Shown in pieces: positions 1 through 64,000 of a stretch of DNA of 64,000 nt. Every line of letters starts with the position of its first letter. The first letter of the stretch is position 1. The translations under genes were made by a program, and so were the position numbers. Source of the stretch: Bryoerythrophyllum caledonicum (lineage: Eukaryota > Streptophyta > Bryopsida > Pottiales > Pottiaceae); NCBI GenBank assembly GCA_963971425.1, contig OZ020517.1:18504904-18568903 (forward strand), in the 5' to 3' direction. Below the pieces are notes generated by a model. It was not told the DNA's origin, did not search any database, and was given only the letters and a program-made list of their open reading frames with translations.

Positions 1-540
1 CAATAGTTGAATAAAACTGCAATAGTCGAAAACTCTTCCAGTTCCATGTAACGACGCAATAAGAATTACGAGATTTGGTTCACATGACCGAGCCTCATAT
101 TTTTCAGAAAAAACTAAGTCTTCTTCATAAATTGGGAAATAGATAGACTATGATGAAACATAGATATTCTAGATGATTACGGAATCTAGGAATATCTTTG
201 ATGGTGATAAGGTACATGTTCCTTTGGATTTGATATTCTAGGTGTACCTGTTCCTTTGAATCACCTCAATAACTTTTTTTGGCATTGATGGATGTCTTCA
301 CCGATGTATGAGCGTGTTGATAGCGATGATGATGATTTCTAGATGCACCTGTTCCTTTGGATTTGCTTACTTTTGATTTTCTTACACAACGAAGTGGACA
401 TGTGCTAGGCCAAGCATAGCGAAGTGGGACCTTCAACCGCCACTTTTCTCTAATTTTGGCAAATAAACTTGCCAAAAGTACTTAAAGTAAATCCGCACTC
501 TCTTTCGGTCTTACCCATCTTTTACTTTCACTCTTCTTTC

Positions 541-660
541 ACTCTCACTCTTCTTTTGCTTTCTCTCTCTCTCTCTCTTCTTTTGCTTTCTCTCTCTCTC
601 TTCTTTTGCTTTCTCTCTCTCTTCTTTTGCTTTCTCTCTCTCTTTTTGAATATATATCTC
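541..660. repeat. CT-rich microsatellite, mirrored at 1947-2060
   Basis: Runs of tctctctc with interspersed ttcttttgcttt units. The reverse complement (agagag with aaagcaaaagaa) is at 1947-2060 in the other palindrome arm. The long Ser/Leu/Phe-rich ORFs here are translations of this repeat and are not genes. Copy number differs slightly between the arms, as expected for slippage after duplication. Confidence 0.85.
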
Positions 661-1237
661 ACTCTCGCCTTCACTCTCTCTCTCTTTCTACTTCACTGCT
701 CTGTCTCACTGCCCCGCCCGTTATATTCTTTACGTTGTTTCCCTCTGAGGTCGTTTCCTTCACATTTTTCCATTGTTATTCACACACCTTCCTACATGGC
801 ATCTTCATCATGTTCATCACCTCCCCTTTTTTCACAGCACATTGTTGCAGGTGTCAATGTTGAAAAACTGACACAATTGTAGAAACTTTTGGCGGAATGC
901 ACACCGGAGGAGCGTTCCTTGGCTTTGAAGATAGTACCTACTGGAACTGAGGAGGAGGATATGGTGCCCCGCCTGGAGATGAGCTACGGCGAATCTTCCA
1001 GCAGCTAAACGATGGCTCTCCCTTTGGCAAAGATTACCTTAGGCAGTACCACAACACGCCCTCAGTTGGCAGGATCGGCTTGGAGCTGTTTCATGAGGCG
1101 CAAGTTCAGCAGCTCTTGAAGCCTGCAGCTCATGAAACAGCTCCAAGCCGTTTCTGCCAACTGAGGGCGTGTTGTGGTACTGCCTAAGGTAATCTTTGCC
1201 AAAGGGAGAGCCATCGTTTAGCTGGCTGGAAGATTCG

Positions 1238-1437
1238 NNNNNNNNNNNNNNNNNNNNNNNNNNNNNNNNNNNNNNNNNNNNNNNNNNNNNNNNNNNNNNN
1301 NNNNNNNNNNNNNNNNNNNNNNNNNNNNNNNNNNNNNNNNNNNNNNNNNNNNNNNNNNNNNNNNNNNNNNNNNNNNNNNNNNNNNNNNNNNNNNNNNNNN
1401 NNNNNNNNNNNNNNNNNNNNNNNNNNNNNNNNNNNNN
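1238..1437. other. Assembly gap (200 N) that is probably an unmerged overlap
   Basis: Exactly 200 N. The 207 bases before the gap (1031-1237) and the 206 bases after it (1438-1643) are nearly identical in the same orientation, from agattaccttaggcag to ctggaagattcg. They differ by one base in gctggctgg versus gctgctgg. This is expected when two contigs overlap but the scaffolder inserted a default gap. The true locus probably has no missing sequence here and is about 400 bases shorter than shown. Confidence 0.85.
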
Positions 1438-1445
1438 AGATTACC

Positions 1446-1745
1446 TTAGGCAGTACCACAACACGCCCTCAGTTGGCAGGATCGGCTTGGAGCTGTTTCA
1501 TGAGGCGCAAGTTCAGCAGCTCTTGAAGCCTGCAGCTCATGAAACAGCTCCAAGCCGTTTCTGCCAACTGAGGGCGTGTTGTGGTACTGCCTAAGGTAAT
1601 CTTTGCCAAAGGGAGAGCCATCGTTTAGCTGCTGGAAGATTCGCTCGTAGCTCATCTCCAGGCGGGGCACCATATCCTCCTCCTCAGTTCCAGTAGGTAC
1701 TATCTTCAAAGCCAAGGAACGCTCCTCCGGTGTGCATTCCGCCAA
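1446..1745 (-). pseudogene. Unrecognised ORF fragment inside the palindrome
   Basis: The minus-strand ORF begins MAECTPEERSLALKIVPTGT and continues with an acidic, helix-like stretch (EEEDMVPRLEMSYERIF). It then runs into the central hairpin, where it reads through the fold and loses meaning. The same coding sequence is on the plus strand in the left arm near 892-1030, where a one-base indel breaks it. The composition looks like a real exon captured by the repeat, but I do not recognise the family. It is truncated on both sides and unlikely to be expressed as a gene of its own. Confidence 0.35.
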
Positions 1746-2649
1746 AAGTTTCTACAATTGTGTCAGTTTTTCAACATTGACACCTGCAACAATGTGCTGT
1801 GAAAAAAGGGGAGGTGATGAACATGATGAAGATGCCATGTAGGAAGGTGTGTGAATAACAATGGAAAAATGTGAAGGAAACGACCTCAAAGGGAAACAAT
1901 GTAAAGAATATAACGGGCGGGGCAGTGAGACAGAGCAGTGAAGTAGAAAGAGAGAGAGAGTGAAGGCGAGAGTGAGATATATATTCAAAAAGAGAGAGAG
2001 AAAGCAAAAGAAGAGAGAGAGAGAGAAAGCAAAAGAAGAGAGAGAGAGAGAGAAAGCAAAAGAAGAGTGAGAGTGAAAGAAGAGTAAGACTAAAAGAGAG
2101 TGCGGATTTACTTTAAGTATTTTTGGCAAGTTTGTTTGCCAAAATTAGAGAAAAGTGGTGGTTGAAGGTCCCACTTCGCTATGCTTGGCCTAGGACATGT
2201 CAACTTCGTTGTGTAAGAAAATCAAAAGTAAGCAAATCCAAAGGGACAGGTGCATCTAGAAAGCATCATCATCGCTATCAACACGCTCATACATGGGTGA
2301 AGAAATCCATTGCCAAAAAAAGTGATTCAGGTGATTCAAAGGAACAGGTACACCTAGATTATCAAATCCAAAGGAACATGTACCTTATCATCATCAAAGA
2401 TATTCCTAGATTCCGTAATCATCTAGAATATCTATGTTTCATCATAGTCTATCTATTTCCCAATTTATGAAGAAGACGTAATTTTTTCTGAAAAATATGA
2501 GGCTCGGTCATGTAAACCAAATCTCGTCATTCTTATTGCGTCGTTACATGGAACTAGAAGAGTTTTCGACTATTGCAGTTTTATTCAACTATTGTTTAAT
2601 CGCGTGGTGTTACAGGATGACTTTCTACCCAATCTGTGAAGATACCTCA

Positions 2650-3985
2650 TCATAGTCTATCTATCTCTGCCGGGAGTCGTCTCAGCCATTCCATGGCCAC
2701 AGTTCGGTTGCTCATGTCCACCATGAGAGCGCCCACGTCGAGGAGCACGCGCGCTCGCTGCGTCACGACGCTCGTTTCGAGAATCTGCTCGCTGGTTACG
2801 CAGGACGGGAAGCTGGAGTAACCGGTGTTCTCCTCTTGTAGCAGCTTCGAGATCACCGCCCCGTCAGTGCCCTGGAGCTCCGGAAGGTCACGTTGCGTGA
2901 TTGACGAAGGGAGAAGCAGGCTCGTGTCCTTGGCTTCTCTTCGCTGCAGCTTCCGGAGGGGCAGGTTCTCGTCTCCACCTCGGAGTATGTCATCCGCGAT
3001 TCTCCCACAAAACGCGCCACAGGGTGATGCATCCAGGATGCGGATATGCGGGAATGCGAATGGGCCCTCGTCGGCTGCATTGAACTCCATACGCTGCAGT
3101 GCGCTGCAGTGACGTTGTGCGCTGCGGAGAACACTCTGGGACACTTTCCACCGTAAGTGTGCACCGTCTAGGTCCATCTGTTCACCGACTGTGTACACGA
3201 CCTGGTACTTGACGTGAAGGAGCAGATCCGACTCGTCGCGTGCGTTCCGCTCGACCATGTCGTGGAGGTTCCGCATGTCGAGGTTTGCGCCAAGTTGACA
3301 AAGCTCCAGCGTCTTCAAGATGGTGCTGAGCCTGTGCTCGGGACGCATCACCACAACACCATGTCTTGAGATGCATTCCTGGTAGACTTCTTGCATGGCG
3401 TGCGCACCGCGCTCGTCAATGCTTATGTCGCGCCGGAATGGGAAGGTGTACACTCTCTGGTTGAGGAGTCTCCCGAGCTTGGAAACCAGCGCGTCAAAGT
3501 TCATGCGGAACCAGGACCCGAGAACTGTGAGGCGAGCGAAACGCTTGCCGTCAGGAATGTGGGCGCAAAGAGCCGGCACTATCACGGTCGTCTTCCCCTC
3601 GCCCATGTTCAACTGCCGGAAAAAATTCTCACATGAAGACAACATCTTCTCCGCGACGTCGACTTGGATGGCTCGCATGAAATAATCTCCCTCGAGCTCC
3701 AGCATGAGCCACTCGGGGCGCGCCTCAGGATACCAATTCGCGTGGCCACGGTTGGCTAGCACCTTCTGCAGGGCCATGTCTTTGTTGTACAGCAGCCGCA
3801 TGCACCGCTCTGCTTGCTGCTCCAAAGTCCAGATCACAGCTAGAGCACCAAGCGCCACTCGCACGTTGGTGAGATTCTTGTCCACTGTGTCGTTCCTGAC
3901 GCATGCGAGTAGAACGGTAGGAACTCGCCGCCATAGACCAGCAGCTTCTAGCGCCCGTGATACATCGCATTCTCCACAAACGTGT
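2650..3985 (-). pseudogene. DUF3638-family large protein, central fragment
   Basis: An open minus-strand frame runs from about 3985 down to a stop at 2650. Family signatures visible in order are RPEWLMLELEGDYFMRAIQ, the glycine-rich QLNMGEGKTTVIVPAL segment near 3580-3615, the PFRRDISID region, an MRPEH motif and DESDLLLHVKYQVVYTVGEQ. These match the DUF3638 region of very large proteins often annotated as ubiquitinyl-hydrolase-like in fungi, oomycetes and plants; their biochemical role is poorly known. The MGEGKT loop resembles a SecA-like nucleotide-binding turn. The frame ends after a MSNRTVAMEWLRRLP stretch, where the family would continue. The stop lies within about 45 bases of the palindrome edge, so the 3' part was lost or separated there. 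Codon use is GC-rich and clearly coding. I call it a truncated gene. Confidence 0.75.
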
Positions 3986-5003
3986 GAAGCTCTCGGTTAT
4001 GGCGCCAACGTGCGAAAATCTTGTTGATGCCTTTGGTGGCAGAATCATACGTTATAGTGGACTCTACGCTGAAGGAAGCACTGGCTGGAGGAAGCATGGC
4101 ATTAGATAGCCAACATCTTACAGCATTCTTAATCAATTCCTCGATGTTCTGAGCTTGAATTTGGTGAAAAGTTTTTCTTTTCTTGAGTAGAAATCACGAC
4201 GTGACTCGTTGTCGCGAGGGACTCCCACCATGTTCTGGCATCCTGTCGCCAAATGAAACCAAGTTGTTCTTCACTACTCTTGTAACCATGTCCTTGTCAA
4301 ATTTAGTTTCGGCAGTATACTTATATTTATTGTGCCTCGGAGGGGTCACGTCAAACTTGAACTCGGGTTGCAGAAATAGCAACACAGTGCAGGATAGAAA
4401 ATTAAACACGTATTGTAGCGTCATCGACGAAGAGGTGTCCCAAAACCGACAGAAACAACGTGAATGTCTCACGATGGTCCCCAGCTTGTGTTGCCAGAAT
4501 GTAAAGATCGAGAAACATGTCATGAAGACTCTTATGCGCCAGCAAGCGCCATGTCGACACTCAAACTTGTCTTAGCAGCGCCACCAACACCGCCCAGTTT
4601 CTCGCGATTCAACAACAATCCACTCAAGAAACTCTTATCTTCAGCAATGGCCAATCTCCTCCATTCATGCCCAGCTTTCGCACAAACGTATGAAGCTGAA
4701 ATTTCGCGAGGTCATCCCGCGACAATTTCATGCTTGTTGACAGAAGTTGATGCTTGTCGACGAGTGTGGGGGATTATCAAGTAGTGCTTCCGGGTGCAAG
4801 GATCTGAGACGTTGCTTTCTTCAAGCAAAACTCCGTTCCGCAATCCTATCAAGCTGCCAATGTTCTGGTTCCTCGAGACGGAGAACCCAGGATGCTTGTG
4901 AAAGCAGATTTACCACTCTCGGTTGAAACAACGACAACGTCTGCAGACGATGGCCAGCTCGCAAGGAGCCAAATGCCTTGAACGCTGCTGAGTTAGTATG
5001 CAA
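3948..5003 (-). pseudogene. Decayed 5' part of the DUF3638 gene
   Basis: This is the upstream side of the fragment at 2650-3985, on the same strand but broken among frames. One frame (3948-4136) encodes SFSVESTITYDSATKGINKI and must change frame near 3985 to join the downstream part. A second piece (4821-5003) encodes a SLRAGHRLQTLSLFQPRVVN segment, which resembles the SLR-G-R-QWLN stretch of the N-terminal half of DUF3638 proteins. Between them (4194-4790) the reading is interrupted by several stops. Unrecognised introns could explain some breaks, but stops and frame changes together with the lost 3' end favour a pseudogene. Confidence 0.5.
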
Positions 5004-6888
5004 GCAGAATGCTCCACCCTTGCATCAATTTTAAAAAAAAATTAAAAAATTAAAAAATTAAAAAAAAAGATGGCTTCTTTCTCTTGGTGGTTGTTAGACT
5101 TAGGACCAGCCTTCCATTCGGCCAGCTCCTGCTTGGCGCCCATCCCGGACTAGACAGTGATCTGCCAAGCACATAAAAGAGCAAAGCCCATGTGAAATTC
5201 TCCATCTCTCATGTGAAACAGAGAAGAATCTCGCCGTTGGAGCATTTTCTTCAACATCCACAATTTGGGAACCAGCAATTGAAGTCCAGACTCTTCAAAT
5301 CCTTGTGGATACGTATGACCAGGTTTTCTTGCAACGAATACTCCGTAAATGTGCATAAGATAGGATGCGCTGAAACAGATTGTGACCAAAATCAGCTACA
5401 ATCCACGATGTATGTTCCTTTGACGGTGATAACCTTGCGAGTCTAGAGTTATGACTTCTTACTTTCTGGTTACATCACATGTACTGTACAGTACTACAGA
5501 GCTACATTTCTGCCTTGTAATGAACATTCGTGCTACATAAGAAGCATTATTGCCCATGATCCGCTATTCAGCATATTACCTTATGTCTAGTATTGATTTA
5601 TCTAGTTTATGAGAAGCTGCCATGGTAATGCCTGAGAACTTGGCTTGGGGGCAATAAAATGCACAACAGTAAGCAGATGCACATGACGACCATATGGGGC
5701 TTCATCTCCCAGATATGGTCCCTCAAAGTCTGGGTTGGGCTCCTCATGCCCACACCAGTTTCACAGTAAAATCTGATGTGGTTCCTTACCAAACCATTTG
5801 GTTACCCTCTACTGGTTTACCTTTCAAACCATATTATAACCACAACATTCCCATTGATTACTTCGAAAATGACCACCTATGGGCCTGTCGTCCTTATAGG
5901 AACATTTTCAAGGTTGGTGGCTACAGCTGTGTGCGCTATTGCTCTGTATTACATTGTTGGTGTTAGTGCAGTTACCCTTCTTGTGAAGTACTCAGCATGC
6001 TTGCACCTGCCAGTTTCTTCTGTGAAAGCTATCATGTTGATTATGTTTGTATGAAAATCCACAGAATGGATGTGTGGATACTATGAGTGCATAAAACACT
6101 GTAATCCTTGATGCTTGAACAAAATCTCTAAAGGTGCGGCATATTCAATCTTTCACAAAAAGCATCCTCTCTTTTGTCCATCATACAATGTTGGCAGTGG
6201 TTCAGAGTATGGCACTTGAGCTTTGGAATGGAATGCAAAACCAGGGATACAGAGAAAAAAACAATCACAGAATTCACGGGAGTTTTTCTTCAACTATAAA
6301 GTCAAGAACATACTCCTTTACTCACAGAACTCGAGATGCACCTGATTGGATCCTCGCATCATTGGATAACAAATTATGGAGCATATTACCATACACTTAC
6401 CATCGAGAATTCCATAATGTGTACATCACCCAACCTTGTGTAAATTACAGATTTATACACAAAAACAACTCCTTGATGGTATGTATACTGCTACGTTTCT
6501 TCCCTCAGGGCTCTTAAGACATATCTTTTCATCACTGGTTTCAAAAAAAATTGCCACTTCTACAGACTTTTTGCCACAAAATTGGATGTTCAAACCGAGA
6601 TAGTGTAGCAAGATTGTTGTCACCTGCTACAGAAGTTTTGTCAATACAATTTTTTTTTGCACTTAGTGCCATGTCTTTCACACCTTTGAATACAACACTG
6701 TTTCAAATTCACTGTATCAATTGCAATTGGGAAAACCATACGCCTTGCAGTTGATTGAGGATTGTTGCAGAAGATGTAAATGCAATTGGTTTGGGTTTGA
6801 ACCTCATACTTCAACATCCAAGTCTACCAAAATTTTGAGGTATTTGTGTTTCCGAGATTGGAGTGACCACTTCATGGTCTCGTAGACA
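5004..6888. other. Gene-free stretch with one dispersed repeat
   Basis: AT-rich sequence without a credible coding region. An A-rich simple run lies at 5031-5070 (aaaaaattaaaaaattaaaa). The segment at 5674-5855 is a copy of a dispersed repeat also found at 30785-31345. Short ORFs here have no recognisable content. Confidence 0.6.
5674..5855 (+). repeat. Dispersed repeat, copy 1 (uninterrupted)
   Basis: The sequence from agatgcacatgacgaccata through gttgggctcctcatgcccac to acaacattcccattg is repeated at 30785-31345 at roughly 85-90% identity by eye. Copy 2 is interrupted by the MITE at 30836-31205. This uninterrupted copy therefore gives the empty site and confirms the MITE boundaries. Confidence 0.8.
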
Positions 6889-7834
6889 TTAACCCCTAAA
6901 TTTCCTTGACAAATTCACACCAAAAGCACTTCAAAACTGTTAATTCTAGTGCGATGAGTAAGGAAGGAAACAAAAAATACTATTTAAATTCAAACTGAAG
7001 GATCTCATTCAACACTTTATAAATAACATACTCGCAGAATTTCATCAGCTTTGACCACTCGGATTGAAAGATTATAGTGTTTGAAGTAGAAAAAATGGTT
7101 CATTTTCATCCCTGCGATGAGCAGACTTTGATTCCACTTGGTGTCAAAGTTTTGCACTACACAAGGTCTTAATTTTATGTCATCATATTAATCATGATAA
7201 TAACTCCTTGCATACCAATTTTTAAAGGTAAAGAAGGGGTGTAGCATAATCAAAAATATTTTGCAAGGAGTGGAGGTTCAAAAATTGCCAATTCACGTTT
7301 TAATTTTTTGGGGAACAAAATATGTTTTAGAATGATAATCCAAACGGTCAATGAGAAGGTCTATACCACGTCTTGTAATAGAAAAAATGAATAGTGAAAA
7401 ATATGAGGATCTCTAAGTTTTATTTGGAAAAGAAAATGTTTTTTTGGTTCCTTGCTTGACAATGTGTGGCTATGTGTAAAAGTCTTTGACTTGGGATAAA
7501 ACATAATTTTTCCACTAAAGACAAGAAATGTTTTTTGACGATATGAAAGGAAATAATATTCCTTTCTTGTATTGAAAATCTCAAATCTACTGGAGTCTCC
7601 TAGAAAAAGTTTTCGGAGTTGTCCAACTTGCCTGCACTCAATAGTTTTTTCCTTTAAGGTGGCATATCTTTTTTTCTAGAAGTCCGATGAGAATAAAAAT
7701 TATACCCCCACATACCTCTTGTCTTCTTGCATCTCTATACAAAATCTGAAGAATTGCAAATATAAAATGCAACCTGGGAATGTTCCCAAGATATGCAACA
7801 ACCCACCTCGGGACTTTTTTCATTTAGGGGTTAA
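6889..7834. mobile_element. TTAA-bounded non-autonomous element, copy A (~946 bp)
   Basis: Begins TTAACCCCTAAATTTCCTTG and ends CATTTAGGGGTTAA, so the termini are inverted and a TTAA tetranucleotide lies at both edges. The interior (for example agcagactttgattccactt, ggtgtcaaagttttgcacta) is shared with copy C (37544-38499) and more distantly with copy B (10919-11735). There is no coding capacity. TTAA at both ends with a C-rich terminus recalls piggyBac-type elements, whose target duplication is TTAA. That assignment rests on ends alone. Confidence 0.7.
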
Positions 7835-8716
7835 AGGGTTAAAAACATACTTAATTTATCTCACCATGTCATGCTTGATCCTTCTATTCTTGGTTTCTAA
7901 GGTTCGACAACCCATTACCACCCACCTTTACATACCATCTACTTCCATACCCTTGCCAAATTTCCTCCTTGGATTCTAGGAAGGTGTATAGAAGTGGATG
8001 GTAAGTTAAAGGTGGGCGGGAATGGGCTGACATACCTTAGTTTGATCTAAACTTTTTATTAATAATTAAGAACTCACATGCTTGTTTTGGTATTTGCACA
8101 TTGTCCTCATGGTTGATTGCTATGAAAGCACCACGTCATATTAAACCGTATTATATATATCCCCCTTTATTTCTTGGAAAATTTGTAGCTCTAAAGTACA
8201 TGTTTTTTGTTTTGTAACCTAAAAAGATAAGCCATGTAGCTAGAAGCTATATTTTTGAAGTTAAATGAAAGGGTTTGTACATAATATGGTTCAATGTCCC
8301 GTGGTGGTTGTTTTACAACATCAAACCAAAACCATTACTAAGAGAAACCAAGATGTGAAAGAGCTTGGTAGTATGTCAACTGAAATGCATTTTGGTAGTC
8401 TCTAAACTCAAGTAAGAACCACCTTTGAAACTGAAAGAGAAGTCAACTAAAAAAAACAAAAAAAACTTAGCAGTCTTTCTCCTCTTTGAACAAACATAGA
8501 TATTTGAAACTAATAAGGACTAATTCCAATAACCAATGAGAAAAGACGACAAACCTTATGCCATCTGTACGCTCCTGGTAAATTTCAGCTGTGCCATCCC
8601 TCTTTCAAACAAAGTGTAACGGTTGTGCATGATAAACTGGTGGCAAAAGCAAGCATATTGACACACACAAGTACTGGTCGGTGCAATCATCAGTGCTCTG
8701 TCTCACGAGCCATTCA
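7835..8716. other. Gene-free AT-rich stretch
   Basis: No coding region, RNA gene or terminal repeat was recognised. Short A-rich runs occur near 8450-8466. Confidence 0.6.
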
Positions 8717-9094
8717 TTAACCCTTAAAGCTCTGAGAAGCCACATTTGGGTTGCAACCAATGATGTTTTCTATGTATTTGGCATACAAGGTGTAAGAATT
8801 GATGTTTACAACAGTCACAAAAGTTTGTATTTGTTTTCAGCCCGATCTAATGACACATGACAATTTTGATTTAGATCATTATTGCACCTACTGCATGCTT
8901 GAGAAGTTGCAAAATGGTCATGTATTCTACATATATGGTGTTGTATTTGAGCATGATAAAATTGAAATGGCGTCCAAATGAAAGATGTTAGTGGAAGAAT
9001 CTTCAACCCAAAGGTAAATTTTAGTACATTTTTTGTATGTCAAGAGTAAAATATGTGACCGTATATATGGTCCCCTGCTGACCTTTAGGGTTAA
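8717..9094. mobile_element. Short TTAA-bounded element, copy D (~378 bp)
   Basis: Starts TTAACCCTTAAAGCTCTGAG and ends CTGACCTTTAGGGTTAA. The termini are an imperfect inverted repeat (TTAACCCTtAAAG against TTAACCCTAAAGG) resembling those of the ~950-bp TTAA family in this window, but the interior differs. It looks like a related MITE. Confidence 0.55.
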
Positions 9095-10918
9095 GGTGGA
9101 CGTACTAGTGTTACCATACTAAATATTTAGTAAAGGCTATAATTGTTTATTCTACTAGGTGAATGTTTTGACCAATTAAAAAGATATTGATTCCACTCAT
9201 ATAGATGGACATGTGAATATAAATTTTGTTAAATTTTTGCATGAAGAATAAAAACTTATGTCACCATCAAGTCAATCACTACATGTGACACTAATTACCA
9301 TTTTTAGTGTTGTAACTAGGGGGAAATACAATAGCACGGGGATTCTTCCTTGCAAATAGAAATTAATACAATAAAAGAAATCTGGTCTCCTTTGGGGGCC
9401 AATGTGAATACAATGTCTGTTCGAGGTTTTCTACCTTTGAAAATCAACAAAAATATCTTAATTTTTTTTAAATGATTAGAAATCATCCATTATATTTCTA
9501 TCAACCCATTTGTAATAATTTTTTGAAGAATCAATTTTGGAAGACCTTGCTATGAAATCTGAGTTTTCCTGAAACTACACAGGACGTAGACCCCATATAT
9601 CACCCTGTATCTTGGAAAACATGAGTTGACCTGAATGAAAAAATCAAAGGCAACATACCCATGTCAAACTTGATGTCCGGTTTAAATTAGGGGCCACCTC
9701 ATCCTACTGCACCTACTGCTCCAACTTATGGTCATGAGTCTCATCCAACTATTATGTCAATATGGCGGTATTCCATGTGGAGCCATTCTTACGCTATGGC
9801 CCATGAAATATGTAGGGTGAGATTTCTCACCTTGCTAATATTTCTGGTTTTAAAATCTCACCATGCTTTTGTGATTAGAAAAAGACACATGATCATTAAT
9901 GGGTGGTGCAGCAGGTCTTTTTGGCTGACACAAGGTGGCCACCCTCTAAATTTCTGACTTCCAAGGAAAACTCTATTATGCTATGCTAGATGTCACAAAT
10001 TTAAATGGTACCAAAATCAATCATGTGGATGTTGAAACAGCACATGCCTTCGACCAACTCACCAGTCTGCCAAGAGTGACATTAAAGTATAGTTTTACTT
10101 TGTCCACGGTGCGAGTCCAGCTAGCAATAAGAGACGATTTACAAGAACGCTAGACCAAGCAAGAATGTGTATTAAAGAATATACACGTATGGCTTGTGGT
10201 GGAACAAGTGTGTTGGAATTTTGTTGAATTACGTTGTATGGACTTCTTCTTGGACCTCTTTTCATTACACACATAACACATGTGCTTACGACGGGCTGCT
10301 TGTGTGCTTCATAACGGTTGTGACTTGGGTCAAAAACACTGTAACCTCAGCTTTGAACATATTTAGTTCACAATGGTGAATGTCCGGAATTTTTGGAAAA
10401 GTTCAAGAGATTTGTCGAGGTGATACCCGTGTAATGCGTGGTGCCAAAGGCATTCTTGAAAAAAATATATACTTTGTAGATTGTGCGGAGTGTGCGGATT
10501 TTACATGCAAATTGTGAACATATGAATTTTTTTTAGAAAATTCTGGTTTGAATCACGTTTTGGCAGCTATGTACTTCATTGTAATTAGTGTGGGTGCCTA
10601 ATATTTTCATGAAGTTACTTTTTCAAACTGTAGATTTCCAAGACTTTTTTACATCAAACCACCCCCAAAATTGCATGAATAAGATGAGATGTTGCAAGAC
10701 TTATTAAAACAATGTTTTGCTATTTTCAACCACATGGTCTTCAAGCTAACTACTGCAAGTAGGCAACTCAAGTTTGTTTTTGTAAACTTTGAACACACAA
10801 ATTGTTGTCGTGTAAAGAAAGATCGATATCCACAATAGATCCAGTCCTAATCAATATCAAATAAACGAAAAACATACACTACAATAAGTCTACGTAGTAC
10901 ACCTAAGATAAATGCATG
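9095..10918. other. Gene-free AT-rich stretch
   Basis: No gene, tRNA or clear element was recognised. The ORFs here are short and lack coding character. Confidence 0.6.
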
Positions 10919-11735
10919 TTATCCCCTAAAGCCCCAAGGCCTTTTCACACCAAAAACACCTCAAAACTGCCATTTTCAGCGCATTCAACACAAAATGATA
11001 CAAAATAATGTTTTTGAAAATTTAATTGTGGGATCTTGTACTGAAGTTGTGTAAGAGTGTGTGGTTAAAATTTTGGGACATTTGACCGCACTGATTGAAA
11101 GATATTAGCATTTGAAGTGAGACATGAAGTTTTTTTGAGTGCATACTATACACCTTTAGCAAAAATTGACCACCTTCTATGACAATTTTTTGCACTATGG
11201 ATCGTGATTTTCTAATTTCAACTAATAAAGGATCATGTTCGGCATGTGTGCATCAAAATTTAGATGTAGAAAAGGGATAGAAGATGTCCTTAAAAATCTT
11301 GCAATGCAACTATGTATGAAGAATTAACAATACACTAACAAGTTTTGCATGTTACACATCCTTCTCAACTTTTTGAAATTCAAAAATCTCTATGGTAGAT
11401 GCAAAGATTTTCGTTTCCTTTCAAAGAAGAACTTTTATCTTTTTTTTGAATGGATTTAAAGTCTAATTCTATTGAATTTAGTATTTGTTAGAGTTTTGCT
11501 ACACTACTTGTCATACGTCACACAAAATTGTTGCACTATTTGTATAGGTCACCAAAAATTAATTGTAACTTTTGAACCATACGTCGGATTTCCACAAAAA
11601 TTATGTCTACAGAAAGCTAATAAACAGTCGCCCATAAAAAAAAAACCTTTGAACATCATTCTTAAATTTGAGAACGTGTTACCCTATCCAAATCCAAAAT
11701 GTGCCCCAAGTGGACATTGGGCCTTTAGGTATTAA
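10919..11735. mobile_element. TTAA-family element, copy B (~817 bp, diverged)
   Basis: Starts TTATCCCCTAAAGCCCCAAG and ends CATTGGGCCTTTAGGTATTAA. The termini match copy C (37544-38499) with one or two substitutions, including a decayed left TTAA (TTAT). Shared interior phrases include ttttcacaccaaaaacacct, catttgaagtgagacatgaa and ttttttgcacta. It is shorter than copies A and C, so internal deletions are likely. Confidence 0.65.
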
Positions 11736-13439
11736 GAGTGCAATAAGGTATTTTCTTCCTTGCATTGACATGGTCAACGTACTTTGACTCAACATGATGG
11801 CATATTTCCACCACACATTGCATAAATTCTATGGATCTATGTACTACCTTGTGTAAGGTCATAGCATGCCAAAAATCACAAGTAATGGAGGTTTTAAGAT
11901 AAGAAAATGTGGACTTGCAATGACTAGGAGTATAGAAAGTAACCATTTACACAGGAAACTCATTATGTAATTTGAATAAAAAATTTGTTGGAAAATCCAA
12001 ACAATGGATAAAATCATTATGCCTTCTTTTGTTGGGAGAAAAAAAAGTACAAGCTCATGGAACAAACGTTTTACCAACCCTCAGTGATTAGAAATGAAGA
12101 GTGTAATGAGCATCGAGATATGATTGTGCATATTTTGTGTTTATGATAAATTTACATGTGACATGTGAATGGATTGCTTGGATCTCCCTATTTACCCCCG
12201 GTCGAACGTTGCACCAAGCCTCAGCCTTGAGTGGGTCCATTTTTCTGGCCTTTTAACTTTTGGGGCTCTAGGTGCTTTTTTGGATTTTTTTTTGCCAAAA
12301 TTAGGAACTACAGCCCCAAATTACCCTCGATGCCCCCCCTATGATCATACAGGCCCCCCCCAACATAAAAGTAGGGGCCGGCTTTGTCCCTACCCTCCCC
12401 CATTCTTCCAAGCCTGAAGCTCGACAGGGGTATTTAAGCAAATCGGGATTGCTGTACAATACTACCATGTTCATATATGGAAAATTACATATTACGCACT
12501 ACTCATGATGGCTACTCATGACTCAACAGCATTCATGAAATGCATGTGCTGTGTTGTACTCACAACATTCTGTAGGATTCCAAAAGAATTTTTGTCCAGT
12601 ATTGCTGTGAATCACTGTGAGGCATGACTTGACAGACTTTTCTTTATTCCGATTTACAAAACTTGAAGGGAAAGCAAGAGGACCTCAACCAGTATTGAAT
12701 CTCCCACAAATCTTCATCAAAATCATCAAATGAATTGAATCTTTGATCTTCTCAAGAACCACAAATGCAAAAACCTATGGTTTATAAATTTGAAGAGATG
12801 GGTTGCTATGACCTCCATGTTCCACCGATCATTACAACAACTCTTCATTGTAATGAACTCGAAGGACATAACATAAATGAGAGGATACATCTCGATCCAA
12901 AGTATAGTTATGGCTCCTACTCTAGTTGTTTATCTTATCATAACTTAAAAATTAGCTAACAAAAGAGAACGGCAGTTTGGATGAATTAATCGTAAAATTG
13001 TTATTTCTACTTTATTCAACTTCTAACTTAGTTCTTTTTGTTTCCTGTGTGGATCACGGTTTACCATATCAGAAAAATGCTTGCCGAATCAAGTGGGAAA
13101 ATATTGAATGAAATTGCCGAAACTAGAGAGACTAAATATTTACTGATTTTGTCACACTGGACGACATGAAAGGGAAGTGGGGCTTGGAAAAGTCTCCATT
13201 TGAGGTTGCGCATGCATGGAGGCTTTGGTCTAGAATCCCAAGGTTTTGTGGTTCAAGCCCCCATGATCGTCAAATGTGCTAAATACAATAATATGTGATT
13301 TCTTGCCAAAATTTTATTTTATTTTTATGTCTGATGCAAAATGGCTTTTTCTCACTTCAATTAATTATTCGGCGTGGAGGTGCAAAACTAGAGGTTCACC
13401 TACAATAGTCCCACGTGACAATAGTCTCTCAAACCCCTC
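11736..13439. other. Gene-free stretch
   Basis: AT-rich with a small GC-rich patch at 12300-12420 containing poly-C runs (ccccccct, gccccccccc). No credible coding region. A phrase at 13223-13266 (ctttggtctagaatcc ... ggttcaagccccc) looks faintly tRNA-like but does not make a cloverleaf. Confidence 0.55.
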
Positions 13440-13610
13440 ACAAACGAATTCCAAACGATAAAACACACAGCCCAGACGAATAAAGCAAAACCCCGAACGA
13501 AAAAGCAGAAGCAGGCGACGAATAGCACAAGCAGAGAACGAAAAAGCAGAAATAGAACGAACGATCAGAAAGAGCGAAAAAGCAGAAACAGAGAACGAAA
13601 AGCGTGCAGC
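13440..13610 (+). repeat. Degenerate purine-rich tandem repeat
   Basis: Loose repeats of a ~17-20 base unit around gaacgaaaaagcagaaac occur five or six times with varied spacing. There is no coding signal. It lies about 1 kb upstream of the RME-8-like start codon. Confidence 0.55.
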
Positions 13611-13859
13611 AAATTCCTCAAACTGCTTGGATGACCGTGAACTAAAAAAGCAAAAGTATAGAGAAAGTTAGAAGAAAATCCAAACAACCAAACAGGCAAA
13701 CAACAACAATCACCGCGATTTCTGATCGAGAAACCGTAAAGAATTCTGTCTGCAAGACTCTCATGGCCACAATTGCATTGAATCTGTCAACCGTGATGAG
13801 GGAGAGAGAGAGAGAGACAGAGCGTTGACGTGCGAAGTGAATTAGTCGCGTCAAGGACA

Positions 13860-14614
13860 CGGAGGTTTGATTTCGTCGCAGGGACGAGTGTGTGAAGAGA
13901 GCGAGAGAAAAAAATTTGACGTGTTGACGCGGCCAACTGGTGGAGAGATGGCAGCAGTTGGTTTGTTCACCGACCGTGGTGTGACAATCTGGTAGGTTAA
14001 CTGCTTTGGTCGGGGTCGTTAATTGGATTGCGTCCAGGAATTCTTGCTAACTTCCGCTTGCAAGTCGTGTCGTTTTTCTTCTTTCCCCTCGGTCAAATTT
14101 TGAGGTGAGGAGTGTCTTCTTGCTGCATTTCGAGTTTTGATCGTGAGCTGGTGGAGCGGAGGCATTCGGATCGGTAGTAGACGGCACTAGTTTGGTGATG
14201 CTCTTGTTTGCGCCGGAGTTTTGACCTTGACTCGGTCTTTGGAGCTTCTTCTTGATTATGGAACGGTGGAGATTGTTGACGAAGTGAAACAGATGCTTGC
14301 CGGTTTGGTTAAATTTAGAGTGCGCTCTGTATGAGGAGATTTCTTTGCTTAGTTAGTGAGGCCTCAGGGTGTAGAAGGCGCGGCTGGTGGCTCTAGATTG
14401 TGGAATGGTGAAGGTTGTGGAAGAGGTGAAATAGTTGCGTCAGGGGAGGTGCTGAGCTTTGGTTCTGTTTCTGTAGGAGATATTTTTACCTTGTCAGGAG
14501 ATTTGGAGTGCGCTCTGGCTGCGGAATTGAGGATTTCTGAGCTTAGGTTGCATCACAGAAGACCTCATGTGGAAGAAGGACCGGCGGATTGGAGAGGTTT
14601 AGGGTTAGTCCGCT
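13860..14614 (+). promoter_or_regulatory. Probable promoter and 5' leader of the RME-8-like gene
   Basis: The 750 bases before the chosen ATG are less AT-rich than the sequence further upstream and lack a matching gene. A GA repeat (gagagagagagaga near 13800-13816) lies just upstream. The leader contains upstream ATGs (for example in an ORF starting at 14356), so either the true transcript start is close to 14600, there is a leader intron, or translation is modulated. Nothing here fixes the transcription start. Confidence 0.35.
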
Positions 14615-17600
14615 ATGGATTACCAGGTGTTTCTTGTGCGGCCGCCCGGGGGCACGCGGGCGTCACGCGGAGGCGTAGGAGGAGGCTTGCGGCTCTTCCG
14701 CATCCTCGACCACAGGATCTCGGTGCTGCCTCTGGCGACTCCTACCGCCGCTCCCACCGAGTACAGGTTGGAACATATCTCCAAGATCATGGCCGCCGAT
14801 GACGACCCGACCGAGCTCAGGATCGAGATTGTGGACACCAGCAAGTCAGGCTTCGCGCACGAGACGGTCCGCTTCTGCTGCGAAGCCCGGACCTCGCTTC
14901 TCACCGCGCTCCTCAACCGCGTGGATGACATGAATGGCATCGGTATGTGTGTGTACTGCCGCTTGTTGTATCTCATCTTTTGAGGTTTGATCGTGGCAAG
15001 GCTTCTTTCAATCTGGTCATATCCTGTTGCATCAGCGCATATTTTGAGGTTTGATCATGGCAATTCTTCATTCTGCACCTGCAGGGATTGATTATGCGGC
15101 GACTAAACACAGTATCCAGCGAGGAGGCCTGGTCGACGCTATTCTTCGTGTGCGAAGCGCTTCGATAGTGAAAATGGTCAATTTAGGTCATAAGGTGATC
15201 GAGCTCAATGCTGCAGAATATGTGTTTCATGAAAGGATGACATGGACATGGAGCTGACCGTGTCTTCATGTCTCAGGTAAAGGCGTCGAAGAAGGTGAAT
15301 TTTGAGGATATTGTCAAGCTTGAGATTCTCAGTGACGATGAGCAGGTTGTGCTGGTTTCTCTTAGATCCCGAACCATGCGGCTGGTGGTTAAGGATTCCG
15401 TGGCTTTCGTTCGCGCCATTCAGAGGAACATGAAGGTATGTGGTTTTCTTACCTAAAAGAGTTCATGGAACTTTTGGATTTAAGCATTTGGATTAGAAGG
15501 ACTACATTTGAATTTGCGGATTCTGCTTTGGACTTTCCTTCATGGCGATGTATGTGGTAAAAGCAGTGTGTGATGCACAGCAGTGAACTTTGAATGCAGG
15601 CATATTTGAAGTGGGACATGGATATTGAGAAAGTAAAGACGTCTGTGATTGTTGACTATTTTGCCACTCACTTCAAGAAAGTTGTAAGTACTTTGAGTAT
15701 CTTTTAGGATTTTGAAGCTTGATTAAGTGAACGAGCTCAAAGTCTTCCATATTACGGTGCTGTTAATGAGTATTTTTATGGCAATATTATCATAATGGAA
15801 CTCTCAACATGTAGTAGGTATTTTTCTCGAGAATTGTCTTTATGGGGACCCTTTTGTTTTGTGTTGATTTGTGATTGCAGCGAGAGTATCCTGTTCTTTA
15901 TGAGTTTCAAGCAGTGAAGCAATCTAAGCTGCAAGATTATGAAGGGCCGCGCACCTTGTCTATCACGAAGCATCTTCTTATTGAAAGTTCTTTTGATGAC
16001 ATTATCAATATTCACAGGTTATTACCTATCCTACCTGGAGCTGACCCAGCACTATTTAATCTGAATAGAAAGCATAGTTCAAATGCTCCTCTCTAACTCT
16101 CCTTTGGAATTTGGTTTGTGTATGCAGTTTAGAGGATTTACGTGGCCTCGTAGCTAGTGAGAAAAATGATCAAGAGGTTATCATCGAATTTTCATCATGG
16201 CGAGATTGTAGCTTCCTGCTTAGAGACCGTGAGGACTTCATTGCTAGCGTGGCAGACGTGATGGGCATGGAAAAGGGATCCGCATTCAGTGTTCGCTTCG
16301 AGTCATTACATTCTCACACGTTCCCAGAGCAACAAAATTCGCTGTACCAGGTCACAAAATTCCCAACTGGATCGGTTTTTGTCAAATGCTAATGGGATTT
16401 TTTTCTGCTATTCGCATGTTTGGATATTGATTGAAACAGTCTAATTATCGAAACTGATACTAGAGTTCGATTTCAGGCCGAGTGTGAGTCATTTTATTTG
16501 AATCGTTTCATGGCGGCGTACAATTCTACCCGAGAAGCGTGGGCCCTACATGCGCCTTTGAGGGAGTATGCTGCAAATATACTGGTACGACTTGTAAATC
16601 TGACTATTTTTTCCATTTTGTAGAATTTACTCCGTCTTATGACAAACTATGCGAAATTGTCGTGTAAAACTTTCGCAAAATTTTGGTTTTGGCTTCAATG
16701 TACTGAGAGTGTCTCATGCGTTGTCACGCAGGTTGGGGAGTCACAATGTACTGCCCTGAAAACTCTTCATGCTGTTGTTGAGACGTTGAAGGAATGCATC
16801 GGTAAGGGATCTAGCTTATTTTTCCTTAGAATGTGACGAGTTGTGCATGATGTACCTACAATGCAAAGTGTCCAGTATATTGTGATTGTTTGATATTCCT
16901 GCAAAAAAATTATGGTTTAAGAAAGTAAGTCGCCTGAGTTTCTTCTATGTATGTCTGCCAGTGAAAGTAATTAAAACGTCTAGGTGCAGTTATGGAGCTG
17001 ATTTGACTTCACAAGGAGACTTTGGTGGTTCAATTTACAGACTTGTGCATGCGGATTTGCCTGGGCTATTGTTGGACTGTGGTGTTGATTAGAAAACTTA
17101 CACTTACTGTTGTAATGACATTATACAAAAAGAGACAGCTAAGATCAGTTGAGCTCGTGTACTGATGAGTTGACGTGTTATAATTCAGGGAAATCAAAGC
17201 CTGATACTGTACGAGCTACAACATGTTGCATGGTCATTGTGAGGCTTCTGGGATCTAAACCGTGTTTTGAAGCCATACGAACCTGGCCAGAGATTGGAAC
17301 AATTCTGTTTCAGGTATTTTCTTATATCCCTTCTAAAAATAGATTTCTTCGTTGTTTACTACCTGGTTGTGTTCAGGCAGGCTCATGTCTGATTTTTGTA
17401 CACACGATTACTATTTATTATCTTTTTTTGTACACCTTTTTGGGTACAAATTTACAGATTAATTAATCATTTGAACAGAGCTGATAATTTTGTCTGATCT
17501 CTTCACTGCAGTGCTTGCGTTCACAAAACAGCATACTTGCATATCATGCAACACTGGTCATACGATCTGCCATCAAACTTGTTGCCCAACCTGGAACGAT

Positions 17601-20600
17601 TGATGCTGGCATTGCATCAAAGGTGAGGTTCCAAATATACAATTCAGTTTTTGAGGGTAATATACAAGCTTTATAGTGAGATGTTTTGGTTCCGCTAAGA
17701 AACTATTTATGAAATTGCTTGACATGTACGAGTAGTGAAGTGTTTTATGTGACTTGTTTTGAAGATATTGTAATCGTACAGTTTCTCATGCGTTATTTGG
17801 CATATGCAGCAAGAATTTGCCAATAGATTGTCGGTGCTAAGTGCAGAGAATCTACCGCAGTTGGTAACATTGCTCCATACCCGCGCGCTTGCAAAGCCTA
17901 ATTCTCTTCAGGTTCTTTATTTCTAATGCTTCCTTGCTCTTTGTTTCTCAATCCTATCACTTTAATTATTCTTACTTAAGCTGATTACTTTTATGTTCAC
18001 AAGAACTACGAGCATTTAATAGAATGTTGATTTTGAATCGCTGACGGTTTTCCGAGCAGGTCACAGGTATTTTAGACATCTTAACGTACGCCCTCAGCTC
18101 CCCACCGGCAGATAATGAAGCGGGTCGTCTGTGGCTCCGAGTACATCCTTACCCAGTTTTTCCCACAGCAATCTTTGTTTCCAACTATTTCAGTAGAAAA
18201 TCTGCCAACTTTGAAAAATTTATGTTTGAAAATTCCAGAGATAAAAGCATATATATGACTATCCTCATGCAATGTCGATACCTTGTAGAGATTACTGTAG
18301 AAATATGTTAAGTGGTATGGATGATCCTCAAGGCCCGGTATTTTAAACTCATAAAAGAGAACAGAGCTGAGCATCGTTTTTGTGATCGCACTTGAATAAT
18401 ATTTTGAAGGTGGGGGAATAATAGAATCTTTGGCTGTAAGACCCTTAATTTGTTTCCATATATTGTTCAGGCATACGAGGCGTGTATAATGACTACTGGA
18501 GACGTTCTGTGTGGATTATTTAGGTCAACCAGCGACGTTGTTTTTACAAGGTAGAGAAACTTCAATTCTTTCATGTTACTTGAATCACATTCTTTCAGTC
18601 TTATTATTATGTCCATTCGAAGTGTTTGACAGCTGCTGTGACTCAAATTATCTGAATTGCGTTCTAGTTGTTGAACATTCTGTGGATCGCTTGGTCAGGC
18701 TCTCGATTCTTCTTCAAGCATTGCTCTCAACGATGCCACCAGTTGTGTGCAAACATCTCCAAGTAGGCCTTCTACAGCTCTTTTTCTGAGTTTTAATCTG
18801 CCTCATCTTTAGGAAATTTCTTTGCAAGGAATGAGTCGTGTCTTACCCATACGGAATCACTCTTACAGGTTCTTACGAAGCGGATGTCGTCTCCATTTTC
18901 TTTTTCATTAATAGTCCTTTGGAATTGGAAACATCCTGACTCTTTGACTTGAGTGTTCTGTACAGAATGTGTGCATTCGTCGTTGTGTGTTTCTATTGCA
19001 CTTGAGTACGGCAGTATTCTCTAAGAAGCCGCATCTCAGGTTGTTGAGCTGTAGTCAGATCTTTCTTCTGATGGAAGGAAACCCTGATGCGAAGAAGCTT
19101 CTGATGAATGTGTTACCCATGGTAAGTGTATTGTTTACAGTGCCTTAACATCCCTGAAAGCAAGCCTGTGCATGGATGTCCGATACTTGAAATGAAGTGG
19201 TAAACAATAATCTAATTTTATTTATCTTATTTATTTTTGCTAACGCTCGGTAAGAAATTCGGCGTACAGGGTGTGATGAACTTGTACGCCAATAAAGCGA
19301 GTGAGGTGAATGGCAAGGTAAACTTCTTATTTCAACATTTTACAAGACAAACATTAATTTTAGCACCAGATGCGCCAGACTTTCTCCCAGTTGGCTTGAG
19401 AATTATTTGACATTCGGTCTGAATTTGTAGAAGGAACCGACAGGTGATTTCTCTGCATGGAAAGACACCATGGAGCTGCTTCACATTGGAAGTGTTGAGA
19501 CGCCACTTCTTGTATGGAATGACATCAAGCGTTCGGAGTTGAAGAAGGTATAATTACTTTTAAACATTCATTGTGGTCACTTTGATGATGTGATCATGCA
19601 GGAATCAAGTAGTGATTGTTGTATCAACTACCTACTAGTCATTTTTCATTTGTCATTGACGTACCTGCAATCGAATCCTGCAATGTGAATATTTCATGCG
19701 TTGACGTTGCAGTTCCTTCGGAATGAAATGGAGGGTTATTATACTGCTTTAGAAACAAATAAGGATGTTTGGTACAACTCGGCAGATGTTCAGGTTGTCT
19801 ACTCCACTGCCAGTGAAGGCGGAGGTGAGTTCCAACCATATCTTCGATTCCATCTTGGCTTGCAAATGTTTTCCTATCAAACTGATTAAAATTCAGTTTA
19901 AGAAACTGAGGTACCTGAAATGGATTTGGTGACCTACAGGGTCTGTTGTTAGAGGCATTCATCTGGAGCTTCTCGTTGACCATCACCCTCCTGCGTATGA
20001 TATTTACAATTCGTTCTGGAAGGCAAGTTGATTACACAACACAAAGTTATTTTTATACCATTTCGATGGAGCATAAGTAGTAGATGTTCGAATCTATGTT
20101 TGCTGTGGGCTGACATCGTTTATATGACTTGTGAAACAGCTTAATGACCCACTACCATTATTTCAGTCAGTATACCAGGCCATGCTTCTGGGCTTCACTC
20201 CTTTGTTCGGCAACAACAATCTGCCTGAAATTGATCTACGTCTATCCGTGCATGTATTGACCTGGATCTACGAACGTCACACAGCTGATGTCTCTTCCTG
20301 CATGGAGACACTGAAAGTCATCGAGGTATTCTGCAATGCATCCTTCCTTCAATTTTCAAATAATCTCTAAGTTTGAGAGCGCATGTATTTTATGATCGAC
20401 AAGTCAATTTTTCTTGGCATATTTCATATTCTACGTCATTAAGATCACAGTTTTTTGGCTCACAGACAGTAGTGGGGATGCTGCGGGAAGTTATCGATAG
20501 CGAGCACGAGGTGTTTGTATTCAAACTGGTTATTTTTCTGCTCGCAACGCTGGAGAAAGGTAAAAGAGAGAATGTGATGCGGTTTACTCATGCAGGTGGA

Positions 20601-23600
20601 GCTGCTGTATTGGTATCTTTGATGGCTATATCTGCAGACAAGGTAACTCTCTTTCCAAGACCCCTGTCAAGAATTAAAATATCAGTCTCCAATAGTCTTC
20701 GCACTGATGCAGATATGCCTTTCGTATTTGTCGTCCAAGATTTCCTCTACTGCAGCAGAGCCATGAGATTAGCTGAGAAACTTGTCTTTAGGGCTTTAAC
20801 GGTTTGACTATTGCTTTGCAGGGTTGTGAGAACAAAATGAAATTCGAATGCAATGGCGGGACTAGCAAGGATGCCTTAGCGCAGGTTCCCTCTGGCATGG
20901 TCAATCATGTGGGCTCTGATGGAGTGTCAAGATTAGTGAGGATCCCATCCGGAATGGCACGGGAAATGATGGGAAAAGCTGTGCAAGATGGCAGCTTGGA
21001 AGCCAAAGATGGCATCAGATGGCAGGATAAAAAAGTTCCTCCCAAGATTCAGTTGGGTCTAGTGTTGGACCAGCTGGAAACTCTTTTGAGGTACTTCTAG
21101 AGATTTGATTTCAGTTTTTTGATACAATATTGTTGGCAAGGCTCTAAACAGGTCTGCAGATGTATATGAGTCGTTGATGGTGTGTTGTGGCAGAGTATCT
21201 GGTGACAGTAGCAGTAAACAGCGTTATCCACCATCGGCTGCATTGTTGGGTCTTTCCAAGGAAGAAACTCTTTATCACTTAGTGCAAGTTTTACTCCGAC
21301 TTAAATCACCCGAATTTGGCAGGTACCCAGTTTATTTGATTGTACACTATTTGATTCAATCTGAAGTAAGGCGTGCTTGCCTCAACTTATGTGTGGAGTG
21401 ACGGCGTATGTACAGAGAGATATTGGTGGAAATTGCATTGAGCACTTCATTTATATAAATGTAGGAGTCCTCGTATTTTCTCTCTTTGATATGCTTTTGA
21501 GCTCTCTTTGAGGCTCAGTTTTCCATCACTAAGAATGCACATCATGAGTCGACTGAGTGTGTTATCAATCTACTAATACGAACTGATTGCCAGGGTTTTA
21601 GAGATTCTCTTGATCATTGTCAAGTCAAACAAGAGTGCTATGCGACGGCTTTACTCTCTTGGGGCTTTTGAGATCCTTCTGTGGAAACTTCTTGCCGGGG
21701 ATCTCGTTAATCGGGAGAAAGAGATGCTCTGCAAATTCTTGTTGCTGTGTCATTTAAAGCAGGTACTGCGCTGCATTTCTGGTTCGTATCCGTGTTCATG
21801 AATTTAATGTCATGAATCATGTTTGCTGTTCCCTAACGCCGGGGATCAACTTCTTTCTTAAAATGAAATGCGTCTTTTAGGAATACGACCAAAACTCAGC
21901 GTAAAGACATCGAAAACATATTTGGCAATACACCATGAGTCTTGTGTACTGCTGCTGCTATTTTATTTCAACTTATGCTCTCTTTCTGTAATTTATCATA
22001 TTATTTCGGTAGCTGGTTGGAAATGCTGGTGAATAATCCCCGCTTGGTTAGCTTGGATGTAATGATTTGCTTGCAAACTTATTAATTGTCCCGTTTACCT
22101 TTCATGAATTCTAACATAAAGATATTTGTTTTCTACAGGATCAAGGATCAATGCTGAAGACTTCTGAAGATGATCAATCACTTTGCAAGAGTAGCGCACT
22201 CCGACTTTACTTACCTGAGGGGCTCGTTCTGAGGCTTTTGGCTGAGGTATCTCCACTACTCTCTTTCTACTTGCTTTTAGGGTTTAGGGTTCACTCTAAA
22301 CTTGATGGATAGTGATGAAAGTTTACCTTTGTTGGGTGCACAGGATAGGGACGCAAACATACTCTTTGCATCAATCTTAGACACTGAACAAGAGGCACCC
22401 GATGTTATTTGGAATGCGGACATGCGGAAACGTTTGCTGGAGTATCTCAGAGGTGAATTGGAGCCATATGTGAAAGCTCGCGCCAGCGATCCCATGGCAC
22501 CTTACGTGCACACTCCTCGTGCTCCATTACATTATCCTGAGTTGGCTGGTACGTTCATAGTAATATGCAATCAATGATATCTACTGACTCCTTTCGTATA
22601 TCTAACGTCCAACTGGAACTGGAACCTGGAAAATAATTACCTTGAGAGTTAACCTTGCAAAGATTGTAGGTATCATAGATTCCATTTATAGTTCTGGGAT
22701 TCCTGAATTCTATCATGTATCTTTCTCTTACTAAGCATCTTTCTTGTGTTGCAGACGTCGTGTTTTCTGCTCCATTCTATCTACAAAATTTTCTTGATAA
22801 GGAGCGCTTTCCTGACTTCCTTATCAGAGATCCTGATGGGTTCTTGCGCAGCCTCATGCTGGTAAGCGGACCTTTTCTAAATTATAGTAACGCATTGGTG
22901 TGAATATCAAGATTTGCAAATCACAGGGATTTGCATATGAAAGGAGGGCTCTCATACCGATTGTAATGTCTCTTTCAAAAGAATTCTTAGTTTTGACTTG
23001 AACATCTTTTGTTCTCTAGTCATCCCTCTTACGTGCAAATTGCTTTCCGAATTTTCCCCAGTTTCTGGATGCAATATTGACAGATTCTGTGATTTCTATA
23101 CTATCGGTGTAGGACCTTCGAAATTTGGTGAAAGCTGGTGATTCCACCTGGCGCAAGGAACTACATCGAATCCAGCTTTTCATAGAAGCCCTGGTTAGTA
23201 TCTCAATCCCTCAGCCCTTTATCTTCCTTCTGATAATGAATTGTCCAAGGCCACGAGTGAGTTCACCTTTATGCTCTTCTTCACTAGAAGTGTTTCAAAT
23301 AGTGCAGCCATGTTTGAAATCGAGGTTGGAACTCTCAAGTTTTCTTTTTCCGCTCGCAGGCACACATCGTTGTCCGGCACAAGCTCTCTCTGCCAAGCGA
23401 CACAGAAGATCTCCTCGTGACGATCTCATCGCTATCCCTGCAGACCTGCCTAGTTGAGAACGAGAGCGCTCCGCAAGTCTGTATAGACATTTTACGCTAT
23501 GCAGTCCAAGTGCTTCGCAAGGTGGTAGCCGCGAGTACCATAACTGAAAATCTCTCCCTGACATCACTAAACTTCTCACTAGACATTCTTTCACTCGGCA

Positions 23601-26236
23601 CTCAATGGAGCGCCGGCAACAACCACCTTGACTCTGCAACCGCAGGGTCCCTGTCTGTGCTAGAACTCATATCTTCCAACCCGGTGGGCAGGAAGCATCT
23701 TTGGGAAGACCGGCGGTGGCAGAACGGCATGAAGTGGGCTCTGAGCGCTGCTGTCAGCGACGATCCCAGCCCTGTATCATACACGGCATTGAGCTCTCTG
23801 AAGCCCTTTGCAGCAGACTCAAGTTACACCCGGCGGTTCATTGACGAAGGCTTCCATCTCTCGTTGCTGCTGCTTGTACTTTCATCGCCAGATTCGAAAT
23901 CTACAAAATCAGCGCTCCCTATTTCGGCTGCAGATGTGCTTGGCTCTTTTGTGCGAGCAGAAGAAACCCAGCCTAGCTCACTTTCTAATCTCATACCCAG
24001 GTTCCTCCTGTCCTGCTTAAAACAGGGTGAGGATCTAGGAAAGTTCATTTCCATGGCAGGGTCAGAGATTCGGAACCCGACCATGGTGTGGACTCGTGAA
24101 ATGCGTGCCGAGTTTCGTGAGAGGGCGCTGGAGCGCAAGGATTCCGAGGAGGAACTGCAATGGCTGCAGAACTTCACCTACGGTGTTCTCCAAACCGAGT
24201 TTCTCATTGGTGGAGTTTTCGTGACCCATCTTGCATCTGGGAAGTGGGAGGGAGCTGACCTTCCAGATGACACCAAGTTTCTGGACCTCATGATGGAGTA
24301 TCTTGAGACGAACCGAAACGTTGTTAGTCCAACTGAGGTTGAGAACGGATACGAAGACAAGCACGTGATCGTTTCTGAAGGCGGGCAAGATGAGCTTGAA
24401 AAGTTCGTTCTCGTGTTAATTGCTCTGAAGGAGTGCTTGACATACGCAGCGACGTCACATGCAAGGACTGATTTGAGAAAAGGAGTCGACTTGCAAACGC
24501 TTCTAGACGTGGCGTCGATGGAGCATTGCGCACCCAAAGTCTGGACCGAAGTCATTCTGATTTTCAAGGTGTTGGCCCGGGAGGAGACGACGCAGACCTT
24601 CATTCTGGAGTCAAATCTATTCGGGCTGGCCGGGATCCACCTCTGGGATGCCGTGACAGAGGACAAAGGCGAAGCAGCCCTGGTCGCCACTCTTGATTTG
24701 CTACATGTCTTGAGTGGGAATATCAAATCTGATGTGGAGGCAACGAACTGCTTCGCCAGCAGCGGAGTACTCTTCCCCTTGCTATGCATGTTCTGCGACG
24801 TCGATCTACCGAGCTTGCGAACCGGGATCATGGAGACCGAGAGAATATCCCCTCCTCAGAGGCTTATGGCAGCGTGCATACTTGGACAGCTTCTGTTGCG
24901 ATGTTCAAGCGGGGTCACTTCCAATTCCACAGAAAAAATCCACCGGGGAACGTCAATAGATCTAGAGGATCTCATGAACATGCTTGAGCCGGGCTACACC
25001 GGGACAAAGCCCCTTGTATTCCGCACCTTGGCTTCTTTACTGCCGCTGGAGTTCCTGTCCATACTAGCGCACAACCCTTCACAAGCCTGTGAGGTGTATA
25101 ATGCGACAGTGTACTTGCCAAGGCTGGTGTGGGACGATGAGACTCGCCGCTCTGTGAAGCAGCTGCTCACAGAGGAGGCCATCAAGCTGCAGGCATTCGT
25201 GAAGAACCAGGTGGTTGCAGGGCTTGGCTCATGGGCTATCGACCTGGAGAAGCCAGCATTTACTCGCTGGGTGCTTGCCACTGTACGACACGGGGAGAAA
25301 AGGCCGGTATATAAGAGTACAAAAGGAGACGCGCAGTATGTGCCTGAGCTTTACTTGGGCGGGTTCTTCCTGGATCAGTTCCTGAGAATACCCGAGTTTT
25401 TCTTCGGCAAGGCGCTTGAGCAGCGGTTCCTGCGCGAGGTGAAGAAGGCGATTGTGTTGGGCTCATACGCGGAGGATCCCGATGCTCTGAGGAGGGTGAT
25501 ACTCTCCCTCCTGTTGCTCTTCAAGGGGCGACCTTATTTGCTCTCTGGCCGCTCCTACATCGACATCTTCCTCGCGGTGAGCCGCTACATATCCTCTGAA
25601 GCATGCATGCTCGCCCAACCAGTGATGCTTCTGACCCACGCCATCGCCAACCACAAAGACATCGTCGACATCATCGTCTCGGAGGACTTGATCCACTCCT
25701 TGGTGAAGTTTCTGGACATGGATGTCCCTGCAGCGGACGCTGGGTTTGCAGGCAGTGACCCGCGGCTGTGCAGCCTCATGCTGCTGCTGAGACTCATCAG
25801 GCTGAGCCCCAGAACTGTCGAGATTACCACAGCTGTGAGCGTTGTGCAGAAGCTGGCAGACACAGTGCTTGACATGGAAGGCAACAACGAAGTGTCAAAG
25901 ACGGCGTTGGAGTGCCTGGCGTTAATGTGCAATGATAAGAAAAAGGGCAAGGAGATCATCCGGTTGTTGGAGAGTCTTGCACCTGCTGAGACGAAGAGGT
26001 TCTGGGACATCCCGGTGGAGAACATATGGGACGACGCGGCTGATTTTGAGACTCTGCAGCATTTTCTTCAGCATCGGTATCCGTGCTCGTGGTGGACCTC
26101 GGGTGAATCGCCAGAGAATGCTGCACCATTCAATTTGAAGGAGGATAAAAATGGCCCGAATGAGAACCACCAGACTTTCAATACCACTGTGTCTCGGAAA
26201 TGGGATCCTCAATTATCACGCGACCACTTGAGCTGA
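14615..26236 (+). CDS. RME-8/GRV2-like (DNAJC13 family) endosomal protein, no J domain
   Basis: Family members (DNAJC13/RME-8, plant GRV2/KAM2) act on endosome membranes in sorting with clathrin, Hsc70 and retromer. I read 29 exons that join in frame: 14615-14942, 15085-15176, 15277-15435, 15600-15683, 15881-16017, 16128-16350, 16477-16584, 16732-16801, 17189-17313, 17512-17622, 17810-17911, 18060-18140, 18471-18550, 18699-18762, 18966-19121, 19270-19317, 19431-19547, 19713-19824, 19940-20022, 20140-20325, 20466-20642, 20822-21090, 21152-21322, 21594-21762, 22139-22246, 22344-22548, 22755-22861, 23113-23193 and 23360-26236. Product is ~2209 aa (human ~2243, GRV2 ~2550). All introns are GT-AG except intron 19 (AAG|GCAAGT). 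IWN-type repeats: LLVWNDIKRSELKK (19.5 kb), DVIWNADMRKRLLEYL (22.4 kb), MVWTREMRAEFRER (24.1 kb), RLVWDDETRRSVKQLL (25.1 kb). HYPEL (22.5 kb) and AMRRLYSLGAF also align with the family. No HPD or J-domain helices occur between YLQNF (22.8 kb) and the third IWN. Exon 29 is 2877 nt while the others are 48-328. Exon 2 and exon 12 donors are the least certain. Confidence 0.85.
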
Positions 26237-27084
26237 CCAAGGTAATACTACGTCCAGTTTCTACATATTTAAAATTGTTTATCGCTTTCACAAATAATCT
26301 TTTGCTGTCATTAGTGCTGCTGTCATGTCATATTTGACGGGTATTCATGTATTCTTCCTGAAGTCAAACGACCCCTATTCTTCGTGTATTCTCTAAATTT
26401 GCTTTGACAAATGATCTTTTGCAAGAAGTGAATGCTACCTTTCATGTCATATCTGAGAGGTTCCATTTCGACACACGTGAGTCTCTTACTCATGTAGTCT
26501 AACGAGCCCTACTGTGTGATTGAAACTCAGGAGCATAAGAGATTCCTGATGCAGAATGAAGTACCTGTTTTCATCGCTGTATGGAGTCGTTCCTCAGCCA
26601 AAGAGTGGGCAGAAAAGACCTGGCAAAGTCGTTCTGAAGGTAACTCCTGGTTTTTTCAATCTGGTTTCTACTTTGTATAGGTGTGTGTATATCATACTAG
26701 AGTAGGGTACATTCACGAAAGGAGTGAAAAGATCCACAGAGAGTACATACGAGTCGTATAAATTGTAGTAGATCAGGGTAAGTAAATATTCTGTAGAATA
26801 TTACCAACTCAGAGGATATATACACCAAGGGGCGCAAAATTTGCACCAAGAAACAGTAGAATAAGAGTGGTTTGTGACACCACTGAAACCATGTACACTA
26901 TCATTTGAAGATTTATGTACCCAATCCTCAACTCTCTGTTGAACTGGGTACTAGCGCAAGTAGAGACAAGCTCCACAAAGGTGGTGGGTTCATGAAATTC
27001 GTTTTGATACAAGTGTGCAGACTCTCATGGTTATTTGTAGAATTTTCCTGACGGCAGAAAATTCCAAAAGAGACTCACTATTGA
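26237..27084 (+). other. 3' flank of the RME-8-like gene with one exon-like segment
   Basis: No complete gene. At 26556 an ATG opens a clean 28-codon stretch (MKYLFSSLYGVV, then PQPKSGQKRPGKVVLK). It is preceded by a splice-acceptor-like gatgcag and ends on a perfect donor AAG|gtaact at 26640. It could be the first coding exon of another gene, or an alternative 3' exon joined from the donor-like accaag|gtaata just after the stop at 26236. I found no second exon downstream. Confidence 0.35.
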
Positions 27085-27155
27085 TGCACCGGCCGGGAAT
27101 CGAACCCGGGTCTGTACCGTGGCAGGGTACTATTCTACCACTAGACCACCGGTGC
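27085..27155 (-). tRNA. tRNA-Gly (anticodon GCC)
   Basis: The minus strand reads GCACCGGTGGTCTAGTGGTA at the 5' end, an anticodon loop of CTGCCAC, the T-arm GGGTTCGATTCCC and the 3' end CCGGTGC plus discriminator A. The acceptor stem GCACCGG/CCGGTGC pairs perfectly over 7 bp. A Pol III stop (TTTT on the minus strand, at about 27075) follows within about 12 bases. It lies 10 bases downstream of tRNA-Asp, so the two may be co-transcribed. Confidence 0.95.
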
Positions 27156-27165
27156 GTGAGTGTGA

Positions 27166-27237
27166 CGCCGCTGCCGGGGATCGAACCCGGGTCACCCGCG
27201 TGACAGGCGGGAATGCTCACCACTATACTACAACGAC
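27166..27237 (-). tRNA. tRNA-Asp (anticodon GTC)
   Basis: The minus strand begins GTCGTTGTAGTATAGTGGTG, has the anticodon loop CTGTCAC, the T-arm GGGTTCGATCCCC and the 3' acceptor strand CAGCGGC with discriminator G. The seven acceptor pairs include two G-U pairs and are otherwise Watson-Crick, as in other plant tRNA-Asp genes. Upstream member of the Asp-Gly pair. Confidence 0.95.
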
Positions 27238-27615
27238 TTTCATCCTGACGTGTCCGGAAGACGGGTTTGCTACCCGGTCCGACCGGATTGATGACCTGCA
27301 TGCGACATATTTCTAATGTAAATAGATTTCAGTAAGTAGCAATGTTTTTGGATTATCACACTTTCGCTACAGCTGAAATCATACATGCAAAAAAAATTAT
27401 AGCTATTTCAGAGTTCAGTGAGATTAGCAATGACAACTGTGATCACCAGACCCCAACTCGGAAGCTGCACTCAATTCGGCTCTTAAAATTGAAGTCTTGC
27501 ACGAAAAGCAGACATACCGCTCATTAAGGCAATGGGACACATGAAATCTATCTTTCACAAGGTGTAAGCAATTCTCATGTAGTGGACTGCAAGACTAACT
27601 GTCCTAAGAAATCTC

Positions 27616-29959
27616 TTAAGAACTAGTGTCTTTCACCGCAGGCTTCTTCTTGTACGACTTCCTTTGCTGTGAGGTGCTCCTTGACAATTTCTGAGTGATT
27701 GAAGTCCCCTGTGACAACAAAGCAAGTATGAGTCAAAGAGAACAACGACTTCAGTAATCTCCTTCGTTTCCAGGTCTTGAACAACTCACATAGTTGCAGT
27801 TGTACGCTGATGAATTGTTTATATACCCAAAGAATGTTGTTAGGAAAGTACAAATGCGACAGGGATTTCAGGGAGCTCACCTGGAGCCACTCATTTGTGC
27901 TATCACCACTGCTGTTACGGGTACCAGTCTCAACTTTCTTGGTGCTTCTCCGTTGCTTCTGTTAACGCATGAGAGAATTTTTTAGCAGATGAAGAAGAGG
28001 TCTAACTAAAACATCATGAACCGAAGAGCGAATATACTGCACAGCGAACTTAGAGACGAGTGCAATCAAAGGACAATTTAGAGAGAGTCGAGTACATAAC
28101 GGTGTGTCCAGTACCTTGATCAACTCCTGAACTTTAGAATACGACCACATGCCCAGAAGTCCCAGTAAACCCAAACCCAGAGAAGAAAGAAACACGGTCT
28201 CTCCTTTCACAAAGCTTCCACCTTCCGCCACATCAATAGTGCCATTGTGGAAGACGTTTCTGTAAACTTCACCATTCACTTCGTACACAACATGTCCCAC
28301 CAAGTCGTAGCTTCCTGGCTGTGAAAAAAACATAGATGTGAGAAGGACCAACCTTCCAACTTTGAAGATAATAGCACCCAATTGCAGGTCATTCTGTTCT
28401 GCAGATAAATCAAAAGTAGCACATATGCTCCTTTAAGCAAATATCTTGAGAAATGTTCAAAACACGACTCACCTGCAGGAACTTGTTGATACTGAAAGAG
28501 TACTTGACAGTTTCCTTGCTTTCGGCAGGGACAACTATTGAGCTCTCCTATAATCACCATCGACAGAGGGTCAAGAACAATGCCATCACACAGTTTAAAA
28601 AAGGAATTACGGATATGAAAGGCATAATCCACTATAAACTATTCAAAATTCAGGTAGATTCGTCGTAATTTGCGCACAAAAGAAAACGACAAGATACCTG
28701 GACTGTGAAATTCTGTACGATATAACTATGGTCGTGTAGAAGGTGAAGAGTGGCACGGGTATATGCCACTTTCAAGGCGGAAGGTCCTGCAGTGAATGAA
28801 TTACACTCTTGTTAAAACATAGATTTAAACGCTTTCCGCTCCGATCAGTATTATACTAAAACAACAAAACTTAGTGTCTGGCAGTTCTAAAAACATTCAA
28901 TGAAACGTGTGCAGATATTCTGGATTGGCAAATATCTCACCATCATTCTTGATTTCGATATCAACTTGAGTAGGCTCCCCTGCTTTCACCACTGAACACC
29001 AGCCCTCAATATCAGAACTATCAATACCACCATTACGCAAACATCCACTCCATACATTCATATGCAAACGAAGGGACGATGACTTCTTAAAAAGTATAAA
29101 AGTCCGCTTCAACGAGAAAGGGTAGACGATGAAACCCTAATGCTCGAGTTATGCTTCGCAAATCTCATCTCAGAAATCCAGTGAACCTAAAAAATGAGAA
29201 TCAAGATGTGTATGTCTGAGAATACAATAGCCAGCCACTTACGTTTGTTAGGACTCTTGGGAAAAAATGTAGATGTCTCCACCCACGAAGCTGGTTTCAC
29301 ATTAGCCTCCACAAACTTCTTCTCTGATTTAGCCTCGTTGACAACGTGAGTCTCCTCAACATTATCGCTCACAACCGGCGCCACTGTCAAAAACCACAAG
29401 CAACACATCAGCCAATAAAAACCTTGAATCGAACTAAACACTACACACATGCCCCAGGTATACCAACGAGCTAACCCCCCATCGTCAAAAGAATCATTCC
29501 AACCGGCCACTTCAAAAACAACAGCCCCCACCCAAGGATGCTGAAATACAATCACTAAAAAACCACCAGCTCAGAACTCCATCATACCTCCACATTCCCG
29601 TCAAACATAGAAAACAAAAAACTACCACCACAGTACACTCATCACAACCAGAAAGCTCCCCGACAATATGCTCAATCATCAAGAACAACGTAAGACCTCC
29701 TCTTCCACCTCCAGTGCATTACATCTAGCAGATTCCACAAGCCCTAGATGATCCATCAAGCACTAGGGCAACCCACGAGGGAGACACAGAGACAAACAGC
29801 GGGTCTCCATCTCCAAACCCTAACCGATCCACACAAACCAATGACGCCGAAAGCACGAAACGAAACGAGCGAAAGCCGCCTACCCAGGAGAAGCAGGAGA
29901 AGCGCGGCGGCAAGAAGCAGCGGCGGCAACACAGTGGTCCGGAGTCCCAGAGTCGCCAT
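27616..29959 (-). CDS. SSR1: Translocon-associated protein subunit alpha (TRAP-alpha)
   Basis: TRAP-alpha is a single-pass ER membrane protein next to the Sec61 translocon that assists signal-sequence insertion. Eight exons on the minus strand join in frame: 29884-29959, 29243-29383, 28941-28991, 28698-28786, 28473-28547, 28115-28318, 27881-27958 and 27616-27708. All introns are GT-AG and the product is 268 aa, close to the usual plant length (~258). The N-terminal signal peptide is MATLGLRTTVLPP plus a Leu/Ala run. Then come the acidic luminal segment ending FFPKSPNK, the KAGEPTQVDIEIKNDG strand, LHLLHDHSYIVQNFTVQ, the PGSYDLVGHVVYEV motif and YRNVFHNGTIDV. A membrane helix (FLSSLGLGLLGLLGMW) follows, and then a basic cytosolic tail with STNEWLQ and a KKK cluster. 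The start follows from the signal peptide; an upstream in-frame ATG exists, but the leader it adds is not signal-like. The gene appears intact. Confidence 0.93.
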
Positions 29960-30200
29960 CGCTGGAGGAGCGCCGGCCGCAAATGTAAACAGAAGAAGGA
30001 GTTTGAGAGTGCACACTGCAAACACACTAAAGGACTTGCGGACTTGTTCTGCGTGAGCCGCACTTGGCATCGTCGTGGGACTCTCGAGCTTTCCTAGTGG
30101 ACGACCATACCACGAATAGTCTACCAATAGGCGCGGTACCCGGCGTCCCGGGTATCTACCGCACCGGGTATAGAGCATCCCCGCCTTTCCACAAACCTAA
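29960..30200 (-). promoter_or_regulatory. 5' flank of TRAP-alpha
   Basis: Short GC-moderate interval between the TRAP-alpha ATG and the left end of the long-inverted-repeat element. Any promoter must lie here or within the transposon's left arm, so the element sits within about 240 bp of the start codon. No clear TATA box was identified. Confidence 0.35.
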
Positions 30201-30784
30201 GGTAAACCCCCTATAACCGTCAAGTTAATAAGCAGTTTGCATGTATGGAGAGCCTAGATGATAATTAAGTTATTTGTGAGTGATAGCCAATAGAATTACA
30301 ATTTCAACCCAAGTGATTTTGTATTTTTCCGATGTGGTATAAATTAGTTATGAATTTTCAAAGTCACATGTGAAGAAAGTTGGGTCAGCATCAGTAGGTG
30401 GGGGCCATGACCCTCCTACAAATGGGCTAGAACCAACAATGAAAAATGTGGGAACCGGGTATTACTCACCCTAGAACTAAATTCGGAAAATCCTAGTTCC
30501 CTCTATCTTGCATGCACTCTGACGCATTCATTGATTTAGACAGCAGCCCATGCCCATTCATGCTATGATGCAAAACCGCCAATAATACTTCATTTACCCC
30601 TAAAACCACCAGCTTTGAAACCAACTTCCGCTATCCATGCCTTTTTGCTACCGGCGCTAAATTAGGAAGTTGGTTACATGTGCAATTATTCACGGTTTCT
30701 AGTGAAAAACTAGTTGTCAATCATGGATTATTGCCGGCTTTAGACGTGACTACCTTAGTGGATGGTGTGGGGACCCCACTAGGT

Positions 30785-31345
30785 AGATGCACATGACGAC
30801 CATATGAGACTTCATCTTCTAGATATGGTTCCTAAGAGCATGGCCACCGCTCTTTCATAAGAGCACGGCACAACGAAGGAAGCGGTGGTGGGCCGGTTGA
30901 TGGCCCTCACTAATTATTTTTGTGGGAGTTGCCCCGCCCCATCTTCTCCCTATGAACCCCCCTTGAGTTGCTCTTGATTGCCCATTTGATGTTGCTCCTG
31001 CATGCAAGCATATTTAGACCAAATCATGTTGACCAAACATATGGCATCCCCAAAATTCCCACACCATAGTTGTGTGAAATCACAAGTATTTGGAGGGACT
31101 CCATATTTGGAGTGATGAATATTGTCTGCGATGGAGTGTGTTGAGGAGCAGATCCTCTTGCCAAACCTACTAGCGTGGTCCTTGGCGCATTCAGTGGACA
31201 TGCTCTAAAAGACCGGGTTGGGCTCCTCATGCCCACACCAGTTTCATGGTAAAATCTGATATGATTCCTAATCAAACCATTTGATTACCCTCTTCTGATT
31301 TGCCTTTTCAGACCATATTGTTACTACAACGTTCCCATTGCGTTC
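30785..31345 (+). repeat. Dispersed repeat, copy 2 (split by a MITE)
   Basis: Same repeat as 5674-5855. The match runs to atatggttcctaa, is interrupted by the 370-bp MITE plus one TAA, and resumes at gaccgggttgggctcctcat, ending near acaacgttcccattg. Confidence 0.8.
30836..31205. mobile_element. TAA-flanked MITE (Tourist/PIF-Harbinger type), 370 bp
   Basis: Starts GAGCATGGCCACCGCTC and ends GTGGACATGCTC, an inverted terminal repeat. It is flanked on both sides by TAA (30833-30835 and 31206-31208), the usual 3-bp target duplication of PIF/Harbinger elements. The homologous empty site is in the dispersed repeat at 5674-5855. The interior contains an inverted agagcatg/ctcttt pattern and no real gene. 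The similar element at 41400-41784 belongs to the same broad group. Confidence 0.85.
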
Positions 31346-31854
31346 TTGATGAGTTCCCATGATGTTCCCTTGAGTTCTCCAATGTGTTCCCAAGTATGTT
31401 TCCTAACGTTTTCCTTGTTCCGCAAGAATTCCCAACATGTTTACACTGGGAACCAATTTATACTTTTAAAATTACATCCATTTGTTTAGTGGGGCCCACC
31501 ACCTATTGTTGGGGCCCCAACGCAGGCTCATCCGCACACATGTGCGTGAGCTGGGTCAGTGCGCCACCAAAGAGAGGCGCCTACGGTCGGATTGCCAGCT
31601 GGCCGGGCTTCCATGTACTCTGTCGTTGGGGGCATAGTTGCCGAGAGCACTTCGGCCGGTGTTTTGTGATTGCGGATTTTTTTTTAAAAGAAAGTGTTTA
31701 GTTGCACTTTCCGAAGATTATGTCGGGACATGTCTTTTTTCTTAGGCGATGGAAATTTTGTGAGGCCTCACACCATAATTGGGGCTAGGAAACGGGTAGG
31801 GTTGCTCGAAAAAAAGTAGCCAGATAAGACAAGTAGACCTCATGCTTGATGGTA

Positions 31855-33192
31855 CACTAAATATTGCATTTAGTGTACTAACACAAATAGTGTACTTACC
31901 CTAATACACTAATTGCAAAGAAGTTGACAAATAGTGTTAGCCGTCCATGGCATTCATGATACTCCCAATTAACTTTTGTGCCAATAAAAATAAAATGAAC
32001 TAAAAAGATACCCCAATCGATTGCCTACGGACCGCCATGCCTTATTTGAATAATTAAAAAGTTAAAATACCCCTAATCAACCGCCTACTGACCGTTATGC
32101 TTTAATCCAATGAAATTAAAAAACAAATAGATACCGCCAAAAGACTTCTATTTTTAAATGGTTACTTTTTCAAGATGATATTTTTCTCAAAAGCTAACTT
32201 TTCAAATGTATACTTTTTCAACATAATACTTAATGAGAAGGTTACTTTTTCAAAAGGTTATTGATTCAAAAGGTTATTGTTTCAAAAGGTTATTGTTTCA
32301 AAAGGTTACTTTTTCAAAGATTACTTTTTCAAAGGTTGTTTTTCAAAGGTTACTTTTTTGAAAGGTAACTTTTCAAAAGTTTACTACTCAAAAGCTCTTT
32401 TTCAAAATGTTACTTTTTCAAAAAGTGAGTTTTTGAGCGGATACGTTTTCTAAACGTTATTTTTTCAAATGTTTTCTTTTTCAAATGTTTTCTTTTTCAA
32501 ATGTTTTCTTCTTCAAAATATCACTTTTTCAAAAAAAAAAATCAAATTTCCCAATTTTATAGTTTTTATTTTTCAAATCTTTTCTTCTTCAAAATATTAC
32601 TTTTTCAAATGTTTTTTTTTTCAAATTTTCCCAATTTTATAGTTTTTATTTTTCAAATATTTTCTTTTTCAAATGATCCCTTTTACAAATGTTTTTTTTA
32701 AAAAAAGGATTCTCATTCTCTTCAAAACTCAATGATTATTCTCCAATCTCTTTCTTGCAATATTTTTTAAAAATTAAATTGAATTTTTTTTTCCTTCCAT
32801 ATCTATGTTCTTTTATTCCAAATTTTTTTCTCCAAATTGTTGTTTTCTCTCAATTGTTGGTGTTTCTATATTGTTCATTTTCCAAAGTTTTTAATTTTTC
32901 TATGTTGTTCTTTTCTACAAATTGTTGATTTTCCCAATTTTTTCTCTACAAGTTTTTTTTTTTTTCTCTTCTTCACTTTTGATACTCCAAATGTACAAAT
33001 AATTCTCTTCTACTTTTGATACACTAAATGACCATGAGTAGAAAAAAAATTACTCCAATCTTTACTAGAATTTTCAAATAGTGTAGTAGTTGGCATTTAA
33101 TATAGTATTCTGCCACTACATTAATTGCGTAGTTTGCAATTAGTGTACATGTTCGCATTTAGTGTTTAGTACACTAAATGCAATATTTAGTG
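31855..33192. mobile_element. CACTA-like non-autonomous element, ~1.34 kb
   Basis: Starts CACTAAATATTGCATTTAGT and ends with its inverse, ACTAAATGCAATATTTAGTG. Subterminal copies of acactaa and tagtgtac are present at both sides (31880-31915 and 33075-33180), as is common in CACTA elements. The 3-bp target duplication is not clean (flanks gta and tag). The interior is largely the T-rich repeat at 32160-32990. There is no transposase. Confidence 0.55.
32160..32990 (+). repeat. T-rich degenerate tandem repeat (ttttcaaaaggttact units)
   Basis: Dozens of variants of tttttcaaaaggttac and tttcttcttcaaaatat fill this stretch. The F/S/K-rich ORFs covering it are translations of the repeat. It forms the body of the CACTA-like element. 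Confidence 0.8.
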
Positions 33193-33584
33193 TAGTGTTG
33201 CGATGATTGCCACGAAGTAGAAATCTAAGACAACGATGACGACGAGGAGCTCGTTGTTGGTGCAATGTAAGATGAGTAAGGTGATCGTGTAGCTCGTTGT
33301 TGGTGCAACGTTTGCTCGATGTGTGAGAAAGTTGGATTTCAAGGTGGAGTGCGTCGGAGAAGGATAATCTGGACTTCAAAATTTTGAGTAGTAGAGTTAG
33401 GGTTTGGCATGCTTTCAGGTATTAATCTCTCCAAGTAATAGCCCAAATTTGTGTATGTTTTCAAGTGCCAGGAAAAGATAAATTAGACAAAAATGATAAA
33501 TCTAACCTCGACCTAATCCGTGAGCGGGCATTTTTTTCGTTGCCATTCTCCATCTTACACAATCGTCCATCTGCGAAGTAGTAA
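33193..33584. other. Interior spacer of the long-inverted-repeat element
   Basis: Contains a short local duplication (gagctcgttgttggtgcaa at 33249 and again near 33290). No gene is supported. Confidence 0.5.
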
Positions 33585-34246
33585 GGTAAGCCATCCTAAA
33601 ACCGCCAATATCCCATGGCCGCCGGCTACTTTTTCACTAAAAACGGCCACTATATGCAGATGTAACCAACTCTCTATTTTTAATGGCGGGAGAAAAGGCT
33701 AGGGTGGCATGAATTGGATGCACAGTTGGTGGTTTTAGGTGAATGGGATCTTCTAGACTTATTGTACATGCAAGAGTGGAGAAAATGGAATATTTCTAGA
33801 ATTAGTTTAAGGTTGACCCATTGCCAGTTTTTGGTTGTTAAGCATGCGGTTTTAGGCCATTTGTGGGGAGGTCATGGCCCCCACCTACTGACGCTCACCC
33901 AACTTTCTTCACATGTGCCTTTGAAAATTCATAACTCATTCATAACACATCGAAAAAATATGAAATCACTTGGATTGAAATTGTTATTCTATTGGCTATC
34001 ACTGAAAAATAATTTAATTATTATCTAGGTTCTCCATATATGCAAACTGCTTAACTTGACGGTTATGGGGGGTTTATCTTATAAACCCACCTGGACCGCT
34101 AAATCAAACACTCCCACGTAATAAACCAACATGCACTTAATTTATATATACATGCATTTTCACACAATATAGCAAGCAATATTATTTCATAATTGTTTTT
34201 TAATTAGTTGATTCAGTCAATCCAATTTCCACTATTATTAGTGGTA

Positions 34247-34591
34247 TCTACCTATATAATAGGCAAGAGTCTGTCCGTCCGCCGCTCCCTAACCCTAACC
34301 CTAAAAATCCTATAATCCTAAAAATCCTAAAAACCCTAAAAATCCCTAAAACCCCTAAAAACCCTAAAATCCTAAAAACTCTAAAAACTCTAAAAACTCT
34401 AAAAGCCTAAACCCTAAACCTAAGATTTTATGCCATCCTTGCCACACGGAATGACGACGTTTCGCGGATCAACGCACGACATTCCGAGGGATTCAAATTG
34501 CAATCTAAAATATAATACGTCAAACAAATTTTATTCTAAGGAGCACTAATAAAAAACCGTCCCCGGTCGGAACTACGGGTACCAATACTAG
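34247..34591 (+). mobile_element. Small non-autonomous Helitron (345 bp) carrying telomere-like repeats
   Basis: 5' end TCTACCTATATAATAGGCAA, 3' end ACGGGTACCAATACTAG, flanked by A on the left (34246) and T on the right (34592), as expected for Helitron insertion between A and T. An imperfect 6-bp hairpin (CCGTCC/GGTCGG, one mismatch) lies about 20 bases before the terminal CTAG. Its ends differ from the Helitron family at 50.5-62.4 kb, so it belongs to another family. Confidence 0.75.
34290..34423 (+). repeat. Interstitial telomere-like repeats (CCCTAAA variants)
   Basis: Begins ccctaaccctaaccctaaaa and continues with degenerate units such as aaaccctaaaatcc and aaaaactct. It is wholly inside the small Helitron, so it travelled with it and does not mark an old chromosome end. 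Confidence 0.85.
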
Positions 34592-34769
34592 TTAGTGTAT
34601 AACTCAAGTAATGTATGTAACATATCTTTTTATTTCACATTCGCAACAAAATCTCAACCGTCCATTCATCTGAATCATGCAACATATGGTTGCTACTAAA
34701 GCATTCATACTTCAATACTTTCTACTTTATTACTTGATAGAGCCATTCTTCTCTCCGCTACTATTACCA

Positions 34770-35060
34770 GTAATACTATTTAATTGAAAATATGACTACA
34801 ATAAAGTACATGTCAAATCTAGTTATTCCACGTTAGCAACAAAATCTCAACTATCCATTTGGCTTGAATTGTGCAACATGTGGCTCCCAAGGAAGTAGTA
34901 ATATTTCAATAATTTCCATTTTAATACTCGATCCAATCATTCTTCTCTCGAATATTGTTTGCAGTGATAGTATATAACTAAAAAATGACTACAATAAAGT
35001 ACACATCATATCCCTTCGTTCAACATTAGCAAGAATATCTTGATTGTCTATTTGACTTGA
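34770..35060 (+). repeat. ~190-bp tandem satellite, first block
   Basis: Repeated phrases are atgactacaataaagtaca (34791 and 34985), ttagcaacaaaatctcaac or variants, and tgacttgaatcgttcaac-like segments, spaced about 190 bases apart. A related partial unit is at 34600-34770, and another lies beyond an interruption at 36780-36990. Confidence 0.65.
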
Positions 35061-36460
35061 ATCGTTCAACACGTTGTCGTGGTAGAGAGTTTATGTTCCA
35101 AGAAAATACTGGATTTCTGGCTGCCACTTTTACTCAATCAAGTTCTTGATAAGAGAAACTCCAAATACATATGAAGATTGTCCCTTTCAAGAGGCAATTA
35201 CTTCATTACACAAGTCCTTATAGGACAAAGGAACCCAACTATCTAAGAAAACTATATAATTTTACAAGCCTTAGAAAAGGAAACTAACCCGAATCCTAAG
35301 AGCTTGTATCTCTTAATCTAACCGTCTAAATAGATCCAAACTTCAGCAGTAGAACTGATATACTATTAAAATTAGCTACACAAAGTTTCAACTGTAGATA
35401 TCTCACGGATCTTGAGATATCACAGAAATACCTACAGCCTCTCTAAAACCTTGTTTACAAACACCCGCGCACCAAAATCTTCATAACTTTCAAGAAAATG
35501 CTCCAAACGCTACGAAACTTAAGATATAGCTTGACAGCATAATAAACCACCTTCTTGAAAAGTCTTAGCCAAAAACTCGTCGAGAAGCCAAAGATATGGC
35601 CAAAACCGCCACCAACATCAAAGTGATATACTTACAGTCTTAGAAAATATTTGTGCGCTGTTCAGATCCAAATATCTCCTATATAAGAGCTCCAAATCCT
35701 TCGATTTTTCCGCGTGAAAGGTAGAGCTTGAAAGCAACTTTATAGCCGCTCTTCCCGATCTCCGAAAGCTTTCTTGAAACTCCCGGGATGCTCCAAAGAG
35801 TGGCAGTAGGTTCCCAAATCGCCCCCTAACTTCTAACGCTCATAACTTCTTAATCCCAATTCCAAATCCTACGTTTTTTGTACCCAAAGTATAGCCTGCA
35901 ATCCAAACTACTCGAATATGGCCTCCCTCGATCGAATGCCCCCTTCAAAGTTGTTGAAACGCTTGATAAGGCCGCGGACAGCCCCCTTGATTCTCATTGG
36001 ACACGAGAATCGGCGAATAGGAGGAGGACTTTTCATCCAAAACCCATCCCCCTCCATCCCTTGCCACCTCCTCCTATCCTTTGCCACCTCCTTCAATCCT
36101 TTGCCACCTCCTTCTTATCCTTTGCCACCTCCTTCTTATCCTTTGCCATATCATTCTATGTTTTTTACACTATCTTTTGCATATTCAATTCTATCTTTTC
36201 TATTTAAACATTTAGAACTAAACTCTAAACTTTGAGGCCAAACTTTATCTAAAAGCTTAACATCAAACATTTATGTCCTGAATAATCCAAAGACTTCAAC
36301 TAATTTAACAAATACGTACGAAATAACCCTTTCATATCAACTTTCAAACTAATTTACCAACTATTATAACAAACCCCAAACTTATAAACATATTACCAAT
36401 CGTGATTGGTTTTTTTACATATTTTGGGTAATCCCAATGCTACAAACGCTTATATACTAC
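35061..36460. other. Unclassified insertion inside the satellite
   Basis: The satellite register is interrupted here. The sequence contains repetitive prose-like phrases (ttcataactttcaagaaaatg, cgctcataacttcttaatcc, ttccaaatcctacg) of a kind I associate with plant retroelement untranslated or LTR regions. No gag, pol or primer-binding site was recognised. Confidence 0.4.
36055..36150 (+). repeat. 19-bp tandem repeat (tcctttgccacctccttct)
   Basis: Four to five consecutive units of tcctttgccacctccttct with minor changes. The Pro-rich ORFs here are translations of it. Confidence 0.85.
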
Positions 36461-36479
36461 TGGATGACATCTTCGCACA

Positions 36480-36770
36480 TCGATCACGGCTCAGCGGGCT
36501 GGCTGAGCGTTCCGCCACACTAAACTAGTTCAGAGTTCGATTCCCGTAGACTCCCTGAACGGTTAATGTGACGCGTGGTCCTGGGGGCTGCTAAAACTTT
36601 AGCAGTGAGACAGCCGGTTGACGCTCCTAAAGCCTGAGCTAGTGACAAGATGCAGGAATATCATTCCCAAGATAAGGCTCGCCCCGGTAAAGTATGACCG
36701 TGTGGTTGAGGATGAATCCACTAGTCATATCTTCACTGTTGGCCTAGACCATTCAATACCCCCTTTTTTT
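36480..36770 (+). mobile_element. tRNA-derived SINE
   Basis: The head resembles a tRNA. Box A is TGGCTGAGCGT at 36500-36510 and box B AGTTCGATTCC at 36534-36544, at a normal internal-promoter spacing. The body is unrelated to tRNA and ends in a T run (cccccttttttt near 36760), as in plant SINEs with poly-T tails. It sits inside the interrupted 190-bp satellite. It is not a functional tRNA because no acceptor stem closes around it. Confidence 0.65.
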
Positions 36771-36779
36771 CTATACTAA

Positions 36780-36990
36780 TATATGTTTTCACACCATGTA
36801 TGTAATCACTTTACGACAACGTGGTTGCCACGGAAGCAATAATACATAAGTTATTGTTATTTTATTACTTGATCCAATTATTCTTTCTCCACTATTGTAA
36901 GGAGTAATTCAATATAAGTGAAAAATGACTATAAGAAATGTACATGTCACATCTCTTAGTTCCACATCAACAATGGCCATTGGAATTTGT
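36780..36990 (+). repeat. ~190-bp satellite, distal unit
   Basis: Contains ttattacttgatccaattat, gaaaaatgactataagaaat and tacatgtcacatctcttagt. These match the units at 34770-35060 and mark the far side of the interruption. Confidence 0.6.
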
Positions 36991-37543
36991 ATGACACAGT
37001 AAATAAAACTTCTGAAACGCCAGTTGTCACTCCAATTCTCAACATTTGCTTGACCAAAAGTCTATCACTGAACAATGACTTTGCTTTTTGTTTTGGGCAA
37101 GATAAGACAACTATAATCATTTTGTAGTCATTTAAATGTCCTTATAATATAGTGTGCAATAATAAAACGCCTCAATTTTAATATTGTCTTGTTGCCAATC
37201 GACTAAAGTTGAGGTTTATTAGGAGGGAGGGATTGAGAGAAGGATATGCGCGATTGGATGCAATGGATAGTGAAGAATGCACTCCTCTTTCTCGTGAAGT
37301 ACTGCTTCACCTACTCTTTTGCTTGTTGGAAATCCACAAATTAGACTTGTAGAGCAAGAGAGAAGTTTAGGGTTTAGGATTGATGCATTAAAGAGATGAC
37401 TTTTTCTAAGAGAAAGACTAGATGATGATCCTTATAAGAAAGATATGTAAACATGAAGAAATGAATATCAATCCTCAAATTCATTGGCTTGGCAATGGTC
37501 TCTAGAGATGGCATACTAACAGATCTAGGGTTTGGTGCAGATC
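36991..37543. other. Gene-free stretch
   Basis: AT-rich, with no recognisable coding or structural feature. Confidence 0.5.
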
Positions 37544-38499
37544 TTAACCCCTAAAGGCCCAAGGCATTTTCACACCAAAAACACTCCGAAACTCCTCGTT
37601 CTAGTGCAATGAGTAATGAGATGATCGAAACGTTTTATTTCTACATCTAACCGTAGGATCTAAATTAAGAAGTATTCATTAATGCTCTCACAAAATTTCA
37701 TAAACTTTGACCGCATGGATTGAAAGATTATAGTGTTTGAAGTAGAAAAAACCGTTTTGTTTCTTCCCTACATTGAGTGGATCAGCAGACTTTGACTTCA
37801 CTTGGTGTCAAATTTTTGCACTACTCAAGGTCTGAAAACATTATCATCATGTTAATCATGTTGTTATTTCCTTGCAAAGCAATTTTTAGAGGTAGAGGAG
37901 TGTAGTGTATTCAATCAAATGTGCAAGGAGTGGAGGTTCAAAAATTGCCAATTCACGTTATATTTTTTTGTGAACTAAATATGTATTAGAATGATGATCC
38001 AAATGGTCAATATGAAGGTTTAGACCACTTCTTTTAGTAGAAAAAATAAAATGTAAGAAATATGAAGATCTCATAGTTTTATGTGGAAAAGAACAAGTTT
38101 TTTGGTACCTTGCCCGACAAAGTGTGACAATGTGTGAAAATGTTTGACTTAGATTATTATGCTATTTTCCACTTAAGACAAGACAAGAGATTTTATTTGA
38201 CAATATGAAAGGAAATAATATTGTTAGCTAGAATTGAAAATCTCACATTCAATAGATTGTCCTGCCAAAAGTTTTTGGAATTGCAGGCTGACTTGCCCGG
38301 TCTCTCCATTTGAAATTCAAAACCCTATAACTTTTGCCCAGAATGTCGGATTTAGGAAAAAATTGGACTCACACAAAGATTTTAGTAGTGTTTATCTACA
38401 ATAGAAATTTCAAAAAGGAATGTTACAAATTGACACCATAGGAACCTGCCCAAACCTTGAAGAGTCCCCTGAGGGGACTCTTGGGCCTTTAGGGGTTAA
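37544..38499. mobile_element. TTAA-bounded element, copy C (~956 bp, best preserved)
   Basis: Starts TTAACCCCTAAAGGCCCAAG and ends CTTGGGCCTTTAGGGGTTAA, a perfect 20-base inverted pair counting the TTAA. It is the least decayed member of the family that includes copies A (6889-7834) and B (10919-11735). The near-equal lengths of A and C (946 and 956) suggest a common non-autonomous master. There is no transposase ORF. Confidence 0.8.
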
Positions 38500-38619
38500 G
38501 AGAGACAATCTTCACACAAATAACAAGACTAGAAAAGTGGGCAGACAAATAAAGTGCAAGGCTAATCAAGAGATGAAGAGATCAGCACGCCGTAGACATA
38601 TTGCTTTTTAGTTTATAGG

Positions 38620-39213
38620 AACAGAAAAGACAACAAACGCAAACTCAACAAGTACTAAAAGTAACATTTTTAAAGACTCATAATGCTATTGAACTAACAT
38701 ACAAGAATGATGGAGGAAAAGGATGCAACAGATGTGGTCATGAACAAAAATGTTTTTATAATTTTATAATTTTGCCATGTACAAAAACATGTAATTGTGA
38801 ATATAGTATAGGTGTATATTTAAATACATCTATAAATACTTATTTGGATATATGAAGTAAAGAAAAATATTATACTTCATATTGTCATAAAGTATATGAA
38901 AGTTGTTTGGATTATCTAAATCCAATCCAATGTCCTATATGTGATTGGGGGAATATAAACATACAAAGTGGATTAAATTTTTTTCATTATCCAAGAATTT
39001 AAAGTCCAAACTTTAGAAGACTTTCATAATACATATAAAAGTCTTATCATTTATTTAAGAAATAATTTAGGTCCTATATCATCCAAAAACAAATCCAAAC
39101 AATCTCCTTTCATAGTTCTAAATTGCAAATTTCAAGAAAATGGAGTTCATGAAAAATTAATATTGAAGAAATATGGTATTGAACAAAGTATGCATGTCAT
39201 GATTTGGTAAGTG
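38620..39213 (+). pseudogene. Decayed ORF for a Cys-rich zinc-binding-like protein
   Basis: The first frame is open from about 38621 to a TGA at about 38858. It encodes a Gln-rich lead, then GCNRCGHEQKC and a LPCTKTCNCEY segment. After the TGA the same frame continues through YCHKVYESC and CPICDWGN. A frame change then leads to a third stretch (VQTLEDFHNTYKSLIIYLRN, ending in VMIW and TAA). The spaced Cys/His pairs ending in CPIC look like a RING-type or related zinc fold. Composition is extremely rich in K, N, I and Y and unlike the GC-moderate host genes here. It could be a relic of a transposon gene or of a large DNA virus. I cannot name the family. Confidence 0.45.
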
Positions 39214-40235
39214 CAATCAAACGGTTGAACTCCGAGACCTTAAAAATTGAACTTGACGCATACATCCGGGCCCCGACGCTGACGTCCGCACCTAAACCTT
39301 CCCTTTCCACTAGGCCTCCAGGTTCGTGCCCTCGTTCCAGCATGGACTGACACGTCACATTCCAACGTGCCATATATAATACAATTTTCTTACCTTGGAA
39401 AAATTACAAGGCCTACAAAAAAAAAGCTGTCCGGAGCGTCCGTTGGTCCGGTCCGATGACCTTGACCCGCTTGTTTTGACGACCCTTGCCGCAATGTCTC
39501 TGTTGATGCCACGATGCACTATACCTGGGGCATATAATTCCTATGGATATGTAAGTGATTCATGTGAATATTAATTGACGTGGCCTAAGACAATGTAGTC
39601 AAAAAGGGAGTAGGGTGAAGCTTTATGTGCAGTAGCAACAAGTAGCGTTGCACTTTAGGTGCAGTAGAAATGAGTTAAAGTAACCAAATCCTCTACAAAA
39701 CCCATCACTAACTTTAAACCTCTACTAAGTTCTTACCACCTCCATACATAGCAAAAAAACAATTTCTCCACTTCGCTCTCCTCTCACTCCCTACCCAACC
39801 GTCCTACTGATTTGTGCTCATACCACCTTCAAACTCATCTCACACCTCTTTGCATTCACTCATCAACGCTGTAGTTGAAGTTTTCTCCAATCTCTTCTCA
39901 CTCCTTGCCTCTCTTCAATCCCATTTCTTCCACACCCCACTCTTCCTCTTTACCCATTTGCTTTCAATCATCAATTTCTAATGCTAATTACTTAATAGGT
40001 CTCTCGAGGATATCGCGGGGAGTGCAGTTGTATTCAAGCCCATTGTTTCCAACATGTAATTTATGTTTAGGTAAGTTACATTAAAATTGTAACTTAAATT
40101 AACTTGAAGTAAAACATATCTCGGGAATATCAACGTCGACATGGCTTCACTAAAATTGTGCATGTGGCCTCACCTAGCAATGCACGAGGCTTTATTTGGC
40201 AAGGCTACCATTTTTGTTATAAAAGACAAGTTAAA
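39214..40235. other. Gene-free stretch
   Basis: A moderately GC-rich patch at 39260-39500 and a pyrimidine-rich patch at 39770-39960 are visible. No gene is supported. Confidence 0.5.
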
Positions 40236-40239
40236 GAAC

Positions 40240-40378
40240 TTGGTGCATATATGGAGAGAACAAAGTTTAATAATACATTTACTTCTCAGTTATAGCCAAT
40301 AGAATCACAATTGCAACCCAAGTGGTTTCATATTTTCCGATGAAAAATGGATTAGTTGTAGATTTTCAAAGTGTGTTG
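40240..40378 (+). repeat. Solo fragment of the MULE-like terminal arm
   Basis: Matches the arms of the element at 30201-34080: gcatatatggagagaac, gttatagccaatagaatcac, cccaagtggtttcatatttt. It is only about 140 bases, so it is a truncated relative and shows the family is dispersed. Confidence 0.7.
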
Positions 40379-41396
40379 CCATGTTTTGCTTACTTGTTGT
40401 ATCGGCTCTTCTCTCATCATTTTAGCAATCCTTGCAGTGCTTCTCCTCACAGGATCACAAATCGACAACTACAAGCCACACAAATGCAGAAAACTAAATG
40501 AGACCCTGAGAGATGGAAGCAAGATACAAATCATCTCTCTCTTCACACGAGGTTGATTCTTGAACCTCTTGATTAGAAGAAACGATCGCAAACAAAGAAG
40601 TAAAATGTACACTGTGTCTCGGAATTGGAACAGACGGACCTTCAAAGTTCTGAGTCGCTCCCCTCTCTTCGGCTACCGGCTGAGATAACTTAATAAACCT
40701 ACAGTATGATCTATTGACGTTCCAGTTCCTCATAGAATTCAATGGTTGCCTGACGTTAGAGCTCCCGGTGCTCAAGAAAATAATGTATGGGTGAATCCTC
40801 CGAATATTACTGGGTAGAACCGCAGCCTGCGATTATATCTATATTACAAGTAGACTACAACATAGACGGAGCTTGAGTGCATCATTGCTTCCGCCATGTC
40901 GTCAATATCTGCCCTGCTTGTGCGAGCCCACGCTTGAAGCCGGCGACTCAATCAGTTAGCTCCAATCTGGGATGTCAGCTTGGATGGGAGGCCTGGAGAA
41001 TCTCTCCTCAGACATCCGAGACTTTTGACCTTGAAGACTTCCATGATCAAACTGAGGGCATCCCCGAGGACATTGTCAACAGGAATATAAATTTGGAGAA
41101 TGACTTTGACCTTGAAGAAAGACATTCTCCAAGTTAATATCAAGTGATGAGAATCTTGTCAACAATATCCATGTAAACCTTGTCAATGATGTCCTCGGCG
41201 ATGGCCTCAGCTTGATCTTCAAGGTCAAAGTCTGAGATCCCAGCTTGGTCGGGAGACTTTGATGAGTAGATGTTTCGATCCAGTTCACAATTGTCCTGTG
41301 CTGCTGGTTCATGGAGGAATAACACTACGTTGTTTGTTTGTATTTAGTGCTCATTGAAAAGAGTCTAATGTTCCTAACTATATAATGTTCCTACTG
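40379..41396. other. Unannotated stretch with an inverted duplication of an acidic coding-like segment
   Basis: About 40975-41100 and 41160-41260 are imperfect reverse complements. The plus copy encodes a FDLEDFHDQTEGIPEDIV segment and the minus copy (41140-41325) a DFDLEDQAEAIAEDIIDK segment. The unit looks like a captured exon that was duplicated head-to-head. I do not recognise the parent gene. Short ORFs upstream (40371-40556) have a hydrophobic run but no other support. Confidence 0.45.
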
Positions 41397-41399
41397 TAA

Positions 41400-41784
41400 G
41401 AGCATCTCCACCCGGAGACAGAGAACCACCAAATTGGAGTTTTGTGAGGTCAAAAAGTTGCACTCAACACCTCAAAATGGGGAAACTTTATAAAATTTTA
41501 GAAGTGTTGGTGCATGGCACACCAAAATCTCCTTGGATGGGGGGAGTGCGCCATTTTTTTATGTTGGCGACACACCCATACCCTCGCAACACGTGGCGCC
41601 ATGTCATTGATGGAGACACGTGGCGCCGTGTCATTGGTGGTGGGAGGTGAAAGCGTTTTAGTGGGTTGAAAATTTTGGAGCTTTGCGGTGGAGCTCTTAT
41701 TACTCCAAACCCTAAACCACTCCTGGCGTGGAGTAGATTTTCCGACCTAGTGTGGAAAATTCCACGCCAGGAGTGGAGATGCCC
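41400..41784. mobile_element. TAA-flanked MITE, 385 bp
   Basis: Starts GAGCATCTCCACCCGGAG and ends CAGGAGTGGAGATGCCC, an imperfect inverted repeat. It is flanked by TAA at 41397-41399 and 41785-41787. Plants have many PIF/Harbinger-type MITEs with this gagcatctccac start. A local inverted motif (ccactcctggcgtggagta and inverse) is inside. No gene. Confidence 0.85.
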
Positions 41785-41787
41785 TAA

Positions 41788-42354
41788 TGTTCCTAGCAAA
41801 AGACCACCGGGAAGAAGAGCACAAACACCAAAAGAGTTCACTTGCTAGAGTTCCACTACAATTTTTGTCCGCAAAGTATCACAATTCTTTTCAATATATA
41901 ATTTTGAGGTTTTTCATCATATTCGTAATATGTTTCAACGTACTATCAAGAATTTCATTGCGTTTATGTTCATATATGTCGTCTTCGAATCGAGGAGGAG
42001 AGTGATTGTGGGATCATCAGTTCTTGCTGAGATTTTCTGTTGCAGATGTTTCTGAACAGTGCCACAAGACTGTAAGATTTGCAAATATGGATACCATGAA
42101 GAATATAGTTATTCTGCTTGATCATTTGTATTATTATTATTATGCTTGTTTCGAGCACCTCGAAACCAAGCCGATGAACACAATCATATACACATATTTT
42201 AGGTATATTATGTATATTATTGTTGTTTGTAAATATGAAATGTACCGAAACCATTGTTTGATGAAACCTTCTCAAACCTTGTTGAAGTATTCTAACTAGT
42301 TCACATATTGATTGTAATTCAAAGTACTTATCAGGTGGCCTCAAATCTTTACAG
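41788..42354. other. Gene-free stretch
   Basis: AT-rich, with no gene or element recognised. Confidence 0.5.
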
Positions 42355-42467
42355 ATATGTATAATATATATAGATATAGATATATATATATATATAGATA
42401 TATATATATATATAGATATATATATATAGATATAGATATATATATATAGATATATATATATATATAT

Positions 42468-42513
<46 letters not shown>

Positions 42514-42515
42514 AT
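42355..42515. repeat. (TA)n / (TAGATA)n microsatellite
   Basis: A continuous run of tatatata interspersed with tagata. The I/Y alternating ORF across it is an artefact. Confidence 0.9.
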
Positions 42516-42799
42516 ATAGTCTTCTTAGTTGATGCCTTTACTTTGAGAATCATTTTTTTATAGTATAAAAACTAAAGTATTACATTCAACAATTTTGATT
42601 ATTTGTCAATATATGATACCTTGATCCATTAAAGTAGAGTGACCATCTCTGGGTCGTTTGGGTCGTTAACTCCCATAGAAAGTGCTACATGCTACCTTTG
42701 AGGAAAATTTGAGAAAAATTTAGAGGCGGAATAAGATGAGCATCTAGTGCGACAAACATTACGAAAATCAATGCAAGCATTGGCAAGCTACAGTGATTT

Positions 42800-42915
42800 C
42801 CATAAAGTGGGGTCACAATGAAATGCACCCTCTCTAGGGTCACGATGAAATGTACCCTCTCTGGGGTTACGATGAAATGTATCCTCTTTGGGGTCACGAT
42901 GAAATGTACCCTCTT
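42800..42915 (+). repeat. ~30-bp tandem repeat, about four units
   Basis: Unit approximately ggggtcacgatgaaatgtac plus cctctctt. It repeats four times with few changes, keeps a reading frame on the minus strand by chance, and is not otherwise gene-like. Confidence 0.85.
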
Positions 42916-43214
42916 TGTAAATGATGTCCTACATGATCTATCACACTTGTGGATTCTCCAAGGCCTTGTGAGCTCATCGGCCTGAAAGGGTTAACAAAGA
43001 TTGAAGAATCCCACTAAGTTGATTTTTTACTTTGAGTTCAAATTACTTGCTTTAAAAGTATAATATCTTATATGTGATTAATAGGAATCACTTGATGTGA
43101 CTATTGATGATTTTCTATGCTTCAAAAACCATGATATACCCTTCTACACAAGAATCAATTTGTCAAATATGAAGAAACTAGAAGGAACCATCTATGTAGT
43201 AGCCATATGTAGGG

Positions 43215-44274
43215 TCAAATTTTAATGGAATATGGTCTGAATATGTGGGGAGGGGAGGCAGTGGGGTGAGGAGGCAGTGGGGTGAGGCAATTTTGTGTTG
43301 TGTTGGCATATCTAAGTTTTGGCCATTTTTTGTTGTTGTCTACTCGGATTAGGGAGGGTGTAGGCGAGGCTATTTTTGTATATAATTTATGTATGTTCAA
43401 ATTGTTTGTTATAGACTCGGTGAGTGTGGCAAGTTGTTCCGTGGTGCCAATGTTACTCTTTGGTGGTGTATGCATAGTATTTGTATGGTGGATGGCTCTA
43501 GTCTTTGTTTATTTCTTAGTTCAGGTGGTAACGTGGGTCTTTGTATGGTACTGAATCTGCTTGAAATAATGCAATGATGTGAGAATCCGGGAATGGGCCT
43601 GAATGTGGGTTAAAGTTTTGGAATGAGTTATTGTCTAGTGTGATGATAAGAGTGGAAGAATATTTTGGATTGTTTTTGGCCACAAGTCTAGCCCAATGTA
43701 TTGCTTGTTGTGTTTCTTCTATATTGTGGGATTGAGCAATACCATTTCCAATCCATTTGTAGTCAAAGGCGTTTAGTAGTGAATCGAAGCTTTTGACTGT
43801 TTCAAAAGGTGAGTAAAACCTAGTGAGTTGGATGGAGCACATTGTGACGGGGGACAAAAAGTACAAGTGTTGGATGTTGAAGGATGAGAATAATGAATCT
43901 AGCATGGGCGTGGGTAATGTGTATTGTGCGAGTTTAAGAGGGTCATTTTTGGGGATGCAGTATTTATATCTTTGGTATAGCCAGACTATTTCCGTTTCAA
44001 ATGGTTGTGTTATTGGCTCTATGTTTGTTGGAGTTTGTAATTTGTTGTCATATTGGTTCCATAGCCATTGGAGTCTAGTGATGGAGATGGATATTAGATG
44101 TCTCCCATTATCTTCATACATGTGTGCGTGATCATCAGTAATTCTAATTGTATTGAAATCAAATCTATGGAGTGGAGTGGAGGTGACTTTGGAGAAAAAC
44201 TCCGTGCTGCACCTGAATGTCACCGTGGGCACTGGCAAGCAATATGGGTTCGTCAAGAAGAGCCTCATGATCAA
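43215..44274 (-). pseudogene. Unrecognised ORF, possibly retroelement-encoded
   Basis: A 252-codon minus-strand ORF (43516-44274) overlaps in position with a further frame at 43215-43475, and the two together may be one broken gene. Visible segments include FYSPFETVKSFDSLLNAFDY, KWIGNGIAQ and EETQQAIHWARLVAKNN, then TLIITLDNNSFQN. The FYSPF...KW...A-WA order reminds me of PCIF1-like methyltransferase-fold domains found in some plant and protist retroelement proteins. The expected NPPF catalytic motif is absent, so this is a weak lead. The sense strand is rich in C/A codons and the complement in G/T. Probably a decayed mobile-element gene. Confidence 0.35.
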
Positions 44275-44405
44275 CTAGCTGCAGGAGTTCCGGTACAACC
44301 TCCAGGGCAACAAGTTCCTCGTGCTCACGGTGGTGGAGAATCCGCAGCAGCGCATGTTGAAGCTCAACCTCGAGAGACGCGTTGCTCTCACCTTCAACCT
44401 CTACT
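44165..44405 (+). pseudogene. GC-rich orphan coding fragment with one in-frame stop
   Basis: Reads EVTLEKNSVLHLNVTVGTG, KQYGFVKKSLMI, then a TAG, then LQEFRYNLQGNKFLVLTVVE and NPQQRMLKLNLERR, ending VALTFNLY and a stop. Codon use is sharply GC-rich against the AT-rich surroundings. The TAG falls in an otherwise clean frame before CTGCAGGAG, so a CAG to TAG change is plausible. I do not know the family. It is likely an exon captured or copied here by a mobile element. Confidence 0.45.
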
Positions 44406-45302
44406 AAGGTATGCACTATCCATCTTCAATCTCGCAAACAGTTATCTGTGCTCAATCTGCATCGAACATGTGACTGATTTATGCCTCGGTGGATTCTGGG
44501 TAGATGGCGGTAGAGGATACTTCACTTTTGCTCGTGGTGTATAATGTCGTTGCGGCCAATCACAATGATTATTGGATGAGCATGAAAACAAAATGAGCCC
44601 GGTGTTGTTAGGATTTTAGGAGCTTACAACAATTTATTGCAGCGATGCCAGCCTCCTCGGTGATGAGCGTGCGCTGTGAATCTATTGATTCGTCATCTGC
44701 TTGAACTCTCTAGCGTTGCAGGTTAGCGCTCGAATGGTGTTCGATCTAATGTGATCCAGCTTCATTCGTAGTGGTTTGAATAAACTTGTCGCTTTGTACA
44801 AGATTATTTTAATGTCACTTTTATCGGTTTTTTAGTTCTGAGGCTCTCTGAAATTGTTGTTTTACTGGCTATCACAGTCACTTACCAGAAAAGTATGTGT
44901 TATGAATTGTGTGGTCATACACCTTTAGTAGGATATAGTTGCGGTCTTACTAGATGTTCAGTTTGCAGGCAACAATTGCATTAAAGCGCTTCTGTCTGTT
45001 CCTCTTGCGTTTTGGCAGAGTTTGTTTTTACAAAAAAACGAAGGACTAGTGCGACTTCTCCATCATCAATCGTGTCATAACCTAAGGATCACGCAATTCC
45101 GAGATGATAAAGAACCAGTAGATTAGCTCAACATCATCTCTATCATATCGGTGCAGGTCACATTATCCTTTGTTAATATAAATTAACAAATAATATATTA
45201 AATATATATTAATAATAACATTAATTAATTATAATAATTATTATATAATTATATAATTTTGAAATATAATTACTTATAAAATTATAATAATAATTTAAAT
45301 TT

Positions 45303-46191
45303 TGAAGCAGCAAGAGCTTCAAGAGCAATCCGCCTCCCTCGCCTAGTCCAACACCAACCTCTGGAAGCGGATAGTGAAGCATGAAGAAGACCTGCAGGTT
45401 GCCAAACGGAATGCCGAGATAGCAAGGGAGAAGGCATATGCTTCCGGGCGAGCCCTGGCTGAGGTTAAAGCTGCCCTCAGCTTTCCAACGGACACGGTGA
45501 ACGGGGCCCTCCTCTACAATAGGAGTCTGGAAGGGATGGACGCGAAGAACCTCGACAAGATCATCCAGTTCCTGATGGATCATGGCAAAGAGATGGACAA
45601 AACCTGGACCAAGATGCACGATTGGTGGCCAACATGAAGTCACAGAAGTCCAAGGCTTGTGGGACGCAATTGCCGGAAGAGTTGCTGCCAGCACCTACAA
45701 CGGCAGGGTCATCCGGAACCAAGTCCGGACCTGCGATCGGAGCAGCAACGGAGGGGGTCATTGACTTGGCCGCGATCATAGAGGAGGCAACACCGGCCCA
45801 ACAAAAGAGAAGCACCCCTCCCTTCTTCACTCTTACACCCAAGTGGAGAAGCTTTATGCCCCCCAAGGTGTCCAAGGCCCCTCTTGTTTCCGTCCAGCTC
45901 TCGTCAGAGTCCCCGTCACCGGAGGTACCACCGCAGGTTACGACATCGGCAGTCCAAGCGACCAAAGGGATGGAGGTTAGTCCGAGCGTCAGCCTAAGAG
46001 ATCTATCAGCTCTCCCGCTGTCTCCGGCACCCACCTCGTCTCCGACAACACCCCCGGCTCCGACCCCGCCTTCCGGATCGAAGGAGCGGGAGACGGCTAC
46101 AACGCCGGTACAAACAGAGCCGGAACAAACTCCAGAGGAACTCACCCCTAGGCGTAGGAGTCTTAGGAAGAAGAACCAGATAACTCCGTAG
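45303..46191 (+). pseudogene. Coiled-coil plus Pro/Ser-rich ORF, one frameshift (retroelement-like)
   Basis: The first part (45303-45637) is a charged helical stretch (HEEDLQVAKRNAEIAREKAY, then MDAKNLDKIIQFLMDHGKEM) with an early in-frame stop. The second part (45622-46191) is in another frame and is Pro/Ser/Thr-rich, ending in basic TPRRRSLRKKNQITP. At about 45590 a one-base shift would join MDK to NLDQDARLVANMKSQKSK, which reads naturally across the two. It resembles gag-like or accessory ORFs of plant mobile elements but has no zinc knuckle. It ends about 10 bases before the inverted-repeat element starts, so the two may belong together. Confidence 0.4.
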
Positions 46192-47307
46192 TTGTAGTTC
46201 TTTTTAATTCGGGTTCAAGGTAGCGATTAACGATCCGGCTCCAAACTGCACTCGGCTACTACTCCGGAAATATAGGAATTTTTAGCTCGTCCGGAGTTTT
46301 GAAATCCCGGGAATTTTGGATCTGAGATCCGGGAAACGCGGACAGCTTTTGACATGTAAGTAGAGTATGGGCCGAGCACTTTTTAGTACGACAGCTCCAT
46401 ACTTCTCAATTTAGAAACTAGGATAGGCTAGGGTCTTGGTTATCATTTAGTTCGAGGAGCCTTTGAGGTTCCTCATCTTTGTTCTCCTTGGTATGAAAAC
46501 TCTGCTCACTTAATAAACGTGATTCTTCTTCATGTTCTTGTTCTCGTGCGTCTTAGTTGCTCTGCCTTGTGTAGGACGGATCCGTTCTGTGTGGTGTAGG
46601 TACTAAACAGGTTATCCGGAGTGGATAGTAGTGTGGTTCTTGCTTGTGGGGGCTGGTTGGGATTTGGTATTGGAGAGCGCCCGGAAGAGCTAGAGAGGAG
46701 CTTAGGGAGAGGCCTAATACTCTTCAGGGTTGGAGGAAGCCAGGAGGGGAAGAGGGGCTGCAGTGAAGATCACGTCATCTCAAGGGTGCGGAGCAACTTT
46801 GCGTGAACCCGGACGCCGGTCGCACCTGGTGTCTTCCCCTACACCTGGGAAAAGGCCTACCGCCATGATCTAGAAAGAACTTGGCTAGGATACATTGCCC
46901 CCTCTCCGGCATGACTGCATCTGTAATCCTCCGGAATGTCATTGTAGTGGAAATCCCTGCTCTGTGTGACCGCGTCCGAATGACGGTCTGGATGTTGTGA
47001 GAGAAAGGGCCTAAGCTACAGCACACCTCTACCGGATAGCGATCTAGACAAGTGGGTAGTCCAGCCACTTTAAGTCACGGAATAGTGGGAAATCCAACCA
47101 CTTTAATTCATTGGATTAGTGGACTTCCGGCCACTCGTTAAACCATCCCGAGCATCTCTAGGTTCGAGGCACAGTAAAAGTTTGTCTCCAATTCGGTATC
47201 TGGAAACTTGTTCCGGAACCAAATATAGAGGATGCCGATAGACTATTCGATGTGCTTCACGCGTGGTACATGATATCTGGAGCTCTATTTGAGAAAGGTT
47301 TTAGGCC

Positions 47308-48468
47308 ATGTCTAGTTGGCTTGTATGGTGGCACTTCAGATATCGTCAATGGGGTGGATTCATGACCACGGTAAGACATATGCTTTTTCATTTCTGTACG
47401 TTACACAATGAGTCATTTTCTTCCTTGATGCTTGGTTTCTGACTCATCGTTGCTTTATTGCAGAACATGTCCGCCGATGAACTAGCCGAGATGCCTTCTT
47501 GCAATCTAGCAGAGATAGTGCACAACAAGTGGAAGCAAGCCTCTGGAAACCAAGGGGCAGACTTATACGTCGCCACCGTAGACGACTACGTACGCGGATT
47601 CATCAAAGTTATTAACTATCACCAATTTCTAAAAGGCGACGTTGGTAGGACGGGTCCTAGCAAGGATGAACTAAAGCTTAGAGTAGCCGAGAGAAAGGCT
47701 CAAAGGACGGGTGACCCTAGCGTCCTAAAGGACTCTATGTTGCAAATGTCGGGGGCAGCGGAATTCTGTATTCGCACAACAAACAAGACCGGTGAAGAGG
47801 TATTTGGCTCACGGAAGTGTAAGCCAAACATGCGAGTCGGTGTTGATGATGAGTCACACCAACCGGATAAAGTAAACTTCTCTCGACCTCGCCATTCTTC
47901 CAGACCTCTAGGAACTTCTACAAATCCTTTGCCCATTATCAACGAAGGCAACGGCGTTGCTGATGACGAGGATGTCGTTGGCGGATGTAGCGTTTTTGAT
48001 GATGATGTGTCTCCCACACGACCAAGACTTGTGACACCGTTGGCGTCTCCAATTTGCAGAGTTGGTTTGCGCCGCGTCACATCGGTGCAAGAAACTCATG
48101 TTCAGTTGACAGAGTGGCATATTGCCCGTTTGCCGAAGAATTCTGTGAAGGCTTGTTGGGCACAACGCTCGACATCAAAGAAGAAATGTGAGGAGAAGAT
48201 TGTCAGGGGTGGGAAGGCAACTCCGGCACCAGCATACGCTGGTTTTTATTGTCACCCAAAGAAAAATGTCTTAGAGACAATGGATTTCTACTTTTGCAAC
48301 GATGACATTGAATGGTGTGTGAAGGGTACGAGGCGGCTACCCGTAGTTCAATACAAAAAGGGCCAGGATAGGCCTCCAATCCCAAATGTATGGCCTGTCA
48401 TGGTGGATACTAAATTGACCCGTGGCGAGATTGAGGATCTTGAAGCGGCTGGATTTCAACTCCTATAG
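47308..48468 (+). CDS. Transposon-encoded protein of unknown function, two exons
   Basis: Exon 1 is 47308-47370 (MSSWLVWWHFRYRQWGGFMT) and exon 2 is 47464-48468. The donor ACG|gtaaga and acceptor tattgcag|AAC join in phase 0 to give about 355 aa. Exon 2 begins MSADELAEMPSCNLAEIVHN and continues KWKQASGN, then DLYVATVDDYVRGFIKV and GPSKDELKLRVAERKAQRTG. I associate these phrases with proteins repeated many times in bryophyte and lycophyte genomes, that is, mobile-element genes. I recall no assigned activity. A Cys/His set (AGFYCHPKK, DFYFCNDDIEWC) near the C terminus could bind zinc. Upstream exons may be missing. A related basic stretch after the stop (48523-48690) suggests a C-terminal extension lost by mutation. 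Confidence 0.5.
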
Positions 48469-49074
48469 AAGTAGCAAGTTTCTCCAAGACGCCTATTTAC
48501 TAACGACAGACCTCCGAGAGACTTGAGTTCTATCCCAGTACCATCGAACGCCTCTAGAGTTCCGGCAAAGAGGGATGGTAAGACAGTGAAGCGTACCTCG
48601 AAAGTGAATAACGAGAAACAGAGGAAGTTTATGGGGTCTGTTGATTCCCTCAATGCTTCTATCAAAGCTGTGAGGATGCTCCCAGGACCCGGTTTAGGGT
48701 GTCACATTCCTCTCCTCTCTTACGGTGCTCCGCCCGAAGCTACTCGATACAAAGACCGTCACAGTGAAACCTCTCGGTACCAAGAGCTCATAGTGAAACC
48801 TCTTGTTACGAAAAGGTCACAACATAATCCAATATGTATTTCAAGTTTTTCAAAAAATGACTACAATTACCGTAATAAGGACCGCGGTATAAGGTTCCAT
48901 AATTGTCATAAACATAGTCAAAACAATAAAATTCCAAAAACAATATATGCTATTCTAAGATTATTCTAATAATATTGGAATCTTTATCAAATATACTAAG
49001 AATATTACAATATTCTTGGCTCTCCATGGCTGAATCTTTGCTCACCGCTCTCCGCTCGTCGCTCATGAACAAGC

Positions 49075-49285
49075 CTCCCTCCTCTCTCTCTGTCTCTGTC
49101 TCTCTGTCTCACTCTCTCTCTCTCTCTCTCTCTCACTCTCTCTCTTACTCTCTCACTCACTCACTCTCACTCTCACTCTCTCACTCTCACTCTCTCTCAC
49201 TCTCACTCTCTCTCACTCTCTGTCTCTGTCTCTCACTCTCACTCTCACCTCTCTCTCTCTCACTCTCTCTCTTACACCCTCTCTC
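49075..49285 (+). repeat. (TC)n / CACTCTC microsatellite
   Basis: About 210 bases of tctctctc and actctcac. The L/S-rich ORF over it is an artefact. It separates the internal gene from the right arm of the element. Confidence 0.9.
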
Positions 49286-50674
49286 TCTTCCTCTATCTCA
49301 AAATATAAAATATTTTTTAATTTTTTAATAAATATAAATTGTTATTATTAATATATATTATTGATTTAATATATTATATTATTTATTACAAATTATAATT
49401 CAAGCTATTAGCTTCTGGAATTGATTTCCGGACAACTAGAAAGAGAGTTTAGTTTAGTCTCTGTTTGTTCCTCAGAGATGGCTCTGGATGGTTAAAACGA
49501 GTGGCCAGAAGACCATTGCTCCTATCAGTTTAAGTGGCCGGATTCCCCACTGTCCTATAACTTACAGTGGCTAGACATCCACTCTTCCTACTTTGCTAAC
49601 CGGAAGATGGTTGTTGTTGCTGAATCTATACTCTCACAACATCCGGCTGGCCATCCGGACGCGGTCACACAGAAATAAATCCAAACTACAACGACATTTT
49701 GGTAAGTGCAACTGTGATTCCACCAAGCAAGTATCACCAATTAACAAAGAGTATTCCTTCTGGACCCATACAATAGGCTTTTTTCCCAGCCGCAGGGGTA
49801 GCTTCCGGCCTCAACCTGAATCGGGGTTCACACGGAGTCTGTGTGCCCTAGATACTACCAGGTCCACCTCTGCAATACGTTTCTTCCCCTCCTGGCTACT
49901 TTCGGACCGTAACGAGTATCAGGCTCCTCCTTGAGCTCATCTCTAGCTCTTCCGAGCGCTCTCCTGCTGCAAGTCCCAACCGGTCACCTCTAGTGCCAAA
50001 TACAATAACACTCACCACGGCAGAACTATTCTGCAACCCCACAAACCACAATGGATCCGCTCCTCAAAAAAAATACTCAGCACCAGAATATACAGCATGA
50101 TAATATATTGCTAGGCTAAAATGTTTTCAGCAAGAGAAAACAAGATGAGGAGTTCTCCAAGAAAACTCCCCCCTAAGTACTAACAAAGTCGGCTAATTTA
50201 ATCCTACCCTTATCTCGGGAAATCCGGAAAAGTGGAACCATAACGTCCGAAAGATCCGCTGGCCCACTAGCAAAGTCAATAATTCCAAAAAGACTTTGTC
50301 TTTTGGGAACCAAACAAACCAAAGGAAGATGCGATTATGCTTTAGCACTTTCGATAAGTCCAAAGGGCTGTTGGAAATTTTGGATCTGAGATCCGGAATT
50401 TCCCGGTTTCAAAATTTCTAGATTTCCTAAGTTTTCCTAAATCTGCTCATTAGTAGCCGGGTGCAACTTTGAGCCCCATCGTTAGTCGCTACTAAGTCCA
50501 ACTGACTAAAATTCCTACTAAAATTTCTAATATATATCTATAGATTATTAATATATTATAATCTACATCTATAAAAGAATACAGGATGAAGAACGCGTCG
50601 AATGGATGAACAATCCTTTTGGATGAACGCGGTGATGAAAAAATAACTTTTGGATGAAAAGCGAGACGCAGTTA

Positions 50675-51049
50675 GGGTTTGATGTGATCTACAAGACGGA
50701 CCTGTCGGATGCGGATCCAATCAACGTGGTGTTCGTGGACATCGGGCACGCGAGCATGCAGGTTTGCATCGCGGCGTTCAAGAAGGGTCAACTGAAGATT
50801 CTGGGGCACGCGTTTGAGCGGAGCCTGGGCGGGCGCGACTTCGACGAGGTGTTGTTCGAGCACTTCACGGTGAAGTTCCGTAAGGAGTACAAGATCGACG
50901 TGAAGTCGAACACGCGGGCGAGCCTTCGGCTGCGGACGGCATGCGAGAAGGCAAAGATGATCCTGAGCGCGAACCCGATTGCGTCGCTGAACGTGGAGTG
51001 CCTGATGGACGAGAAGGACATGAGAGGGCAAATTAGGCGGGATGAGTGA
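50675..51049 (+). pseudogene. Captured fragment of HSP110/SSE-type HSP70 (HSP70-14/15-like)
   Basis: The frame encodes GFDVIYKTDL, then VVFVDIGHASMQVCIAAFKK, GQLKILGHAFERSLGGRDFD and EYKIDVKSN, then ECLMDEKDMRG. This is the end of lobe I and start of lobe II of the nucleotide-binding domain of the plant HSP110 subfamily (nucleotide-exchange chaperones), where IGHASMQV and SLGGRDFDEVLF are typical. Only about 125 of more than 800 residues are present. It is open but ends abruptly at RRDE. It lies inside Helitron H1, just after the 5' end, so it is a transduplicated fragment. GC-rich third positions contrast with the Helitron's own sequence. Confidence 0.85.
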
Positions 51050-51155
51050 GGCCTGCCGGGCGCTCCACCAGCTGCGCATTGTAGCTCACGGACTCCCCTC
51101 CCGTCACCCGCGTCTCCTTCAACTTCCCCCTTCCGTGAAGCTCCACCATGTAAGT
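51040..51155 (-). other. Possible further captured coding segment (minus strand)
   Basis: The minus strand reads MVELHGRGKLKETRVTGGES, then VSYNAQLVERPAGL, GC-rich and free of stops. It sits between the HSP110 and MYB-CC fragments in Helitron H1. Family unknown; too short to be sure it is coding. Confidence 0.25.
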
Positions 51156-51194
51156 TAGGGTTTAAGTCATTGTGGATTTCTACTCTCTAGGTTC

Positions 51195-51700
51195 AACAAG
51201 TGCTGCTGCCTCTACGGGGAGTCCAAAACCTTCCTCATCAGCAGCTAAAGCATGAGAGGCTGCATCAAAATCACGGTTGAGATGGACTCCTGAGCTGCAT
51301 GACAAGTTCGTCATTTCTGTAGCGCATCTTGGAGGAGCAAATCGTAAGCCACTTCCTGTTCCATGTTTTTCTTCCGTTTTTTCTGTTTCTTTTTTTCTTT
51401 TTTTCCTTTGAATATGTACAATGTTTGACATGCTGTTTTTCTTGGTGAAGGTGCAACTCCTAAGGTTGTGCTGAGGCTAATGGGTGTTCAAGGAATAACG
51501 ATCTACCATGTCAAAAGCCACCTCCAGGTTCGTGAACTGCTCCATGTTTGGTGGCGAAGCTTTTTGTGTCATGTTTGTTGTCTCCTGCCTACAGCGTATT
51601 TAAACTTGATGTTGTTGTGTTGACAATATGTTTCAGACGTATCGACTTGCAAAGTACATTGGAAAACATACATTGGAGTACAGGTTGGCGACGACGGGAT
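51195..51700 (+). pseudogene. Captured fragment of a MYB-CC (PHR1-type GARP) transcription factor
   Basis: Three exons with their introns: about 51195-51343 (ends RLRWTPELHDKFVISVAHLG, GAN), 51451-51527 (ATPKVVLRLMGVQGITIYHV, KSHLQ) and from 51637 (TYRLAKYIGKHTLEYR). Splice sites gtaagc, gtgaag|GT, CAG|gttcgt and tttcag|AC keep frame through the DNA-binding domain. The LRWTPELH, TPK-LR-MGV-GLT-like and YHVKSHLQ-YRLAKY motifs define the GARP domain of phosphate-starvation-response type regulators. An in-frame TGA lies upstream (AAKA then stop then EAASKSRL), and the coiled-coil domain is missing. Retained introns mean the Helitron captured genomic DNA, not cDNA. Confidence 0.88.
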
Positions 51701-51934
51701 TGGATTTAAGATCTGGCCTCCTGCACGGTGCCGTAGAGCATCATGAACGAGATTCCTCGCAGGGAGGTTGGCGACGACGGGATTGGATTTTAGATGCCGT
51801 CGCGGATTATCGACAGGGAGGACGATTATCGACGGCTGAAAAGTCATTCATATCCATCATCTTTGGTGACAAAGGGCACAAAATCATCATACAATGTCGA
51901 AACCTAAACCACACAAACTCATGGTTGTTCCGGC

Positions 51935-52030
51935 GTCCATCCGTCCGGTAGCATCCGTCCGTCCGGTAGCATCCGTCCGTCCGGTAGCATCCGTCCGTCC
52001 GGTAGCGTTCGTCCGTCCGGCTGTTTGTCC
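51935..52030 (+). repeat. 18-bp tandem repeat (atccgtccgtccggtagc)
   Basis: Four to five consecutive near-identical units, then degenerate gtccgtccgg units to about 52060. It lies within Helitron H1. The repetitive V/R/P ORFs are artefacts. Confidence 0.9.
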
Positions 52031-52927
52031 GATAAAGGCTACTGTCTGTCCAGTAGAGGATATTCCAAAATATTTCAATATATTCTAGAATATTTGGGAA
52101 TATTCATATAGATTTAGAGAATATTCTCTAGAATATTCTAGGCATCTGTCCGGTAAGGGTGTTGTCCGTCCTATCCGACTGTCCAACTATTCGTCCGTCG
52201 GCTGTCTTTGGGCCCTTGTCCGTCTATGTAGACAACCCTGCACAAACTGAGAAACAGACACACCAAAAGAATTCCAGATTTACTACGAACTCACAATCAG
52301 AAAGGTATCCTCTCCAGTATCAAGGCGAGCGAGTTGCATAAGTTCTAACACCTTCTGCTGCTTTGAAAATGCAATCACATCTCACCCATCAACAATATGG
52401 TAATCCGAAATCTCCAAAAACTCAATCCCAAACCTCCAACAAGAGCATCGACCCCCTGAAACCCTAATCTCAAACCTTGGAGATTAGTAATTCCTTACCT
52501 GGGTCAGGTTTGAAAAAACAAATATTGCTAGGTCAGCATGACAAGAAAAACCACCAAAAAAAAAGGACGGGATGAGGATGGGGACGGGAGACTGGAGACG
52601 AGGGACGGGGGACCAGGGACGGGGGACGGGGGGACAAACGATCCTTTTGGATGAATGCATAGATGAAAATGGAGCGTCGAATGGATGAACGCATAGATGA
52701 AAAATGCTTTTGGATGAAAAGCAAAAGTTAGGGTTTTGGATAAAATGAAAAACTAAAAGTTAGGATTTTGGATAAAAGGACGAGGCGGGGATGGGGACGG
52801 GGACAAGGATGGGGACGGGGGACAAGGACGGGGGGACGATGGATTGGAGGGAAAGGGCTAGGGGACGGGGAGGTGGGGACTCAACACCAAAAAATGTTGT
52901 GTCCGGAGGATACGGGTAACATTCTAG

Positions 52928-53080
52928 TATTAATATATTTTAATATTTATAATATAATAATAATAATATAATATTTATAATATAATATTTATAATATAAT
53001 ATTTATAATATAATATTTATAATATAATATTTATAATATAATATTTATAATATAATAATTATATTATTATATTTATAATA
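52928..53080. repeat. AT-rich tandem repeat between Helitrons H1 and H2
   Basis: Repeats of taatatttataatataa, about 17 bp, at least six units. This spacer is the only separation between H1 and the downstream Helitron array. Confidence 0.85.
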
Positions 53081-53194
53081 TCTCTTATTATAAAAGAATC
53101 TTGGATGAAGAACACATCTGATGGATGAACGCGTCGATGGATGAACGATCCTTTTGGATGAAAAACCGCAGGTTGGATGAAAACGAGCTTGACA

Positions 53195-53285
53195 CGGGCA
53201 TGATGTCCGGCATTGGCAACACCATGGCGTAGGGGCTGGCGTTCAATACGGGGTCGGCGGTGGCGCACCGCGCCGTGGAGTAATC
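53195..53285 (+). pseudogene. Captured CHCHD2-like fragment
   Basis: The frame reads MSGIGNTMA, a TAG, then GLAFNTGSAVAHRAVE. The GLAF-TGSAVAHRAV motif is characteristic of CHCHD2/MIC17-type mitochondrial CHCH-domain proteins just before the CHCH domain. The stop replaces the residue usually seen as Q before GLAF/GMAF, consistent with a CAG to TAG transition. The CHCH cysteines are not present. About 30 codons, inside Helitron H2. Confidence 0.7.
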
Positions 53286-53299
53286 GAAGTCCACGCTTC

Positions 53300-53525
53300 C
53301 ATGTGAATAATCTGCTCCCGAGCTTCGTACAAAACCGAGAGTTTGCATATGTCAAAATGCCGATGTCGGTCAAGAAAGGTTGCACAAGGTACGCCACCGA
53401 AATCTTCTTAACCTCGGACGCTCTAGATTAGTCGGAGAGAGAAAAATTATTCGAGACGCAAGGGTTTGAATTGCTCACCAACGGGAGCAGCATCTCGCAA
53501 TACATTTCTGTCAAAGGTGAAGTGG
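53300..53525 (+). pseudogene. Captured coding fragment of unknown family
   Basis: The frame reads NLLPSFVQNREFAYVKMPMS, VKKGCTRYATEIFLTSDALD, a TAG, then SEREKLFETQGFELLTNGSS and ISQYISVKG, ending at a donor-like AAAG|gtgaag. It is clearly coding in character, with one stop at a position where CAG is plausible. I do not recognise the parent protein. It follows the CHCHD2-like fragment, so Helitron H2 joined two different sources or two exons. Confidence 0.5.
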
Positions 53526-55204
53526 ACAAACCTTCCTGGTGATTTCGGAGCCAATTCCCTCTATTTTCACTGTTCTCTCATAGCTTAGGGTTCGCCTTTT
53601 GATTGGTTGCACAAAGTCATTTTCTCTGTTGGATCAGACAAAAGAAAACCATACTCTTGCAGGTTCTTTGTTATTTCCATTACATTCAAACCATTTGAGT
53701 TGTTTTAGCAAGCAATCAACCCAACACTCTATGAATCATGATGGCCTTTGGTTTTGTTGCTGATTTTCTACTACTCTTCCTGGAAAAAGAGACGCGTCGA
53801 TGAAAATCGCTAAAAGCTAAAAGTTGAAAGCTAAAAGTTAGGATTTTGGATAAAATGAAAAGCTAAAAGTTAGGGTTTTGGATAAAAGGATGGGGATGGG
53901 GGCGGGGATGGGGACGGGGACGGGGACGGGGACGGGAGACAAGGACGGGGGGACGATGGATTGGAGGGAAAGGGCTAGGGGACGGGGAGGTGGAGACTCA
54001 ACACAAAAAATGTTGTGTCCGAAGGACACGGGTACCCCACTAGTCTTTTATTATAAAAAAATTTAGGATGAAGGACGATCCTTTTGGATGAACGCGTCGG
54101 ATGTAAAACACGTCGAGCTTGGATGAAAAGTGATGCGAAAGTAAAACCTAAAAGTTAGGATTTTTGGATAAAACACTATAAGAAACCCGTGTTTTTTGTT
54201 ATGTCCTTAATCATGTCAGCGTGTTTTTTTGATGTCTTGGAGCTAGCCAGTAATGTCCCCGTGAACGTGAGGATGTCCACGCGTCAATAATGAACAGTGG
54301 AGGTGGGAGGGTCCCGAAACGCGCGTGCGAAATAGGAGACGCGATGATGTCTCCAACAGCGCGCCCGTCTCCGAAGACGTCATCGAGGACATCTTGGGTG
54401 ACGCAAAATTGCCACGCTGGCAGCGAACAAGCGTTTCACCTTAGGTAAGAATGTCGAAGTTACTGTTGTGCAAGGTAGAAAGCAGCCTAACGTTAAAAAA
54501 AACAACGAAACGGGCAGCGGTCTGCAAGAGGAGGAAAAAAAAGGCACGAGCCTTATAAAACTAGATTTTTTTTTTTAAAAATAAAAAATATAAAGTATAT
54601 AAAATTGAAGAATATTCTGATTATATTTATTAACTTTGATCCTCTGAAATTTTTTATTTGTCCACTTTGTATCAAAATGGTTTCCAAAATAAAATTTAAT
54701 TTTAAATATTAAAAATACAAAATATTAATTAATATTATAATAATATTTTATAAAAACTGATTATTCTGTAATTAAAGCGGACATATTAAATTCAGTATTG
54801 TATATTTAAATATTAAATAATATTTATTAATTAATATAATATTAAAATACCACTTTTCTACCAAAACCCGAATTATAAGGAATTTAGGGTGATTTTGTAA
54901 AGTCCTTGGTGGCTTACCCATGTGGACATATTATATATTTTGTAGTTTACAGCACTTCATCTACATGGCAAACACAATTCCATGTCGGACATGGTGACAC
55001 GTCATTTTGTGTATAGGTCCACGTCACTTGAGACATCCAATTGAAGATGTCTCGAGTAACGTCTACATGTCTTTGAGGACATCCCACAGAGACGTCTCTG
55101 AAAACATCAGCAGTGTTTGGCAAAACATTGACATGTCCTGGAAAACATCATCGTGTCTTGCAAAACATAGTAGGATGAATTTCGTCAAGTTCATTGGATG
55201 AATA

Positions 55205-55335
55205 GAGGCGGCGAGGGTTAGCTGCTCCAGCCATAGTTAGGTCATGGGGCGGCTAGGGTTAGCTGCTCCAGCCATAGTTAGGTCATGGGGCGGCTAGGGT
55301 TAGCTGCTGCAGCCATAGTTAGGTCATGAGACCTT
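55205..55335 (+). repeat. ~41-bp tandem repeat in the CACTA element
   Basis: Three units of ggcggctagggttagctgct plus ccagccatagttaggtcatg. Inside the CACTA element; no gene. Confidence 0.85.
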
Positions 55336-55389
55336 TAAGTAGAATTTGAGGTTGCACAAAGCTCACTTTGGCCTTCATTTCTCCAAGTA

Positions 55390-55565
55390 GTTAGAGTTTA
55401 GAATGTAGAGGTTGAGTTTTAGAGTGTAGACTGCGTTTACAAGTTAGAATGTTAGAATTTAGAGTGTAGAGGTTAGAGTTTTGAGTGTAGAGGTAAGAGT
55501 TTAGAGTGTAGAGGTTAGAGTTTTGAGTGTAGAGGTTAGAGTTTAGAGTGTAGAGGTTAGAGGTG
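55390..55565 (+). repeat. ~22-bp tandem repeat in the CACTA element
   Basis: At least six variants of gtagaggttagagtttagagt. The repeating TLNSNLY ORF on the minus strand is an artefact. Confidence 0.85.
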
Positions 55566-55784
55566 CAGTGTTGGACATGCAATGTGTTGTGAGCGACATA
55601 TAGACGTGACCATGTTGTAGAAGACGTATGCCGCAGCACTTAGGAAACGCAGGGACGTCTTTTGAAACATCCCCGTGTCTATGGAGACATATTTTAAATT
55701 GCGTGTATATCATATTACCACATTTGCAAGTAGGCCACTAAGCATGAATTTGGATGAATGTACATGTTACATGTAAGATGAGGT

Positions 55785-55905
55785 ATTCATGTCTTGTACT
55801 CATGTCTTGTACAACATACTCATGTCTTGTACAACGTATTCATGTCTTGTACAACATACTCATGTCTTGTACAACGTATTCATGTCTTGTACAACATCTC
55901 TTGAT
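55785..55905 (+). repeat. 22-bp tandem repeat in the CACTA element
   Basis: Five units of catgtcttgtacaacatact / cgtatt, alternating between two variants, so the higher-order unit may be 44 bp. Confidence 0.88.
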
Positions 55906-57254
55906 GTCCCTCAAAACACCATCACATACACAGCGTCAACAATACCATGCATCAGGGGATGTCACGTCAGACACGCATAAGTTCTTTGAGACGTCTGCAA
56001 TGACACCCTCAGTGCCGACGACCATGGGTCGGCAATGTATTGGAGGACGCGATCATGTCCATCGCCACGTCCTCTAGGGCATGGCGATGTTCAACGAAAT
56101 CAGCATCAAAATCTAGGTAGCGTTGGCGTAGACGTCGAGCAGGACATCTCCACGTCAACTCGGGACGTCTTAAAAAACACAGCCATGTTACCAATGACGT
56201 CCCCGCAAACACGAATCTGAAAAAAAAACCACGCAAATATCTGCTGACGTGGCACGCCACGTCACTCTTTCCCGGGTCCACATCAGAGGCCACGTGGGTC
56301 CACGTCACATGCTACGTCATATGCCACGTCACCAATGGAGCGGATGAATTTCCCGGCCATGTGGCACTGCCCGTCATCCTGCCGCTTAGGTGTCGTCTAC
56401 GTGGCGCCCAGTTGGCACCATTTCCAGCCTCCCAAAATCTCCGAAAATCGTCCCTGTCGCAGGGATGTCCTCGCATTTTTGGTGATGTCCCCACGTGTTA
56501 CAGCGTGTTACACGCGTTGGTACGTCAGAGGGATGTAAATTCGGATGTCTACATGTCTCCTGGGACATGATTCAGGACGTGACAAAAAACACGGGTTTCT
56601 TATAGTGAAAGGACGGGGCGGGGATAGGGATGGGGACGGGGACAGGGGACGGGGGACGGGGGGGACGATGGATTGGAGGGAAAGGGCTAGGGGACCGGGA
56701 GGTGGGGACTGAACACAAAAAAATGTTGTGTCCGAAGGACAATGGTAGCACTCTAGTCTATACCTATAAAAGAAATCAGGATGAAGGACGCGTCGAATGG
56801 GTGAATGCGTGGATGGATGAACGCGTTGAGCTTGGATGAAAACAAAACGCGTCGAGAAAGAGCCTACTTCTGCTTCCAGGTCGTGGTGGCACCAACACGG
56901 AGCTGACGCACATGCGTCAGGAGCTGAGCCGGCGTCGCCGGCGCAGTTCCACGCGGCGGCGCCTGGATCAGCTGCTCCGACCCCGTTCACACCGTGCGGT
57001 GTCAAGGGGTTCGGGGTATTTGAAAGTCAGCCAGCGTACGCCAGGGAGCGCGCCGCTTGCATGTGCGACGGCGTACGCCGCGTTGAGTACAAAAAAAAAC
57101 CTCAAACCCCATCACATCGTGTGTTCACACTGTGCTAGAGTTTGATGTTTTTTGTAAAATAAATTTCGTATAAGTATAGAGGTTCAGCAGGGTAGACTCT
57201 CCCTTTTCTTGGAATTTTGTGGCATATTTCTTCTCATTTTCAATTGAGGTGGCT

Positions 57255-58553
57255 ATGGAGGATCCAATAATTATTTTTTTTGCTTTCATGGTGGTTTTTG
57301 TGGCGTTGTCAACACCTCCTAGAAGGCGGCAGAGGAATTATTTGGAAATTATGGAGACATCAGTTGGAGCACGATATATGCCACTTATTATTGGGTTTTC
57401 TTGGGCGTGCCGTTTTGGAGACAGGATGTGGTGGGTGGAGCCACAGCAATATATTCATTATGATATTGTGGAAGGAGATGTTTGGCACACGTCGCCCGGT
57501 ATGTTGGATAGAAAATATTGGCAAGCATATAGAATGGGTTTTTTGGCATTTAATATGTTGGTGGATGAATTGACACCATTTTTGCAATCAAGGGCCATTC
57601 AATTTGTAAGAGATCCTATTTCTATCCGTAAACAAATTGCATTAGTGATTTATAGATTGGCCCATGGGATTAGTTGTGACACTATGAGCAATTTACATGG
57701 GGTTGGCGCATCAACCATTAGAAAGTATACTTCTCTTGTTTGTGCGGTTTTGAGTAGTACGGATGGACTTTATGGTAGGTATATACATGCCCCAACTAGT
57801 CATAGGCTCCAAGGGATTATTGAAAAATTTAGAGATGTAACGGGATTGCCAAATATATGTGGTGCAATAGATGGGACCCACATTCCGTTACGAGAAAAGC
57901 CTTCTAGATGTTATACGCCATATCCTTCAGATTTTTTTTGTAGAAAAAAATTTCATAGCATTAATGTGCAGTGCGTTTGCGACATGGACATGATATTCTG
58001 GAATGTTTGTGCTGGACAACCTGGCGGAGTACATGATGGAGGACAATTTCGTTGGTCATCTCTATATGGACAACTTCACACTAGACAAATTTTACGTGAT
58101 CCTTTGATTCATTTGGGCGGCCAAGAAATTAGACCATATCTTATAGGAGACTTGGCTTATCCAATCCGACCTTTTTTTATGAAGAATTTCAAACCGGCCA
58201 ATCCTATATTTCGTGATCAAATTCGTTTCGATTCTTCTATGAATTCCGGTAGAGTCGTAATAGAAAATGCATTTGCTGCTTTAAAGAATCGTTGGAGGAT
58301 TTTGAAGGCATTTGATATGAGTGTAGATAAATGTGCAATGGTTACTTTAGCATGTTGTGTTTTACACAACTTTTGTGAATTTCACAAGGAGCGAGTTCCA
58401 GTGCCTAGAGATCGAAGAATGCATAGGGATCCATTTGTAGGGAGATATCGTGGCCATATTCGTTTACCTGACAAAGGTGAAAGTAGCAAGAGAGCTGGAG
58501 AATTGATGAGAGAAGCTATATTTACAAATTGGGTATCTCGAAATCCTGAATAG
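57255..58553 (+). CDS. PIF/Harbinger transposase (DDE_Tnp_4)
   Basis: Intact 432-aa ORF from the first in-frame ATG. The N-terminal part has a helix-turn-helix-like segment (KQIALVIYRLAHGISCDTMS, NLHGVGASTIRKY) that probably binds DNA. The catalytic domain shows GAIDGTHIPL (first Asp), LIGDLAYPI (second Asp) and VVIENAFAALKNRWRIL (Glu), the DDE triad, then ACCVLHNFCEF, a conserved C-terminal segment. These define the Harbinger transposase, which cuts and pastes DNA in the nucleus with its Myb-like partner. The length is normal for plant members and there are no internal stops. AT-rich codon use contrasts with nearby captured genes, and no intron is needed. Confidence 0.95.
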   Translation: MEDPIIIFFAFMVVFVALSTPPRRRQRNYLEIMETSVGARYMPLIIGFSWACRFGDRMWWVEPQQYIHYDIVEGDVWHTSPGMLDRKYWQAYRMGFLAFNMLVDELTPFLQSRAIQFVRDPISIRKQIALVIYRLAHGISCDTMSNLHGVGASTIRKYTSLVCAVLSSTDGLYGRYIHAPTSHRLQGIIEKFRDVTGLPNICGAIDGTHIPLREKPSRCYTPYPSDFFCRKKFHSINVQCVCDMDMIFWNVCAGQPGGVHDGGQFRWSSLYGQLHTRQILRDPLIHLGGQEIRPYLIGDLAYPIRPFFMKNFKPANPIFRDQIRFDSSMNSGRVVIENAFAALKNRWRILKAFDMSVDKCAMVTLACCVLHNFCEFHKERVPVPRDRRMHRDPFVGRYRGHIRLPDKGESSKRAGELMREAIFTNWVSRNPE

Positions 58554-58891
58554 TGATTTCTCAATATTGTAACACAGTGTTCTTTAATGTGATCTTGAAT
58601 ACTTTATTGGAGAAATGATTACAAGTTCTTTTGTTCTATGCTATGATATACTCCATTTTCATAATTTTATTTTACATTTAATGAGTTTCATGATATAAAT
58701 ATGGAACATGATATGTTAAAAATATATATTTTACAAAGCTTCAAGTTCATTTTTGATGGTTGACTACAAGGTTGTGGTGACATAAAATGGGGAATTTCAA
58801 AGAAAAGAAAATGCAATATAACTTTAAAGTTTATTGCAAATCATTAGAAATTAAGAATTTCCAATGTATACAAGCACATATAGTGCTACAT

Positions 58892-59704
58892 CTAAACCGA
58901 AGAATTTCCTCCACGGTTTTGCAATACAGATGCAAATAGTGTTGCCATGCGCTCTTGGGACGCCTGAGTTAGCTTGAACATCTCCAACTCCAAGGCCCTA
59001 TTCTCAGCGTGCAACTTGACAGCAGTCTCAACCTTCATCTCTTCAATCTTCAGTGTTGCCTCGCAAAAACGATCCAATGACGCGGCCATATCACCAGACA
59101 TCCTCCGACGCTTGTTACTTGCACCATGACAACCTTGTAGATTTGATGCCCTTGTTCGTGGCAAAATTGGCGCTGCGGGAGGTACATCTTGTGGGCTCAC
59201 CTCGTCATCATCTTCCAAATTCACCGGAGCCTTCTTTGTGCCATCAAGCTTCTCGCCATTGTCCATCGCTCCTGGTACTCCATTTGCTTTGGCGACTTCA
59301 CTGAAAATAGCATCAAGGTCATAAAAAAAAACAAACTTTGACTCATGATTCACTACCGATGTCATTTCCTTCTTCTCATTAGTGTAATGCTTCCGCATTT
59401 TTCCCCACTTGTCTCTAACATGCATCCAAGTCCTACCCCCCTCACTAGGAAAATGGGCAACTAGGCGGGTTTGAATAAGGGCCCAATCCTTCCTCTTGAA
59501 GTTGCAATCTCCGCGCGCCTCAATCTTCTCCCTGCACAAGTCAATCAAATATCTAGTAGCGGGAATTCCCCACTTTTTATCATCGGCGGACACCAAGGGA
59601 GGTAGGGGAGGAGGAAGGGGTGTGCTTGGAACACATGAGGGAGAAGAAGAAGGAGAAGGAGAAGAAGAAGGTTGTAGAGAAGGAGGGCCATTAGCCATAA
59701 CCAT
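58892..59704 (-). CDS. Harbinger-associated Myb/SANT-like (trihelix) protein
   Basis: Intact 270-aa ORF, convergent with the transposase. The start is the ATG at 59704 (MVMANGPPSLQPSS). A Ser/Pro-rich lead of about 45 residues is followed by a Myb/SANT-like domain: WGIPATRYLIDLCREKIE, FKRKDWALIQTRLVAHFP and RTWMHVRDKWGKMRKHYTNE, with three spaced Trp. A charged middle region and a C-terminal helical stretch (RALELEMFKLTQASQERMAT) could mediate dimerisation. In PIF/Harbinger elements such a protein binds the termini or escorts the transposase to the nucleus. Both genes being open suggests recent activity. Confidence 0.88.
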   Translation of the reverse strand: MVMANGPPSLQPSSSPSPSSSPSCVPSTPLPPPLPPLVSADDKKWGIPATRYLIDLCREKIEARGDCNFKRKDWALIQTRLVAHFPSEGGRTWMHVRDKWGKMRKHYTNEKKEMTSVVNHESKFVFFYDLDAIFSEVAKANGVPGAMDNGEKLDGTKKAPVNLEDDDEVSPQDVPPAAPILPRTRASNLQGCHGASNKRRRMSGDMAASLDRFCEATLKIEEMKVETAVKLHAENRALELEMFKLTQASQERMATLFASVLQNRGGNSSV

Positions 59705-60125
59705 TTGGCCTAAAAAACCCAACCCTTACTTCATGCTTGAAGAAAGAAAGTTGCAAGTTTGTAAGTTTGCAAGACTCCAAGGCAAGGAGAGAGAGGACTA
59801 CTACATCTCTTTGCCATCTTTAATAGTGCTTTTCTATGTGACTTGTGCATTTTACTTACTTTAATTTTGAGTGTCAGAGGGTTGATAAGGGTAAAACAAA
59901 AGTGGGCGGCTGAGGCTGAGAGAGGCGGCTCATTTTTTTTGTGCCTGCCTGACTTTGGCTGAGGTTGAGGCACACTCTCAACAGAAGTCTGTTCACCAGA
60001 ACAGACCCATCCATGTGAGCCGGCGTCGCCAGCCAAATCTGCGCATGTGCGTGGGCCTACGATTGATTTGTTCCAAACAGGCCAGCGCTTCCCTAAACGG
60101 TTGATTTGCCTCATGGAGTTTCCAG

Positions 60126-60638
60126 AGACCTGACCCGGTGCTACGCAATCTTCTTCAAAGCATGCCCCAGCCCAAGTTCATATTCACGAACGCTGACAAG
60201 ATTCACGCTGACGTGGTGCTGAAGAAGCTTGGGGTGGAGGATTGGTTTGAAGGCATTATCTGCTTTGAGACTTTCAACAGCCACTGCGCAGTAGCCAAAG
60301 AGAGGCGACAGAGTGGGGAAGAAGCTGTGAAACTCGACTCTTCCGTCCCAATTGTGTGCAAGCCAGCAGTTGCGTGCATGCAGGAGGCCATTCAGCTGCT
60401 GCAGATCAACCCTGCCAAAACCCTCTACTTCGATGATAGTGCCAGAAATATCTTTGGGGGCAAGACTGCGGGGTTGCATGCTGTGTTGGTCGGCAGCCTG
60501 GTGACGTGCGAAGGGGCAAATTACAGCATTGCTAGCATCCACAATGTGAAGGAGTCCATTCCTGAAATTTCGGTCGAACCCCACTTCTTCGATGAATTAC
60601 GCCTCTCCCAGAAAGTGGCAGTGGAGACTGTTGCATGA
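60126..60638 (+). pseudogene. Captured 3' part of a HAD pyrimidine 5'-nucleotidase-like gene
   Basis: An exon starting after the acceptor-like gtttccag (60125) encodes PDPVLRNLLQSMPQPK, FIFTNADKIHADVVLKKLGV, FEGIICFETFN, the VCKPA loop and LYFDDSARNIFGGK, ending at a stop. FTNAD, CKP and FDDS are motifs II, III and IV of HAD hydrolases of the plant P5N-1/SDT1-like group, which remove phosphate from nucleotides or pyridoxal phosphate-like substrates. The N-terminal half with the DxDxT nucleophile motif is absent. This 170-codon fragment is open and GC-rich, lies within Helitron H4 downstream of the Harbinger element, and cannot be catalytic alone. Confidence 0.85.
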
Positions 60639-61235
60639 TGGATGGAGATTGTTGCATGATGGCTTCGTTTGCTCCAGCGGTATTCACCTCTTCTGGATGC
60701 ATTTGACAACACTGGAACCTCCGTCTGTTTACAAAGGTTGACGCATGCATTGCTCTGCCTCATGTTTCCATATTCAGAGGACATGCAGGTGTAGAGAAGA
60801 GATGGTGACTGGAATGGAAGACTTCGATTGCTCCATCGAGACTAATCGGTCTCAATAGATCCCTGTTTGGGCTTCTTCGGAGTAGGTTGTAGGTTGTAAG
60901 TCCTTCGGTGCAGTGAGTCTCTATTGTCGTGAATACTGTACATTGAAGATGAGTTTCAAGCATCACCTTCAAGCAACATCTTCATCAATTTTTTTGTTGC
61001 TTTTGTAAGGATTGAGGATGTCTGCAGCTGAATTGATAAGGTAGCGTAGGGTATTGTCTTGATCTAGGTGCACGAAAACAAGGCGTATTGGCAACCAAAT
61101 TTGGAGGAGCGTTCGTTTTCGCACCTATGGCAGGGAGGGAATGGAAGCACGTTGGATGGGCCTGCACTCTACTATCATACAAATTCAATCATAGATGAGC
61201 ATTTTTACTATGATCTTAATGGAATTGGGTCATTA
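60639..61235 (+). other. 3' flank of the captured HAD fragment
   Basis: No other gene is seen. A local duplication (tgcatgatggatggagattg then tgcatgatgg) follows the stop. This is probably the original 3' untranslated region carried with the fragment. Confidence 0.45.
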
Positions 61236-61737
61236 TCTATATCTATAAAAGAATACACGCTGAGAAATGAGCGCGCCGATGGATGAACGCGTCGACGAAA
61301 AAGCTTTTCAAATATGCACGTCATTGTCTGTCCATTATGAGTTCATAGTTCAGCATGGGTGTACGCGTCAGGGTGTTCGAATAGGTATTGTCGCGGGTAT
61401 CGATTAACCCTTTATCATGCTTCATGTTTTTATTTTTTTACGAACTTTTGCTTTGCAAGACACTTTAATTTTCACGCAGAAAGATTATAAAAAGTATATA
61501 TATATAGTTTACAACACTATCTATCTACCACATCATTCATCTCATCAAGAATTAGATTCTACAATTACATTTTAAAAAAGGACGGGGCGGGGATGGGGAC
61601 GGGGACGGGGACGGGGGACGGGGGACGGGGGACAAGGACGGGGGGACCATGGATTGAAGGGAGAGGGCTAGGGGACGAGGAGGTGGGTACTCAACACAAA
61701 AAAATGTTGTGTCCGGAGGACACGGGTAACACTCTAG
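61236..61737 (+). mobile_element. Helitron H5 (502 bp, no captured gene)
   Basis: 5' end TCTATATCTATAAAAGAATA after an A; signature gatggatgaacgcgtcgacg; G-rich tract at 61577-61690 (ggggacggggacggggacgg); 3' end GTGTCCGGAGGACACGGGTA then ACACTCTAG followed by T. The hairpin GTGTCC-GGA-GGACAC-type stem is perfect. This is the minimal form of the family and probably close to the replication-competent ends. Confidence 0.9.
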
Positions 61738-61860
61738 TTATATAATTATATATATATATATATTATATATATAGTATTAAATAGTTATATTATATAATTA
61801 TATATAGTTAATATTATAATTATAATATATATTATAATATATATTATAATATATTAGGGT
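61738..61860. repeat. AT dinucleotide-like repeats
   Basis: Runs of tatatata and tataattata, with no gene. The following GC patch (61860-61900, gtcgtcccgacggggag) contains a short hairpin ccCGTCgtccCGACgg-like but no further structure. Confidence 0.7.
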
Positions 61861-62074
61861 TGGTGCCTGTCGTCCCGACGGGGAGAGCGGAGTGTGGTGT
61901 GTTAAATTTACGTTTGTATGTTTTGTATTTTAAAACCTATAAGCTCAAATCGAATCTAATTGGAAAAGTACATATATTTTTGGAGTGCATGTAAACGTTA
62001 CCCTAGTTTAAATCCACTTCAAAAATAAAGTACTTTTGCTTTACATTTGCATTTTGATCAACCTTTTGTGCACA

Positions 62075-62290
62075 TAAGTATCACTTGCCCAATATAAGAG
62101 GAGAAAACTCTTCACATCAAGTCTAGGTCAAAATCAAGAGTCATTAGGTTACTACCTAATATAGGAGGAGAAAACCCTTCACATCAAGAGGTCAAATTCA
62201 AGAGTCATTAGGTTACTACCTAATATCAAGAGTCAAGAAGAGTGCATCACTGTGCCTCACCCATCACATCAAGAGGTCAAAATCAAGAAA
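62075..62290 (+). repeat. Tandem repeat of ~70 bp beside the minus-strand Helitron end
   Basis: The phrases caagagtcattaggttacta and cctaatataggaggagaaaa, with cttcacatcaagaggtcaaa, recur two to three times. No gene. Confidence 0.75.
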
Positions 62291-62429
62291 GAGAGTCACG
62301 TGACCGGGAGTTAAAATTTATAACTTTTAACTTTTGCACCACTTCATCATCCGAGCTCGACGTGTTTTACATCCGACGCGTTCATCCACTTGACGTGTTC
62401 TTCATCCTGTATTCTTTTATAGATATAGA
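62290..62429 (-). mobile_element. Helitron H6, 5' end only, opposite orientation
   Basis: The minus strand starts at 62429 with TCTATATCTATAAAAGAATA, then caggatgaagaacacgtcaa and gtggatgaacgcgtcggatg, the same family signature as H1-H5. It is preceded by A on that strand. No matching 3' end (inverse of GGACACGGGTA...CTAG) lies to its left, so it is truncated or its terminus has decayed. Confidence 0.75.
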
Positions 62430-64000
62430 TATTATATATATCAATTATAACATATAATTTGTATTAATAATATTGTTAAATAAATATTTAAATATTCATG
62501 GTTCTGGGATTTGGATTTTGGGTTTTAACCTTGTAGCCTCAAGAACTTGAAGTCTATAATGTGACAATTATGGAAGCTTATGAAGTTTCATTTGATTTTT
62601 GAACATCCAATTAATATAACATCCAAAACATTTCATCCATTTTTGGGACAAGATATGGGCACCTCCGTACCAAAATTGGTTTTGGACCCTATCCAAATTT
62701 GACAATTCATATCTAGAGAAGCGATTCTAGAGCTCATTCGCATCTGAGATATCATAGAAACCATGTGAAATCCACGGAAATAGGGTTTTAAATTTTTCTA
62801 TTTTGAGTAAAAGGAGAATCTTCTTTTAGAATATGCCAAAAATAGAATATTACTTGCCAAATTCAGCTTTGCTACTCATTGCTCACTGCTCTCTATTCGC
62901 TCACCACTCACATTCTAGTGTCGTTGGGAGTCATCGTTTGGGAATGCTTGTGTATAATGAATGCATGAGAATCAGAATGTATACTGACTATTTCAAAAGC
63001 ACAGTGGAAGTATATAGTCATAGCAAGATGCTTGTGGTACGTAACTTCATGTCAATACGTACATCAATGTGAATTGGTATCTAAACATTAACAATAGAAG
63101 GCATGCGAAATAAATAGATATATATTGTGGCATGCAAGAATTTCAAACAAGTTATACTCGATAGAGAAAAGGGAAGTTTGAATGTTAAGATGAGAGCAGT
63201 AGAAACACTTGCTTGTTATCAAAAACTGGAAGGGAGGGCATATATACATGACTTACAACTATCATTGACTTCCGGCTCTTATACTTTATGTCCTTTATTC
63301 TCTTAGAACTTGCTTGCAAGTTGCCATAATTTGCCAAATCTCGACCACATCCAATCTCCTTGTTCAGATTTTGTTGCACTGTGTGCACATACTTCTCTAT
63401 CTTGTAACCACAGTTGCAGATCCTATAAGAACAAGAGATTCTCGCAAAAGGAAGATGTTGTGGTTGTTGTTTGTGAAGTTCAAATCCAAGCTCTCTTTGC
63501 TAGAGTTTTATTCTCCTTGCCTCCAGTCATAGAGGGTCATCAACGGGCAACCGTTGTACTTCTTCTATCTACACTTGCAATGCAACATAGGATAAATAAA
63601 TAGAGTATTTAATCACTTGAAAGAAGGTGAACAAGGTAGGAGGAATCCGACACGGTGTGTCAATATAAATGTAAAGATGTCACTACAGTACATAGCTAAT
63701 TTCAACTGCTGCCCTACTCCGAGACTACAACGCTCTATTTACCTTCGTCCAGATTCAGGGGACGTACTCTCCTAAAGTTGATACGAACAATCATTGAATT
63801 CTAGAATTTATGCTAGAAGAGAAAAGGAAGTGAAAAAGACAAGAAAGAAGTTCAAACTTATTGCACTTACACCAAAAAGATATAGAGGTTATGTGCACAA
63901 TCTTGCAAAACGATATCTTAAACAAAGGCAAGAATCGAATTGCTGAAAAAATTGTTGAAATTGGGCTTTGTAGGATTGCAATGACGTCAATACATAATGT
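62430..64000. other. Gene-free stretch at the window end
   Basis: AT-rich. Short ORFs at 62833-63072 and 63310-63603 have no recognised content. No RNA gene or element was identified. Confidence 0.55.

Follow-up and report, generated by a model that had tools for sequence, protein, structure and literature searches.

An RME-8/DNAJC13/GRV2-like gene without a detectable J domain in the moss Bryoerythrophyllum caledonicum

The plant RME-8 is GRV2, also known as KAM2 or GFS2. Outside this family, Pam16 is a small, J-like protein that lacks the HPD motif and restrains Pam18. PMC3806816 presents Pam16/Tim16 as the partner of Pam18. In C. elegans RME-8, the half carrying the third and fourth IWN repeats (IWN3-IWN4) binds both the BAR domain of SNX-1 and the J domain, the latter reducing SNX-1 binding, and an acidic residue of IWN4, E1962, is necessary for J binding (PMC9642905). 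In the first PH-like fold of human DNAJC13, K17, W20 and Y24 have each been reported to be necessary for PI(3)P binding; W20 is not universal, as a figure legend in PMC9642905 marks homologues without it. Human DNAJC13 HPD mutants are strongly endosomal and dominant-negative upon overexpression, the endosomal gain being dependent on the PH-like domain (PMC12404652). No report of a J-less RME-8 was found among the open-licence PMC papers listed. A J-less branch could escape surveys keyed to the J domain, because the literature treats RME-8 as a J protein, and because the broad survey in PMC9642905 sought J proteins containing IWN repeats.

The gene described here shares with GRV2, as represented by its canonical counterpart in this genome, the RME-8_N domain, four IWN repeats and a series of ordered matches, but it has neither the J domain with its HPD motif nor the KHSWRGKY motif of the canonical protein, and its large exon lies in the 3' instead of the 5' half of the gene. 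Like animal DNAJC13/RME-8 with a mutated HPD (PMC12404652), its product should not be able to engage Hsc70; however, those mutants carry laboratory residue changes, whereas here the entire domain is absent from a natural, duplicated gene family. If it acted in trans as an inhibitor, it would resemble Pam16/Tim16 in being a family member that has no functional J domain and regulates a J protein, although Pam16 retains the J-type fold, whereas the window protein has lost the domain altogether and greatly exceeds Pam16 in size.

Gene model, family features and paralogues

The window (the whole stretch of DNA analysed, 64,000 nucleotides) contains a gene whose hand-rebuilt spliced model joins 29 exons in frame, as an earlier note made from the sequence alone had claimed, and encodes a 2,215-aa protein with a single terminal stop; the junctions 22861/23113 and 23193/23360 given in the note fall at the same positions in the rebuilt model. 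The introns are of the GT-AG type in 27 cases and GC-AG in one (3' of exon 19), and the GC content is 0.50 in the coding sequence versus 0.37 in the introns. The gene and its family features are as follows.

14615..26236, + strand: J-less RME-8/GRV2-like gene (spliced model; paralogues concordant over nearly all exons)
14693..19290, + strand: RME-8_N region, aa 27-653, split by introns (PF19432, E 2e-42; alignment to the canonical N-terminus)
19509..19520, + strand: IWN1-type motif LVWN, exon 17
22404..22415, + strand: IWN2-type motif VIWN, exon 26, within the segment that is most similar to canonical GRV2
24083..24094, + strand: IWN3-type motif MVWT, aa 1499 (hhalign block 1489-1549)
25124..25135, + strand: IWN4-type motif LVWD

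Pfam detected RME-8_N in the spliced window protein with 145.9 bits (cut-off 25.4) and in all three J-less proteins described below (E 2e-42, 5e-41 and 1.6e-44). Splicing was required for this detection: the window locus was missing from the results of an exon-by-exon genome search, in which the C7 and C10 loci came out only below the cut-off. The four IWN-type repeats noticed earlier were borne out, and four such motifs occur in order in each of the three J-less paralogues; the pattern search overlooked IWN3 in the window protein and in C7, where the multiple alignment shows it.

Local hhalign of a profile built from two of the three paralogues (C10 absent) against the canonical protein gave 12 matches, with E-values that refer to single pairwise comparisons and are uncalibrated to any database. 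Six of them are collinear, in agreement with the conserved-block order of RME-8/DNAJC13/GRV2: the IWN2 block is strong (window aa 1011-1252 versus canonical 1312-1535, E 4.1e-15) and the other five are weak (E 0.0007-0.14). The remaining six break this order, and four of these link different IWN repeats. Identity to the canonical protein is 31-39% even across the best-matching stretches, and global hhalign of the whole proteins produced one uninformative match (E 0.91). In RME-8 proteins a YLT motif lies in the disordered C-terminus; inspection, without alignment, of the last 120 aa of the three J-less proteins showed none, and the canonical model stops short of its own C-terminal end.

One canonical J-containing GRV2/RME-8 gene is found in the genome, on contig C4 at 29.50 Mb (from 29.498 Mb on), which supplies the second copy with HPD that the earlier note had proposed to search for. 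The genome also has a single LEAFY locus, whose moss type points to a moss. Two further complete J-less paralogues, on contigs C7 and C10, are 68% and 50% identical to the window protein, respectively; the former is modelled with 28 exons and 2,197 aa, and the latter has a long Ser/Pro-rich tail. For the window/C7 pair, dN is 0.217, dS 1.208 and dN/dS 0.18 over 2,147 codons, which shows, at the level of codon comparison, that the pair is under purifying selection. Values in the 0.10-0.23 range were obtained in nine of nine segments, two of which have dS >2, near saturation, and the last of which spans 29 codons. A C7 model of 29 exons and 2,181 aa, which contains a false 48-bp intron, underlies the Pfam scans, the segment dN/dS values and the scoring and cutting alignments discussed below; identity, overall dN/dS and the J-domain HMM search gave the same outcome with the 2,197-aa model. 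The flanks of the window locus and of the C7 and C10 loci share, among the first 60 matches listed, mostly short and partly dispersed similarities. No relative of the last exon of the window gene was found on viral contigs.

Absence and probable loss of the J domain

The region in which the J domain would be expected, between IWN2 and IWN3, is organized as follows.

22755..22861, + strand: exon 27, VFSAPFYLQNFLDKERFPDFLIRDPDGFLRSLML, the final segment ahead of the missing J domain (conserved in the C7 and C10 paralogues)
22862..23112, + strand: intron 27, phase 0, 251 bp, where the J-coding stretch is missing
23113..23193, + strand: exon 28, DLRNLVKAGDST plus WRKELHRIQLFIEAL (hhalign versus the canonical protein with J removed)
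23360..26236, + strand: exon 29, 958 aa, which encodes the C-terminal half, including IWN3, IWN4 and a short tail (63% identity with the C7 paralogue)

With Pfam, no DnaJ match was obtained up to E 1 in the spliced window protein, nor in the scanned parts of the three J-less proteins (all but the middle 955 aa of C10). Across the genome, PF00226 gave 81 matches among the best 140 candidates scored, one of which is the canonical gene and none of which lies at the window locus or at the two J-less paralogous loci. An HMM seeded with eight J domains of the same genome and run on open stretches of 15 aa or more in all six frames of the window and three other loci returned the canonical J domain at E 1.2e-9, with the next best match at E 1.8; with the --max option on the four spliced proteins the canonical one alone matched, and repetition on the three J-less proteins with the 28-exon C7 model gave no match. 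When solved structures were compared with the canonical J region, 11 sequences were found at E 1e-5 or better, all of them J domains of other proteins. The claim in the earlier note that the J domain is lost thus withstood the search for a J match anywhere in the translated locus: none was found in exons or introns by tests that recover the canonical one, and the window protein, by PF00226 and the own-genome HMM, has neither the HPD-bearing central J domain that RME-8/DNAJC13/GRV2 proteins carry between IWN2 and IWN3 nor the J domain of class C J-domain proteins.

It could be argued that a J domain is hidden in an unrecognized exon or reached by alternative splicing, as the introns were read from the sequence without transcripts and intron 28 (166 bp, not a multiple of 3), which had been taken to be stop-rich, has one frame open over all 55 codons. 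However, every frame is devoid of J signal under conditions in which the canonical domain is detected, the slot is skipped alike by the three paralogues, and introns 26-28 of the window gene share no significant block with the C7 and C10 introns (best E 0.1), which makes this explanation highly improbable.

To a similar degree improbable is a decayed J domain that still occupies the slot, which was hinted at by one multiple alignment that matched the helix of the slot with helices II-III of the J domain. Such a degenerate domain is rejected on the basis of the slot scoring and the J-cutting alignments: against the canonical J domain the slot scored 13.7, below shuffled J sequences (mean 15.3, sd 2.6, 30 shuffles), its windows ranked 50-60 of 108, and the post-J helix proved a better fit. 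Cutting 94 aa including J from the canonical region raised the global score versus the family from 88.8 to 115.5, the best of 98 positions (median 90.9; cut lengths of 68 and 94 aa compared). A pseudogene or an assembly error may be practically dismissed in view of the 29 open exons, the agreement of three loci on three contigs and the window/C7 dN/dS value.

Exon 28 likely corresponds to the helix that comes first after J in the canonical protein (PWRLQLLLKAQCILF), and intron 27 has the same phase as, and lies near in position to, the canonical intron directly 3' of J. Because the cut of J plus linker aligns best and a phase-0 family intron lies near the canonical post-J intron, the J domain was probably lost by excision rather than by erosion, ahead of the divergence of the three J-less copies. 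It is therefore very likely, from the sequence comparisons, that the gene is an intact RME-8/DNAJC13/GRV2 paralogue devoid of J and of the preceding linker (approximately 90 aa), which were probably removed with a stretch of J exon at a phase-0 intron border prior to the divergence of the three paralogues.

Possible roles of the J-less proteins

The three intact J-less copies beside one normal gene suggest a natural RME-8 form that acts without, or against, Hsc70. The scaffold or inhibitor role put forward in the earlier note, the function itself being still a matter of interpretation, gains support from the absence of J and from the canonical C4 gene, which is the full-length HPD paralogue that such an idea requires. 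The most likely role, by analogy with the DNAJC13 HPD mutants and the worm protein, is that of a J-less scaffold without coupling to Hsc70 that would tune canonical RME-8 in endosomal sorting or compete with it; the chances of this being right or wrong are about even. The protein would be a large scaffold that retains the IWN3-IWN4 half yet is unable to recruit Hsc70 or to stimulate it; as J would no longer compete with SNX-1 for this half, the protein would be in an open, partner-binding state, and in this state it would tune or compete with J-containing RME-8 during endosomal sorting. The PI(3)P motif K-x2-W-x3-Y of the first PH-like fold (canonical KHSWRGKY) is absent from the window and C10 proteins, and C7 retains only its W; in the alignment to the canonical N-terminus, DNAJC13 K17, W20 and Y24 have no counterpart in the window protein. 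The membrane may thus be reached via another contact, possibly mixed oligomers with the canonical protein. The result obtained with the DNAJC13 mutants may not transfer, because their endosomal gain needs the PH-like domain and these residues are unmatched here.

A dedicated trans-inhibitor, which would form a mixed oligomer with canonical GRV2, bind the J domain of the latter through its own IWN3-IWN4 half and so prevent the activation of Hsc70, is a rather unlikely alternative. It would agree with the binding of J by worm IWN3-IWN4, for which inhibition between molecules within an oligomer is preferred by the authors (PMC9642905), and with the acidic residue that follows the W of IWN4 in all three J-less paralogues, where the canonical protein has S; by analogy this residue would correspond to worm E1962. 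On the other hand, in IWN3 of the family the W is followed by T, in place of D1657 of the worm protein, and mixed oligomers may be precluded by the low identity to the canonical protein.

Still doubtful, and unlikely in our estimate, is a neofunctionalized solenoid, whose copies would have left the RME-8 pathway for some other role, at membranes or the cytoskeleton, that involves neither Hsc70 nor PI(3)P. The loss of the PI(3)P-binding residues along with J, the weak similarity beyond the IWN2 block and the tail of C10 are in its favour, but RME-8_N and the four IWN repeats are kept under the constraint indicated by the window/C7 segment values.

To return to a J-less scaffold acting beside canonical RME-8, it may be tentatively extended, although on balance we do not expect this to hold, to a two-part system in the moss, in which a J-bearing protein and a duplicated J-less clade that oligomerizes with it would set Hsc70 activity at retromer and ESCRT domains. 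Were the J-less partners to set Hsc70 activity in this way, the dominant-negative state of the laboratory DNAJC13 mutants would be a regular regulatory state here. If real at the protein level, the J-less genes would mean that, in a living plant, the scaffold role of RME-8 is separated from the one that involves Hsc70, and that the function of the J domain of RME-8 on endosomes could be tested by single-gene knock-out.

The gene and its relatives

The gene model, rebuilt using splice sites, is placed in the window as follows.

14615..26236, + strand, RME-8/GRV2-like gene without a J domain
22862..23112, + strand, intron 27 of this gene

Its 29 exons, separated by 27 GT-AG introns and one GC-AG intron, encode 2215 aa with a single terminal stop, and the joining of exons 27, 28 and 29 proposed in the earlier note is reproduced. 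The product belongs to the RME-8 family as judged from its sequence, with RME-8_N recognised by Pfam at aa 27–653 (E 2e-42) and four IWN-type motifs starting at aa 689, 1147, 1499 and 1846; the only other Pfam matches are below cut-off, one to a repeat of importin type (E 0.012) and one to a plant ARM repeat (E 0.19). The gene is filed here as a J-less RME-8 paralogue, namely as kin to the family from which the J domain is absent.

A search with the last exon detected two other loci, on contigs C7 (63% over the exon) and C10 (42–49%, in four pieces). With a 401-aa query spanning the J slot, the site between IWN2 and IWN3 where the canonical protein carries its J domain, all 24 matches up to E 1 were confined to the three J-less loci and the canonical gene, the latter being weak (E 0.0013 and 0.15). 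The C7 gene (28 exons, 2197 aa) parallels the window gene exon by exon, except that window exons 16 and 17 form one exon, while in the C10 gene (31 exons, 2877 aa) exons 18 and 19 are fused and three extra introns lie within the last-exon region. Identities are 67.7% of 2147 aligned residues for window–C7, 50.0% of 2193 for window–C10 and 49.8% of 2174 for C7–C10. RME-8_N is found in all three J-less proteins (146, 141 and 153 bits, against 356 bits for the first 1145 aa of the canonical protein), Pfam having covered the window and C7 proteins whole and, of C10, 976 aa at the N-terminal end and 946 aa at the C-terminal end. When the genome was searched exon by exon, RME-8_N exceeded the cut-off in the canonical gene alone, with C10 and C7 at E 0.1–0.65 and the window locus unlisted.

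The 3' part of the window and C7 genes is a single exon of approximately 2.9 kb; in canonical GRV2 the large exon lies in the 5' half. Retention of three introns in the 3' region of C10 is a hint that the other two genes have lost introns. The final exon of C10 (fetched stretches L018/L027) also extends the C-terminus by several hundred residues that are absent from the window and C7 copies, part of this extension being Ser/Pro/Thr-rich and repetitive with a unit resembling PSSTQRSPATPPSVPAEPLQS; no Pfam match up to E 1 was obtained for this tail.

The second, HPD-bearing copy for which the earlier note advised searching the genome was found. It lies on contig C4 from 29.498 Mb onwards, carries RME-8_N and a J domain with HPD (44.5 bits by Pfam in a 213-aa piece), and is presumably a plant-type GRV2, judged against the Arabidopsis protein.

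Absence and probable loss of the J domain

That the window locus has no J domain, as had been claimed, was confirmed by three approaches. Pfam gave no DnaJ match up to E 1 in the spliced window protein. PF00226, run across the 437-Mb genome, recovered the canonical gene, and none of its 81 matches (best 140 candidates scored) fell in the window or the paralogous loci. Finally, eight J domains from the same genome served to build a model, which was run without filters on the six-frame translations of the window and three loci, taking open stretches of 15 aa or more; it recognised the canonical J domain (E 1.2e-9) and beyond it nothing better than E 1.8, and among the four spliced proteins, the three J-less ones taken whole, it matched the canonical one only. 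Introns 26, 27 and 28 measure 206, 251 and 166 bp. Intron 28 proved not to be stop-rich as had been stated, one frame being open across 55 codons; the own-genome model detects no J signal in this frame, and reading through the intron would shift the frame.

A degenerate J domain, proposed from alignment of the J slot to J helices II–III, was rejected on failing against shuffled controls. Comparison of the J-less family with the canonical protein (concatenated hand-trimmed exon cores, ending short of the C-terminus) by hhalign gave 12 local matches, six in matching order and six out of order, four of the latter pairing different IWN repeats. The strongest ordered match, IWN2 (E 4e-15), ends directly before J, and from the end of this block to the IWN3 block the family has 237 aa versus 361 in the canonical protein (124 fewer).

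Deletions were made in the canonical region in steps of four residues. Of 98 that took out 94 aa, the top-scoring one (115.5; uncut, 88.8; median, 90.9) removes RPLDLSEEEACA through J up to ATLQGLQGPQ, so that the exon 28 helix WRKELHRIQLFIEAL adjoins the post-J helix PWRLQLLLKAQCILF. With 104 cuts of 68 aa, the top nine all start at region residues 92–124 and at least eight of them reach HPD or remove it fully; the tenth stops just short of it. The canonical post-J intron is in phase 0, 11 residues ahead of the post-J-helix tryptophan, and window intron 27 is in phase 0, 12 residues ahead of the exon 28 tryptophan, as in C7; at this border C10 has six extra residues and no tryptophan. From position and phase, the two introns would be the same, and the simplest reading is that the J-coding exon stretch was lost at a phase-0 intron border.

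Neighbouring features

2653–3996, − strand, long ORF matching DUF3638, a domain of unknown function (E 1e-61)
13064–13252, antisense open stretch, approximately 1.4 kb ahead of the J-less gene's start codon
27085–27237, − strand, tRNA-Gly(gcc) and tRNA-Asp(gtc), 10 bp apart, approximately 0.85 kb downstream of the J-less gene
43519–44274, − strand, ORF weakly matching PCIF1_WW (below cut-off)
57180–59725, transposase ORF (DDE_Tnp_4, Plant_tran; + strand) beside a Myb/SANT-like ORF (− strand)

The last pair resembles an autonomous PIF/Harbinger element. The PCIF1_WW-like ORF recurs upstream of the C7 paralogue (59% identity; positions 7963–8349 of the fetched stretch L016), and may therefore be part of a repeat. 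The antisense stretch also has a conserved counterpart (63%) at L016:3170–3349, which precedes the C7 copy at a comparable distance and in the matching orientation; the two may represent a shared neighbour gene or leader.

Elsewhere in the genome, LEAFY matched a single locus; the residues at what we take to be sites 312 and 345 by Arabidopsis LEAFY numbering are D and C, a combination that marks type II. LEAFY types are defined by sites 312, 345 and 387, and Bryopsida mosses are reported to have type II only (PMC6588583). The locus thus makes a moss the likely source.

Selection and possible role

Between the window and C7 genes, dN is 0.217 and dS 1.208 (ratio, 0.18; 2147 codons, Nei–Gojobori), indicating purifying selection. 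Across nine segments, compared using an earlier C7 model (29 exons, 2181 aa), the ratio is 0.10–0.23, the highest value being that of the J-slot segment (aa 1136–1290). Synonymous change against C10 is saturated and therefore yields no ratio. The J-less copies look old, and the window/C7 pair, at least, looks maintained by selection. Orthologues may already be present, unnamed, in other moss genomes. A salt-responsive Physcomitrium gene, which may or may not have a J domain, has been named DNAJC13 (PMC12615889).

Mutation of HPD or truncation of the C-terminus in human DNAJC13 is described as increasing both its binding to PI(3)P and its location on endosomes, a gain requiring the PH-like domain, and such forms are dominant-negative when overexpressed (PMC12404652). 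In Caenorhabditis elegans RME-8, the J domain binds the IWN3–IWN4 half and lowers its SNX-1 binding, the authors preferring inhibition between molecules (PMC9642905). Equivalents of K17/W20/Y24 of DNAJC13 are missing from the window protein, whose membrane contact may therefore differ. Its location, partners and effect we infer from these relatives: by analogy, a natural RME-8 without J would be unable to use Hsc70, and would either be freer for sorting partners or bind the J domain of a full-length relative.
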